Assembly: GCA_003331265.1 (NCBI GenBank)
Contig: QOPV01000004.1
Span: forward strand, 1 to 64,000
DNA: 64,000 nt
Reading direction: 5' to 3'
From: Cryomorphaceae bacterium
Lineage (GTDB): Bacteria; Bacteroidota; Bacteroidia; Flavobacteriales; Flavobacteriaceae
Below the pieces are notes generated by a model. That model did no database searches and was not told the origin of the DNA. It saw only the letters and a list, made by a program, of their open reading frames with translations. The translations under genes and the position numbers were made by a program. This document shows, piece by piece, positions 1 to 64,000 of this stretch (position 1 is the stretch's first letter; each line of letters begins with the position of its first letter).

Positions 1-408
1 TAGAATTAGTTCTAAATTTTCATAATCAATAGATCCATTTTTATCAACTTCTAAAAAAATAATTTTAGTTGAATATTTTTCTTCTAAGTATTTAACAACA
101 TTTAAAACTGCATGGTGTTCAAGTTTAGATGTAATTATAGTTTTAACATTTAAATCTCTAACAGCTGAAATTAAAACCATATTATCAGATTCTGTTCCGC
201 CTGACGTAAAAAATATCTCACCTGGACTTATATTAAATTGTTCAGCTATTGACTTTCTTGCTTTCTCAACTATTGTTCTAGATGCTCTTCCAAAACTATG
301 GGTTGAAGATGGATTTCCATAATTACCCTTCATTACGTCGCTGATTTTAGTTAAAACTGAAGAATCAATTTGAGTAGTGGCTGCATTATCAAAATATATT
401 TTATTCAT
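1..408 (-). CDS. Cysteine desulfurase / class V aminotransferase (NifS/IscS-like), 3' part cut by window edge
   Basis: Reverse-strand translation begins MNKIYFDNAATTQIDSSVLTKISDVMKGNYGNPSSTHSFGR, the typical NifS N-terminus; also the GGTESDN motif. Confidence 0.9.
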   Translation of the reverse strand, partial: MNKIYFDNAATTQIDSSVLTKISDVMKGNYGNPSSTHSFGRASRTIVEKARKSIAEQFNISPGEIFFTSGGTESDNMVLISAVRDLNVKTIITSKLEHHAVLNVVKYLEEKYSTKIIFLEVDKNGSIDYENLELIL

Positions 409-409
409 A

Positions 410-1639
410 TCATTCAAAACCTTTTATAGAATCTATTATAATATTAATAGCTTGATTAATTTCGCTTTTTACTATAGTTAAAGGGGGAGCAAATCTAATA
501 ATATTCCCATGAGTTGGTTTAGCCAATAAACCATTCTCTTTTAGTTTTAAGCATATATTCCAAGCTGTATCACTTTCTTCACTATCATTAATAACTATCG
601 CATTGAGCAATCCTTTTCCTCTAATTAATTTTATAGCATTACTATTTTTAATATAATCATTTATTTTTTTTCTAAAATGAATTCCCATTAATTCAGCATT
701 TTGACATAAATCTTCATCCTTAACTACTTTTAGAGCAGCTATAGCTACTTTACAACCCAGTGGATTTCCTCCAAAAGTTGATCCATGTTCACCTGGTTTG
801 ATTGTTAACATAATTTCATCAGAGGACAATACAGCTGATACTGGGAACACTCCACCTGAAAGCGCCTTCCCTAATATCAAAATATCAGGCTTAAACCCAT
901 GGTGATCACAACATAAAAGTTTTCCTGTTCTTGCAATTCCGGTTTGAACCTCATCTGCAATAAATAATACATTAGATTTTTTACATAAATTAAAAGCGTC
1001 AATTAAATAATTTTCATCAGGTACAACAACACCAGCTTCTCCTTGAATTGGTTCAACCATAAAAGCAGCTATATGTGGGTCATTAAGAGCAATTTTTAAA
1101 GCATCAATATCGTTATATGGAATAATTTCATATCCTGGCATAAATGGTCCAAAATCTTTTGTACTTAAAGGATCATTAGAGGACGATATAGCAGCTAAAG
1201 TTCTTCCCCAAAAATTACCTTCAACAAAAATAATTTTGGCTTTATTTTTTGGAACTCCTTTATTTAAATAAGCCCATTTTCTAGCGAGTTTTATCGCAGT
1301 TTCTCCACCCTCAACACCTGTATTCATTGGCAAAAGTCTGTCATACCCAAAAAAATCGGTTACAAATTTTTCATATTCTCCCAAAACATCATTATAGAAA
1401 GCCCTGGAGGTAAGAGTCAATTTCGCGGCCTGATCCATTAAAGCATTAATTATTTTGGGGTGACAATGGCCTTGATTAACTGCTGAATAAGCAGATAAAA
1501 AATCAAAATATTTTTTGTCATCAACATCCCAAACATATACACCCTTCCCTTTTTTTAATACGACTGGAAGAGGATGGTAATTATGCGCGCCAAATTCTTC
1601 TTCTAATTGAATATATTTCTCAGAAAATGAATGACTCAT
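410..1639 (-). CDS. rocD: Ornithine--oxo-acid aminotransferase
   Basis: Class III aminotransferase; [38 protein letters not shown] and [18 protein letters not shown] match ornithine aminotransferases. Confidence 0.9.
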
Positions 1640-1746
1640 TATTTATAATAATTTCTCTAAAATTATGATTATTGAGCAAACTAGGCAATTTTAAATAGAT
1701 ATTAAATTATTGTTATAATTTAGATTTTTAAATACATGAAATTATT

Positions 1747-2544
1747 TTGAAACATATAAAGAGTAAAAACAACGTTCAATTTAAAAATATTAAAAAACTG
1801 TTATCAAAACCTAAAAGCAGAAAAAATTCTAATGAATTTATTGTAGAAGGGTTGAGGGACATAAAAAAATGTTTTGAAGCTAAATATAATTTTATAGAAC
1901 TATTTATTTGTTCAGAAATTTTGTCTCAAAAAGACTTAATTGATATAAATATTGCGTTAGGAAAAATTAAAAAAATTGATTTATCAAAAAATCTTTATGA
2001 TCAATTATCATATAAACAAAAGGGAGAAGGAATACTTGCTTTAGTCAAGTCTAAAAAATTTGAATTAAAAAATTTAATTCTCCCCAAAGATCCATTAATT
2101 CTTGTTGCTGAGTCACCAGAAAAACCTGGAAATATTGGAGCCCTTTTAAGAACTGCAGATGCTGCTGGATTGGATGCAGTTATAATTGCTAATTCAAAAA
2201 CTGAACTATATAATCCAAATATTATAAGGTCTAGTTTAGGGAGTATTTTTACATCACAATTAGCTACTGGGTCATCTGATCAAGTAATTAATTTTTTGTT
2301 AAAAAATAAAATTAAAATATATTCTACTTTTATTAAAGATAGTGTTGATTTTACATCTGTAAATTATAATGGTGGGTGTGCTATTGTAGTAGGAACGGAA
2401 TCTTCAGCATTAACTAATAATTGGAAATTAAATTCTGCTGAGTCAATTAAAATTCCCATGAAAGGCAAAATGGATTCATTAAACTTATCTGTTACTGCTG
2501 CAATTGTTATATTTGAAGCTTTAAAACAAAGAAATGCTATTTAG
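1747..2544 (+). CDS. SpoU/TrmH-family RNA methyltransferase
   Basis: ESPEKPGNIGALLRTADAAGLDAVII and IPMKGKMDSLNLSVTAAIVIFE are SPOUT methyltransferase motifs; TTG start. Confidence 0.9.
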   Translation: MKHIKSKNNVQFKNIKKLLSKPKSRKNSNEFIVEGLRDIKKCFEAKYNFIELFICSEILSQKDLIDINIALGKIKKIDLSKNLYDQLSYKQKGEGILALVKSKKFELKNLILPKDPLILVAESPEKPGNIGALLRTADAAGLDAVIIANSKTELYNPNIIRSSLGSIFTSQLATGSSDQVINFLLKNKIKIYSTFIKDSVDFTSVNYNGGCAIVVGTESSALTNNWKLNSAESIKIPMKGKMDSLNLSVTAAIVIFEALKQRNAI

Positions 2545-3766
2545 TTCAGAATCCGTTTTCATATTGCTTATTGTTGTAATAATTTTAAATTTTTTGAAAG
2601 ATGTATTTCTTGATTATTTAAACTCAAAGAACTTTGACAATAAAATCCCGAAAATAATTTCTGATGTTTACAATAGTGAAAAATATTTAAAATCTCAAGA
2701 ATACAAGAAAAGTCAATATGAATTTTCAAAATATTCAAAAATTTATAGTCTGATTGTTGTTCTTTGTTTTTTTTATTTTGATGGGTTTTTAATTCTTGAT
2801 ACCTTTTGTAGAGAATTATTTGATAACTCCATTTTAATTAGTTTAACTTTTTTTGGAATAATCTTTTTTGGAAATGAATTATTGAGCCTGCCTTTTTCTA
2901 TTTTTTTCACTTTTGTCATTGAAGAGAAGTTTGGATTTAATAAAACCACAATTAAAACCTACATTTCTGATAGACTAAAATCTTGGTTTTTGACAATATT
3001 ATTTGGAGGGGGTATTCTCAGTTTTATTATTTTCCAGGAACAACTTATTGGTGAAAATTTTTGGATAGTTGCTTGGATGTTTGTCACAGGAATTACTATT
3101 CTTTTAAACGGATTTTATGCACAAATAATCGTCCCATTATTCAACACACAAAGCAAATTAGAAGATGGGGAACTAAGAACAGAAATAGAAAAATATTCAA
3201 AAAAAGTTGGATTTAACCTAAGTAATATATTTGTAATTGATGGGTCAAAAAGATCTTCTAAAGCAAACGCTTATTTTTCAGGCTTTGGAAAACAAAAAAG
3301 AGTAACATTATTTGACACTTTAATCGATAAATTGAATAAAAAGCAAATTGTTGCTGTAATTGCACACGAAATAGGGCACTACAAAAAAAATCATATTATT
3401 TTCAACTTATTTTTTTCAATAATACAGACTGGAATTATGCTTTACATACTTTCTCTTTTTATATATATGCCTGTTTTTTCTGAAGCCTTAGGAATTGATA
3501 ATCATAGTTTTCATATTGGGCTAATTACTTTTTCTATTTTGTTTACTCCTATCTCTGAAATTAGCTCACTGATTTTTAATTTATTTTCTAGAAAATTTGA
3601 ATATGAAGCTGATGAATTTGCTAAAAAAACTTATGATGGCAAATACTTAATTGAAGCTTTAAAGGTATTATCCAAAGATAGCTTAAGCAATTTAACACCT
3701 CATCCAAAGTATGTTTGGTGGCACTATTCTCACCCTACTCTTTTACAAAGGGTTGTTAGATTATAA
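2534..3766 (+). CDS. M48-family membrane metallopeptidase (Ste24/CAAX-protease-like)
   Basis: HEIGHYKKNH zinc motif, multiple TM segments, FEYEADEFA; overlaps previous CDS by 11 nt. Confidence 0.9.
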   Translation: MLFSSESVFILLIVVIILNFLKDVFLDYLNSKNFDNKIPKIISDVYNSEKYLKSQEYKKSQYEFSKYSKIYSLIVVLCFFYFDGFLILDTFCRELFDNSILISLTFFGIIFFGNELLSLPFSIFFTFVIEEKFGFNKTTIKTYISDRLKSWFLTILFGGGILSFIIFQEQLIGENFWIVAWMFVTGITILLNGFYAQIIVPLFNTQSKLEDGELRTEIEKYSKKVGFNLSNIFVIDGSKRSSKANAYFSGFGKQKRVTLFDTLIDKLNKKQIVAVIAHEIGHYKKNHIIFNLFFSIIQTGIMLYILSLFIYMPVFSEALGIDNHSFHIGLITFSILFTPISEISSLIFNLFSRKFEYEADEFAKKTYDGKYLIEALKVLSKDSLSNLTPHPKYVWWHYSHPTLLQRVVRL

Positions 3767-3806
3767 ATCGTATTAAAATCTTATTTTTTTTAAGTATTTT
3801 TAGTAG

Positions 3807-6011
3807 ATGATCTTAACTGATGCAATAAAAGAAAATAGTTTAATTGCTAAAGAGTATAAAGAATTACTTAAAATTAGTTATCAGTCTTTAAACAATGAAG
3901 ACAGAAAACTTATTAGACTAGCTTTTAATACAGCAGTTGATGCTCATAAAAATCAAAGAAGAAAATCTGGAGAGCCCTATGTTTTTCACCCAATTGCTGT
4001 AGCTAAAATTGTCGCTTCTAAAATAGGTTTAGACGCAACTTGCATTGCCTCTGCTTTACTACACGATGTAATTGAAGACACCGAATATAATGCATCCAAA
4101 ATTCAGAAACTTTTTGGGAAAACAATAACAAAAATAGTTGTTGGATTAACAAAAATTTCTAAGCTAAAAAAAGAAACAGATGTTTCACTTCAAGCAGAAA
4201 ATTTTAGAAAAATGCTTTTAACTCTAAATGATGATGTTAGAGTTATTTTAATAAAAATTGCGGATAGACTTCACAATATGCAAACACTAGACGTAATGCC
4301 AACTGAAAAACAAATAAAAATCGCTTCAGAGACCCTATATATATACGCTCCCATAGCACATAGAATTGGTTTATATGATGTAAAGTCTGAATTAGAGGAT
4401 TTAGGTTTGAAATATACTGAACCAGAAATTTTTAATGAAATAAAAAACAAAATTGAAGAAAGTAAAGAAGAACAAGACAAGTACATTAAGAATTTCACCA
4501 GAAGAATAAATGAAAAATTAAAAAAAGAAGACCTGTCTTTTAAAATAAATGGAAGACCAAAATCTATATTTTCAATTAGAGATAAAATTCTTAAAAAAAA
4601 TATTTCTTTTGAAGAAATTTATGACAAATTTGCTATTAGAATAATTTACAAATCAGAGCCTGAAATTGAAAAATTTATTGCTTGGAAAATATATTCAATA
4701 ATTACTGACTACTTTACTCCTAACCCTCTACGACTTCGAGATTGGATTACATCTCCCCGATCAAATGGCTATGAAGCCCTTCACATAACAGTCGTTGGAC
4801 CAGGATCAAAATGGGTAGAAGTTCAAATAAGATCCGAAAGGATGCATGAAATTGCTGAAAAAGGATATGCCGCACATTTTGTTTATAAACAGGGTAAAAA
4901 TAATGAAAATGGGTTAGAAGAGTGGTTGAATAGATTACAAGAAGTTCTTGAAAATTCAGAAACAAGTGCCCTAGATTTTGTTGAAGACTTTAAATTAAAT
5001 TTATACTCAACAGAAATTTTCGTATTTACACCAACTGGAGAATTAAAATCTTTACCTAAGGGATCTAGTGCCTTAGATTTTGCTTTTGCCATTCATACTG
5101 GTTTAGGATTAAAAACTAGAGGAATAAAAGTTAATGGTAAAATCGAACCATTGAGCCATGAGCTAAAAAGTGGTGATCAAATTGAAATAATTAAATCAGA
5201 TAATACTAAGCCCTCTGCAAACTGGTTAGACTATGTCAAAACATCAAGAGCTAAATCAAAAATCAGATCAGCATTAAAGGAAGAGAAAAAATTACTAGCT
5301 GAAGATGGAAAAGAAATTTTAAGAAGAAAATTAAAGCAACTGAAAATTAATTTTGATGAAAAAAATATTAATAACCTTGCTAATTATTTTAATTTAAAAA
5401 CCAGCTTAGATTTATTTTATCGAGTTGGAATTGGGAAAATAGATAATATTTCTTTGAAAAAATTTGCTGCTTCTAATAACAATCGGCTTATTAATTTTTT
5501 TAGAAAAAGAATTTCAAAAAAAGATTCTGAAATCAGCCATAATGAAAGTGAAGTAAAAAATAATTTTGATCAAATTGTTTTTGGAAACGAAGAGGAAAAA
5601 TTAGATTATACAATAGCTCAATGTTGTAATCCTATTCCAGGTGATAATGTTTTTGGATTTTTAACAGTTCAGGAAGGAATTAAAATTCATAAAAAAACTT
5701 GTTCAAATGCAATTAGCTTACAGTCAAAATTTGCATATAGAATCATAAAGTCTAAATGGATAGATTCTACACAAGAAGATTTTAGTTCTGTCATAAAAAT
5801 ATCTGGAATTGATAATTTGGGAATTGTTAGTGAAATAACTAGAATAATTTCAAATAGCTTGAATATTAATATAAAAAAGATGAGTTTTGATACTGAAGAA
5901 AATACTTTTATTGGAACAATTACATTAAAAGTTAAAACAAAAAGTATTTTAGACAAACTAATAGGAAGATTAAAAAAAATTAATGGAATTGAAAAGGTTA
6001 ATAGAGAATAG
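3807..6011 (+). CDS. spoT: RelA/SpoT-family bifunctional (p)ppGpp synthetase/hydrolase
   Basis: HD domain (ALLHDVIEDTEY), synthetase motifs, TGS domain (VFTPTGELKSLPKGSSALDFAFAIHT), C-terminal ACT. Confidence 0.95.
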   Translation: MILTDAIKENSLIAKEYKELLKISYQSLNNEDRKLIRLAFNTAVDAHKNQRRKSGEPYVFHPIAVAKIVASKIGLDATCIASALLHDVIEDTEYNASKIQKLFGKTITKIVVGLTKISKLKKETDVSLQAENFRKMLLTLNDDVRVILIKIADRLHNMQTLDVMPTEKQIKIASETLYIYAPIAHRIGLYDVKSELEDLGLKYTEPEIFNEIKNKIEESKEEQDKYIKNFTRRINEKLKKEDLSFKINGRPKSIFSIRDKILKKNISFEEIYDKFAIRIIYKSEPEIEKFIAWKIYSIITDYFTPNPLRLRDWITSPRSNGYEALHITVVGPGSKWVEVQIRSERMHEIAEKGYAAHFVYKQGKNNENGLEEWLNRLQEVLENSETSALDFVEDFKLNLYSTEIFVFTPTGELKSLPKGSSALDFAFAIHTGLGLKTRGIKVNGKIEPLSHELKSGDQIEIIKSDNTKPSANWLDYVKTSRAKSKIRSALKEEKKLLAEDGKEILRRKLKQLKINFDEKNINNLANYFNLKTSLDLFYRVGIGKIDNISLKKFAASNNNRLINFFRKRISKKDSEISHNESEVKNNFDQIVFGNEEEKLDYTIAQCCNPIPGDNVFGFLTVQEGIKIHKKTCSNAISLQSKFAYRIIKSKWIDSTQEDFSSVIKISGIDNLGIVSEITRIISNSLNINIKKMSFDTEENTFIGTITLKVKTKSILDKLIGRLKKINGIEKVNRE

Positions 6012-6044
6012 TGTTTTGACTAATATTTAACTTAATTTTACGTT

Positions 6045-6488
6045 ATGGAAAAGAAAACAAATCAAGAAATTGTGAAAGATGTTTTCACTAATTTTCTAGA
6101 CAATAAAGCTCACAGAAAAACCCCAGAAAGGTTTGCAATATTGCAAGAAATATATGACTCATCTGAACATTTCGATATTGAGTCACTTTACATTAAAATG
6201 AAGAACAAAAACTACAGAGTTAGTAGAGCAACATTATACAACACTATAGAACTTTTGTTGGAATGTAAATTAGTAAGAAAACATCAGTTTGGATCAAACC
6301 AAGCTCAATATGAAAAATCTTATTTTGATCATCAACATGATCACATAATATTAACTGATTCTGGGGAAGTAAAAGAATTTTGCGATCCAAGAATACAAAC
6401 AATTAAAAAAAATATAGAAGAAATATTCGGTGTTGAAATTCACAACCACTCTCTTTATTTTTATGCAACATCTAAAAACAAAAAATAG
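6045..6488 (+). CDS. fur: Fur-family transcriptional regulator
   Basis: [20 protein letters not shown] and [17 protein letters not shown] are Fur-family signatures. Confidence 0.88.
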
Positions 6489-6494
6489 CTATAT

Positions 6495-7766
6495 ATGAAG
6501 GTTGATTTATTATTAGGATTACAATGGGGTGACGAAGGAAAAGGTAAAATTGTAGATGTTTTAACAAAAAATTATGATATAATTGCTAGATTTCAAGGTG
6601 GACCCAACGCGGGACATACTCTAGAATTTGATGGAATTAAACATGTATTACATACAATTCCGTCTGGAATATTTCATAAAAATTCAATGAACTTAATTGG
6701 AAACGGAGTGGTAATAGACCCCGTTATTTTTCAAAAAGAAATAGAAAATTTGGAACCATTTAATATAGATTTCAGTTCAAAACTATGTATTTCCAGGAAA
6801 GCTCATCTTATACTACCCACACACAGACTTCTTGATGCTGCATCTGAACTTTCTAAAGGAAAATCTAAAATAGGCTCAACACTTAAAGGAATTGGACCAA
6901 CTTACATGGATAAGACTGGAAGAAATGGTATTAGAGTTGGAGATATAGAACTTGAAGGATGGTCAGATAAGTATAGGAAATTAGCAAATAAACATGAGCT
7001 TTTAATAAAGAATCTTAATGTTGACCTTCAATATAAATTAACTGAATTAGAAAATGATTTTTTTAAGGCTATTGAAAAACTAAAAAAAATTCCATTTATT
7101 GATAGTGAAAACTTCATTTTTAATGAACTAGATGACAACAAATCTATACTCGCCGAGGGGGCTCAAGGATCATTACTTGATATAGACTTTGGGACTTACC
7201 CCTTTGTAACTTCATCAAATACTACAGCAGCTGGTGCTTGTACTGGATTAGGTATACCTCCAAATAAAATAAAAGAAGTTTTTGGGATTTTCAAAGCATA
7301 TACGACAAGAGTTGGAAGTGGTCCATTTCCAACTGAACTATTTGATAATGATGGAGAACAAATGGCAAAAGTTGGAAATGAATTTGGAGCAACAACAGGA
7401 AGACCAAGACGATGTGGATGGCTTGATTTAGTAGCCCTAAAATATGCCGTAAAAGTTAATGGTGTTACCAGTTTAATGATGATGAAAGGAGATGTATTAT
7501 CTGGCTTCAAAAAAATTAAAATCTGTACTGAATACGAACAAAACGGAAAGGCTATCAAACACTTCCCATATTCCGTTAGTGATAAACTTTTAAAACCTGT
7601 TTATACTGAGTTTAAAGGTTGGAAAGAAGATATAAGTAAGATTAATGATGAAAAATCTCTCCCAAAAACATTTCTTGATTACATTAAGTATTTAGAAAAG
7701 GAATTAAAAGTTCCGATTTCAATAATTTCTGTTGGACCTGATAGAACCCAAACAATAATACGCTAA
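6495..7766 (+). CDS. purA: Adenylosuccinate synthetase
   Basis: LLGLQWGDEGKGKIVD, GPNAGHTL, GATTGRPRRCGWLD. Confidence 0.97.
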   Translation: MKVDLLLGLQWGDEGKGKIVDVLTKNYDIIARFQGGPNAGHTLEFDGIKHVLHTIPSGIFHKNSMNLIGNGVVIDPVIFQKEIENLEPFNIDFSSKLCISRKAHLILPTHRLLDAASELSKGKSKIGSTLKGIGPTYMDKTGRNGIRVGDIELEGWSDKYRKLANKHELLIKNLNVDLQYKLTELENDFFKAIEKLKKIPFIDSENFIFNELDDNKSILAEGAQGSLLDIDFGTYPFVTSSNTTAAGACTGLGIPPNKIKEVFGIFKAYTTRVGSGPFPTELFDNDGEQMAKVGNEFGATTGRPRRCGWLDLVALKYAVKVNGVTSLMMMKGDVLSGFKKIKICTEYEQNGKAIKHFPYSVSDKLLKPVYTEFKGWKEDISKINDEKSLPKTFLDYIKYLEKELKVPISIISVGPDRTQTIIR

Positions 7767-7783
7767 TAGAATTTTAAAAAAAT

Positions 7784-9358
7784 TTGAAAATAAAAATTTC
7801 TATATTATTACTTTTAATTTTCAATTTAATTTTTTGTCAGGAAAAAAAAATTATTGAAATAATTGAAGCTGGTTCTTTTGACAGAAATGAAAAAATTAAT
7901 CCTGGTGCCAATATCTTAAAAAAAAATGACTTAATAAGAGTTCATCTTTTACATGACGGAATGAATATCTATTCTGACTTAGCATTCTTTTATAAAAAAA
8001 ATAATTCCTTTAAAGCTTCTGGGAATGTTGTTGTATTACAAGGGGATAGTATTAAATTGTTCAGCAACAACTTAGATTATGATGGAAATTTAAGAAAAAT
8101 TGTCGCAAAAGGAAATGTGGATTTTTATAATAATCAAACAAATTTAAAAACTGATATTTTATATCATGACAGAAATGCTAAAGAAATATTTTTTAATGAT
8201 GGAGGGGTGGTAAAAGATAGTTTAACGACTATAGAAAGTATTGATGGTAAATTTTTTCTGGAAACTTCAAAATATACATTTAATAAAAATGTAGAAATTA
8301 AAAATCCTGATTATAATATACAATCTAATAAATTAGATTATTACACTAAATCTGAATACGCTTTTTTTTATGGACCAACAAAAATAAAAGGATCAGATTA
8401 TGATATTTATTGTGAAAAAGGGTTTTACGATACTAAAAACAAAAAAGGGTATTTCACTAAAAAATCTAAAATAGATTATAATAATAGATTAATTGAGGGC
8501 GATAGCCTAACATTTGACGATAATTCAAAATTTGCATCAGCGACTAAAAATATTATTTTGACTGATACGCTAAATAAAACAATTATTAAAGGGAATTACG
8601 CTGAAATTTTTAAAGCAATAGATTCGGCTATGATTACCAAAAGATCTATAGCCATTAAAATGATTGAAAGAGATTCATTATTTATTAAAGCAGATACTTT
8701 ATTTGCAATTGGTCCCTCCAAAAATAGAATAATAAAAGGACGTTATAATGTTAGAATATTTAAAGAAAATTTAAGCGGTAAATCTGATAAAATTATTATT
8801 GATCAAAATACAGGTTTAACAAAACTTTTAAGAAATGAACTAACAAATAAAGAAAAACAAGTACTAACAGCTAAAGAAATAGCTATTAAAAATCCTATTT
8901 TATGGAATGGAGATAGTCAAATGACTGGAGATGAAATTCATATAATAAGAAATCTCAAGACTAATGATTTAGATTCTTTAAAAATATTGAATAATGCTTT
9001 TGTAATAGAGAAAGATACTCTAGGAATTGAAAATTTCAATCAAATGAAAGGAATTAATTTGTTTGGAAAGTTCCAAGATAATGAGCTAAAAACAATCGAA
9101 CTTGTTCAAAACACTGAAATGATTTATTATTTATATGACGATAATTCAAATGATTTGATTGGAATTGATAAAGCAATATGTAGTTCCATTCGAATGGAAA
9201 TTGATGATAATATTATAAAAGAAATTACATTTACAACTAACCCTGAAGGAGAAGTTTTTCCTGAAGATGAAATGGAAATAAGTCTGAAAATATTAAATGG
9301 ATTTAATTGGAGGATTAATGAAAAAATTACAAATAAAGAAGAACTATTTATAAAATAA
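7784..9358 (+). CDS. OstA/LptA-like organic-solvent-tolerance-family protein (probable LPS transport accessory)
   Basis: N-terminal signal sequence, repetitive beta-jellyroll-like pattern (VVVLQGDSIKLFSNNLDYDGNLRKIVAKGNVDF); TTG start. Confidence 0.75.
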   Translation: MKIKISILLLLIFNLIFCQEKKIIEIIEAGSFDRNEKINPGANILKKNDLIRVHLLHDGMNIYSDLAFFYKKNNSFKASGNVVVLQGDSIKLFSNNLDYDGNLRKIVAKGNVDFYNNQTNLKTDILYHDRNAKEIFFNDGGVVKDSLTTIESIDGKFFLETSKYTFNKNVEIKNPDYNIQSNKLDYYTKSEYAFFYGPTKIKGSDYDIYCEKGFYDTKNKKGYFTKKSKIDYNNRLIEGDSLTFDDNSKFASATKNIILTDTLNKTIIKGNYAEIFKAIDSAMITKRSIAIKMIERDSLFIKADTLFAIGPSKNRIIKGRYNVRIFKENLSGKSDKIIIDQNTGLTKLLRNELTNKEKQVLTAKEIAIKNPILWNGDSQMTGDEIHIIRNLKTNDLDSLKILNNAFVIEKDTLGIENFNQMKGINLFGKFQDNELKTIELVQNTEMIYYLYDDNSNDLIGIDKAICSSIRMEIDDNIIKEITFTTNPEGEVFPEDEMEISLKILNGFNWRINEKITNKEELFIK

Positions 9359-9362
9359 ATTT

Positions 9363-10553
9363 TTGAAAAAAAATTTTTTAAAATATCAAGCGCAAACTAC
9401 AAACCATCCTATCGCATTAGAAATATCTTATGCAAAAGGGAGCTATATATTTGATGTTAATAAAAATAAATATTTGGATTTTGTTTCTGGCGTTTCAGCC
9501 TCAAATTTAGGACACAGAAATAAAGTAATAATCAGCGCTGTAAAAAAACAAATTGACAAATACATGCATGTGATGGTGTATGGAGAATTTATTCAAAAAC
9601 CAACAGTAGATTTATGTGAATTACTTTCAAAAAACTTACCAAAATCACTATCTAATACTTATTTGACAAATTCTGGTACTGAAGCAATAGAAGCGGCTAT
9701 GAAATTAGCTAAAAGAGCCACTGGGAGAACTAAAATAATTGGCGCAAATAACAGTTACCACGGAAGCACACAAGGAGCAATGAGTATAATGGGATTTGAA
9801 AAAAGAAAAAGAGCTTATAGACCATTACTTCCTAATATTGATTTCATTGAATTTAATAATTCAAAAGATATTGAAAAAATTGATTTTAATACAGCAGCTG
9901 TTGTTTTAGAAACTATCCAAGGAGGAGCAGGGTTTATAATACCAACAAATGATTATCTTAAAAAAGTAAGAGAAAAATGTAATAAAGTAAATGCCTTGTT
10001 AATTTTGGACGAGATTCAGCCAGGAATAGGACGAACCGGAAAGTTGTTTGCATTTGAGCATTATGATATTGTACCTGATATTTTAGTATATGGAAAAGGG
10101 TTAGGTGGAGGTTTTCCAATTGGAGCATTAAGTTCTAGTAGAGAAAAAATGGAATTATTTAGAGAAAAACCCATTCTTGGACATATAACAACTTTTGGTG
10201 GACATCCAGTTATAGCTTCTGCAGCATTGGCGAATCTAAAAGAAACTTTAGATTCTGGAATAATGAAGAAAATTAATGAAAAAGAAAAATTAATAAGAAA
10301 ATTATTATGTCACAAATTAATAAATGAAATTAGAGGAAAAGGACTGATGTTAGCTTTAATAATGAAAAATAAAAAAACAGCAAATCAATTGGTAATTAAA
10401 TGCATAAAAAAAGGTTTAATTTTGTTTTGGTTATTATTTGAAGATAAGGCAGTACGAATAACACCACCTTTGACAATTAGTAATAAAGAAATTAAATTAG
10501 GTTGCAAAATCATAATTAATACACTAAATACATTAGATAAAAGTGTTAATTAG
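9363..10553 (+). CDS. Class III pyridoxal-phosphate aminotransferase (acetylornithine/aspartate aminotransferase family)
   Basis: FDVNKNKYLDFVSGVSASNLGH, LTNSGTEAIEAAMKLAKRATGR, LILDEIQPGIGRTGKLFAFEH. Confidence 0.88.
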   Translation: MKKNFLKYQAQTTNHPIALEISYAKGSYIFDVNKNKYLDFVSGVSASNLGHRNKVIISAVKKQIDKYMHVMVYGEFIQKPTVDLCELLSKNLPKSLSNTYLTNSGTEAIEAAMKLAKRATGRTKIIGANNSYHGSTQGAMSIMGFEKRKRAYRPLLPNIDFIEFNNSKDIEKIDFNTAAVVLETIQGGAGFIIPTNDYLKKVREKCNKVNALLILDEIQPGIGRTGKLFAFEHYDIVPDILVYGKGLGGGFPIGALSSSREKMELFREKPILGHITTFGGHPVIASAALANLKETLDSGIMKKINEKEKLIRKLLCHKLINEIRGKGLMLALIMKNKKTANQLVIKCIKKGLILFWLLFEDKAVRITPPLTISNKEIKLGCKIIINTLNTLDKSVN

Positions 10554-10602
10554 TTTGTTAAAAAGATAATTTAATTATATTAATGTAATTGAACTCACTC
10601 AC

Positions 10603-10610
10603 TACTTTTG
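10603..10610 (+). promoter_or_regulatory. Possible -7 box (TACTTTTG) for the TPR gene
   Basis: Exact TAnnTTTG match 24 nt upstream of the GTG start. Confidence 0.35.
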
Positions 10611-10634
10611 TATTAACATTAATCAATTGTTTAA

Positions 10635-12023
10635 GTGGAAGAAGAGTTTGGTAATTTTCAAAATCATTCAATTTCAAAATTTGAATCTATGCTTAAAACA
10701 AATTCATTTTTGTTTTTTGATTCAAATGAATATGAGGAAATAATAGTGTATTATATTGAAATTGGAAATATTTTTTTAGCTAAAAAGGCAATTTCTTTAG
10801 CTTCAAAACAATATCCGGACTCTACTATTCTTTCACTTTTGCATATTGAGGTTTTGTTACTAAATAATGAAGTGGTTAAGGCAGAACAAATAGCTTTAAA
10901 AATTTATGAAATTGACCCATTAAATCCTGAAATACTAATTCAGAAAGCTAAAATTTATTCAAAAAAAAAGAATCATATTAAAGCAATAGAACTTTTAGAA
11001 GAGATTAAAGAAAATTCTGATTTATATTATGATGCTTTATCATTGATTGGTAAAGAATATCTATTTATTGATGATTTTGAAAATGCGAAAAATATTTTTA
11101 TGAAGTGTTTAAAACAAGATGATTTTGATTATTCTGTTCTTAACAATATTCTATACTGTTTTGACTCAATTGGAGATTCAAAAAGTACGATAAAATATTT
11201 AAATAGTTTTTTAGAAACTAATCCGTACAGTGAAATAGCATGGCATCAATTAGGGAAAGAATATGTCAAAGACAAAAGGTATGAAGAAGCACTAAGCGCA
11301 TTTGATTTTGCAATAATATCAGATGACTCATTTGTGGGCGCATATATTGAAATGGCTAAAATACTTGAAAAATTAAATAGGATTAATGAAGCAATAGAAA
11401 AATATGAAATTTCCATTGGGATAAATCAACCTACTACATTTGCTTTATACAGGATAGGAAGATGTCACTACAAGTTAGGAAATAATGATTTAGCACTGTC
11501 TTATTTTATTCAAACTATTGAAGAAGATCCGATTCACGATAAAGCGTGGATGTCAATAGCTATAATTTATTATAATAAAAATGATTTTAATGAATCAAAA
11601 AACAACTTATTGAAAGCTTTAGAAATTGATTCTGATAAAATAAAATATTGGGAATTATATGCTAAAATTAATGTTAAAATAGATAATTTTGAAGAAGCTG
11701 AACTAGCTATAAAAGAAATCTTATCTCTTGGTAAATTAGATGTGAATACTCTAACCTTCTTAACTCAAACATTAATTAAAATTCCTAAAAACGAAAGCTT
11801 AATTAAGGGATTACTAAAATCAATAAACTTATTTCCAAAATCAGCTGAAAACGAAATCAACTATCTTTTATCGGCTATTTATTTTAAAATTCTTGATAAT
11901 GAAAATGCTATATCTCATTTAAAAAAAGCATATTTCTATAATCCGGCTAAATACAATTATTTTAAAAAATTGTTTCCTGTAATTCCAAAACTACATGTTT
12001 TTAAAAACATGCTTACAATATAA
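10635..12023 (+). CDS. Tetratricopeptide-repeat protein
   Basis: Repeated TPR units (AIWHQLGKEYVKDKRYEEALSAFDFAI; ALYRIGRCHYKLGNNDLALSYFIQTIEEDP); GTG start. Confidence 0.85.
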   Translation: MEEEFGNFQNHSISKFESMLKTNSFLFFDSNEYEEIIVYYIEIGNIFLAKKAISLASKQYPDSTILSLLHIEVLLLNNEVVKAEQIALKIYEIDPLNPEILIQKAKIYSKKKNHIKAIELLEEIKENSDLYYDALSLIGKEYLFIDDFENAKNIFMKCLKQDDFDYSVLNNILYCFDSIGDSKSTIKYLNSFLETNPYSEIAWHQLGKEYVKDKRYEEALSAFDFAIISDDSFVGAYIEMAKILEKLNRINEAIEKYEISIGINQPTTFALYRIGRCHYKLGNNDLALSYFIQTIEEDPIHDKAWMSIAIIYYNKNDFNESKNNLLKALEIDSDKIKYWELYAKINVKIDNFEEAELAIKEILSLGKLDVNTLTFLTQTLIKIPKNESLIKGLLKSINLFPKSAENEINYLLSAIYFKILDNENAISHLKKAYFYNPAKYNYFKKLFPVIPKLHVFKNMLTI

Positions 12024-12055
12024 TTTTTACTTTTAATTAGCTTAATTTTATAAAA

Positions 12056-13006
12056 ATGAAAAGACATGTGATATCACGTTTTTCAATATTTTTAAAAGGA
12101 ATGGCAATGGGAATAGCAGATATAATACCTGGTGTTTCAGGTGGAACTATCGCTATAATTACAGGAGTTTATGAAGAGTTTTTAGCAACCTTAAATAATA
12201 TTGATATAAAATTATTAAAACTTTTATTTAAGGGAAAAATTAAAAAAGTCTGGAAAAAATATAATTTGAACTTCCTATCGTATTTATTACTGGGAATAAT
12301 ATCAAGTATAATTATCCTAAGTCATTTTATAACATTTTTAATAACGCAATATCCTGTAATTCTATGGTCTTTTTTCTTTGGATTAATATTAGCTGGAATT
12401 GCAATTCTTTTTAGAGAAATTAAAAATTGGAATTTAAAAATTACTAAAATTCTGTTCTCATCACACTTATATTTTTTTGTATTTGGATTAGCAATAGCAA
12501 TTTTGGTACAAACACTGAAGCCTGGAATTAATGAAACTAATACCATCTATTTGTTTTTTTGTGGAATGATTAGTATTACTGCTATGTTACTTCCAGGTGT
12601 TTCTGGAGCATATATATTGGTTTTACTTGGAGCCTATGAAACTTTACTAAACACATTAAAAGAAGTTTTCAAGTTTAACTCTGAATATTTTTTAAATTTC
12701 TTCTCCTTTATTATGGGAGCACTATTAAGCATAAAATTATTTTCTAAGTTATTAACTTGGGCTTATAAAAATCATAAAGACAATACCCTGCTATGTTTAA
12801 TTGGATTTATGATTGGTTCATTACCAACCTTATGGCCATGGAAAACAGAACAGTTTTCAAACGAAACATTTCTTTCAAATTTATATGTCCCCAATGGATA
12901 TTTTTTAAATATTGAATTTATAAAAGGTTTACTATTTATTATCATAGGAATAATATTTGTATTAATATTAGAATATATTTCTAAAAAAAATGCAACAAAG
13001 AAATAA
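12056..13006 (+). CDS. DUF368-family membrane protein (PopT-type undecaprenyl-phosphate translocase candidate), copy 1
   Basis: FLKGMAMGIADIIPGVSGGTIAIITGVYEE and MLLPGVSGAYILVLLGAYE are DUF368 repeats; multi-TM. Confidence 0.88.
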   Translation: MKRHVISRFSIFLKGMAMGIADIIPGVSGGTIAIITGVYEEFLATLNNIDIKLLKLLFKGKIKKVWKKYNLNFLSYLLLGIISSIIILSHFITFLITQYPVILWSFFFGLILAGIAILFREIKNWNLKITKILFSSHLYFFVFGLAIAILVQTLKPGINETNTIYLFFCGMISITAMLLPGVSGAYILVLLGAYETLLNTLKEVFKFNSEYFLNFFSFIMGALLSIKLFSKLLTWAYKNHKDNTLLCLIGFMIGSLPTLWPWKTEQFSNETFLSNLYVPNGYFLNIEFIKGLLFIIIGIIFVLILEYISKKNATKK

Positions 13007-13997
13007 AAAAGATTTATTAATTCTTTTTATTAAAAGTATTCTTATGGGTACTGCTAATAAGTTGCCTGGAATTTCGGGAGGATTAGTGGCTTTAATAACC
13101 GGTTTTTATGATGAAATGATACTTACATTCAAAAAAATAAATTTCAAAACATTTAAAATTCTTTTTTCAGGAAATTTTAAAAAATTGAATTCAGAGTACA
13201 ATATTATTTTTTTAATAACTATACTTTTAGGAATAATTTTTAGTTACTTCACAACATCGAAAATTTTAGATTTTTTTTTTAAAATATCAGAACTAAATGT
13301 TTGGTCTTTTTTTTTCGGAATGATTATAGCTTCATTAATAATTCTTATAAGAGATAATAAAATAAATACGTTCAAGAAAACTGTTTTTTTAATTATCGGA
13401 TTATTTATAGGGCTAATTTTAAGTTTCTCCGAACCTAGCTCTGAAAATCAAAATATAATATTTATTTTCTTTTGCGGAATGATAAGTATTTGTGGAATGA
13501 TAATTCCTGGTATTTCAGGTTCATTTTTACTAATATTATTAGGGAATTATAAACTTCTTTTGGTAGATTCGGTTGATGCTCTAATTAATTCAATTTATAT
13601 AATATTTAGATTAGATATTATTAATGAAATCGACTTTCAATTAATAAAAATTTTAATAGTTTTCTCTTTTGGTTCTGTTGTTGGCTTAATAGTATTTTCA
13701 AATATATTAGGGTATTTAATAAAAAAACATAGAAGCCTTACTAATCAATTAATAATAGGATTCATTTCAGGATCTCTGTTTATAATATGGCCATGGAATA
13801 AAGTGGTTTTAGAAAGCTCAGATGGTTTTAAAAAATTGAGTAATTTAGATACAGAAAGTAATTATTTAAGATATTTACCTGATATTAATGAAACTTCAAA
13901 TATTATTGCTTTAGCTTGCATAGTAGCTGGTTTTATGATTGTTTTATATATTGAAAATTATGCCTCTAGAAAAAAAAATATACGGCCTGATAGGTAA
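12990..13997 (+). CDS. DUF368-family membrane protein, copy 2
   Basis: FIKSILMGTANKLPGISGGLVALITGFYDE and MIIPGISGSFLLILLGNYK; overlaps copy 1 by 17 nt. Confidence 0.88.
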   Translation: MQQRNKKDLLILFIKSILMGTANKLPGISGGLVALITGFYDEMILTFKKINFKTFKILFSGNFKKLNSEYNIIFLITILLGIIFSYFTTSKILDFFFKISELNVWSFFFGMIIASLIILIRDNKINTFKKTVFLIIGLFIGLILSFSEPSSENQNIIFIFFCGMISICGMIIPGISGSFLLILLGNYKLLLVDSVDALINSIYIIFRLDIINEIDFQLIKILIVFSFGSVVGLIVFSNILGYLIKKHRSLTNQLIIGFISGSLFIIWPWNKVVLESSDGFKKLSNLDTESNYLRYLPDINETSNIIALACIVAGFMIVLYIENYASRKKNIRPDR

Positions 13998-14703
13998 GAA
14001 TATTAGCTATTCTTTTTCAAAAAAATATTTTAGTAAAAAATTTATAAAATTAGAATTAAAAAATTGTACGTACGAAAATTTTGATTTATTAAAAATAAAT
14101 GAGTTTAAAACCCTAATAAAAAGAAACATATTAAGTGGATTAAATGTTACAATCCCATATAAAGAAACTATCATTCCTTTATTGGACTCTTTAGATATTG
14201 AGGCTGAAAAAATAGGAGCAGTAAATACAATCAAAATTGATTCAAATAACAGATTAAGGGGATTTAACACTGATTACTTAGGTTTTTTAGAGTCAATAAA
14301 AAAACATATAAAAAAGAAACATAAAAAAGCAATTATACTAGGAAGTGGAGGCGCATCAAAGGCAATTGTGCATGCATTAGAAAAAATTAATATTTCGAGT
14401 TCTATTGTGTCAAGAAATAACAAAAAAGGTGATTTGAAATACCAAGATTTGGATTCTGAAATTGTCGAAAGCAATCATATTATTATAAATTGTACACCAT
14501 TAGGGACTTTTCCTAACGTGAACGAGTGCCCAGATATTCCCTATAAAAATATAAGTGAAAGACATATTTGTTTTGATTTAATTTATAATCCTAATGAAAC
14601 TAAGTTTTTAAGAAATTGTAAAAAAAGAAAAGCAACAGTAATAAATGGAATGAAAATGTTAGAAATTCAAGCAGAAGAAAGTTGGAAAATTTGGAACTTA
14701 TAA
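13960..14703 (+). CDS. aroE: Shikimate dehydrogenase
   Basis: KKIYGLIGKNISYSFSKKYF, GLNVTIPYKETI, GAVNTIK, LGSGGASKAIVHAL; ATG at 13960 preferred over the upstream TTG at 13939. Confidence 0.92.
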   Translation: MPLEKKIYGLIGKNISYSFSKKYFSKKFIKLELKNCTYENFDLLKINEFKTLIKRNILSGLNVTIPYKETIIPLLDSLDIEAEKIGAVNTIKIDSNNRLRGFNTDYLGFLESIKKHIKKKHKKAIILGSGGASKAIVHALEKINISSSIVSRNNKKGDLKYQDLDSEIVESNHIIINCTPLGTFPNVNECPDIPYKNISERHICFDLIYNPNETKFLRNCKKRKATVINGMKMLEIQAEESWKIWNL

Positions 14704-14722
14704 GGAATTTAAAAGAAAAAAA

Positions 14723-16132
14723 TTGAGAATAAATAAAAATAAAAAAATTGATGTAAATAAGAACTTAAATGAAAAAAAAGTTCTCATTGAAAAATTAAAA
14801 AGCCTAGTAAATCTTGATAATAAGATGAGTGAAAAATATTTAGAATTTAAAGAAATTCAAGAAACATGGTTTAAGATAGGACCGGTTCCTAGACAGGATA
14901 ACGTAATGATTTGGAATAATTTTCAACATCATATAAAAAACTTTTACGACTACCTTCATTTAAATAGAAAATTTAAAGAAATAGATTTAAAATATAATTT
15001 AGATCAGAAAGAGAAAATAATTCAACAGGCTGAAGAATTGGTTAAAAACGATGATAAACAAAAGTCATATAAATACTTTGAGAGATTAAATAAAAAATGG
15101 AAACATGAAATTGGGCCAACAAAAAAAGAAACAGAAAAGGAATTAAATAAAAAATTTAATGAAATTGGGTTAGAAATCCATAAAAACAAAAAAGAATTTG
15201 ACAAAAACAAAGACTCTATATTGATAGAAAATTTGTTGAAAAAAGAGTCGCTTTTAAATGAAATTAGTGTTTTAATTGAAAAAAAATCTACAAATACCAA
15301 AGAATGGCAACAGAAAATAAAGAAATTTGAAAATATTAAAAAAATATTAGAAAAAACAGGTCCCGTTCCCTCAAATAAAAAAAATAATTATTGGAAGAAT
15401 TATAAGGAAATTATAAAACGCTACTATTTATCAAAAAATATTTTTTTTAAAAATCTTAAAAAAATATACAGAGAAAACATAATTAGACAAGAGGAGTTAA
15501 TTAGTAAAGTAGAAAGGTTAAAAAAAGATGAAAATTTAGATAAAAACAAAAAAGAAATTATTGTTATTCAAAAAGATTGGAAAAAAATAAATCCAGTTCC
15601 TTATAAAATAAATGAAAAAAACTGGAAAAAATTCAAATTATTATGTAGCAATTTCTTTGACAAGATAGATGAAGAAAAAGCAAATAAAATCATTGAAATC
15701 AAAAACAATGAAGAAAAACAAAATAACTTTTTAAAAGATATTGAACTTAATTTATCAAAAATTAATGTTGATGAAATATTTATGAAATGGAATGAGTTAG
15801 GTTCAAAAAATAAAGATATTAATCATCGATTTGAAAAAATTATTACTAAAATACTTCAAGACTCTGGCTTAAGTTCAGAAGATTCTAAAATAAAATTATT
15901 TGAGTTTAAAACTCAAGTAATGGATGATAGTGAAAAAAACAAAAAAATAATTAATTTAAATAAAGAATTAGAAGTGTTAAATAAAGAGGTTTCAACCCTA
16001 GAAAATAATCTTTCTTTCTTTAATGAAAAATCAAAAGAAAATAAACTATTAAATAAGTTTCATAAAGACATTAAAAAAAATAAAAAAATTATTGAAAATA
16101 TTATTTTTCAAATAAAACTTTTAAAAAATTAA
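14723..16132 (+). CDS. DUF349-domain protein
   Basis: Repeats of EIQETWFKIGPVPR..., KWKHEIGPTKK..., IQKDWKKINPVPYKINEKNWKKFK typical of DUF349; TTG start. Confidence 0.8.
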   Translation: MRINKNKKIDVNKNLNEKKVLIEKLKSLVNLDNKMSEKYLEFKEIQETWFKIGPVPRQDNVMIWNNFQHHIKNFYDYLHLNRKFKEIDLKYNLDQKEKIIQQAEELVKNDDKQKSYKYFERLNKKWKHEIGPTKKETEKELNKKFNEIGLEIHKNKKEFDKNKDSILIENLLKKESLLNEISVLIEKKSTNTKEWQQKIKKFENIKKILEKTGPVPSNKKNNYWKNYKEIIKRYYLSKNIFFKNLKKIYRENIIRQEELISKVERLKKDENLDKNKKEIIVIQKDWKKINPVPYKINEKNWKKFKLLCSNFFDKIDEEKANKIIEIKNNEEKQNNFLKDIELNLSKINVDEIFMKWNELGSKNKDINHRFEKIITKILQDSGLSSEDSKIKLFEFKTQVMDDSEKNKKIINLNKELEVLNKEVSTLENNLSFFNEKSKENKLLNKFHKDIKKNKKIIENIIFQIKLLKN

Positions 16133-16902
16133 ATTTGTTTTTTAACTGCTTTCCAGTACTGATATAGTTCATTTTTAGATAAATTTTCAAAAGATTTATT
16201 TTCCTCACTCATTTTTTTTTCCATTTGCATAAATCTTTTTATAAACTTTTTATTGGCTTTTTCAAGTGAGCTATCTGGGTTTATTCCTATATGTTTTCCA
16301 TAATTAATTAATGAAAATAAAACATCTCCAAATTCATCATTAATTTTCTCAAAATTTCCAGAAATAATTTCATCATTTAATTCATTTAATTCTTCATTTA
16401 CTTTTTCTTTAGCTTCCTTTTCACTTGACCATTTAAACCCAACATTTGAAGCTTTTTGTAAAACTCTCATAGATTTTAAAATTGATGGAAGTGTTTTAGG
16501 AACTCCTCCTAAAATACTTTTTTTACCATCTTTAAGTTTCAATTTTTCCCAATTCATCTTAACCTGATCATCCGATAAATCTAAGTTATCTTCATAAACA
16601 TGTGGGTGTCTGTATACTAATTTTTCAGAAATAGCATTAGCAACATCAGAAATATCAAATTTATTTGATTCACTTGCTATTTTTGAATAAAAAACAATAT
16701 GTAATAACAAATCTCCTAATTCACTTTTAATTTCTTCAATATTATTTTCTGAAATAGCATCAACCAGTTCATAGGTTTCCTCTACTGTTAAAGGTTTTAG
16801 AGACTCAAAGGTTTGTTTCTTGTCCCAAGGGCATTTCTCTCTTAACTCATCCATTATAATTAACAAGCGCTCTAAAGATTTGAGTTGGAGTTTCTTCGAC
16901 AT
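16129..16902 (-). CDS. mazG: Nucleoside triphosphate pyrophosphohydrolase MazG
   Basis: LREKCPWDKKQTFESLKPLTVEETYELVDAI and HPHVYED motifs. Confidence 0.95.
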   Translation of the reverse strand: MSKKLQLKSLERLLIIMDELREKCPWDKKQTFESLKPLTVEETYELVDAISENNIEEIKSELGDLLLHIVFYSKIASESNKFDISDVANAISEKLVYRHPHVYEDNLDLSDDQVKMNWEKLKLKDGKKSILGGVPKTLPSILKSMRVLQKASNVGFKWSSEKEAKEKVNEELNELNDEIISGNFEKINDEFGDVLFSLINYGKHIGINPDSSLEKANKKFIKRFMQMEKKMSEENKSFENLSKNELYQYWKAVKKQI

Positions 16903-16906
16903 ACAA

Positions 16907-17482
16907 TTATTTAAAAAATTCCATTAAGTAATCACATTTAACTTTTCCCATTGATATATTTCTTAACTTATTACTAAGTAGTTTTTTTTTAAAAGAACTT
17001 AATTTATCAGTGAACAACACCCCTTCAATATGGTCGTATTCATGCTGAACAACTCTAGCAGATAATCCACTAAGTTTCAAAATTTTATTTTCAAATTTTT
17101 CGTTTTGATATTCAATTTCAATTTGATCTTCCCTCTTTACATCCTCTCTAACATCGGGAATACTTAGACAACCTTCATTGAAACTACATAAATTTGCAGA
17201 AGACCAAGTTATTTTGGGATTAATAAATACTTTTTTAAAAGTTTTTAATTTATTTCTTTCATTTAAATCTAGTTCTTTATCATTAGCAAATGGAGACGCA
17301 TCAACTATAAATAATCTAATGGACTTCCCAACTTGAGGAGCTGCTAAACCTACTCCACTAGCTGAATACATAGTTTCCCACATATTATTAATTAAATTAT
17401 TTAAATCTTTATAATCAGAATCTATTTCTTTACATTTTGATTTTAAAACTGGGTTTCCATATGCAAGAATTGGTAATTTCAT
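16907..17482 (-). CDS. def: Peptide deformylase
   Basis: GVGLAAPQVG, EGCLSIP, VQHEYDHIEGVLF; start at MKLPILAYG chosen. Confidence 0.96.
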   Translation of the reverse strand: MKLPILAYGNPVLKSKCKEIDSDYKDLNNLINNMWETMYSASGVGLAAPQVGKSIRLFIVDASPFANDKELDLNERNKLKTFKKVFINPKITWSSANLCSFNEGCLSIPDVREDVKREDQIEIEYQNEKFENKILKLSGLSARVVQHEYDHIEGVLFTDKLSSFKKKLLSNKLRNISMGKVKCDYLMEFFK

Positions 17483-17483
17483 A

Positions 17484-17894
17484 TTATTTTTTTTCAAGGA
17501 ATGATTGAAGAATTAAAGTTGCACTAATTTTATCAACCAACTTTTTATCTGCTCTTTTCTTTTTATTTATTCCACTTTCAATAATTGTTTTTTTTGCAAT
17601 TAATGATGTAAACCTTTCATCATATCTTTCTATTACAATTTGTGGAAAAATTAATTTTAACTTTTTGATAAAACGTAGTATTTCATTTTCTATTTCAGAT
17701 TGAGTATTATCTTTTTGTAATGGCTTACCAATTACAAAAACATCAATATGTTCTTTATTCACAATTTGGGTTAAAAAAGGAATTATATCTGATACAGAAA
17801 CCGTATCAAGTCCAAAGGCCAATACTCTTGATTCATCAGAAATAGCAACACCAATTCTCTTTAGACCGTAATCAATAGCAATAATTTTAGACAT
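17484..17894 (-). CDS. ruvX: Putative pre-16S rRNA nuclease / Holliday junction resolvase RuvX (YqgF)
   Basis: IIAIDYGLKRIGVAISDE, ERYDERFTSLIAKK, DKISATLILQSFLE. Confidence 0.93.
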   Translation of the reverse strand: MSKIIAIDYGLKRIGVAISDESRVLAFGLDTVSVSDIIPFLTQIVNKEHIDVFVIGKPLQKDNTQSEIENEILRFIKKLKLIFPQIVIERYDERFTSLIAKKTIIESGINKKKRADKKLVDKISATLILQSFLEKK

Positions 17895-17897
17895 TTT

Positions 17898-17905
17898 TCA
17901 AAGTT
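17898..17905 (-). promoter_or_regulatory. Possible -7 box (TAACTTTG) for the ruvX-def-mazG operon
   Basis: Exact TAnnTTTG match on minus strand, 3 nt upstream of the ruvX ATG. Confidence 0.35.
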
Positions 17906-17954
17906 AATTCATTAATAATTAAGGTTAAAATATCTGAAAGTATTAATTAGAATG

Positions 17955-17962
17955 TATATTTG
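17955..17962 (+). promoter_or_regulatory. Possible -7 box (TATATTTG) for dapD
   Basis: Exact TAnnTTTG match 16 nt upstream of the dapD GTG. Confidence 0.4.
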
Positions 17963-17978
17963 AAAAAAATTAAATAAA

Positions 17979-18785
17979 GTGAAAAAAATTATTGAATCTG
18001 CATGGGAAAATAAATCAATTTTAGAAAATGAAGAAACTAAGCAAGCTATATATTCCGTCATAGATAAATTAGATAAGGGAGAGTTAAGAGTTGCTGAACC
18101 TTCAAATACTGGCTGGATTGTTAATGAATGGGTAAAAAAAGCTGTAATTCTATATTTTCCGATACAAAAAATGAAAACTATTGAAATTGGACCATTAGAA
18201 TTTCATGATAAAATTCCATTAAAAAGTAATTATGCTAAAAAAGGTATAAGAGTAGTCCCTCATGCAGTAGCTAGACACGGGGCATACATAAGTAAAGGAG
18301 TTATCTTAATGCCCTCATATGTAAATATAGGTTCACACATAGATGAGGGTACCATGATAGATACTTGGGCTACGGTTGGAAGCTGCGCTCAAATTGGTAA
18401 AAATGTTCATATTAGTGGAGGAGTTGGAATTGGTGGAGTATTAGAACCTTTACAAGCTTCTCCTGTAATTATAGAAGATAATGCATTTATTGGGTCTAGG
18501 TGTATTGTTGTAGAAGGTGTTAAAGTGGGTAAAGAAGCTGTTTTGGGAGCTAATGTTGTTCTAACTGCATCAACAAAAATAATAGACGTTTCAAGTGAAG
18601 AACCTAAAGAATTTAAAGGTGAAGTTCCTGAAAGATCAGTTGTAATTCCTGGATCATATACTAAAAATTTTCCAGCTGGTAATTTTCAGGTTCCATGTGC
18701 TTTAATAATTGGTAAAAGAAAAGAGAGTACAGATAAAAAAACTTCTCTAAACAATGCATTAAGAGATTACAATGTGTCTGCTTAA
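17979..18785 (+). CDS. dapD: 2,3,4,5-tetrahydropyridine-2,6-dicarboxylate N-succinyltransferase
   Basis: Left-handed beta-helix hexapeptides; GTMIDTWATVGSCAQIGKNVHISGGVGIGGVLEPLQASPVIIEDN; GTG start. Confidence 0.95.
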   Translation: MKKIIESAWENKSILENEETKQAIYSVIDKLDKGELRVAEPSNTGWIVNEWVKKAVILYFPIQKMKTIEIGPLEFHDKIPLKSNYAKKGIRVVPHAVARHGAYISKGVILMPSYVNIGSHIDEGTMIDTWATVGSCAQIGKNVHISGGVGIGGVLEPLQASPVIIEDNAFIGSRCIVVEGVKVGKEAVLGANVVLTASTKIIDVSSEEPKEFKGEVPERSVVIPGSYTKNFPAGNFQVPCALIIGKRKESTDKKTSLNNALRDYNVSA

Positions 18786-18799
18786 ACTTAAGTAAGTCG

Positions 18800-19345
18800 A
18801 TGGTTTTAGAAATTGAAAAAGCTATTAAAACTCTAGAAAAGGGTGGTGTAATAATTTATCCTAGTGATACCATTTGGGCATTAGGGTGTGATGCAACTAA
18901 TCAAAATGCAATTAATAAAATTTATAAAATAAAAAACAGAAATAAATCAATTCCATTTATTTGTTTAATGCGTGATTATAAAATGATTCAAAAATATGCC
19001 TCTATAAATAAATCAATTATTAATATTTTGAAAAAGTTTAAAGAACCCACAACCGTTGTTTATGATAAAGCACAAAATCTGAAAACTTATTCAGATTCAA
19101 TTGGAATTAGAATTCCAAAAGAATCATTTTGCAATAATTTATTAAATAAATTTAAAAAACCGATAATTTCAACTTCAGCAAATAAATCCGGGGATGTTTT
19201 TCCTATTTATTTTAAGGATATAAATAGTAGTATTTTAGAACAAGTTGATTTTACAGTAAATTTACGTACTAATGAAAAGCTTGATAAAGCATCTAAAATT
19301 ATTAGGATATCAAAAGACAATTCAATAATAACATTAAGATCTTAA
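18800..19345 (+). CDS. tsaC: L-threonylcarbamoyladenylate synthase (Sua5/YciO/YrdC)
   Basis: GGVIIYPSDTIWALGCDA, KIYKIKNRNKSIPF, STSANKSG. Confidence 0.9.
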   Translation: MVLEIEKAIKTLEKGGVIIYPSDTIWALGCDATNQNAINKIYKIKNRNKSIPFICLMRDYKMIQKYASINKSIINILKKFKEPTTVVYDKAQNLKTYSDSIGIRIPKESFCNNLLNKFKKPIISTSANKSGDVFPIYFKDINSSILEQVDFTVNLRTNEKLDKASKIIRISKDNSIITLRS

Positions 19346-19346
19346 G

Positions 19347-20774
19347 ATGATCGAAAGTTTAATTAAAAATAGTATAGATAACAATTTGTTTAAAGTCATT
19401 TCCAACTGTGCAGATAAAATTGGTGTGGACTGTTACGTAATTGGTGGGTATGTTAGAGACTTATTAATGGGACTAGAAAAGCCTAAAGATATAGATATAC
19501 TAGTTGTAGGTGATGGAATTCAAATTGCAAAAAATGTATCTAAAAAATTAAATACAAATGGTAAAGTTAAGATCTATAAAAATTTTCGCACCGCTGCTTT
19601 TAAGCATAACGATATGGAATTGGAATTTGTTGGTGCTAGAAAAGAGAGTTACAAATTAAATAGCAGAAATCCCAAAGTAGAAATTGGGACCTTAGATGAT
19701 GATTTGAACAGGAGAGATTTTACAATAAATTCTATTGGAATATGTTTAAATGAAAATAAGTGGGGTGAGCTCATTGATAAGTTTAATGGAGTTGATCACA
19801 TTGATAAAAAATTAATAATTACACCTTTAGATCCCGTCAAAACGTTCTTAGATGATCCTCTAAGAATGTTAAGAGCGATCCGATTTTCATGTCAATTAAA
19901 CTTTTTAATAGATCCTAGATGTTTGAAAATAATTGCTCAAGAAAAAAACAGAATTAATATAATATCAAGTGAAAGAATTGCTGAAGAACTAAATAAAATC
20001 TTAATGACCAACAAACCATCATTAGGATTTGAAATTCTTTTTGAAACCGGAATTTTAGAGATTATATTACCTGAACTAACAGCCCTGAGAGGGATTGATG
20101 AAATTGAAGGACATAAACACAAAGATAATTTTAATCATACTTTAGAAGTTCTTGATAACATTTGTGAAACCACAGATAATTTATGGTTACGATGGTCTGC
20201 TCTCCTTCATGATATTGGTAAAGCTTCAACTAAGAAATTTATAAAAAAAATTGGATGGACATTTCACGGACACGAATTAAAGGGTTCTAAAATGGTTTAT
20301 AAAATTTTCAAAAGACTTAATCTGCCATTAAATTATAAATTAAAATATGTTCAAAAAATAATTTACATGAGTTCTAGACCTATTATTTTATCCAGTGAAA
20401 ACGTTTCTGATTCTGCAGTTAGAAGATTAATTTATGATGCCAAAGAAGATGTCGATGATTTACTAACATTATGCGAAGCTGATATAACAACCAAAAACCT
20501 AAATAAGTTTAATAAATATTTAAATAATTTTAAAATAGTTAGACAAAAAATTGTTGAAGTAGAAAAAAGAGATCATATTCGGAATTTTCAACCACCAATT
20601 TCAGGAAAAGAAATAATGAATTATTTTAATTTAAAACCCGGAAAAGAAATTGGTATTATTAAAGAATTTATTAAAGAATCTATACTGGATGGTAAAATAC
20701 CTAATGATTACGAATCTGCTAAATCTATAATGAGTAAAAAAGGGATTCAAATGGGTCTAAAAATTTATAAATGA
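19347..20774 (+). CDS. CCA-adding/poly(A) polymerase-family tRNA nucleotidyltransferase with HD domain
   Basis: YVIGGYVRDLLMGLEKPKDIDILVVGDG, RRDFTINSIGI, HDIGKAST. Confidence 0.93.
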   Translation: MIESLIKNSIDNNLFKVISNCADKIGVDCYVIGGYVRDLLMGLEKPKDIDILVVGDGIQIAKNVSKKLNTNGKVKIYKNFRTAAFKHNDMELEFVGARKESYKLNSRNPKVEIGTLDDDLNRRDFTINSIGICLNENKWGELIDKFNGVDHIDKKLIITPLDPVKTFLDDPLRMLRAIRFSCQLNFLIDPRCLKIIAQEKNRINIISSERIAEELNKILMTNKPSLGFEILFETGILEIILPELTALRGIDEIEGHKHKDNFNHTLEVLDNICETTDNLWLRWSALLHDIGKASTKKFIKKIGWTFHGHELKGSKMVYKIFKRLNLPLNYKLKYVQKIIYMSSRPIILSSENVSDSAVRRLIYDAKEDVDDLLTLCEADITTKNLNKFNKYLNNFKIVRQKIVEVEKRDHIRNFQPPISGKEIMNYFNLKPGKEIGIIKEFIKESILDGKIPNDYESAKSIMSKKGIQMGLKIYK

Positions 20775-21790
20775 AAAAAAGATTCATTAAAATTTCTAAA
20801 ATAAGTTTGATTTTAGTACTCCTAGTAATTTTAGCTGGATCTTTAGTCAGAATGACTGGAAGCGGGATGGGATGCCCTGATTGGCCAAAATGTTTTGGAT
20901 ACTTAATTCCGCCAACAAATATTTCTGAAATAGAATGGTCTCCAAATAAAAGTTATAAAAAAGGAATCATTTTAAGAAACAATGGGAAGTTAATAGTTTC
21001 TAAAAGTGATTTTACTTCTAGTAATCAAATAAATTTTTCTAATTGGAAAAATTACACAAAACATAACTATTCAGATTTTGATGCAACAAAAACCTGGATT
21101 GAATTTATTAATAGATTACTTGGAGCTATAGCTGGATTAGCCACTCTAATTATGTTTGTTTTTTCATTTTCTTATTGGAATAAGAAAAATATTCTAATAT
21201 TAAACTCTTTATTAATAATAATTGGAATGGGATTTCAGGCTTGGTTGGGCAAACTTGTTGTTGATTCAAATTTGGCTCCCTATAAAATTACAGTTCATAT
21301 GCTAATGGCTTTAGTAATTATATCATTAATAATTTATTCAATATTTAAAACTCAAAAAAATTTGAACGATGAAATTATTAGAGACTCTTTTGTAAAAAAT
21401 TTAGTTTCATTTACAGTCTTAATCAGTTTAATCCAAATAGTAATAGGTACTCAAGTAAGAGAGTTCATTGATTTACAGTATGAAATATATGGACCAAATA
21501 ATAAAGATAAGTGGCTAAATGCTCCAAACTTTTATTTCTATTTTCATAGAACATTTTCCATTTTAATTCTTTTATTAAACTTTGGATTGTACTACTTAAT
21601 TAAATTAAGAAATTATAGTTCCATTATAATTAGAAAAATTAGTTTTATAATTTTTTTAGAAATAGTAGTAGGAATAGTTATGTACTACATCGATTTCCCT
21701 TTCTTGAGTCAACCAATTCATCTATTATTGGCCACTATATTATTTAGTTATCAATATTACTGGATGCTTCATTTTAAAAGAACATATTAA
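20771..21790 (+). CDS. ctaA: Heme A synthase (COX15/CtaA)
   Basis: LAGSLVRMTGSGMGCPDWPKCFG, TWIEFINRLLGAIAG, TVHMLMAL. Confidence 0.92.
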   Translation: MKKRFIKISKISLILVLLVILAGSLVRMTGSGMGCPDWPKCFGYLIPPTNISEIEWSPNKSYKKGIILRNNGKLIVSKSDFTSSNQINFSNWKNYTKHNYSDFDATKTWIEFINRLLGAIAGLATLIMFVFSFSYWNKKNILILNSLLIIIGMGFQAWLGKLVVDSNLAPYKITVHMLMALVIISLIIYSIFKTQKNLNDEIIRDSFVKNLVSFTVLISLIQIVIGTQVREFIDLQYEIYGPNNKDKWLNAPNFYFYFHRTFSILILLLNFGLYYLIKLRNYSSIIIRKISFIIFLEIVVGIVMYYIDFPFLSQPIHLLLATILFSYQYYWMLHFKRTY

Positions 21791-22276
21791 ATGATTTACA
21801 GAATTAGAATTATACTTGATTGTGATGGAGAAGTCTTTCGAGATATTGAAATTCGGGAAAATAGTTCATTTGAAGATCTTCATTTATCGATAATAAATTA
21901 TTTTAATTTTAATGGAGGAGAAATGGCCTCATTTTACATAAGTGATGATAGTTGGAAACAAGGTGAAGAAATTATGTTAGAGAATTTTACTGGAGATAAT
22001 TACCAAATGGTAATGAAAACTACTAAATTAAATTCAGTAATAAATGAAAGTAACAACAAATTTATTTACATATATGACTTTTTAAAACTTTGGACATTTT
22101 ATGTAGAAGTTTTTGAAATTAAAGAAGAAAAAGGAGGGTCTGAATATCCAAAAAATATTTTTTCAAATGGAAATCTACCCGATCAGCCCCCCGAAAAAAA
22201 ATTTGTATCGGATGGAAAAATAAATGAAATATTTGATGACGATGATAGTGATTTATATAATGATAATTTTTATTAA
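21791..22276 (+). CDS. Plasmid pRiA4b ORF-3-like / IS1096 TnpR-passenger-like family protein
   Basis: MIYRIRIILDCDGEVFRDIEIRENSSFEDLHLSIINYFNFNGGEMASFYISDDSW matches the family; Asp-rich C-terminus. Confidence 0.7.
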   Translation: MIYRIRIILDCDGEVFRDIEIRENSSFEDLHLSIINYFNFNGGEMASFYISDDSWKQGEEIMLENFTGDNYQMVMKTTKLNSVINESNNKFIYIYDFLKLWTFYVEVFEIKEEKGGSEYPKNIFSNGNLPDQPPEKKFVSDGKINEIFDDDDSDLYNDNFY

Positions 22277-23334
22277 TCTACACTCAGCATTTCATGATTT
22301 TCATAATTATTTAAAATATAATCAAATGAAGCTTTCATAATTTCTCCCATATTTGAAGCTTTCTTAAAATTTTGATCTCTTGTAAGAGAATATATTTGTT
22401 GAGATAACAATTTAATATTTTCTTTTTTTGAAATATTATCACTAATCATACACTTTAAAATATTTTTTGATCTCTGAATTGAACTCAAAATTCTTTTTGC
22501 TATAATTGACCTTTCTTCAATTTTATATTGATCAACGGAATTTTTTTGTAATTTATCTTTAATTATTTCCATAATTCTTTTATTTTCCTTAAAAAATTGT
22601 GGTCTATAAATTTGTAAATTACCTTCATAACTTTGCTGATCAAAATCAATTGCTCTAATCTTATAAACCACTTGATCAAAATCATGAGTAGGAATTATGA
22701 CATAATTATAAGATCTCATATCACCTAAGAGTCGAATCATGCATCTTTCATTAAATTTTACAAATTCCTTAGCAATTTGAGTTTTTTCTAAATCATTACA
22801 TTTTGGTAAAAACTCATCAAAAAATTCATCACCAGGTATACCTGTAATATGCTCCTCAATTAACGTGTCTTCAAAAACTAAAAAATTTAAATTATATGGC
22901 GATAAAATATGTTCAAACTCTAACCCATAAACTCTTGAGGCATCTGCTTTTTTAACGTAGAAATAAGTAAAGTTATCATTTAAAACATTTCTAATTTTCA
23001 CTCTAAAAGGTTTTGAGTTTCCAAAAGTACAGTAATCAATGGCATCTACATTTAAAAATTTTATATTTAATTCGTTTCCATCAGAGTGTAATAAATTATA
23101 TACTTTTTTTAGGTTTTCATCAATCTCTTTTCTTTCAAAATCAGAATAAAATACCCTGACCCATAATGTATCTATTTCTTTATTATTATATACTGAAACA
23201 CTACCTGAGAACCTTTTTAAATCTTCATAAAAAATTGGAATAATAATTTTTCTATTATATGAAATTAAATAATCATTTAAGCTCTTACTTATCTTGTAAG
23301 ATGGTTTCTTTTTTGACATTAATTTTTTGTTCAT
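22273..23334 (-). CDS. Conserved hypothetical protein, possible kinase-like fold
   Basis: Long intact ORF with its own upstream promoter-like box; no family recognised confidently. Confidence 0.75.
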   Translation of the reverse strand: MNKKLMSKKKPSYKISKSLNDYLISYNRKIIIPIFYEDLKRFSGSVSVYNNKEIDTLWVRVFYSDFERKEIDENLKKVYNLLHSDGNELNIKFLNVDAIDYCTFGNSKPFRVKIRNVLNDNFTYFYVKKADASRVYGLEFEHILSPYNLNFLVFEDTLIEEHITGIPGDEFFDEFLPKCNDLEKTQIAKEFVKFNERCMIRLLGDMRSYNYVIIPTHDFDQVVYKIRAIDFDQQSYEGNLQIYRPQFFKENKRIMEIIKDKLQKNSVDQYKIEERSIIAKRILSSIQRSKNILKCMISDNISKKENIKLLSQQIYSLTRDQNFKKASNMGEIMKASFDYILNNYENHEMLSVD

Positions 23335-23348
23335 ATAATGTTTTTTTC

Positions 23349-23356
23349 AAAGGTAA
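23349..23356 (-). promoter_or_regulatory. Possible -7 box (TACCTTTG) for the conserved hypothetical at 22273-23334
   Basis: Exact TAnnTTTG match on minus strand, 14 nt upstream of the start. Confidence 0.45.
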
Positions 23357-23385
23357 CTTATTTATTATTTGGTAAGTTATTATCG

Positions 23386-23393
23386 TAAATTTG
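23386..23393 (+). promoter_or_regulatory. Possible -7 box (TAAATTTG) for uvrB
   Basis: Exact TAnnTTTG match 19 nt upstream of the uvrB TTG start. Confidence 0.4.
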
Positions 23394-23412
23394 TTTAAAG
23401 TTAAATTTTATT

Positions 23413-25383
23413 TTGTTCGATTTACAATCAGATTATAGTCCAACCGGTGATCAGCCTGAAGCAATTAAGGAACTTGTCTCTGGAATTAATGATGAACTAA
23501 AATTTCAAACTCTTAAAGGAGTTACTGGGTCAGGAAAAACTTTTACAGTAGCCAATGTAATTAATGAGCTTAATAAACCAACTTTAGTTTTAGCCCACAA
23601 CAAGACTTTAGCGGCCCAATTGTACTCAGAATTTAAACAATATTTTCCCAAAAATGCTGTAGAATATTTTGTCTCATATTATGATTATTATCAACCCGAA
23701 GCATATCTTCCTGTCTCCGGAACTTATATAGAAAAAGATTTATCAATAAATGAAGAAATTGAAAAACTTAGACTTAGTACTACCTCATCACTTCTTTCTG
23801 GGAGAAGAGATGTGATTGTAATTGCATCTGTGTCTTGTTTATATGGAATTGGAAATCCAGTTGAGTTTAAAAAAAATATTATTCAAATTGAGAAAAATCT
23901 TAATATTTCTAGAACAAAGTTTTTGCATAAACTTGTTCAAAGTCTTTATTCTAGATCAAATTTAGAATTAACCAGTGGATCTTTTCGAGTTTCTGGTGAT
24001 ACTATTGATGTTTTTCCTAGTTATGCAGACCATGCTTTTAAAATTCATTTTTTTGGAGACGAAATAGAAGAAATTGAAATATTCGATCCTCTTACAAATA
24101 AAATTTATGAAAAATTAGAAAAATTATTTATTTACCCAGCCAATATGTTTGCAACATCACCAGATGTTCTTCAAAATGCAATGAACAAAATAAGAGAAGA
24201 TCTATTAAGTCAAATAACATATTTTAAAGAAATTGGTAAACACTTGGAAGCAAAAAGATTGGAAGAAAGAACAAATTTTGATTTAGAAATGATAGCTGAA
24301 TTAGGATATTGCTCAGGAATTGAAAACTATTCTAGATATATTGACGGAAGGGAACCTGGAACGAGACCGTTTTGTTTACTTGATTATTTTCCTGAAGATT
24401 ATTTAATGATTGTTGATGAAAGTCATGTTACATTATCACAAGTTCATGCTATGTACGGAGGAGATAGAAGTAGAAAAGAAAATTTGGTGGAATATGGGTT
24501 TCGCCTTCCAGCTGCAATGGATAATAGACCATTAAAGTATGAAGAGTTTGAATACATTCAAAATCAAGTAATATACGTAAGTGCAACTCCTTCAGATTAT
24601 GAGTTACTAAAAACTGAAGGAATTTATATTGAACAAATTATAAGACCAACAGGTTTATTGGATCCAAAAATTGAAATTAGACCAAGCGATAATCAGATCG
24701 ACGATTTGATAAATGAAGTTCAAGAAATAGTAGAAAAAAATGAAAGAATTTTAATTACCACTCTAACTAAAAGAATGGCAGAAGAATTAGTGAAGTTTCT
24801 AAGTAGAATTGATATAAGGTCTAGATATATTCATAGTGATATTGATACATTAGAAAGAGTAGAAATTATGCAGGGACTTAGAAAGGGGTTATTCGATGTT
24901 CTTGTGGGTGTAAATCTATTAAGAGAGGGGTTAGATTTACCTGAGGTTTCATTGGTAATAATTTTAGATGCAGATAAGGAAGGTTTTTTAAGAAGTCACA
25001 GGTCGTTAACACAAACCATTGGAAGAGCAGCAAGAAATATTAACGGAAAAGCAATAATGTATGCAAATAGAATAACTAAAAGTATGCAAAAAACTATAGA
25101 CGAAACCTCATACAGAAGAAAAAAACAAAAAGAGTTCAATAAAAAATTCAATATAACCCCTACTCCATTAAACAAAAGTATTAATGATGTTTTTTTGAAT
25201 GAAAACAGTCAAGTAAATTTTAAAAAGGAAAATGAAAGTATTCAAGAAATTAAAAACTTATCTAAGGCCGAAAAAGAAAAAGAAGTAAGAAAGTTCAGAA
25301 TTAAAATGGAAAAGGCTGCTAAGTCCTTAGATTTCATTGAGGCAGCTAGATTAAGAGATATAATAAAAATATTGAAAGCATAA
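23413..25383 (+). CDS. uvrB: Excinuclease ABC subunit B
   Basis: GVTGSGKTFTVANVI, EYFVSYYDYYQPEAYLP, LVGVNLLREGLDLPEVSLV, C-terminal UVR motif; TTG start. Confidence 0.97.
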   Translation: MFDLQSDYSPTGDQPEAIKELVSGINDELKFQTLKGVTGSGKTFTVANVINELNKPTLVLAHNKTLAAQLYSEFKQYFPKNAVEYFVSYYDYYQPEAYLPVSGTYIEKDLSINEEIEKLRLSTTSSLLSGRRDVIVIASVSCLYGIGNPVEFKKNIIQIEKNLNISRTKFLHKLVQSLYSRSNLELTSGSFRVSGDTIDVFPSYADHAFKIHFFGDEIEEIEIFDPLTNKIYEKLEKLFIYPANMFATSPDVLQNAMNKIREDLLSQITYFKEIGKHLEAKRLEERTNFDLEMIAELGYCSGIENYSRYIDGREPGTRPFCLLDYFPEDYLMIVDESHVTLSQVHAMYGGDRSRKENLVEYGFRLPAAMDNRPLKYEEFEYIQNQVIYVSATPSDYELLKTEGIYIEQIIRPTGLLDPKIEIRPSDNQIDDLINEVQEIVEKNERILITTLTKRMAEELVKFLSRIDIRSRYIHSDIDTLERVEIMQGLRKGLFDVLVGVNLLREGLDLPEVSLVIILDADKEGFLRSHRSLTQTIGRAARNINGKAIMYANRITKSMQKTIDETSYRRKKQKEFNKKFNITPTPLNKSINDVFLNENSQVNFKKENESIQEIKNLSKAEKEKEVRKFRIKMEKAAKSLDFIEAARLRDIIKILKA

Positions 25384-25415
25384 AAAAAGGGAAGATTAAA
25401 ATCTTCCCTTTTTTT
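25382..25415. terminator. Bidirectional intrinsic terminator between convergent uvrB and hsp20
   Basis: AAAAAAGGGAAGATT-AA-AATCTTCCCTTTTTT: perfect 9-bp core stem flanked by A/T tracts. Confidence 0.9.
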
Positions 25416-25837
25416 TATTTCTTAACACTAATTATTTTTTTAGTAACATTTTGAAATTCCTTTCTTTTAGGAAGTGTAATTGAAAGAATTCCATTTCTAT
25501 AAATAGAGTTAATTTTATCAGTATCAATTAAATATGGTAATTCAAAAGATTTTTCAAAAGAAGAAAATTCAAACTCTTTAATATTATAATTATAATCTGT
25601 TTGTTCTTTTTTATTTAATGTAGAAATAGATAGAAGTCTATTTTCAATTTCAATTTGAAAATCTTCATTACTTTTTCCTGGTGCAATAACTTCCAAAACG
25701 TACTCTTTATCATTTTCTTTAACATTAAAAGAAGGATTATAAAAAGAATTTTGAGGAACATTTATATCCCAATTATTTTTAAAAAATTGATCAAAAAATA
25801 ATGGAAATAAAGATGATTGTTTTTTAATTAAGTTCAT
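25415..25837 (-). CDS. Small heat shock protein, Hsp20/alpha-crystallin family
   Basis: PSFNVKENDKEYVLEVIAPGKSNEDFQIEIENRLLSI ... YRNGILSITLPKRKE. Confidence 0.93.
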   Translation of the reverse strand: MNLIKKQSSLFPLFFDQFFKNNWDINVPQNSFYNPSFNVKENDKEYVLEVIAPGKSNEDFQIEIENRLLSISTLNKKEQTDYNYNIKEFEFSSFEKSFELPYLIDTDKINSIYRNGILSITLPKRKEFQNVTKKIISVKK

Positions 25838-25891
25838 AATGTATATTTTAAATTAAACAAATTTTTAACAATTTGAATTATACAAAATGAG

Positions 25892-25923
25892 TACCAAAGA
25901 ATTTATAATGACAAAAAGTCATT
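25892..25923 (-). promoter_or_regulatory. Shared chaperone-upstream motif (hsp20 copy)
   Basis: Minus strand reads AATGACTTTTTGTCATT-ATAAAT-TCTTTGGTA; same blocks and spacing as upstream of htpG. Confidence 0.6.
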
Positions 25924-25959
25924 TAATTATATAAATTAAGTGTCAAAATGTCTTCTTTT

Positions 25960-27150
25960 CTAAACTAACTCTTGAATTTTATCGGCAGCCTCTTGAAATT
26001 CAATAGCGCTGTAAACCTTAAAACCACAATTATCAATAATATCTTTAGCAATTTCTGCATTAGTTCCTTGTAACCTTACTATTATGGGAATATTAATGGT
26101 GTCACCCATATTGTTATAAGCATCTACAATCCCTTGAGCAACCCTATCACACCTAACTATACCACCAAAGATATTAACTAAAATAGCTTTCACATTTTCA
26201 TCTTTCAAAATTAACCTAAAGGCAGTTTCCACCCTTTTAGCATCAGCAGTACCACCAACATCTAAGAAATTAGCAGGTTCACCTCCAGACTGCTTTATTA
26301 AATCCATTGTGGCCATAGCCAAACCTGCTCCGTTAACCATACAGCCAACATTCCCATCCAAATCAACATAATTTAGACCCACTGCTCTCGCTTCTATCTC
26401 CACAGGGTTTTCCTCTTTAAGATCCCTCCATGACTCATACTCCTTATGCCTAAAAAGAGAATTATCGTCTAAAGTTACTTTAGCATCTACTGCCATTATT
26501 TTTTCATCAGAAGTCTTTAAAACAGGATTAATCTCAAACAGAGAAGAATCTGAAGAAACATACGACTTATAAAGTAAAGTGATAAACTTTGTCATTTCCT
26601 TAAAAGCCTTGCCTGATAAACCTAAATTAAAAGCAATTTTTCTAGCTTGAAAAGGCAGAATACCAATTAAAGGATCTACATCTTCATAAAAAATTAGTTC
26701 TGGAGTATTTTCAGCAACCGATTCTATGTCCATACCACCCTCGGTAGAATACATTATCATATTTTTGCCTGTCACTCTATTAAGTAGAATAGAAACATAA
26801 AATTCTTCTGGTTCTGATTCTCCAGGATAATAAACATCTTCAGTAATTAAAACTTGATTTACCAGTTTACCGTCTTTAGATGTTTGAGGTGTCACCAAGT
26901 ACATGCCTAAGATATCAGAAACTATATTTTCTAATTCGTTCAAGCTTTTAGCTAGCTTAACTCCACCACCTTTTCCTCTTCCACCAGCATGAATTTGAGC
27001 CTTAACAACAAACCATCCTGTACCAGTTTCTTTGATAAGTTTATTGGCAATATCAAGAGTATCATTTTTGTCAGATATAACATAACCCCGTTGCACGTTA
27101 ACTCCGTGTTCGGCTAAGATTTTTTTTCCCTGATATTCGTGTAAATTCAT
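25960..27150 (-). CDS. sucC: Succinyl-CoA synthetase beta subunit (ADP-forming)
   Basis: MNLHEYQGKKILAEHGVNVQRG, KAQIHAGGRGKGGGVK, GLAMATMDLIKQSGGEPANFLDVGGTA. Confidence 0.97.
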   Translation of the reverse strand: MNLHEYQGKKILAEHGVNVQRGYVISDKNDTLDIANKLIKETGTGWFVVKAQIHAGGRGKGGGVKLAKSLNELENIVSDILGMYLVTPQTSKDGKLVNQVLITEDVYYPGESEPEEFYVSILLNRVTGKNMIMYSTEGGMDIESVAENTPELIFYEDVDPLIGILPFQARKIAFNLGLSGKAFKEMTKFITLLYKSYVSSDSSLFEINPVLKTSDEKIMAVDAKVTLDDNSLFRHKEYESWRDLKEENPVEIEARAVGLNYVDLDGNVGCMVNGAGLAMATMDLIKQSGGEPANFLDVGGTADAKRVETAFRLILKDENVKAILVNIFGGIVRCDRVAQGIVDAYNNMGDTINIPIIVRLQGTNAEIAKDIIDNCGFKVYSAIEFQEAADKIQELV

Positions 27151-27291
27151 AATTAATAATTGAAAAGCTAAAATAATAAAGAATTTAAGAAACTAGGGCA
27201 TGATATAATTTTTTATAATGTTGTATATATAACAAAATGTTTTATTTATATAATAAAAGTGTTTTTATTATAATATAAAACTTACATTAAT

Positions 27292-27299
27292 TATTTTTG
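27292..27299 (+). promoter_or_regulatory. Possible Bacteroidota -7 box (TATTTTTG) for lysA
   Basis: Matches TAnnTTTG, 4 nt upstream of the lysA ATG; -33 element not evident. Confidence 0.35.
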
Positions 27300-27303
27300 A
27301 AAA

Positions 27304-28518
27304 ATGAAAAATAAAGATCTTTTAAAAGCAGTAAAAATGTTTGGTAGTCCCTCATATATTTACGATGCCTCAAAGATAAAAAAACAATATAATAGACTTA
27401 TAACTTCTTTTAAAACAGTAAAAAACCTTAAAATAAACTATGCAGTAAAAGCATTATCTAACCTATCAATCTTAAAATACATAAATCATCTTGGAGCAGG
27501 TATCGATACAGTATCCATTCAGGAAGTTCTAATCGGAATTAAAGCAGGCTTTTCACCTGATAAAATTATTTACACACCAAATGGGGTTTCAATAAATGAA
27601 ATTATAAAAGTTTCTAAAATGGGTGTAAATATAAATATCGATAACTTAAACATGCTCGAACAATTTGGAAGCTTACATCCAGAAATCCCTGTATGTATTA
27701 GGATTAATCCCCATGTAATGGCAGGAGGAAATAATAAAATTTCGGTAGGCCATATTGATTCTAAATTTGGAATAAGCATTCATCAGATACCACTTCTACT
27801 CAGAATTGTAAAAAACACTAATATAAAAGTTAATGGAATTCATATGCATACTGGTAGCGATATTTTAGACATAGAAGTGTTTATACATGCTGCGGAAATA
27901 TTATTTGATACTGCATCAAAATTTAAAAATTTAGAATTTATTGATTTTGGAAGTGGCTTCAAAGTTCCTTATTCACCTGGCGATAATGAAACAAATATTG
28001 AAGAACTTGGAGTGAAGCTGTCAAAAAGATTTAACGATTTTTGTAATGAATATGGAAAAGAGTTAACCCTAGCTTTTGAGCCTGGAAAATTTTTAGTCAG
28101 TGAAGCTGGAAATTTCCTTTGTTCGGTAAATTCAATTAAACAAACAACCTCAACAGTTTTTGCCCAAGTAGATTCCGGTTTTAATCACTTTGTAAGGCCA
28201 ATGATGTATGGCTCCAAACACTACATAGAAAACATATCTAATCCAAATGATTCCGAACGCTTTTATTCAGTTGTTGGATACATATGTGAAACAGATACTT
28301 TTGCTACTAATAGAAGAATTTCGAAAATATCAGAAGGAGACGTTTTATGTTTTAGAAACGCAGGAGCTTATTGTTTCTCAATGGCAAGTAATTATAATTC
28401 TAGATACAAACCCTCAGAAATTTTATTTATTAATAATGAATTTATAGAAATACGCAAAAGAGAAACTATAGAAGATTTAATGAAAAATCAAATTGAAGTA
28501 GAATTTGACACTATTTAA
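27304..28518 (+). CDS. lysA: Diaminopimelate decarboxylase
   Basis: INYAVKALSNLSILKYINHLGAGIDTVS, GIHMHTGSDI, FEPGKFLVSEAG, NAGAYCFSMASNYNSR. Confidence 0.96.
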   Translation: MKNKDLLKAVKMFGSPSYIYDASKIKKQYNRLITSFKTVKNLKINYAVKALSNLSILKYINHLGAGIDTVSIQEVLIGIKAGFSPDKIIYTPNGVSINEIIKVSKMGVNINIDNLNMLEQFGSLHPEIPVCIRINPHVMAGGNNKISVGHIDSKFGISIHQIPLLLRIVKNTNIKVNGIHMHTGSDILDIEVFIHAAEILFDTASKFKNLEFIDFGSGFKVPYSPGDNETNIEELGVKLSKRFNDFCNEYGKELTLAFEPGKFLVSEAGNFLCSVNSIKQTTSTVFAQVDSGFNHFVRPMMYGSKHYIENISNPNDSERFYSVVGYICETDTFATNRRISKISEGDVLCFRNAGAYCFSMASNYNSRYKPSEILFINNEFIEIRKRETIEDLMKNQIEVEFDTI

Positions 28519-28519
28519 A

Positions 28520-29716
28520 TCAACTTATAACTCCAGAACCTACTAACTCATTCCCTAAATACCAAACAGCAAACTGACCTTTTGTAATTGCAGATTGTTT
28601 TTTATTAAATATTAAAAAAACACCATTATCTGCAAAAATAACTAAAGCATCTTGTAAAGGCTGACGGTATCTAATTCTCGCTTTAACTTTAAAAGAGTGT
28701 TTTTTATTTAAAAAAATATCTTCTCTTATTAAATGTAAATCATCTGAACTTATATAAAGAGTATTTCTAAAAAGACCTGGATGTTTGTTTCCCTCACCAA
28801 CATAAATAATATTTTGATCAACATCAGTCTTTAAAACAAACAGAGGATCTTTAGTTCCGCCAACTGCCAATCCTTTTCTTTGGCCCACAGTGAAAAAATG
28901 AGCTCCTGAATGATCCCCAACATAATAACCATCACTTAATTTATAATTATAAGGCTTAGAAAGATTTCTTAAATTATCATAAGAAATGTTTATTTTATCT
29001 TCTTTGAAATATAACTCACTATCGTGCGGTATTTTGACTATTTTACCTTTTTTTGGTTTTAATTTTTGCTGAAGAAAATCAGGTAATTTAACTTTTCCTA
29101 CAAAGCAAAGACCTTGGGAATCTTTTTTATCTGCTGTAACTAAACCTTGTTGTTTAGCTATCAGTCTTACTTCTTTTTTTGTTAATTCACCTATTGGGAA
29201 CATTGTTTTACTCAATTGTTTTTGTGATAATTGGCACAAAAAATAAGACTGATCTTTGTTTTCATCTAAACCCTGTAAAAGCCTAAAAACATCTTTATCA
29301 TTTTTTTTTGTTTTTTTTATTCTACAATAATGTCCTGTTGCAATGAAGTCTGCACCTAATTTTAAAGCAATTTTTAAAAAAACATCAAATTTAATTTCAC
29401 GATTACATAAAATATCAGGATTAGGAGTATTTCCTTTTTCATACTCTTCAAACATATAATCTACAATTCTTTTTTGATAATCAACACTTAAATCAACTGT
29501 TTGGAAAGGAATAGAAAGCTTTTCAGAAACAATCATAGCATCATAACTATCTTCAAGCCAAGGACATTCTTTAGATACAGTCACAGATTCATCATGCCAA
29601 TTCTTCATAAAAACTCCAACAACATCATATCCTTTTTTAGCTAAAAGATAAGCTGCTACACTTGAATCTACTCCGCCCGAAAGAGCAACTACAACACGAG
29701 TTTTTTTTAAAGCCAT
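28520..29716 (-). CDS. mnmA: tRNA-specific 2-thiouridylase MnmA
   Basis: [54 protein letters not shown]. Confidence 0.97.
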
Positions 29717-29733
29717 AAATAAATGTAATAAAA

Positions 29734-31568
29734 CTATTTTCTATTTTGTAACTTTCTCTGTTCTTCTGCCTTATCCATCATTTCTTTCATCTTTCTTTGA
29801 AACCTGTTTTGAGTAGTTGGTTTCTTTTTATTTTCTTGAATTTGAAGTCGAATTTTATCCTCATCAATTATAAAATGCTTAATCATCAACATTATTAAAA
29901 TCGTAAGAATATTAGAAATAAAATAATACAAACTAAAAGCACTTGCGTAATTATTGAAAAAGAACAACATCATAACAGGCATTAAATACATTATAAATTT
30001 AATATTTGGCACACCTGGCTGTGTTGACTGCATTTGAGCACCCGAGGACATCATTGTATAGAAAAAAATTGCTATTGAGGCCAAAATTGGAAGTAAACTA
30101 ACATGATCACCATAAAAAGGTATACTAAAAGGAAGTTCTGCTATAACATCATATGAGGATAGATCATCTGCCCATAGAAAAGGTTTTCCTCTTAGAGGAA
30201 ATGCAATCGGAAAAAAACAAAATAAAGCATAAAAAACCGGTAACTGAAACAAAGCTGGAACACACCCTAGAAGAGGGTTAGCACCTGCCTTATTATATAA
30301 TTTCATTGTCTCTTGCTGTTTTTTTATTGCATCATTTTTATATTTCTCATTTAGTTCAGTAATTTCCGGCTTTATTACCTTCATTCTCGCCTGAGAAACA
30401 TAAGTTTTATAGGTAACAGGAGACATTGCTAATCTTGTAATAATTGTCATTAAAATAACAGCTAATCCAGCAGAAAAATATTTACCTAAAAAACCAAATA
30501 AGGGAAAATAAATAAACCTATTAATCCAACCAAAAATACCCCAACCAAAATAAATAGAATTTGAAATATTGTTTTCATAATTTTTCAATATATCATAATC
30601 ATTTGGACCGATATATAAATTCATATTTGAATTAAATTCTGAACCAGACAAACCTAAGGGAATTTTAGAAGAATAATTTTTAGTATAAACAACATCCTTA
30701 CCCTCATCTTCAAAAAGTTTTTTTGATTCAAAAAAAACTTCATTTGAAGGATTTTCTAAAACGAGAATACTGTTAAAAAAATGTTGTCCATAAGAAATCC
30801 AAGAAACCGAATCTTCAGTATCATCACTATCACTGTAAGAACTTAAATAATCAGTATCATCTCCATCAAATTGATAATATAATTGACTGTATCTGTTTTC
30901 ATATTCGGCACTTTTAGCCTGTCTAAATGCCTTTAAATCCCAATTTAAATAAATGGATTTTTTATTATCAATAATATTTTTAAAACCAGAGGAAATAATT
31001 GAAAAATCCATCATAAAACCTTTTCTGGGAATTACATATTCAAAATTTAAAAATTGATTTTCAGAAACTAATAAAATCATATTTAAAGTTGTAGATTCTG
31101 AGCTATTTTTTACAGTTGATTTAAAATTATAATCTGACGTGTTCACTAATTTTCCTAAAGATGTTGAGAAATTCAAATTAATATTTTGGTTACCATCTTT
31201 AATCAAATACAATGGATCGCCTTTGTAATCAGAGAAATTTTTTAACAAAGCCTCAACTAACTGTCCCCCTTTGGATGAAAATTTTAAAATCAAATCATCA
31301 TTTTCAATAATCACATCATCTTGGGAATTAGAATTAGTTTTTAAAAAAGAATCCCTTTCATCTAAGTTTAAATCAAATGATTTTGAAACATCATCATTAG
31401 TTAATTCTGATAAAGCGTTTTCAGGTTTATTAATAATCATTTCATTATTTGATTGATTATCAACGTTTTTTGTTTCAATGTCGGGCAAGGTATATATCCA
31501 CCAAAACAAACCAGCCATAAGTATAACAAAACCTATTATTTGAAAAGGATCAATTTTATTTTCTTCCA

Positions 31569-31569
<1 letters not shown>
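29734..31569 (-). CDS. yidC: Membrane protein insertase YidC
   Basis: Five-TM YidC core ([55 protein letters not shown]) plus large periplasmic domain. Confidence 0.96.
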
Positions 31570-33188
<1,619 letters not shown>

Positions 33189-33249
33189 TTAATATTATTC
33201 TTAAATTCTCTAAGGTGTCAAAAATACAAAAAGAAATAAGAAAGAGATT

Positions 33250-33654
33250 CTATGCCCAATTATATTTTACAACTCTTTTAAGTCGGGGATCTAATGAATT
33301 ATGAATTGGACAATTATCACCAGCTTTCTCAAGAATAACCTTTTCTTTGGGAGAAACATTGATTGGTAAATTAATCACAATCCTTATTTCAGAAATTCTA
33401 CGAGGATTAGATGACATTATTTTTTTTACATCTGAACTAATATTTTTGAATTCAATATTCAATTGATTAGCTTTTATAGCCATTACTGTTATCATACATG
33501 AAGCTAAAGCAGTAGCTACGCTATCAGTTGGAGAAAAAGCTTCTCCTTTACCAAAATTATCCACTGGAGCATCAGTAATTATTTCATTACCAGATTTCAA
33601 ATGAATACATTTTGTTCTTAAATTTCCTTGGTAAAAAACCTTACTAGTCATCAT
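33250..33654 (-). CDS. OsmC-family protein
   Basis: FSPTDSVATALASCMITVMAIKA ... NCPIHNSL, OsmC signature. Confidence 0.9.
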   Translation of the reverse strand: MMTSKVFYQGNLRTKCIHLKSGNEIITDAPVDNFGKGEAFSPTDSVATALASCMITVMAIKANQLNIEFKNISSDVKKIMSSNPRRISEIRIVINLPINVSPKEKVILEKAGDNCPIHNSLDPRLKRVVKYNWA

Positions 33655-35086
33655 TTAATTCAATAATATTTAATTTTTTATGTTTAATCAAATAAATTGA
33701 TTTATTAATAAAGCCTTTCTTAAAGGGAAAATAATTGAACTTATTTTGCAAATAATTAGTTTCACCTAAATCAATAGATTTAATAAGCTTTTTTCTAAAC
33801 GCTACTCTTAAAATTAAATCAAGAGTAATATCATATCCCCTAATAGCAATTTTATTAGGGCGCTTTCCAAAATCGTCTAAATACAGATTATTAAATAAAT
33901 TAATTTTCTCATCATCATAAACAGGCAGGTAATAACTAGGATATGTAAAATTCAAATTACCTAGATGCTCAAAAGAGATGTTTTCATTTTCATAAACATC
34001 AGATCTAAACGTAGTCATCATTGAAATATTTCTTTCACTAGAAATTTGTGAATTTAATAAAGATGAAACACTTGTTATAGTATTTAAATTTTCTGATTCT
34101 AAAAAAACAAAATTTTTCTTTGTGGAGACTAATAAAGAATCTGTGATTTCTGGGTCAACGTATCCATTATTTTTATCAGTATTAATAAGTTCAGCATAAG
34201 GGAACCTTTTATTAAGCTCATCTTTAACACTTTCATTCTTATCATCATAAATTATCATAACACAGGGGTCTGGGTCATCTATAATCAAAGAATCAATATA
34301 TTTAAACATTCTTTCTCTTTGATCTTTTTTTGAAGGCATAGATTGAAATACATTTTCATTAATCTCAATATCTTTTGAACTTAAAGGAGATACAATCGGA
34401 GTTTTTGACTTAACACTTAACCCTGAAACTTGATTAATATTTCGAGGGATTAAAGGACCTAAAACAAAATCATATTTTTCTATTTTATTGTTTTTTAAAA
34501 TTTTTACAATGGAATCATAATCATTCTTAGTATCTATAACTTCCAGTTCAAAATTAATTCCATTTTCTTTGCCTTTGCCTAAAGCCATAATTGCTCCGCT
34601 ATAAAAATCCAAAGAAATTGTTGTTAAATTCAAATTCTTTAAATAATTTTTAGTGTTTTCAACTGAATCTAATTCTATTTGATCTAATTTAAAAGGGGCA
34701 AGCAAAGCAATTTTAATTAATCTTTTGTTGATTATACTATCAATTAAATTCACGTTGAAAAAATCTAACTTTGGAATTAATAAATCTATTGAATCATTTA
34801 CTTTTGAAAACTTTTTTTTCTCCTGTTTAATTTTTCTTATTACAGGAATATTTAAGAACATTCTCCTAGATAATTTAGACCCTTTTATTTGAGGATTATA
34901 TTTCTTAATATCATCAATAGAAATTTTATAAATGTTTGATATCGAATAAAGTGTTTGTTTTCTTTCTACTTTATGCATTAGAGTATCAACAACCTTTAAA
35001 TTAGATTTATCATCACTATTTTCCTGAGTATAAATAAACAAAGGAAATATGAAAAATAATATTTTTATTTTATTCGTTATTCCCAT
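33644..35086 (-). CDS. LysM-domain protein with periplasmic ligand-binding (PBP1/LpoA-like) domain
   Basis: Signal sequence; [30 protein letters not shown] (LysM); IALLAPF...[30 protein letters not shown] (PBP1-like). Confidence 0.8.
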
Positions 35087-36606
35087 TCAATAGTTGCAGG
35101 TGGTTTAGAACTTATGTCATAAACAACTCTATTAACCCCTTTTACATTATTAATAATATTATTTGATATATTTTGTAAAAACTCATGTGGAAGGTTTACC
35201 CAATCTGCTGTCATGCCATCAGTCGATTCCACTGCTCTTAAAGCAATACATTCTTCGTAGGTTCTCTCATCACCCATAACACCAACACTTTTAACAGAGA
35301 GAAGAATTGCTCCAGCTTGCCAAACCTTATCATAAAGATTATTTTCCTTGAGACCTTTAATAAATATAGCATCAACTTCTTGTAATATCTTAACTTTTTC
35401 ATGCGTAATTTCTCCTAAAATTCTAATTGCTAAACCTGGTCCTGGAAAAGGATGACGTTTAAGAAGATCTGGGTCAATACTAAGCGAGGTTCCTACTCTT
35501 CTTACTTCGTCTTTAAACAACATTTTAAGTGGTTCAATTACTGCAAGTTTCATATAATCTGGTAAACCTCCGACGTTATGATGAGATTTTATAGTAGCAG
35601 ATGGACCCTTTACCGATATAGACTCTATAACATCGGGATATATTGTCCCTTGTGCTAACCACTTAGCACCATTTATTAGTTTTGACTCTTTATCAAAAAC
35701 ATCAATAAAAGCTTTACCAATAATTTTTCTTTTTGTCTCAGGATCTTTAACACCGCTTAAACTATTTATAAAGTATTCAGAAGCATCAACTCCTTTAACA
35801 TTTAACCCCATTCCTTCGTACTGATTTAAAACATCAATAAATTCATTTTTTCTTAAAAGACCATTATTCACAAAAATACAGTGTAAATTCTTTCCAATTG
35901 CTCTATGAAGAAGAACAGCAGCTACAGTTGAATCAACTCCCCCTGAAAGTCCTAAAATAACTTTATCATCACCAATCTTTTCTTTGATTTCTAAAATTGT
36001 TTTATTTGAGAAGGAATCTGGGGTCCAATCTGGATTTACTTTTGAAATTCCAATTAAAAAATTTTTTAAAATTTCTTTTCCATGTTTACTGTGATATACT
36101 TCTGGATGAAATTGAATTGCGTAGACCATTTCATCTTTGATAGAATATGCAGCATTTTTTACATCCTTAGTGCTTGAAATGCATTTAGCATTGTCAGGCA
36201 AGTGTTCTATAGTATCACTATGACTCATCCAAACCTGGGTATTAATAGGGATGTTTGAAAATAATTGATCTTCTTGATCGATTGACATTAAATTTGCTCT
36301 ACCATATTCTCTTTTGTTAGACGGAATAACTTTTCCTCCACTAAAATGAGCTATGTATTGAGCACCATAACATATACCCAGTAAAGGCTTATTTCCTTTA
36401 ATTTTGGATAAATCAAAGTGTAAAGCATTATTTGATCTTACAGAAAATGGTGAACCAGAAAGTATTACAGCATTAAAAGAATCAAAATCAATTTTATTAC
36501 TATTGTAAGGATGAATTTCACAGTATATAAATAATTCTCTTACTCTTCTTGCTATTAACTGAGTATATTGAGATCCAAAATCTAGGATTAAAACTTTATC
36601 TTCCAT
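35077..36606 (-). CDS. guaA: GMP synthase (glutamine-hydrolysing)
   Basis: [61 protein letters not shown]. Confidence 0.98.
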
Positions 36607-36644
36607 AATCAAAATTACTATTAAAACAATTTAAAACGAGGTTT

Positions 36645-38237
36645 TTACAAAGAAATAATCAAAAATTTACTACTAAATGGTTTTAAATTATCAAATAAAA
36701 TATTTAGGAATTTATCCCCATGATTTCTATAAAATTCGGAAAAATTAATTTCTCTTTCTTGAAAAGACTTGTTGGGAAACAATTCTTCTTTAATAATATT
36801 TAACCTATCTAATTGATCTTTATTTTGTATTTTTTGAGCTTTAATTAATTTTTTTTCCAAATTTTTTAATCCATTTATTTGTTTAGTTTCCTGAGCTTTA
36901 AGGGCACCTATAAACGATTTATTAGTTTTATGACTTAACTCGTAAAGTTTTATAAAATTATCATTAATTGTTTGTTTGATTTCAGTTAAATCAATATTAA
37001 ACTCACTTATTTTTTTGACATAAAAACTATTCAACAAATTTTTACTTTTTAATAAATCAGAAATTTTTATATCTAATTTTTTACACTTTTTTAAATTTTT
37101 TTTTGAAACTAAAAGAGCAGAATTTCTGACTGCGAGAATTGGAAATGTCAAACCTTTTTTAATAAAAAAATCTTTCAACTGAAGCCAGTATGCAATTTCA
37201 CTTCCACCACCAACATATGCCAAATTTGGTAGGATTTTTTCTTGAAAAAAAGGTCTTAACAAAACATTAGGAGAAAATCTTTCTGGATAATTATTTATTT
37301 CTTTTTTAATCTGAGCTTCAGAAAATGAAATATTTGTGTTTAAAACTTTATAAATAGAATTCTCTTTTTCAATTCTTGATCTTAAGTTGTTGTTTAAATA
37401 AAATAAATTTATTAGCCTGGGGTTCACTTGTGAATTGATATTTAATTTTTTTATTTTTTTATTTGATTCTGTAACACATTTATAACATTCGTTTTTTATA
37501 ACATCATTTATAATATCTTCACAAATAATTTTTTTTAGTTTAACATCATCTGGGTTTAAAATTAAAAGACCATGCTTTCCGAACAAACTGTGTACTAATC
37601 TAAATGTCGCATCAGAAAGTTTATTATTGTTCAAATAAGAATTTTTAAATAGTTCTATGATTTTTTTTGAGTTTGTATTATGCATTCCAAAAAACTCAAT
37701 GACTTCTTTATATGTCTTATTTAAAGAATTGGTTTCTAAATCTCCAACTGCTCCATTTGTAGAAATATCCCACTTAAATAAATTATCATTCGTTTTAAAA
37801 AAACTTATTTCTTTAAAATCGTGATCCTCTGAAGCCATCCAATAAATTGGCACAAAATTATTTTCAGGGTATTTGTTTTTTAATTCATTACAGCTATTTA
37901 TCGCATCTATTATTTTATAAAAAAAATATAATGGTCCTGTAAATAAGTTCAGCTGATGCCCTGTTGTTACTGTAAAAGTATTATCCTTTGCTAAATTGTT
38001 AATAGCAGTAATTTGAAGAGAATTTTGTGAAATTTTCTCATAATTTGATTTAAGAACCTCACAAAGAGGTCTTCTAAAATTATTATTATAATTCTTTCTT
38101 TTTTCTATTAATTGATCGTAATAATTTTCTAGCTTATTTTCTCTATTATAGAATTCACTAACACTACTCACATTATTAATATAATCAAGAGTAATCTTGG
38201 GTAAATGTCCTGTTATATTTGAATCAATTTCTTTCAA
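36645..38237 (-). CDS. bshC: Bacillithiol biosynthesis cysteine-adding enzyme BshC
   Basis: TVTTGHQLNLFTGPLYFFYKIIDAI, FVPIYWMASEDHDFKEI, YVGGGSEIAYWLQLKDFF. Confidence 0.93.
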   Translation of the reverse strand: MKEIDSNITGHLPKITLDYINNVSSVSEFYNRENKLENYYDQLIEKRKNYNNNFRRPLCEVLKSNYEKISQNSLQITAINNLAKDNTFTVTTGHQLNLFTGPLYFFYKIIDAINSCNELKNKYPENNFVPIYWMASEDHDFKEISFFKTNDNLFKWDISTNGAVGDLETNSLNKTYKEVIEFFGMHNTNSKKIIELFKNSYLNNNKLSDATFRLVHSLFGKHGLLILNPDDVKLKKIICEDIINDVIKNECYKCVTESNKKIKKLNINSQVNPRLINLFYLNNNLRSRIEKENSIYKVLNTNISFSEAQIKKEINNYPERFSPNVLLRPFFQEKILPNLAYVGGGSEIAYWLQLKDFFIKKGLTFPILAVRNSALLVSKKNLKKCKKLDIKISDLLKSKNLLNSFYVKKISEFNIDLTEIKQTINDNFIKLYELSHKTNKSFIGALKAQETKQINGLKNLEKKLIKAQKIQNKDQLDRLNIIKEELFPNKSFQEREINFSEFYRNHGDKFLNILFDNLKPFSSKFLIISL

Positions 38238-38255
38238 TAAATTTTCTTCTAATTA

Positions 38256-39509
38256 TTATGATTTATTAAAAAAAGAGTCAACAAACTCTTTCTTATTAAA
38301 TAATTGTAAATCTTCTAAACCTTCACCAATCCCAATAAATTTAATTGGAATTTTAAACTGATCCGAGATTCCCAAAACGACACCACCTTTTGCTGTTCCA
38401 TCTAGCTTTGTTACTGCCAAGGCATTAATTTCAGTAACATTCATAAATTGTTTTGCCTGTTCAAATGCATTCTGACCAGTAGAACCATCAATAACCAACA
38501 ATACCTCTTGCGGAGAGTCTATATTTTTCTTTTGTAAAACCCTTTTAATCTTACTTAATTCGTTCATTAAATTTGTTTTGTTGTGCAATCTACCGGCTGT
38601 ATCAATCAAAACAACATCAGCTTTTCTATTAATAGCTGATTCTAAAGTATCAAAAGCTACAGACGCAGGATCACTTCCCATTTCTTGTTTTATAAAATCT
38701 ACTTCAACTCTATTGGCCCATACTTCTAATTGCTCAATGGCAGCGGCTCTAAATGTGTCAGCAGCTCCTATAACAACTTTTAAACCTAAAGATTTATAGT
38801 GATGTGCCATTTTTCCAATAGAGGTCGTTTTTCCAACTCCATTTACACCAACTACTAAAATTACATGAGGTCTGTTTTCTGAGATATTAAATTGATCTTC
38901 GTCGTAAGACGAATCAATAATATCCATTATTTCTTCTTTGAGTATTAAATCTAATTCATCTGAACTAATATATTTATCCTTAGCTACTCTAATTTCAATT
39001 TTATCAATAATTTTTAGAGTAGTTTTAACTCCTACATCTGACGTAATTAAAATTTCTTCTAATTTATCTAAAACATCTTCATCAACCTTACTTTTTCCAA
39101 TAATTGCTTTTGAAATTTTTCCAAAAAAAGTTGAACTAGTTTTTTTCAATCCCTTGTTGAGAGAATCTTTTTTTTGTTTTGAAAAAAATTTAGAAAAAAC
39201 TGATTTATTATTTGAATCCAGTTCGTCTATAGTTTTAGATCCTTCTACTGTCTTTTCCTCTTCATGAGTAACAACTGGCCCCTCTTTAACAACAACTGGC
39301 TCCTCTATAACAACAACTGGCTCCTCCATAACAACAACTGGCTCCTCTTTAACTATAACTGGCTCGTCTTTAACAACAACTGGCTCCTCTTTAACAACAA
39401 CTGGCTCCTCTTTAACAACAACTGGCTTATCTTCTTTTATATTTTTACCCTTAACAGATTTTGTTTTATTTTTTTCACCAATACCAAATAGCTTTTTAAA
39501 AAAACTCAT
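38256..39509 (-). CDS. ftsY: Signal recognition particle receptor FtsY with N-terminal heptad repeats
   Basis: LVVGVNGVGKTTSIGKMAHHYKSLG, GAADTFRAAAIEQLEVWANR, LIDTAGRLHNKTNLMNEL; start at MSFFKKLFGIG. Confidence 0.96.
   Translation of the reverse strand: MSFFKKLFGIGEKNKTKSVKGKNIKEDKPVVVKEEPVVVKEEPVVVKDEPVIVKEEPVVVMEEPVVVIEEPVVVKEGPVVTHEEEKTVEGSKTIDELDSNNKSVFSKFFSKQKKDSLNKGLKKTSSTFFGKISKAIIGKSKVDEDVLDKLEEILITSDVGVKTTLKIIDKIEIRVAKDKYISSDELDLILKEEIMDIIDSSYDEDQFNISENRPHVILVVGVNGVGKTTSIGKMAHHYKSLGLKVVIGAADTFRAAAIEQLEVWANRVEVDFIKQEMGSDPASVAFDTLESAINRKADVVLIDTAGRLHNKTNLMNELSKIKRVLQKKNIDSPQEVLLVIDGSTGQNAFEQAKQFMNVTEINALAVTKLDGTAKGGVVLGISDQFKIPIKFIGIGEGLEDLQLFNKKEFVDSFFNKS
39262..39440. repeat. 21-bp tandem repeat (about 8 copies) in ftsY 5' coding region
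   Basis: ACTGG core recurs at 39274, 39295, 39316, 39337, 39358, 39379, 39400 and 39421, i.e. every 21 bp; encodes (E/D)EPVVVK heptads. Confidence 0.95.
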
Positions 39510-39540
39510 ATTATAAATATTATTCCAAATATATGAAAAC

Positions 39541-39566
39541 AAAAAAAGCCACTAAAAAGTGACTTT
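39541..39566 (-). terminator. Intrinsic terminator between the rpmB-rpmG-DUF4295 group and ftsY
   Basis: Minus strand AAGTCACT-TTTT-AGTGGCTT (one G-T wobble) followed by a T-run. Confidence 0.7.
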
Positions 39567-39591
39567 AAAATATTTTTTAAAAATTAAATTT

Positions 39592-39744
39592 TTATTTTTT
39601 TGACAACCACTCATTGACTTTTTCTGGTGGCATAATTGATTCTACAAAAATATAAGCACCTGTTTTAGGGCTTTTAACCATCTTGATAGCTTTTGAAAGT
39701 CTTTTGGACCCAGTTTGTAATGATGCTACGGATTTTTTTGCCAT
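39592..39744 (-). CDS. DUF4295-family small protein (50 aa), not in supplied ORF track
   Basis: Minus-strand translation MAKKSVASLQTGSKRLSKAIKMVKSPKTGAYIFVESIMPPEKVNEWLSKK*; sits right after rpmG. Confidence 0.9.
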   Translation of the reverse strand: MAKKSVASLQTGSKRLSKAIKMVKSPKTGAYIFVESIMPPEKVNEWLSKK

Positions 39745-39753
39745 GACCTAAAA

Positions 39754-39936
39754 TTATTTAATTTCTTTATGAATTGTATTTTTTTTCATTATGGGATTAA
39801 ACTTTTTAATTTCTAATCTATCAGGTGTATTTTTTTTATTTTTGGTAGTAACATATCTGGAAGTTCCTGGTAAACCAGAATTTTTGTGTTCAGTGCATTC
39901 CAAGATAACTTGTACTCTATTTCCCTTCTTAGCCAT
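39754..39936 (-). CDS. rpmG: 50S ribosomal protein L33
   Basis: [48 protein letters not shown]. Confidence 0.97.
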
Positions 39937-39938
39937 AA

Positions 39939-40169
39939 TTAAGCTTTATTAATATTAGAATCTTTCAAAACTGCAGAAATACCTTTTTTATTTATGGTTT
40001 TTAAAACAGAAGTAGAAACCTTTAATGAAATCCATTTACCTTCTTCAGGGATAAAAAACCTTTTTTTAATAAGGTTTGGTTCAAATCTTCTCTTAGTTTT
40101 ATTCATTGCTTTAGAAACATTATTTCCAACTAAAACTTTTTTTCCAGAAATTTCACAAACTTTTGACAT
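39939..40169 (-). CDS. rpmB: 50S ribosomal protein L28
   Basis: [38 protein letters not shown]. Confidence 0.97.
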
Positions 40170-40192
40170 AATCAAGTCTTTTAAACAGGCTG

Positions 40193-40224
40193 CAAATTAA
40201 CAACATTTTTGGAGTATTGCCAAA
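40193..40224 (-). promoter_or_regulatory. Candidate housekeeping promoter for rpmB
   Basis: Minus strand TTTG-N20-TTAATTTG (one mismatch to TAnnTTTG), in the cinA-rpmB gap. Confidence 0.5.
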
Positions 40225-40228
40225 TTTT

Positions 40229-41479
40229 TTAATCTCTAGTTAATAATTCTGAAAATAATAGTTCTAAAGCTTTATTTACAGTCTTATTAATATTTTTCTC
40301 TCTATTTTTTCCAAAATTAAATTCAAAAGATTTTACATCGTGTGGGGTTGCAATAGAGATAAATATCTTTCCAATTGGTTGGTTAGAATCTCCTTTGGAT
40401 GGACCCGCATTTCCTGTTGTTGAAATAGCATAATCAGTATTCATTTTTTTCTTAATTTCAATAGCCATTTCATTAGCTACATTTGAACTAACAACAGAAT
40501 ACTTTTTAATAGTCTCTGGTTTCACACACAATATATTTTTCTTAATCAAAGAACTGTAAGCCACAACACAACCTTTAAAATATTTAGATGCTCCAGCAAA
40601 AGATGCGAAACGAGATGCCAACATTCCACCAGTTAAACTCTCAGCAAGACTTAAAGTTTGATTAGACTTAATGAGTTTTTTTCCAATTTCACTTTCAATT
40701 GGATTGAGAGTTTCATAACCAATTATAATATTTCCTAATATTTTATAAAGATGAGAAATTAAATCATCCATCTTTTCTTCTAAAATAGATTTTTGATTTC
40801 CCTTTCCTAATAATCTTAGTCTCACCCGGCCTAAATTTGGCAAATATGCAAGTTTAAAATTTGTTGGAATATTCGATTCAAAATCTTTTAATTTTTTTGC
40901 AATGTAACTTTCTCCTTTTCCGTAAGTAATTAAGGTTTTGGTAATTATTACAGGACATTTAAAATCTTTTTGAATTTGTGGAATTATAAAATCTGTAACC
41001 ATAGATTTCATTTCATATGGAACACCTGGTAGAGATATAAAAAGAGTATTTTCAGCTTTAATACTCATTCCTGCCGCGGTGCCGTAAAGGTTAGGAATAA
41101 GCTTTGCTTTTGATGGTAAAAATGCTTGATTTCTATTTAAATCATTAATTGGATTATCAACAAATTTTTTGAAAAGCTTTTCAATATGTCTTAATATCTC
41201 AGGGTTATGAACTAATTCATCATCAAAAAACTCACAAAATGAATCTTTAGTAATATCATCATTAGTAGGACCTAATCCACCTGTAATTATGGCAATATCA
41301 CAGTTGTTTTGAGAATCTTTCAAGCTTGATAAAATCGCTTTTTTGGAATCGCCAATTGAAACAATTTTTGTAACCTCAATTCCAATTTTAATTAATTCCT
41401 TTGAAATAAAAGCAGAGTTTGTATCAATAATTTGACCTATTAGAATTTCATCACCAATTGTAATAATATGAGCATTCAT
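40229..41479 (-). CDS. cinA: CinA-family competence/damage-inducible protein (nicotinamide-nucleotide amidase)
   Basis: AHIITIGDEILIGQIIDTNSAFIS, ITGGLGPTNDDITK, SLAESLTGGMLASRFASFAGAS. Confidence 0.94.
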   Translation of the reverse strand: MNAHIITIGDEILIGQIIDTNSAFISKELIKIGIEVTKIVSIGDSKKAILSSLKDSQNNCDIAIITGGLGPTNDDITKDSFCEFFDDELVHNPEILRHIEKLFKKFVDNPINDLNRNQAFLPSKAKLIPNLYGTAAGMSIKAENTLFISLPGVPYEMKSMVTDFIIPQIQKDFKCPVIITKTLITYGKGESYIAKKLKDFESNIPTNFKLAYLPNLGRVRLRLLGKGNQKSILEEKMDDLISHLYKILGNIIIGYETLNPIESEIGKKLIKSNQTLSLAESLTGGMLASRFASFAGASKYFKGCVVAYSSLIKKNILCVKPETIKKYSVVSSNVANEMAIEIKKKMNTDYAISTTGNAGPSKGDSNQPIGKIFISIATPHDVKSFEFNFGKNREKNINKTVNKALELLFSELLTRD

Positions 41480-41482
41480 ACA

Positions 41483-42094
41483 TTATTTAATTTTAATTGA
41501 AAAACATTCTCTATCATTTAGAAAACCAACTAAATTGTCATTTTCAATAACCTTAGCCACACCAGAGGGGGTTCCAGTAAAAATAACATCTCCAATTTTT
41601 AAAGTAAAATATTTAGAAATCTCAGAAATTAATTCATCAATATTCCATAACATATTAGAAGTATTTCCTGTTTGAACAATATATCCGTTCTTTTCAAGTT
41701 TAAAATCAATATTATTTAAATCCTCTATTTCATTTTTATTTATCCAATTACCAATCAAAGCTGATCCATCAAAGGCTTTTGACTTCTCCCACGGTAATCC
41801 TCTTTTTTTTAAAGTAATTTGAAGGTCTCTTGCTGTAAAATCAACTCCCAATCCAATTTTGTCGTAATACTTATGAGAAAATTTTGGAGAAATTGACTTT
41901 CCAAGTCTGTTTATCTGAACAATCACTTCGATTTCGTGATGAACGTCATTAGAATAACTTGGAATAAAAAAAGGTTGGTTTTTGTGAATAATTGAAGTCT
42001 CGGGTTTAAGAAAAATAACTGGAGAATCTGGTCTTTCGTTTTCTAACTCAATAATGTGTTCAACATAATTTCTGCCTACACAAATAATTTTCAT
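41483..42094 (-). CDS. Fumarylacetoacetate hydrolase-family protein
   Basis: IICVGRNYVEHI, PVIFLKPETSI, GDVIFTGTPSGVAKV. Confidence 0.9.
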   Translation of the reverse strand: MKIICVGRNYVEHIIELENERPDSPVIFLKPETSIIHKNQPFFIPSYSNDVHHEIEVIVQINRLGKSISPKFSHKYYDKIGLGVDFTARDLQITLKKRGLPWEKSKAFDGSALIGNWINKNEIEDLNNIDFKLEKNGYIVQTGNTSNMLWNIDELISEISKYFTLKIGDVIFTGTPSGVAKVIENDNLVGFLNDRECFSIKIK

Positions 42095-42096
42095 AA

Positions 42097-42870
42097 TTAT
42101 AGCTTATTATTTAACTTATTTAACCTCAGTTGAGTTAAAACTTTTTTTGTATACATTGGGAAATCTGCATTTAATAACCATCCAAAATATCCAGATTCAT
42201 TTTCTAAAATATAATCTACAGTTTTTCCTTTGTGTTTTCCAAAAGAAAAACATGGAATATCGTCCTCATTATATTTTATGAAACCTGCCAAATCAACATT
42301 TTTTCCTCTTTTTGAAAATTCAGACAAAAAACTAACATCACTTTTTAAATCATCATACTTATCAATTTGTGATTCTAAAACTTCAAAAGTTGCCATAGTA
42401 TCAGCTTTTGAAGAATGGGCATTTTGAAGAGATTTTCCACAATAAAATTGATAAGCAGCGCTCAAGGTTCTTTGTTCCATTTTATGAAAAATAGTCTGAA
42501 CATCTATTGTTAAAATATTTTCTAAACTAAAATCTATTTTTGATCTTAAAAGCTCTTCAGCTAACAATGGAATATCAAACTTATTTGAATTAAATCCTGC
42601 TAAATCACAATTATGAATCATCGCTTTTATATCTGGTGCAATAATCTTAAAATTGGGTTCATTCTTAACAATATCATTTGTAATTCCATGAATATTAGAA
42701 GCTTCAGAGGGAATAGGGATCCCTGGATTTACTAACCAAGTTTTAGATTCTTTATTACCATTTGGAAATACTTTAAGAATTGATATTTCAACAATTCTAT
42801 CTAACGAAACATTAACTCCGGTAGTTTCTAAGTCAAAAAAACATATAGGTTTTGAAATTTTTAAATTCAT
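42097..42870 (-). CDS. DnaQ-like 3'-5' exonuclease
   Basis: ICFFDLETTGVNVSLDRIVEISILKV, NIHGITNDIV, AHSSKADTMATFEVL. Confidence 0.9.
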   Translation of the reverse strand: MNLKISKPICFFDLETTGVNVSLDRIVEISILKVFPNGNKESKTWLVNPGIPIPSEASNIHGITNDIVKNEPNFKIIAPDIKAMIHNCDLAGFNSNKFDIPLLAEELLRSKIDFSLENILTIDVQTIFHKMEQRTLSAAYQFYCGKSLQNAHSSKADTMATFEVLESQIDKYDDLKSDVSFLSEFSKRGKNVDLAGFIKYNEDDIPCFSFGKHKGKTVDYILENESGYFGWLLNADFPMYTKKVLTQLRLNKLNNKL

Positions 42871-42900
42871 TTATTTATATATCATTTGCTGATTTAAAAA

Positions 42901-44166
42901 TTAAATAGACATACTAGACTCCCAGTTCTCAATTAAATCTTTAATTCTTTTTATAAACATTCCTCCCATTGCACCATTAACAATTCTGTGATCAAAACTA
43001 TGAGATAAAATAATTTTGTTTCTAATACCAATAAAATCCCCATGATTAGTTTCAATTACTGAGGGTGACTTTCTAATTGCTCCAAAAGCTAAAATACCTA
43101 CTTGAGGCTGATTAATAATTGGTGTTCCCATTAAGGTTTCAAAAACACCTACATTACTAATAGTATAAGTTCCACCATTTACCTCCTCAGGCTCTAATTG
43201 ACCACTTCTTGACCTAGTAGCTAAATCATTAACTTTTTTTACTAGACCTGTTAAACTTAATTGATCAGCATTCTTAATAACAGGAACTATTAGGCTTCCA
43301 TCTGATAAAGCAGTAGCCATTCCTATATTTATATCTTTTTTCTTAATTACGTTGTATTTATCCAAACTAGAATTTAGAATAGGAAACTCTTTTAAAACTT
43401 GAGCAACTAACATAATAAAAATAGGAGTGAATGTAATCTTTTCACCCTCCCGATCATTGAATATTTTTTTATTCTTTTCTCTCCAATTCCATATTTTAGT
43501 AATATCTGCTTCAATAAAGGCTTGGACATGAGCTGACTCTTTTTGACTATGCATCATATGATCCGAAATCAACTTTTCCATTCTACTCATTTCATAAACA
43601 CCATCAGAATTTTTTTCAACAAAATCAGTTCTATCTATATTCAGAACATTTGATTCATCACCATTTCTTTGAGATAAATAATATAATAAATCATTTTTTG
43701 TAACTCTACCATTTTTTCCAGTACCCTTAATTTTTTCTAAATCTGATTCAATTAATCCTTCTTTTTTTGCAATATTCCTAACTAATGGTGAATAACTTTT
43801 ATTATTTGAATATTCTTTTGGAACTTCTATAATTTTCTTTGCGTTTGAAATTAAAATTTTTGTTTCATCTTTGATAGATTCTGTTTTCTTAGCCTTATCT
43901 AAATTTATTTCTTCCTTTATTAGATTATCGGTTTCAATAATAGCTAATGGGTGTCCAACCTTAACAACATCATTAACTTTACATAATTTTTCAATTAAGA
44001 CTCCGGAAACATCACTTGGCACCTCTGAATCAACTTTATCAGTAGCAATTTCAACAACAAGATCATCAACATTAATTTTATCACCAATGTCTTTTAACCA
44101 ACTAATAACAGTTGCTTCTTCAACACTTTCTCCCATTTTAGGTAATATAAGTTGAACTTTAGACAT
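42901..44166 (-). CDS. Dihydrolipoamide acyltransferase (E2 of 2-oxo acid dehydrogenase complex)
   Basis: Lipoyl domain (EIATDKVDSEVPSDVSG), E3-binding domain, catalytic SHSFDHRIVNGAMGG. Confidence 0.93.
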   Translation of the reverse strand: MSKVQLILPKMGESVEEATVISWLKDIGDKINVDDLVVEIATDKVDSEVPSDVSGVLIEKLCKVNDVVKVGHPLAIIETDNLIKEEINLDKAKKTESIKDETKILISNAKKIIEVPKEYSNNKSYSPLVRNIAKKEGLIESDLEKIKGTGKNGRVTKNDLLYYLSQRNGDESNVLNIDRTDFVEKNSDGVYEMSRMEKLISDHMMHSQKESAHVQAFIEADITKIWNWREKNKKIFNDREGEKITFTPIFIMLVAQVLKEFPILNSSLDKYNVIKKKDINIGMATALSDGSLIVPVIKNADQLSLTGLVKKVNDLATRSRSGQLEPEEVNGGTYTISNVGVFETLMGTPIINQPQVGILAFGAIRKSPSVIETNHGDFIGIRNKIILSHSFDHRIVNGAMGGMFIKRIKDLIENWESSMSI

Positions 44167-44209
44167 TATATTATTTTTTTAATTTTTTATAAAAATATCA
44201 AATAATAAA

Positions 44210-44833
44210 CTAAGAAATATTTTTAATTGAATTTTCAAAAGGAATTCTTTTGATGATACTTCTACCTAAGGTGACTTCATCCGTAAATTCTAACTCGTTT
44301 CCAACAGAAACTCCTCTGGCAATTGTAGTTATTTTAATTTCCGAATCTTCTAGTTGCTTATAAATATAAAAATTAGTTGTATCCCCTTCCATTGTAGCGC
44401 TTAAGGCAAAAATTAGTTCAGAAATGTGATCTGAATTTACTTTTTTAATCAAAGAAGAAATATTTAGTTGATTTGGACCAATTCCCTCAACTGGAGATAT
44501 CTTTCCTCCTAAAACATGATAAATACCATTAAATTGACCTGTACTTTCAATAGCCATAACATCTCGAATATCCTCTACAACACAAATAATTGATTTATTT
44601 CTTTTATTATTTGAACAAATTTCACACAGTTTATTGTCTGAAATATTATGACAACTTTCACATAAAATAACATTATCTATCAATTCAATTAGTGAGCTCG
44701 TTAAATCTTTAGTTTGAGAATTAGGTTGCTGTAATAAAAATAAAACTAAACGCAATGCTGTTCTTTTACCAATTCCAGGTAATTGAGACATTTCACTTAC
44801 TGCGTGCTCAAGTAATTTTGAAGAAAAATTCAT
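44210..44833 (-). CDS. recR: Recombination protein RecR
   Basis: [41 protein letters not shown], toprim [12 protein letters not shown]. Confidence 0.95.
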
Positions 44834-44875
44834 TTTATAAATATACCACTACATTTTATAAGAACCATAAATTAG

Positions 44876-44883
44876 TATATTTG
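44876..44883 (+). promoter_or_regulatory. Possible -7 box (TATATTTG) for the sodium:solute symporter gene
   Basis: Exact TAnnTTTG match 15 nt upstream of ATG; weak -33. Confidence 0.4.
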
Positions 44884-44898
44884 ATTAACGACTTCAAA

Positions 44899-46356
44899 AT
44901 GAGTTCATCAATTATTCTTACGGTCATTTTTCTGTACTTTTTGGGGCTTTTTATTATTTCTAATTTAACAACAGGCAACGACGATAATCAAACTTTTTTT
45001 TCTGCAAATAAAGAATCTCCCTGGTATTTAGTTGCTTTTGGAATGGTAGGAGCATCTCTTTCCGGAATAACTTTTATTTCTGTACCAGGAGACATTGGCT
45101 CTACCCAATTTACGTACTTTCAAGTTGTACTTGGTTATCTGTTTGGATACTTTGTAGTTGCCTTACTTCTATTACCTATTTATTACAAATTAAACCTAAC
45201 TTCTATTTATGAATATTTGAAGGTTCGTTTTGGCAAAGTAAGTCATAAAACCGGAGCATTTTTCTTTTTTCTTTCAAGAATAACAGGAGCATCTTTTAGA
45301 TTGTATTTAGTTGCTATAGTACTACAACAGTTTGTTTTTAATGAATTAAATATTCCATTCGAAATAACTGTTGTACTTTCTGTATTACTTATATGGATAT
45401 ATACATTTAGAGGTGGTATTAAAACAATCGTTTGGACTGATACATTACAAACTAGCTTTATGATCGTTTCAGTTATTTTATCTATTTATTTAATTAATCA
45501 AAGTTTAAACTGGACATTTATTGACTTTATAAATTCTGATGAACTTAAGACTTACTCAAATTTTCTTGTAACTGATAGTTTTTTAGAAAAAAATTATTTT
45601 TTAAAATCTTTTATCGGAGGAATGTTTATTACAATTTGCATGACAGGATTGGATCAAGATATGATGCAGAAAAATCTGACCTGTAAATCATTGAAAGAAG
45701 CTCAAAAAAATATGATTGTTTTTAGTATAGTCTTAGTTGTTGTAACATTCATATTTTTATTATTAGGAGCACTTTTATTCATATATTCAGAAAAATTTGG
45801 CATTATGATTCCTAAACTTAATGGTTCCACTAATACAGATTTATTGTTTCCTGAAATTGCCTTAAATAGTAATCTAGGAAATTTAATAGGGATAACTTTT
45901 TTATTAGGACTAATAGCAGCAGCATATAGTAGCGCAGACAGTGCTTTAACTTCACTAACTACATCATATTGTGTAGATATTATTGATATAAAAGACAAAA
46001 CCCAAGAATACCAAACTAAAATAAGAAAAAGAGCTCATCTGGTTATGAGTTCAATTCTAGTTTTAGTCATAATAATTTTTGATAATTACTTGAACAGGAG
46101 TGTAATTGATGGTCTTTTAGTTTTGGCTGGTTACACTTACGGTCCACTACTTGGATTATTTTCATTTGGTATTTTCACTAATTATAAAGTAAATGATCAA
46201 TATGTTTGGATAGTGACGATTTTTTCAGTCATATTGGTATCCTTTTTAGCTAATTTAGATCCTAGTTATTTAGGTGGGTATAAAATTGGATACGAATTAC
46301 TACCAATTAATGGTTTAATAACTTTTTTAGGATTAATACTGATTCGTAGAAAGTAA
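44899..46356 (+). CDS. Sodium:solute symporter (SSS/SLC5 family)
   Basis: Multi-TM; GMVGASLSGITFISVPGDIG, YKLNLTSIYEYLKVRFG, AAAYSSADSALTSLTTSY; start at 44899 preferred over 44755. Confidence 0.92.
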   Translation: MSSSIILTVIFLYFLGLFIISNLTTGNDDNQTFFSANKESPWYLVAFGMVGASLSGITFISVPGDIGSTQFTYFQVVLGYLFGYFVVALLLLPIYYKLNLTSIYEYLKVRFGKVSHKTGAFFFFLSRITGASFRLYLVAIVLQQFVFNELNIPFEITVVLSVLLIWIYTFRGGIKTIVWTDTLQTSFMIVSVILSIYLINQSLNWTFIDFINSDELKTYSNFLVTDSFLEKNYFLKSFIGGMFITICMTGLDQDMMQKNLTCKSLKEAQKNMIVFSIVLVVVTFIFLLLGALLFIYSEKFGIMIPKLNGSTNTDLLFPEIALNSNLGNLIGITFLLGLIAAAYSSADSALTSLTTSYCVDIIDIKDKTQEYQTKIRKRAHLVMSSILVLVIIIFDNYLNRSVIDGLLVLAGYTYGPLLGLFSFGIFTNYKVNDQYVWIVTIFSVILVSFLANLDPSYLGGYKIGYELLPINGLITFLGLILIRRK

Positions 46357-46695
46357 AACTAAAGTACACGCCTCAATATATTTTATTGAGTTTTTATCCA
46401 AAATTCTATATAAATCAAGGTTTTCGGTTCCAGGATTAAAAATAACTCTTTTGGGTTTTAAGGAAATTATAAAATCATAATATTCTTTTTGTCTAAACTT
46501 GTTTAAGTATAATGTTACGGTGTGAACATTATCTAAATTTATTATTTTATTTTCAATAACAACTTTACCTATTTTTCCAGCTTTAGATCCAAGCGCTGTT
46601 ACTTGAAAATTATTTAGCAATAATTTTTTTACTGCAATATTTGAATATCTATCAGGGTTTAATGAAGCTCCTAACACTAAAGTTTTTTTTACCAT
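46333..46695 (-). CDS. CoA-binding protein (YccU/Rossmann family)
   Basis: KTLVLGASLNPDRYSNIAVKKLLLNNFQVTALGSKAGKIG. Confidence 0.88.
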   Translation of the reverse strand: MVKKTLVLGASLNPDRYSNIAVKKLLLNNFQVTALGSKAGKIGKVVIENKIINLDNVHTVTLYLNKFRQKEYYDFIISLKPKRVIFNPGTENLDLYRILDKNSIKYIEACTLVLLSTNQY

Positions 46696-47696
46696 CTTAT
46701 AATAACAGATCCCCAAGTAAATCCTGCCCCAAAAGCTGCTAACACAACTAAATCATTTTCTTTTATTTTTCCTTGTTCCCAAGCTTCTGTTAATGCAATT
46801 ATTATTGACGCAGCTGTTGTATTCCCATAGCTCATGATATTGTTATAAACTTTATTGTCAGGAAGTTGAAATTTTCTCTGTATAAATTGTGATATACGTA
46901 AATTTGCTTGATGTGGAATTAACATGTCAATATCATCCTTATGTAAATTATTTGCTTCCAAACCCTCAATAATTACCTCTGAAAATCGAGAAACAGCATT
47001 TTTAAAAACGAATTGTCCGTTCATATACGGATAATATGATTGATCCTCAGGATCATTTTCTGCAATTATTTCAGGAACCCAACGGCCAGTGTGTGGTCCA
47101 TCTAACATTAATTCTCTAGCATGTTTACCTTCAGAATGAAGGTGAGATGACAAAACACCTTTACTTTTTTCTTCACATCTCGAAAGAACAGCAGCTCCAG
47201 CACCATCACCGAAAATGACAGTCACCCCTCTACCTCTTGTTGATTTCTCTAAACCACCCGAATGGTTTTCAGATCCGATAACTAAAATATTTTTATACAT
47301 TCCTGTTTTTATAAACTGATCTGCAACAGACAATGAATAAACAAATCCTGAACATTGATTTCTAACATCTAAAGCACCAATTGTGGGGATACCAAGCATA
47401 TCCTGAACACGAACTCCTCCACCTGGAAAATACATATCTGGACTAAGAGTTGCAAAAATGATAAAATCAATTTCTTCCTTTTTAAGGCCCGATCTTTCAA
47501 TTGCTATTTTTGAAGCTTTAACAGCCATTGTTGAAGTTGTATCATCAGTTTTAGGGTCAATCCAACGTCTTTCCTTAATTCCAGTTCTTTCCTGAATCCA
47601 TTCATCGTTAGTATCTAATATTTTAGATAAATCATTATTTGTAACTACATTTTCGGGAAGATAATAACCGAGACCAATTATTTTTGAATTAAACAT
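46689..47696 (-). CDS. fabH: 3-oxoacyl-[ACP] synthase III (FabH-like)
   Basis: SKIIGLGYYLPENVVTNNDL, DEWIQERTGIKERRW, ALDVRNQCSGFVY, LIPHQANLRI. Confidence 0.93.
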   Translation of the reverse strand: MFNSKIIGLGYYLPENVVTNNDLSKILDTNDEWIQERTGIKERRWIDPKTDDTTSTMAVKASKIAIERSGLKKEEIDFIIFATLSPDMYFPGGGVRVQDMLGIPTIGALDVRNQCSGFVYSLSVADQFIKTGMYKNILVIGSENHSGGLEKSTRGRGVTVIFGDGAGAAVLSRCEEKSKGVLSSHLHSEGKHARELMLDGPHTGRWVPEIIAENDPEDQSYYPYMNGQFVFKNAVSRFSEVIIEGLEANNLHKDDIDMLIPHQANLRISQFIQRKFQLPDNKVYNNIMSYGNTTAASIIIALTEAWEQGKIKENDLVVLAAFGAGFTWGSVIIRW

Positions 47697-47774
47697 AATT
47701 TTTTAATTGTTGCTGTTGTATTGCAATTTAAATAAAAAATAAATGATTAGCATAGAGTTAGATTACCTATAACT

Positions 47775-47806
47775 AATGTCAATTTGTCATTGATTAATCT
47801 TTGGTA
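47775..47806 (+). promoter_or_regulatory. Shared chaperone-upstream motif (htpG copy)
   Basis: AATGTCAATTTGTCATT-GATTAA-TCTTTGGTA, 33 nt upstream of the htpG ATG; matches the hsp20 copy. Confidence 0.6.
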
Positions 47807-47839
47807 TATCATTTGATTTCTAAAGGAAAAACAATTATT

Positions 47840-49714
47840 ATGGCAAAAGGTAAAATTAATGTATCAGTTGAAAATATATTTCCGTTAATTAAAAAATTTC
47901 TCTATAGTGATCATGAAATATTTCTTCGCGAATTGATTTCAAATGCTACTGACGCAACATCAAAGCTTAAACACCTGAGTAGTATAGCAGAAAATAAAAT
48001 TAAAATTGATAACCCAATTATTGAAATTAAAGTTGATAAAAAAGGTAAAAAATTACATATTATTGATCAAGGTATTGGAATGACATCTGATGAAGTAAAA
48101 AAATACATTAATCAAGTAGCTTTTTCTGGAGCTGAAGAATTTTTGGAAAAATATAAAGATTCCGCAAAAGATACAGGAATTATTGGTCATTTTGGTCTTG
48201 GTTTCTATTCAGCTTTTATGGTTGCTGAAAAAGTTGAAATAATTACTAAATCTTATAAAAACGAAAATGCCGCCCATTGGATATGCGATGGTTCTCCAGA
48301 ATACTCTCTGTCTAAAAGTAATAAAAAAGATAGAGGAACCGAGATTATTTTACATATAGACAAAGATTCCAAAGAGTTTTTAGAAGAACAAAGGATTAAA
48401 ACTCTTCTTTCAAAATATAATAAGTTTATGCCTGTTCCTATTAAATTTGGAACTAAAGAAATAACTAAAAAAGAAGGTGAGGGTGATAATGAAAAAGAAA
48501 TAAAAGAAACAGTTGATGATATTATTAACAATCCCAATCCAGCATGGACAAAGACTCCCTCAGAACTAGATGAGAATTCTTACAAAGAATTTTATAGAGA
48601 ATTATATCCTATGCAATTTGAAGAACCTCTTTTTAATATCCATTTAAATGTTGATTATCCATTTAATCTTACTGGAATACTATACTTTCCTAAAATTTCA
48701 AATGATATAAATGTTCAAAAAGACAAAATTCAACTTTATCAGAATCAAGTTTTTGTAACCGATAATGTTGAAGGCATTGTTCCTGAATTCTTAACTCTTT
48801 TGAGAGGAGTAATAGATTCTCCTGACATTCCACTAAATGTTTCTAGAAGCTATTTACAGGCTGATGGAGCTGTAAAAAAAATAAGCAATTATATTACCAG
48901 AAAGGTTGGTGACAAATTAAATTCCCTTTTCACTAAAGATCGTAAAGAATTTGAAAAAAAATGGAATGACATAAAAGTTGTAATTGAATATGGGATGCTT
49001 AGTGAGGAAAAGTTTTATGACAAAGCTCAGAAGTTTGCTCTTTACCCTACTGTAAATGAAGAATTCTTAACTTTTGAAGAATTAAAAGAGAAAATTTCTA
49101 AAACACAGACTGACAAAGATGGAAAATTAGTTGTTCTTTACGCTTCAAATAAAAACGAACAACACCCATATATTGAAACTGCCAAAGTAAAAGGATATGA
49201 AGTTTTATTACTTGACTCTCCTATAATTAGTCATCTTATACAAAAGATAGAAACTAGTAATGATAAAATTACATTTTCAAGAGTAGATGCCGATGTGATT
49301 GATAATTTAATTAAAAAAGAGAGTGAAGAAATTTCTAAATTAGATGAAAAACAAAAAGAAAAACTAAAATCAATCATTGAAGAAACTGTTCCAAAAGAAA
49401 AATATACAGTTCAATTAGAAGCGATGGATAGTAATGCTGCACCATTTATAATTACATTTCCAGAATTTATGAGAAGAATGAAAGAAATGCAACAAAGTGG
49501 TGGAAATAGTATGTTTGGCAATATGCCCGAAATGTACAATTTGATTATCAATGTCAATAATCCAATAAACTCAGAAATACTAAATGCTAAGAACAAAGGA
49601 AAAAAAGAAAGGTTAATTAATCAATCTTTAGACCTAGCAAAATTATCTCAAAACTTATTAAAAGGAGAAGATTTAACCTCTTTTATTAAAAGAAGTATAG
49701 ATTTAATTAAATAA
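47840..49714 (+). CDS. htpG: Molecular chaperone HtpG (Hsp90)
   Basis: FLRELISNATDATSKLKHL, DQGIGMTSDEV, GHFGLGFYSAFMVA; start at MAKGKINVSVEN. Confidence 0.96.
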   Translation: MAKGKINVSVENIFPLIKKFLYSDHEIFLRELISNATDATSKLKHLSSIAENKIKIDNPIIEIKVDKKGKKLHIIDQGIGMTSDEVKKYINQVAFSGAEEFLEKYKDSAKDTGIIGHFGLGFYSAFMVAEKVEIITKSYKNENAAHWICDGSPEYSLSKSNKKDRGTEIILHIDKDSKEFLEEQRIKTLLSKYNKFMPVPIKFGTKEITKKEGEGDNEKEIKETVDDIINNPNPAWTKTPSELDENSYKEFYRELYPMQFEEPLFNIHLNVDYPFNLTGILYFPKISNDINVQKDKIQLYQNQVFVTDNVEGIVPEFLTLLRGVIDSPDIPLNVSRSYLQADGAVKKISNYITRKVGDKLNSLFTKDRKEFEKKWNDIKVVIEYGMLSEEKFYDKAQKFALYPTVNEEFLTFEELKEKISKTQTDKDGKLVVLYASNKNEQHPYIETAKVKGYEVLLLDSPIISHLIQKIETSNDKITFSRVDADVIDNLIKKESEEISKLDEKQKEKLKSIIEETVPKEKYTVQLEAMDSNAAPFIITFPEFMRRMKEMQQSGGNSMFGNMPEMYNLIINVNNPINSEILNAKNKGKKERLINQSLDLAKLSQNLLKGEDLTSFIKRSIDLIK

Positions 49715-49718
49715 GTGG

Positions 49719-50069
49719 ATGAAAACTGTAAATGTATATATCATGGGTATAATTTATTTATACCTTGGTATATTACATTTTACTAATACAGAATTTTATT
49801 ACCCTTATATGCCAAAATTTTTACCATTCCATTGGGAGTTAATAATAGCTAGTGGAATTGCCGAAATTATTTTAGGAATCGGAGTACTATTCGAAAGATC
49901 TAGAAATTATAGTTTGTGGGGTATTGTATTAATGCTAATAGCTTTCCTCCCTGTTCATATCAATATGCTTATTCCTGAAAATAGTTTAGGAAATTCACTA
50001 TCTGCACTAATTTTTAGAATTTTTATTCAATTTGTATTAATTTTTTGGGCCTGGAAAAATATTAAATAA
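49719..50069 (+). CDS. DoxX-like small membrane protein
   Basis: Four predicted TM helices; GIIYLYLGILHFTNTEFYYPYMPKFLPFHWELIIASGIAEIILGIGVLFERSR. Confidence 0.75.
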   Translation: MKTVNVYIMGIIYLYLGILHFTNTEFYYPYMPKFLPFHWELIIASGIAEIILGIGVLFERSRNYSLWGIVLMLIAFLPVHINMLIPENSLGNSLSALIFRIFIQFVLIFWAWKNIK

Positions 50070-50127
50070 ATGATTTATTTTTTTGTAAAATAAATTTTAG
50101 CATATTTACAAACCAAATAATTCTACT

Positions 50128-50811
50128 TTGAAGAACTTTTTTTTGTTTTTGACATTTCTGTTTTTTAGTTGCTCAAACTCAAATGAGGAAATGAATATAA
50201 ATCTTTCAATAGATGGGTTCAAAAAAGGAAACGTTTATTTACAAAAAATTCAGGACTCAGCACTTGTAAATATTGATTCTGTTTTTGTTCAAAATGGTAA
50301 CATAATCAAATTAAAACATAAGATTAGTTCTCCTGAAATTTTTTACATAAACTTAGATATATCAAACAGTGAAAAAAGAATAGAATTTTTTGGTGAGAAA
50401 GGGGATATATTAATAAAAACAAATCTTAAAAAATTTAACTCTGAATTTGAAATTACAGGATCATTTAATGATTCCGTTTATCGAAATTATTTGAAAATTA
50501 TCAAACAATTTAACTACAATAGATTAGATTTAATCAAACAATCAATTAATAAATCCCAAAAAAAAGAATTAGATAGTGTAATAGTAATCGAGGAAAAAAT
50601 TGAAAATTTAAATAAAAGACAGTATTTATATAGTTTGAACTTTGCCGTTACTAACAGTAATAGTCACGTATCTCCCCTTATTGCATTAAACGAATTTTCC
50701 AAAAACAAAGTACTGCTAGACACAATAATAAAATCTTTAAATAAAGAAATTTTGATTTCAAAATACGGAAAGAGATTGAAAGCTACTTTAAATAAAATTG
50801 ATGATCTATAA
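50128..50811 (+). CDS. DUF4369-type lipoprotein
   Basis: Lipobox-like MKNFFLFLTFLFFSC; GFKKGNVYLQKIQDSALVNIDSVFVQNG pattern of DUF4369; TTG start. Confidence 0.65.
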   Translation: MKNFFLFLTFLFFSCSNSNEEMNINLSIDGFKKGNVYLQKIQDSALVNIDSVFVQNGNIIKLKHKISSPEIFYINLDISNSEKRIEFFGEKGDILIKTNLKKFNSEFEITGSFNDSVYRNYLKIIKQFNYNRLDLIKQSINKSQKKELDSVIVIEEKIENLNKRQYLYSLNFAVTNSNSHVSPLIALNEFSKNKVLLDTIIKSLNKEILISKYGKRLKATLNKIDDL

Positions 50812-51072
50812 TTTATTAAAGGACTCTACTAAAATATTAGCTTTTTTCGTCAACTCTAAACTAATTTTTTTGTAATGATCTTTTTTGTTTTTGACATCTT
50901 TTTGATGAATTTTTTTTATTAATTCATCAAAAACCTTGAAGCAATTATCGATTAGTTTTTCACTTTTTTTTAAATCTTTATCGGAATTTTCTAATTCCCA
51001 TAAATTAATATTTTGAATAATTTCTCCGATAACATTATTTAAATCTTTCTTTAAGTTTTTTACACTCGCCAT
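50806..51072 (-). CDS. Small conserved hypothetical, probably helical
   Basis: Intact 88-aa ORF in an operon-like position after the QueD-like gene; Lys/Glu/Asp-rich helical pattern. Confidence 0.65.
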   Translation of the reverse strand: MASVKNLKKDLNNVIGEIIQNINLWELENSDKDLKKSEKLIDNCFKVFDELIKKIHQKDVKNKKDHYKKISLELTKKANILVESFNKL

Positions 51073-51082
51073 TTTATATAAT

Positions 51083-51493
51083 TTAATTTCCGTTATATTT
51101 TACAAAATTTCTAGGAGTTTCGTACAAAGTGACTTCTAATTCTTTATCACTATCAATTTTATTTCTTAGAATATTCCATATAAAAATACAAATATTTTCA
51201 GCAGTTGGAACCACATTATTAAAATAATCTATATCTAAATTTAAGTTTTTATGATCCAAAACATCTTCAATTTCACTTTTTATAATATCTTTTAATTCCT
51301 TTAGATCAATAACCATTCCAGTAATAGGATCTACATTTCCAGTAATATCAACAACTAACTCATAATTATGTCCATGAAAATTAGAATTACTACATACACC
51401 AAATACGTCCATATTTTTATCATCACTCCAATCTTGAACAAATAATCTGTGAGCTGCATTAAAATGAGCTTTTCTACTAACTTTTACTTTCAT
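51083..51493 (-). CDS. queD: 6-pyruvoyl-tetrahydropterin synthase / QueD family
   Basis: HFNAAHRLF, FGVCSNSNFHGHNYELVVDI, DLKELKDIIK, LDHKNLN, PTAENICIFIW. Confidence 0.9.
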   Translation of the reverse strand: MKVKVSRKAHFNAAHRLFVQDWSDDKNMDVFGVCSNSNFHGHNYELVVDITGNVDPITGMVIDLKELKDIIKSEIEDVLDHKNLNLDIDYFNNVVPTAENICIFIWNILRNKIDSDKELEVTLYETPRNFVKYNGN

Positions 51494-52005
51494 TTATTAA
51501 AATTTTTATAAAATTTTTCAAAAATTATTTTAAACCAAATTGTATATAAATCTGAATTGGTAATTATATCATTTTTTAAAAAATCTAAATTAACCCATTT
51601 CCAGTCCATAACTTCTAATTTATTAATTGATGGATCATCATTATAATAACCAAATAAAACATGATCAAATTCATGCTCTGTTAAACCGTTATCAAATTTG
51701 GCTCGATAAACAAAGGACAATAAAGAATCTAGTTTAGTTTCAAAACCCATCTCTTCTTTTAATCTTCTAGCGCCAGCATCTAAAACAGACTCTCCGTCTC
51801 TAGGATGACTACAACAAGTATTTGTCCATAAAGCTGGTGAGTGGTATTTACTTAATGCTCTTTGTTGAATTAAAAGTTCGTTATTGTCATTTAAAATAAA
51901 AACAGAAAAAGCTCTATGTAAAACAGCTTTTTTATGAGCTTCAATTTTTTCCATCAAACCAAGTTGATTGTCATGTTTATCAACCAAAATCACCATTTCA
52001 TTCAT
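51490..52005 (-). CDS. idi: Isopentenyl-diphosphate delta-isomerase
   Basis: LHRAFSVFILNDNNELLIQQRALSKYHSPALWTNTCCSHPRDGE. Confidence 0.95.
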   Translation of the reverse strand: MNEMVILVDKHDNQLGLMEKIEAHKKAVLHRAFSVFILNDNNELLIQQRALSKYHSPALWTNTCCSHPRDGESVLDAGARRLKEEMGFETKLDSLLSFVYRAKFDNGLTEHEFDHVLFGYYNDDPSINKLEVMDWKWVNLDFLKNDIITNSDLYTIWFKIIFEKFYKNFNK

Positions 52006-52009
52006 TAAT

Positions 52010-52017
52010 CAAAGTTA
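52010..52017 (-). promoter_or_regulatory. Possible -7 box (TAACTTTG) for idi
   Basis: Exact TAnnTTTG match on minus strand, 4 nt upstream of the idi start. Confidence 0.35.
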
Positions 52018-52083
52018 CAAAATTTCAAATATTTTAATATAGTTTATGAAAAAACAACACTATTTTTAAACAATATTTAAAAT

Positions 52084-53670
52084 ATGGGTTTTAAAGAAGA
52101 AATTTATAAAAGAAGAACATTCGGAATTATATCACATCCAGATGCAGGAAAGACAACTCTAACAGAAAAACTTCTGCTGTTTGGCGGGGCTATTCAGGAG
52201 GCTGGAGCGGTAAAATCTCACAAAATAAAGAAAGGAGCTGCAAGTGACTTTATGGAAATTGAAAGACAAAGAGGTATTTCTGTTTCAACGTCAGTTTTAG
52301 CATTCAACTACAAAGAAAAAAAAATAAATATATTAGACACACCTGGGCACAAAGATTTTGCTGAAGACACTTTCAGGACATTAACCGCTGTAGACAGTGT
52401 TATAGTGGTTATAGATGTAGCAAAAGGGGTGGAAGAACAAACTGAAAAACTTGTTGAAGTTTGCAGAATGAGAGAAATTCCAATTATAGTTTTTATTAAT
52501 AAACTAGATAGGGAAGGTAAAGACGCATTTGATTTATTGGATGAATTAGAAAAAAAATTAAAATTTAAAGTTTGCCCACTTAGTTTTCCAATAGGAATGG
52601 GTTATGACTTTCAAGGTATATATAATATATGGGAAAATAATTTAATGCTTTTTAAAGAAGAGAATAAACAAAAAATATCTAAAACAACTAATATATCAGA
52701 TTTAGATGATTCTAGGTTAACAGAATTTATTGGAGAAATTGCCTCTGAAAAACTAAAAGAAGAAGTGAATATAGTTCGCGAGGTTTATCCAAATTATAAC
52801 CAATCTGAATATTTAAATTGTAAACAACAACCAGTTTTTTTTGGATCAGCTTTAAATAATTTTGGAGTAAAAGAATTACTTGATTGTTTTATATCTATAG
52901 CTCCATCTCCATTACCTAAAGAGAGTAACGAAAGACTAATAAAACCAGAGGAGACAAGTTTTTCTGGATTTATATTTAAAATACATGCTAATATGGATCC
53001 AAAACATCGTGATAGATTAGCTTTTATTAAAATTGTATCAGGGATTTTCAAAAGAAACAAACCTTACAATCATGTGAGGATTAATAAAAATTTTAAATTT
53101 AGTAGTCCAAATGCTTTTTTTGCAGAAAAAAAAGCAATCATTGATCAATCATACCCGGGTGATATAGTAGGAGTTCATGATTCTGGCAACTTTAAAATAG
53201 GAGATTCTTTTTCAGAGGGAGAAAAAATTAATTTTAAAGGTATTCCGAATTTTTCACCTGAACATTTCCGATTTATAAATAATAAAGACCCAATGAAGTC
53301 TAAACAATTAGCTAAAGGAATTGATCAATTAATGGATGAAGGGGTTGCTCAGTTATTTATATTAGAAATGAATGGAAGAAAGGTGATTGGAACTGTTGGA
53401 GCACTTCAATTCGAAGTAATTCAATACAGATTAGAACATGAATATGGTGCTAAATGTTCATATGAAAATATTAATATTTTTAAAGCATGTTGGATTGAAA
53501 ATCAACAAAAATCCAATATTGAATATAATGAATTTAAAAAGTTGAAAAATAAATTTTTAGCGAAAGATAAAGATCAAAACATTGTGTATTTAGCTGACTC
53601 GTCTTTTTCGTTGGAAATGACTAAGCAAAAATTTCCGTCACTTGAATTTCATTATAAATCTGAATTTTAG
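52084..53670 (+). CDS. prfC: Peptide chain release factor 3
   Basis: GIISHPDAGKTTLTEKLLLFGGAIQEAGAVK, ERQRGISVSTSVL, LDTPGHKDFAEDT. Confidence 0.96.
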   Translation: MGFKEEIYKRRTFGIISHPDAGKTTLTEKLLLFGGAIQEAGAVKSHKIKKGAASDFMEIERQRGISVSTSVLAFNYKEKKINILDTPGHKDFAEDTFRTLTAVDSVIVVIDVAKGVEEQTEKLVEVCRMREIPIIVFINKLDREGKDAFDLLDELEKKLKFKVCPLSFPIGMGYDFQGIYNIWENNLMLFKEENKQKISKTTNISDLDDSRLTEFIGEIASEKLKEEVNIVREVYPNYNQSEYLNCKQQPVFFGSALNNFGVKELLDCFISIAPSPLPKESNERLIKPEETSFSGFIFKIHANMDPKHRDRLAFIKIVSGIFKRNKPYNHVRINKNFKFSSPNAFFAEKKAIIDQSYPGDIVGVHDSGNFKIGDSFSEGEKINFKGIPNFSPEHFRFINNKDPMKSKQLAKGIDQLMDEGVAQLFILEMNGRKVIGTVGALQFEVIQYRLEHEYGAKCSYENINIFKACWIENQQKSNIEYNEFKKLKNKFLAKDKDQNIVYLADSSFSLEMTKQKFPSLEFHYKSEF

Positions 53671-53985
53671 TTATGCCTCGCCAGTAGGACCAAAATTTAG
53701 ATTAATTGATTGTTGCTTGTCATAATCTTTAATAACTCCATTAGATTTTTCAAATCTAGAAATATTTTCGCTTAAAGCTTTAGAAAATCTTTTAGCATGT
53801 TGAGGAGTTAAGATAATTCTTGATTTTACTTTAGCCTTTGGAACTCCAGGCATAATGTTTATAAAATCAACAACAAATTCAGATATAGAATGATTTATTA
53901 AAGCTAAATTAGAATAAGTTCCTTGAGCTAAATTTTCATCTAGCTCAAGGTTTATATTTGCTTTTTTATTAGAACCACTACTCAT
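53671..53985 (-). CDS. DUF3467-family protein
   Basis: GTYSNLALINHSISEFVVDFINIMPGVPKAKVKSRIILTPQHAKRF. Confidence 0.85.
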   Translation of the reverse strand: MSSGSNKKANINLELDENLAQGTYSNLALINHSISEFVVDFINIMPGVPKAKVKSRIILTPQHAKRFSKALSENISRFEKSNGVIKDYDKQQSINLNFGPTGEA

Positions 53986-56900
53986 TATAAATTAATCTTT
54001 TTAGCAGCCAATAATTCTTCATATTCATCAGTATATCCAACAATTATGTCATTGAAATTTCTATTTCCAGTACCAGCAGGGATTTTATGGCCAACTATAA
54101 CATTTTCTTTTAAGCCTTCTAATCCATCTACTTTACCATTAACAGCAGCTTCATTTAAAACCTTGGTTGTCTCTTGAAATGATGCTGCAGAAATAAATGA
54201 TTTGGTTTGTAAAGAAGCTCTAGTTATACCTTGTAAAATTGGAGTTGCGGTAGCATTTACAGCATCTCTAGATACAACTAAATCCTTATCTTCACGTTTC
54301 ATAATTGAATTTTCATCTCTTAATTCTCTGGCACTAACTATTTGGCCTTCTTTAAAATTTTCAGATGCTCCAACTGACTCCACAATTTTTTTACTAAATA
54401 AATTATCGTTTTCTTTAATAAAATCATTTTTGTGAATCAATTGACCTTCAAGGAATGTAGTATCTCCAGAATCTTGAATTTTAACTTTCTGCATCATCTG
54501 TCTAATTAAAACTTCGAAATGTTTGTCATTAATTTTTACACCTTGTAGTCTATAAACTTCCTGAACTTCATTAACTAAATATTGTTGAACAGCTGAGGGA
54601 CCCTTAATATTTAAAATATCATTAGGTGTTATTGAACCATCAGATAATGGCATTCCTGCTTTAACAAAATCATTTTCCTGAACCAAAATTTGATTAGATA
54701 GTTTAACTAGATATTTTTTAATTTCTCCTGTCTTAGATTCTACAATTATTTCTCTATTTCCTCTCTTAATTTTTCCAAAACTAACTACACCGTCAATTTC
54801 ACTAACAACTGCTGGGTTTGAGGGGTTTCTAGCCTCAAAAAGTTCAGTAACCCTAGGAAGACCTCCTGTAATATCACCAGATTTTGCAGATTTTCTTGGA
54901 ATTTTAACTAATATCTTTCCTTCTTTTACTTTTTCTCCATCATTAACCATTAAATGAGATCCAACAGGCAGATTATAAGTTCTTAAATTTTTACCTTTTT
55001 TATCATTGATTAACAAAGTAGGAACAATTTTTTTATTTCTAGATTCAGAAATAACTTTTTCCTTAAATCCAGTTTGTTCATCAATTTCCACTTGATAAGT
55101 AACACCTTGTTCAATATTTTCATATTCAATAACACCACCAAATTCAGAAATAATAACACCGTTATATGGATCCCACTGACAAACAACATCACCTTTACTT
55201 AATTTTTGTCCATCTTCAATAAGGATACTAGATCCGTAAGGAATGATGTTTGTACTTAAAACAACTCCAGTTTTTTTATCGAGTAGTTTTAATTCACATG
55301 TCCTTGAAATAACGACATTGATGATGTTTCCTTCTGAATCTTTACTCTTAACAGTGTTTAGATCGTCTATTTCAGCTATACCATCAAATTTAACTAATAA
55401 CTTGTTTTCTTCGGAAATATTTCCTGCAATTCCACCCACATGGAATGTTCTTAAAGTTAATTGAGTTCCTGGCTCACCAATAGATTGAGCTGCCACTACT
55501 CCAACTGCTTCACCGTTTTGAACCATCTTACCTGTAGCGAGATTTCTACCATAACATTTAGCACATATACCTCTTGGTGCTTCACAAGTTAGCGGAGATC
55601 TAACTTCAACTTTTTCAATATTAGTTCTTTCTATTTTTTTAACTATTTCTTCAGAAATTTCAACTCCAGAATGGATAATAATTTCATTAGAAACTGGATG
55701 ATAAATATCATGTAAAGAAACTCTACCTAAAATTCTTTCACCAAGAGATTCTACTACTTCATCATTCTTTTTTAAAGCTTCTACAGAAATTCCTCTAAGA
55801 GTGTTACAATCATCAATTTTCACTATAACATCTTGAGCAACATCAACTAATCTTCTAGTTAAATACCCTGCATCGGCAGTTTTTAAAGCTGTATCCGCTA
55901 AACCTTTTCTTGCTCCGTGAGTAGAAATGAAATATTCCAAAATTGATAACCCTTCTTTAAAATTCGAAAGAATAGGGTTTTCAATAATTTCTCCTCCGCT
56001 AGAACTGGCTTTTTTTGGTTTAGCCATAAGACCTCTCATCCCAGTAAGCTGACGTATTTGTTCTTTAGATCCTCTAGCTCCTGAATCAAGCATCATAAAT
56101 ACAGAATTAAACCCTTGTTTATCATCACTAATTCTTTTCATTGCTAACTCCGTTAGAGTAGCATTAGCTGAAGTCCACACATCAATGACTTGATTATATC
56201 TCTCATTATTTGTTATTAGACCCATATTATAATTAGCTATAATTGAATCCACTTCAACATTTGCGTCTGAAATCATTTCGTGTTTCTCTGGTGGAATAAT
56301 AATATCTCCTAAACTAAACGAGAGACCTCCTTTGAACGCAAAAGAGAATCCCATATCTTTAATTTTATCTAAAAAGTCTGCAGTTTGTGGAACACTTGTA
56401 ACTTTAAGAATATTTCCAATAATATCTCTAAGAGATTTTTTAGTTAAAACTTCATTAATAAAACCTGCCTGCTCTGGGACAACTTGATTAAACAAGACCC
56501 TTCCAACTGTCGTTTCAATAATTTTAAAAACAAGTTCTCCTGATTCATCAAAATCTTTTGCTCTTATCTTGATCATTGCATTCAACTCGACTATTTCTTC
56601 ATTGTAAGCAATGTTAACTTCTTCTGAAGAATAAAAAGTTAATCCTTCACCTTTAACTTTATATTCATCTGTAGATTTCAATAATTTAGTCATATAATAT
56701 AATCCTAAAACCATATCTTGAGAAGGAACCGTTATAGGGGACCCATTAGCTGGATTTAAAATATTATGAGAGGCTAACATCAATAATTGAGCCTCAAGAA
56801 TAGCTTCAGGACCCAACGGAAGATGAACTGCCATCTGATCTCCATCAAAATCAGCATTAAAAGCAGTACATACTAAAGGATGCACCTGTATAGCCTTTCC

Positions 56901-58280
56901 TTCAATCAAACTAGGTTGGAAAGCTTGGATACCGAGCCTGTGGAGAGTTGGTGCTCTATTTAATAAAACTGGATGACCTTTTAAAACGTTTTCAAGAATA
57001 TCCCAAACTAAAGGTTCTCGTCTATCAATAATTTTTTTTGCTGATTTTACTGTTTTAACTATTCCTCTTTCAATTAATTTTCTAATTATAAAAGGTTTGT
57101 AAAGTTCTGCTGCCATATTTTTTGGCAAACCGCATTCGTATAATTTTAGTTCAGGACCTCCTACAATAACTGATCTAGCTGAATAATCAACTCTTTTACC
57201 GAGAAGGTTCTGACGAAACCTACCTTGTTTTCCCTTGAGGGAGTCTGACAAAGACTTTAATGGACGATTAGCATCTGTTTTAACTGCTGAAGATTTTCTA
57301 GTATTATCGAAAAGAGAATCTACAGATTCTTGTAACATTCTTTTTTCATTTCTTAAAATTACTTCAGGAGCTTTAATTTCAACCAATCTTTTCAATCTGT
57401 TATTTCTGATTATAACTCTTCTATATAAATCATTTAAATCAGAGGTAGCAAATCTTCCACCGTCTAGTGGAACTAATGGACGAAGTTCTGGTGGAATAAC
57501 AGGAATGGCTTTTAAAACCATCCACTCAGGCTTATTTTCTTTATTAATGTTAGCTTCTTTAAAAGATTCTACAACTTGAAGTCTTTTTAAAGCCTCCATT
57601 TTTCTTTGTTTAGAAGACTCCGTATTAGCCTTATGTCTTAATTCATAAGAAAGCTCATTTAAATCAATTCTGGAAAGAAGTTCTATTAAACATTCCGCAC
57701 CCATTTTAGCAATAAACTTATTTGGATCTTCGTCATCTAAAAATTGATTTTCTTGGGGGAGATTATCTACTATATTTATATATTCTTCTTCGGACAGAAA
57801 GTCCATTTTGTTTACAGGTTCTCCCTCAAGGTTGACAGCTAAACCCGCTTGAATAACTACATATCTTTCATAATATATAATCATATCAAGTTTTTTTGAA
57901 GGCAAGCCTAATAAATAACCAATTTTGTTTGGTAAAGATCTAAAATACCAAATATGAGCTACTGGCACCACTAAGTTAATGTGGCCGACTCTATCTCGTC
58001 TAACCTTTTTTTCTGTAACTTCAACACCACACCTATCACAAATAATCCCTTTATATCTAATTCTTTTGTACTTACCACAAGCACATTCATAATCTTTAAC
58101 AGGTCCAAATATTCTTTCACAAAACAAACCGTCTCTTTCAGGTTTATGTGTTCTATAATTAATAGTTTCTGGCTTTAAGATTTCTCCCCTTGAAGAAGCT
58201 AAAATAGTTTCAGGAGAGGAAAGTCCTATAGATATTTTTGAAAATTTCTGGGATTTATTAATTTCAATTTTTCTTGACAT
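53985..58280 (-). CDS. rpoC: DNA-directed RNA polymerase subunit beta'
   Basis: [54 protein letters not shown]. Confidence 0.99.
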
Positions 58281-58296
58281 AATATATCGTGTTTTT

Positions 58297-61200
58297 TTAT
58301 TCTTCTAGTCTAATATCTAGACCAAGACCTTTAAGTTCGTGCATTAATACGTTGAATGACTCTGGTAAACCAGGGTTAGGCATTGTTTCACCTTTAACTA
58401 TGGCTTCATAAGCCTTAGCTCTTCCCTGAACATCATCAGATTTTATAGTCAAAATTTCTTGAAGAGTGCTTGATGCACCATAAGCTTCAAGTGCCCAAAC
58501 TTCCATTTCACCAAATCTTTGTCCACCAAATTGAGCTTTACCACCCAATGGTTGCTGAGTAATTAATGAATACGGTCCAATTGATCTTGAATGCATTTTA
58601 TCGTCAACCATGTGACCTAATTTTAACATGTATATAACACCAACTGTAGCCGGCTGGTCAAACCTTTTTCCAGTTCCGCCATCATATAAATAAGTATGTC
58701 CAAATTTAGGAACGCCTGCTTCATCTGTTAGTTCATTAATTTGCTCTAATGTAGCTCCATCAAAAATTGGAGTAGAAAACTTTCTCCCTAATTTGAGTCC
58801 AGCCCAACCAAGAACAGTCTCATAAATTTGTCCTATATTCATTCGAGATGGCACACCAAGGGGATTCAAAACTATATCTACTGGAGATCCATCTTCTAAG
58901 AAAGGCATATCTTCTTGCCTTACAATTCTGGCAACAATACCTTTATTACCATGTCTTCCCGCCATTTTATCTCCAACCTTAAGCTTTCTCTTTTTAGCGA
59001 TATAAATTTTAGCTAATTTTAAAATTCCTGGTGGAAGTTCATCACCAACTGAAATTGTAAACTTTTCTCGTCTATGCATTCCCTGAAGATCATTTTCCTT
59101 AATTTTATAATTATGTAATAAAGAAACTACCAGACTGTTAGTGTTTTTATCTACAGCCCAAGTGCCAGAAACTATATGAGTATATTCTTCAACTTGGTTA
59201 AGCATCTTTAGAGAGTATTTTTTTCCTTTAGGAAGAATTTCTTCACCTAAATCATTAAAAATTCCTTGACATGTCTTTCCGCTTAATATAACATATAGTT
59301 TTTCAACTAATTTATTTTTAAGATCTTTAAATTTTTCTTCATATTGTAATTCAAGTTGATTTAATACTTCCTTATCTTCAGATCTCTTTCTTTTATCTTT
59401 AATAGGTCTAGTAAACAACTTTTTATCAATTACTACTCCATTTAGAGAAGGGGGTGCTTTTAAAGAAGCGTCTTTAACATCTCCTGCCTTATCTCCAAAA
59501 ATAGCTCTCAATAACTTTTCTTCAGGTGTAGGATCTGATTCACCTTTTGGAGTTATTTTACCTATTAATATATCACCCGGATGAACTTCTGCACCAACTC
59601 TAATCATTCCATTCTCATCAAGATTAGATGTAGCTTCTTCACTAACGTTTGGAATATCATTAGTTAATTCTTCCATACCAAGTTTAGTGTCCCTAACATC
59701 CAAAGAATACTCATCAATGTGAAGAGAAGTAAAAACATCATCTCTCACAACTTTTTCAGAAATTACAATGGCATCCTCAAAATTATATCCTTTCCAAGGC
59801 ATAAACGCAACTTTTAAATTTCTACCAAGAGCAAGTTCACCTTTTTGAGTAGCATAACCTTCACACAATACTTGACCTTTAACTACATCATCCCCTTTGG
59901 TGACGATAGGCTTTAAATTAATACAAGTACCTTGATTTGTTTTTCTGAATTTAACAAGATTATAGGTTTTTTCATCAATATCAAAACTTGTTAATTTCTG
60001 TTCATTTGTAAGTTTATATTTAATGGTAATTTTTTGTGAATCAACATAAATAACCTTACCATCGTAATCAGCATTTATTAAAACTCTTGAATCTGATGCA
60101 ACCTGTCTTTCAAGACCAGTTCCAACAATTGGAGATTCTGGTCTAAGCAATGGAACCGATTGCCTCATCATATTAGATCCCATTAAAGCTCTATTTGCAT
60201 CATCATGTTCAAGAAATGGAATTAAAGATGCAGAAATGGATGCAATTTGATTTGGAGCAACATCAGTATAATTGACGTCACTTGGATCAATTACTGGATA
60301 ATCTGCTTCTTGTCTAGCAATAACTTTTTCCGAGAGAATTTTTCCGTTTTTATCTTTGGGAATATTAGCTTGAGCAATTAACTTTCCTTCCTCCTCTTCT
60401 GCACTTAAGTATGCATGATTTTTAAGATCAACTACGCCATTTTCAACTTTTCTGTAAGGGGTCTCGATAAACCCAAGATTATTTACCTTAGCAAAAACCC
60501 CTAGTGAGGAAATTAAACCAATATTCGGACCCTCTGGTGTTTCAATTGGACATAACCTTCCATAATGAGTATAATGAACATCTCTAACTTCAAAACCAGC
60601 TCTTTCTCTGGATAAACCCCCAGGCCCTAAAGCGGAAAGTCTACGTTTGTGTGTCAGTTCAGCTAATGGATTTGTTTGATCCATAAATTGCGACAATTGA
60701 TTTGTACCAAAAAATGAATTAATTACAGATGACAATGTTTTTGCATTAATAAGATCAATTGGAGTAAAAACTTCATTATCTCTGACGTTCATTCTTTCCC
60801 TAATTGTTCTGGCCATTCTTGACAAACCAACTCCAAATTGAGAAGAAAGTTGTTCACCAACGGTTCTTACCCTTCTATTTGATAAGTGATCAATATCATC
60901 AATCTCTGCTTTTGAATTTATTAATTCAATAAGATATTTAATTATTGTAATTATATCTTGTTTAGTCAAGACTAACTTATCCATTTCAATATTGAGCCCT
61001 AACTTTTTATTCATTCTATACCTACCCACTTCACCTAAATTGTATCTCTGATCTGAGAAAAACAATTTATCTATAATTCCTCTTGCAGTTTCTTCATCAG
61101 GTGGCTCAGCATTTCTTAATTGTCTATAAATATGCTCAACAGCTTCTTTTTCAGAATTTGTGGGATCTTTTTGTAATGTATTGTGAATAATTGCATAATC

Positions 61201-62103
61201 AGAGAATTGGCCATCAACTTTATGCAAGAGAATTGTCTTAGTATTTGTTTCTAATATTTCTAAAATATTTTCTTTGTCGATAATAACATCCCTATCTAAA
61301 ATTATTTCGTTTCTTTCTATTGAAACAACTTCACCAGTATCCTCGTCAACAAAATCTTCAAACCAAGAATTTAACACTCTTGCTGCAAGCTTTCTTCCTA
61401 TATATTTTTTTAAACCAGATTTTGAAACCTTAACTTCTTCTGCCAAATCAAAAATTTCCAAAATATCTTTATCTCTCTCGTAGCCAATAGCTCTAAGTAA
61501 AGTTGTAACAGGTAATTTCTTTTTTCTATCAATGTATGCGTACATCACACTGTTAATATCTGTAGCAAACTCAATCCAAGAACCTTTAAAAGGAATAACT
61601 CTGGCAGAATATAATTTAGTTCCATTTGCGTGAAATGATTGACCAAAAAACACTCCAGGTGATCTATGTAATTGTGAAACTACAACACGTTCTGCTCCAT
61701 TAATTATGAATGTTCCACTCGGCGTCATGTAAGGAATTACACCCAAGTAAACATCTTGAACAATAGTTTCAAAATCTTCATGTTCCTCATCTGTACAAAA
61801 AAGTTTTAATCTTGCCTTAAGTGGAACGCTGTAGGTTAATCCTCTTTCAATACATTCCTGAATTGAATACCTAGGTGGATCCACAAAATAATCCAAAAAT
61901 TCTAAAACAAATTGATTTCTTGAGTCAGAAATAGGAAAATTTTCTAAAAAAGTATTAAAAAGACCCTCATCAGTTCTTTCGTCTGATTTGGTTTCTAATT
62001 GGAAAAAATCTCTAAATGACTTAACTTGAATATCAAGAAAATCAGGATAATTAGGGATATCAGTAGCTGAAGCAAAGTTTAATCTATTTGTAATATTATG
62101 CAT
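58297..62103 (-). CDS. rpoB: DNA-directed RNA polymerase subunit beta
   Basis: [61 protein letters not shown]; start at [10 protein letters not shown]. Confidence 0.99.
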
Positions 62104-62130
62104 TAAAATCAATTTAAATTAAAAGAACGT

Positions 62131-62167
62131 AAAAAAATTAGGTACAGAGAAATCGCCCAGTTACCCA
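62131..62167 (-). terminator. Candidate attenuator/partial terminator between rplL and rpoB
   Basis: Minus strand TGGGTA-N17-TACCTA (one G-U pair) followed by A and seven T. Confidence 0.45.
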
Positions 62168-62200
62168 GAAAATTTTAAATAAAACTAAAACTTTGGAGAA

Positions 62201-62578
62201 TTATTTTAATTCAACCTCAGCTCCAGCTTCTTCAAGTGACTTTTTAAAGCCTTCAGCTTCATCTTTGGAAACTGCTTCTTTAATGTTACTTGGTGCATTA
62301 TCAACAAGCTCTTTAGCTTCTTTTAAGCCAAGGCCAGTTAATTCTTTTACAAGCTTAACAACAGCTAGTTTTGAACCACCTGCTGCATTTAAAACTACAT
62401 CAAATTCTGATTTTTCTTCTGTAGCTCCTGCATCACCACCCGCTGCAGGTCCAGCTGAAACTACTGCTGCTGCTGCTGGTTCAATACCATATTCACTTTT
62501 AAGAATTTCTGCTAACTCGTTAACTTCTTTAACTGTTAGATTTACTAATTGTTCTGCAAAATCTTTTAAATCTGCCAT
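62201..62578 (-). CDS. rplL: 50S ribosomal protein L7/L12
   Basis: [54 protein letters not shown]. Confidence 0.98.
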
Positions 62579-62589
62579 TTTATAAATAT

Positions 62590-62614
62590 TTATTATTATT
62601 ATTATTATTATTAA
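62590..62614. repeat. TTA/ATA trinucleotide microsatellite in rplJ-rplL spacer
   Basis: Minus strand after the rplJ stop: TTA followed by seven ATA triplets. Confidence 0.95.
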
Positions 62615-63136
62615 TTACTCTTTTCTTTCTCCAAGAGCTGTTAAAACTCCTGAAATTGTTGATCCACCTGATTGTAAAGCGGAAATAAGGTTCTTAGTTG
62701 GGGATTGTAAAAGCGATATAACTTCTCCAATTAATTCCTCTCTTGACTTAATATTAGCTAAAATACTAACCTGATCATCTCCAAGGTAAACAGCATCTTC
62801 AATAGCAGCTCCCTTTAAAATTGGTTTTTCAGATTTTTTTCTGAACTCCTTTATCAATTTTGCTGGGGAATTACCAACTTCTGAGTACATTAAAGCAGTA
62901 TTACCTACCAAAACCTGATTTAATTCTCCAAAGTCTTTTTCAGATGCATCCATAGCTTTTGCTAGTAATGTGTTTTTTACAACTGAAAGCTTAACGTTTG
63001 CTTTAAAACAAGCTCTTCTTAATTTACTAGTTTCAACAGCGTTTAGACCTGAAGCATCCGTCATGTAAATGTTGGTGTTTTCTGCCAATTCTGCAGTCAA
63101 CCTTTTTATTACTTTAGATTTTTCTTCTCTTGTCAT
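62615..63136 (-). CDS. rplJ: 50S ribosomal protein L10
   Basis: MTREEKSKVIKRLTAELAENTNIYMTDASGLNAVETSKLRRACFKANVKLSVVKNTLLAKA. Confidence 0.97.
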   Translation of the reverse strand: MTREEKSKVIKRLTAELAENTNIYMTDASGLNAVETSKLRRACFKANVKLSVVKNTLLAKAMDASEKDFGELNQVLVGNTALMYSEVGNSPAKLIKEFRKKSEKPILKGAAIEDAVYLGDDQVSILANIKSREELIGEVISLLQSPTKNLISALQSGGSTISGVLTALGERKE

Positions 63137-63151
63137 TTTTATTTTTTTTTA

Positions 63152-63838
63152 CTAAATATTAGTATCAATATTAATACCTGGACTCATAGTACTTGACATA
63201 GAAATACTTTTCAAATAAGTTCCTTTTGATGAATTAGGCTTAAGCTTTATTATATTTTGAATTAATTCAAGAGAATTGATATATATCTTATCTGCATCAA
63301 ATGAAACTTTTCCAATTGAAGCATGGATTATTCCAGTTTTATCGACTCTAAAATCAATTTTTCCAGCTTTAACATCAGAAACTGCTTTGGCAATATCCAT
63401 TGTAACCGTACCTGTTTTTGGATTAGGCATTAAACCTCTAGGTCCTAAAACTTTTCCCAAAGGTCCTAATTTACCCATAACACTTGGCATAGTAACAATT
63501 ACATCAACATTAGTCCATCCATCTTTGATCTTCTGTAAATATTCATCAAGACCAACATAATCTGCACCTGCCTCGGTAGCTTCCTTTTCTTTGTCTGGTG
63601 TTACAAGAGCTAATACCTTAACATCTTTTCCTGTTCCGTTTGGAAGAGTGACAACTCCCCTTACATTTTGATCAGCTTTTTTAGGATCAACTCCTAATCG
63701 AATTGCTAAATCAACAGATGCATCAAAATTAAAATTAGTAACATCCTTCACAATTGATGAGGCTTCTTTTAGAGTGTATGTCTTAGTATTATCAATTTTA
63801 CTTAAAGCAATTTTACGCTTTTTTGAAATTTTTGTCAT
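63152..63838 (-). CDS. rplA: 50S ribosomal protein L1
   Basis: [58 protein letters not shown]. Confidence 0.98.
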
Positions 63839-63855
63839 AATCTTAAATTAAAAAA

Positions 63856-64000
63856 TTAAAAAGGAGCTTGACCTTTAACTTTAATACCCATAGATCTTGC
63901 TGTTCCGGCAATCATTTTCATAGCTGATTCAACTGTAAATGCATTTAAATCAACCATTTTATCTTCGGAAATCAATTTAATTTGATCCCAAGAAACCGTA
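63856..64000 (-). CDS. rplK: 50S ribosomal protein L11, C-terminal part (cut by window edge)
   Basis: Minus strand ...[36 protein letters not shown]. Confidence 0.95.

Follow-up and report, generated by a model that had tools for sequence, protein, structure and literature searches.

The 64-kb window analysed here (the whole stretch of DNA, 64,000 nucleotides) contains two chaperone genes, hsp20 and htpG, whose upstream regions share a spaced 32-nt motif. This raises the question of what the motif is, which other genes carry it, and what might act through it.

The motif shared by hsp20 and htpG

A sequence-only reading of this DNA had placed the two 32-mers at 25892-25923 (hsp20) and 47775-47806 (htpG), and these positions are correct. 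Our recount likewise gives 24 of 32 positions identical, the dyad AATGAC-N5-GTCATT is indeed perfect at hsp20 with one mismatch at htpG, and both genes had been named correctly (PF00011; the NCBIfam HtpG model above its cut-off). Without mismatches, TTTGTCATT-N6-TCTTTGGTA occurs at only two places in the window, and with up to 3 mismatches it is seen 3 times where 0.34 are expected by chance. Across the genome's whole assembly (G000; 1.53 Mb, 43 contigs, 80% complete), the 22-mer core is perfect only at these two sites, the next best match having 2 mismatches. The looser pattern TGTCATT-N6-TCTTTGGTA with 3 mismatches is too unspecific, giving 54 matches in the assembly against 27 for its reversed control.

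Two blocks stand out as conserved when the htpG upstream regions of relatives are aligned: TGTCA-N3-TGTCA, and TTTGGTA with TTTGA after it, with a gap of 12 bp between the blocks. In its spacing the second block matches a sigma-54 -24/-12 element. The bases conserved overall are TGG-N1-A-N6-TTG and TGNCA-N3-TGNCA, and the element is kept before htpG in nearly all of 28 upstream regions read. Counted relative to the sigma-54 element, the site upstream of it spans -51 to -39, is centred at -45, and lies 12 bp from the TGG at -24. The two 9-mers with a 6-nt spacer that were first described are identical, but they are not the meaningful units; they cut across TGNCA-N3-TGTCA, the 12-bp gap and TGGTA-N6-TTG. 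Nor is the dyad AATGAC-N5-GTCATT the true operator; it is one form of TGNCA-N3-TGNCA, which appears as TGTCA...TGTCA at most htpG genes and as TGACA...TGACA at grpE. In the window, the parts are as follows.

25415 to 25837, minus strand: hsp20, a small heat-shock protein of 140 aa (Pfam PF00011, E 1.2e-17)
25870, minus strand: predicted transcription start of hsp20, from sigma-54 geometry, 12 nt downstream of the -12 base
25882 to 25896, minus strand: predicted sigma-54 -24/-12 promoter of hsp20, TGGTACTCATTTTGT, GG-N10-GT, 12 bp from the upstream site
25909 to 25921, minus strand: predicted proximal upstream site of hsp20, TGACT-TTT-TGTCA, one mismatch to TGNCA-N3-TGNCA, predicted centre -45
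47777 to 47789, plus strand: predicted proximal upstream site of htpG, TGTCA-ATT-TGTCA, predicted centre -45, conserved in relatives
47802 to 47816, plus strand: predicted sigma-54 -24/-12 promoter of htpG, TGGTATATCATTTGA, GG-N10-GA
47828, plus strand: predicted transcription start of htpG, from sigma-54 geometry, with a 5' leader of about 12 nt
47840 to 49714, plus strand: htpG (Hsp90; NCBIfam NF003555 HtpG, 645.6 bits against a cut-off of 371)

Target genes, breadth and spacing

We scanned the genome for TGNCA-N3-TGTCA-N12-TGG with at most one mismatch, using the reversed pattern as control. The scan returned 8 matches and the control 0. Five of the eight lie directly before dnaK, htpG, groES, hsp20 and grpE-dnaJ, so that the search before other chaperone genes suggested by the sequence-only reading recovered dnaK, groES and grpE-dnaJ besides the two original sites. 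The other three have no chaperone gene downstream and look intragenic; since composition alone predicts 2.4 one-mismatch matches in addition to 0.05 perfect ones (about 2.5), they are at chance level. About 115 nt ahead of its start codon, the lon gene (on contig C1) carries a good -24/-12 element, TGGCATGAATCTTGA, but where a TGNCA pair would be expected there is no clear one. No clpB was found in the assembly (80% complete), and a scan for AAA proteins gave ClpC, whose upstream region is without the pair. Separately, TTTTTTTAAACCCTCTTTGGTA is identical at G000:C16:20-41 and G000:C28:59-80, near contig ends, and is probably a repeat at which the assembly broke.

The sigma-54 -24/-12 consensus is TGGCAC-N5-TTGCW, with GG at -24 and GC at -12 and N10 between them. 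GG-N10-G is present at all five promoters of this genome (hsp20, htpG, dnaK, groES and grpE), and the last base of the -12 is relaxed: GC occurs only at grpE, with GT at hsp20 and GA at htpG, dnaK and groES. A symmetric site is also common to these promoters, as TGNCA-N3-TGNCA at htpG, dnaK, grpE and hsp20, and further upstream at groES. These observations bear on the proposal that the motif is a housekeeping sigma-A promoter, with TTTG at -33 and TAnnTTTG at -7, overlapped by a dyad operator. TTTG and a TTTG-ending -7-like sequence are indeed present at both hsp20 and htpG, but the right half has sigma-54 -24/-12 spacing, and starts in Flavobacterium psychrophilum map to the sigma-54 motif (PMC9723704). 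We reject the -33/-7 assignment as very improbable, since those hexamers are lacking at dnaK and grpE although the element is kept there (TGACATTTTGACA-N12-TGGCAGTACTTTTGC), the -33 TTTG being missing at both. The earlier view that the motif resembles neither CIRCE nor a sigma-32 promoter is borne out, as neither matches the conserved element; by inspection, the CIRCE repeat TTAGCACTC-N9-GAGTGCTAA is absent from the chaperone upstream regions read.

For breadth, the layout plus the -12 (17 fixed bases) was scanned against one genome per species in 85,462 species, which gave at least 120 matches. Of the 120 matches listed, 119 are from Bacteroidota, among them Flavobacteriales, Cytophagales, Sphingobacteriales, Chitinophagales and Bacteroidales; the single exception among those listed, a Phycisphaerales MAG, lacks a chaperone gene at that place. 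A readable gene follows 113 of the listed matches, and in 106 it is htpG (75), dnaK (16), grpE (8), hsp20 (5), a Clp ATPase (1) or lon (1); other genes among the matches listed include clpP in Flavobacterium croceum. The 12 bp were built into the scan pattern, so these counts speak to genes and organisms and not to a preference for 12. On this distribution the element is phylum-wide and not local to the genome in which it was first seen, and chance similarity of the two original sites is rejected by the scans of this genome, of spacing and of all species. The fact that the two-part switch stands before most major chaperone genes across Bacteroidota makes it look like their heat-shock-type response switch. 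The idea of an operator plus an alternative promoter for a chaperone regulon is thereby supported at the sequence level, by its recurrence before groESL, dnaK and grpE-dnaJ and in relatives.

Two side observations come from the same matches. The -12 dinucleotide is GA, not the textbook GC, in 74 of 106 of the matches listed, and predictors trained on GC would miss many GA-type promoters. In Mucilaginibacter the composite element precedes a thioredoxin gene (four matches among those listed), which suggests a lineage-specific addition to the regulon.

In 61 genomes of the family we also let the gap vary from 2 to 30. It was 12 in 29 matches and 13 in 8, and every other bin held about 1-2. The 12/13-bp matches with readable neighbours stand before htpG and once before dnaK. 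Because many of them are orthologous htpG promoters, the upstream regions of dnaK and grpE were read as well, with no spacing constraint. Read in the same unconstrained way, htpG orthologues have the pair at 12-13 in 24 of 26 regions. At dnaK the pair, mostly TGACA-N3-TGTCA, lies 12-13 from TGGCATAATCATTGA in 28 of 30, and at grpE TGACATTTTGACA lies 12-13 from TGGCAGTACTTTTGC in 23 of 28. The same distance is thus found at unrelated promoters. At groES a half site lies at exactly 12 in 22 of 31 promoters, with the full pair mostly at 42-45 bp, about three helical turns beyond the proximal register; in G050, a relative with a complete 345-kb genome, the groES pair is at 23, one helical turn further. 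In some families outside this one the -24/-12 is accompanied by a single half site at about 20, which is the outer half's register, and in certain more distant families no clear pair goes with the -24/-12.

These positions also help to decide whether the pair could instead bind a repressor, RprY-like or another heat-labile factor, that holds a sigma-54 promoter off until stress. The upstream site abuts the promoter, and RprY of Porphyromonas gingivalis binds the groES, dnaK and clpB promoters and was interpreted as a repressor (PMC3646045). However, the groES sites are displaced upstream by full turns of the helix, as would be expected more of an activator than of a blocker, and a sigma-54 promoter needs an activator anyway while no other shared site was seen. 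We consider a repressor unlikely. RprY itself is an unlikely binder of the TGNCA pair, as in P. gingivalis it failed to bind the promoter of htpG (PMC3646045), and htpG is the commonest carrier here among the matches listed.

The candidate activator and a proposed circuit

One RpoN is encoded in this genome (PF04552, 165.8 bits), and rpoN is present in 12 of 12 genomes tested. The assembly contains two full bEBPs, EBP1 and EBP2. EBP1 (415 aa) has a PF00158 AAA+ domain at residues 14-180 with GAFTGA, a long linker at residues 262-374, and a Fis-type HTH_8 domain at 375-410. With AAA+ and GAFTGA, a C-terminal HTH and no N-terminal sensor domain, it has the make-up of group 4, and the assembly's other full bEBP has no recognised HTH. 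It does not reach the cut-off of any named NCBIfam bEBP model listed; identity with PspF is rejected at 266 bits against a TIGR02974 cut-off of 443.55.

The locus reads miaB-EBP1-lptE-TPR-secG-groES-groEL, where we take the names miaB, lptE, TPR gene and secG from recognition of their sequences. EBP1 is nearly universal in the order. Orthologues are present in 56 of 58 relatives, with the linker unaligned in a few; the exceptions are G006, where only a piece lies at the edge of a contig, and G013 (51% complete), which is without both EBP1 and groES. In 47 of 57 genomes no more than a few kb separate EBP1 from groES, and the conservation of EBP1 is 0.91 in the HTH, 0.92 in the AAA+ domain and 0.64 in the linker. 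From gene content and linkage, EBP1 is the best candidate for the activator that would bind TGNCA-N3-TGNCA.

The second bEBP has a location of its own.

G000:C41:22827-23993, plus strand: EBP2, just after grpE-dnaJ, 388 aa, receiver (REC) plus AAA+

Could EBP2, as a response regulator, or several bEBPs bind the site instead? EBP2 lies about 3 kb from grpE-dnaJ in this genome, and larger relatives have 3-8 bEBPs. However, no HTH domain was found in EBP2, and its loop reads GAFTSA in place of GAFTGA. EBP1 is moreover the single bEBP match in G050, G037, G046 and G051, and the chaperone genes of the first three still have -24/-12-like promoters. A bEBP other than EBP1 is thus quite unlikely. EBP2-like open frames of about 388-405 aa match in most relatives.

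In G050, a genome of the same order in which no bEBP besides EBP1 was found, rpoN, dnaK, grpE and miaB-EBP1-secG-groESL are kept, and the upstream sites are recognisable though degenerate. The retention of rpoN, EBP1 and groESL in 345 kb suggests that this circuit is among the last to be lost.

We propose that the sites are two-part promoters of a sigma-54 heat-shock (proteostasis) regulon with EBP1 as its proximal activator, and give this reading a probability of about 0.74. The genomes themselves show the two elements and the fixed distance between them, which genes are targets, how these features are conserved, and that rpoN and EBP1 are present. For sigma-54 control of htpG, dnaK, grpE-dnaJ, groESL, lon and clpB there is support from the published F. 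psychrophilum starts (PMC9723704). Hypothetically, sigma-54 (RpoN) RNA polymerase would bind the -24/-12 element TGG[T/C]A-N6-TTG, and a dimer of the sensor-less EBP1 would occupy the TGNCA-N3-TGNCA site, the centre of which is at -45. With only 12 bp separating this site from the -24, and always on the same face of the helix, the EBP1 hexamer would form next to the closed complex and use ATP to remodel it, so that the DNA would need to loop little or not at all. Since EBP1 is without a sensor domain, the signal, unfolded protein or chaperone level, would be sensed in trans; sensor-less bEBPs are under the control of a partner in trans (PMC7175178), which by analogy makes chaperone titration a reasonable idea. 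We infer that EBP1 binds the site, that binding activates, that the signal is of this kind and that heat induces the genes. Several points go against this explanation: the -12 is usually GA, groES has only the proximal half, no clear pair is present at lon or in some more distant families, clpB is missing from the incomplete assembly, and a bEBP would not usually act from -45.

Comparison with known systems

Sigma-54 control of these chaperone genes is already published and is not new. A map of transcription starts in F. psychrophilum places sigma-54 (SM4) starts at groESL, lon, dnaK, grpE-dnaJ, htpG and clpB (PMC9723704), and in a 2025 prediction chaperones are over-represented among the sigma-54 targets of Flavobacteriia (PMC12316311). 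The promoters described here share their sigma factor, targets and -24/-12 with both. The 2021 F. psychrophilum paper leaves the activators open (PMC9723704), and the TGNCA-N3-TGNCA site, the 12-bp distance and the acting bEBP are absent from the main texts of PMC9723704 and PMC12316311; in the open-access literature we came across no account of the fixed proximal site or of an activator for it.

Like the enhancers of NtrC, NorR and PspF, the upstream site is short and symmetric, suited to an HTH dimer, and helically phased. The usual bEBP site, however, lies 100-150 bp upstream and needs looping (PMC7057263), whereas here the centre is at -45 with a fixed gap of 12-13 bp, and groES has a further pair one to three turns upstream. 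A fixed 12-bp gap would be an unusual sigma-54 architecture, in which the activator adjoins the polymerase and does not work from an enhancer far away, and such a proximal arrangement could help structural work on bEBP-polymerase complexes. EBP1 resembles the group 4 bEBPs PspF and HrpR/S in having AAA+ plus HTH and no N-terminal sensor (PMC7175178), but differs from PspF in its long linker and in its linkage to groESL instead of psp genes.

Chaperone switching in Bacteroidota has been poorly settled; in P. gingivalis no CIRCE was found, and the authors of that study supposed that another mechanism operates (PMC3646045). A cis-element, a sigma factor, a candidate activator and a regulon can now be named. 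Compared with CIRCE/HrcA and sigma-32 control, the class of target genes is the same, but the CIRCE repeat and the sigma-32 hexamers do not match. More tentatively, at somewhat less than even odds, we hypothesize that heat shock in Bacteroidota is run by a dedicated phylum-wide sigma-54 system, in which a groESL-linked sensor-less activator would act from a fixed proximal site without looping and its activity would be set by free chaperone, forming a third main logic beside sigma-32 and HrcA/CIRCE.
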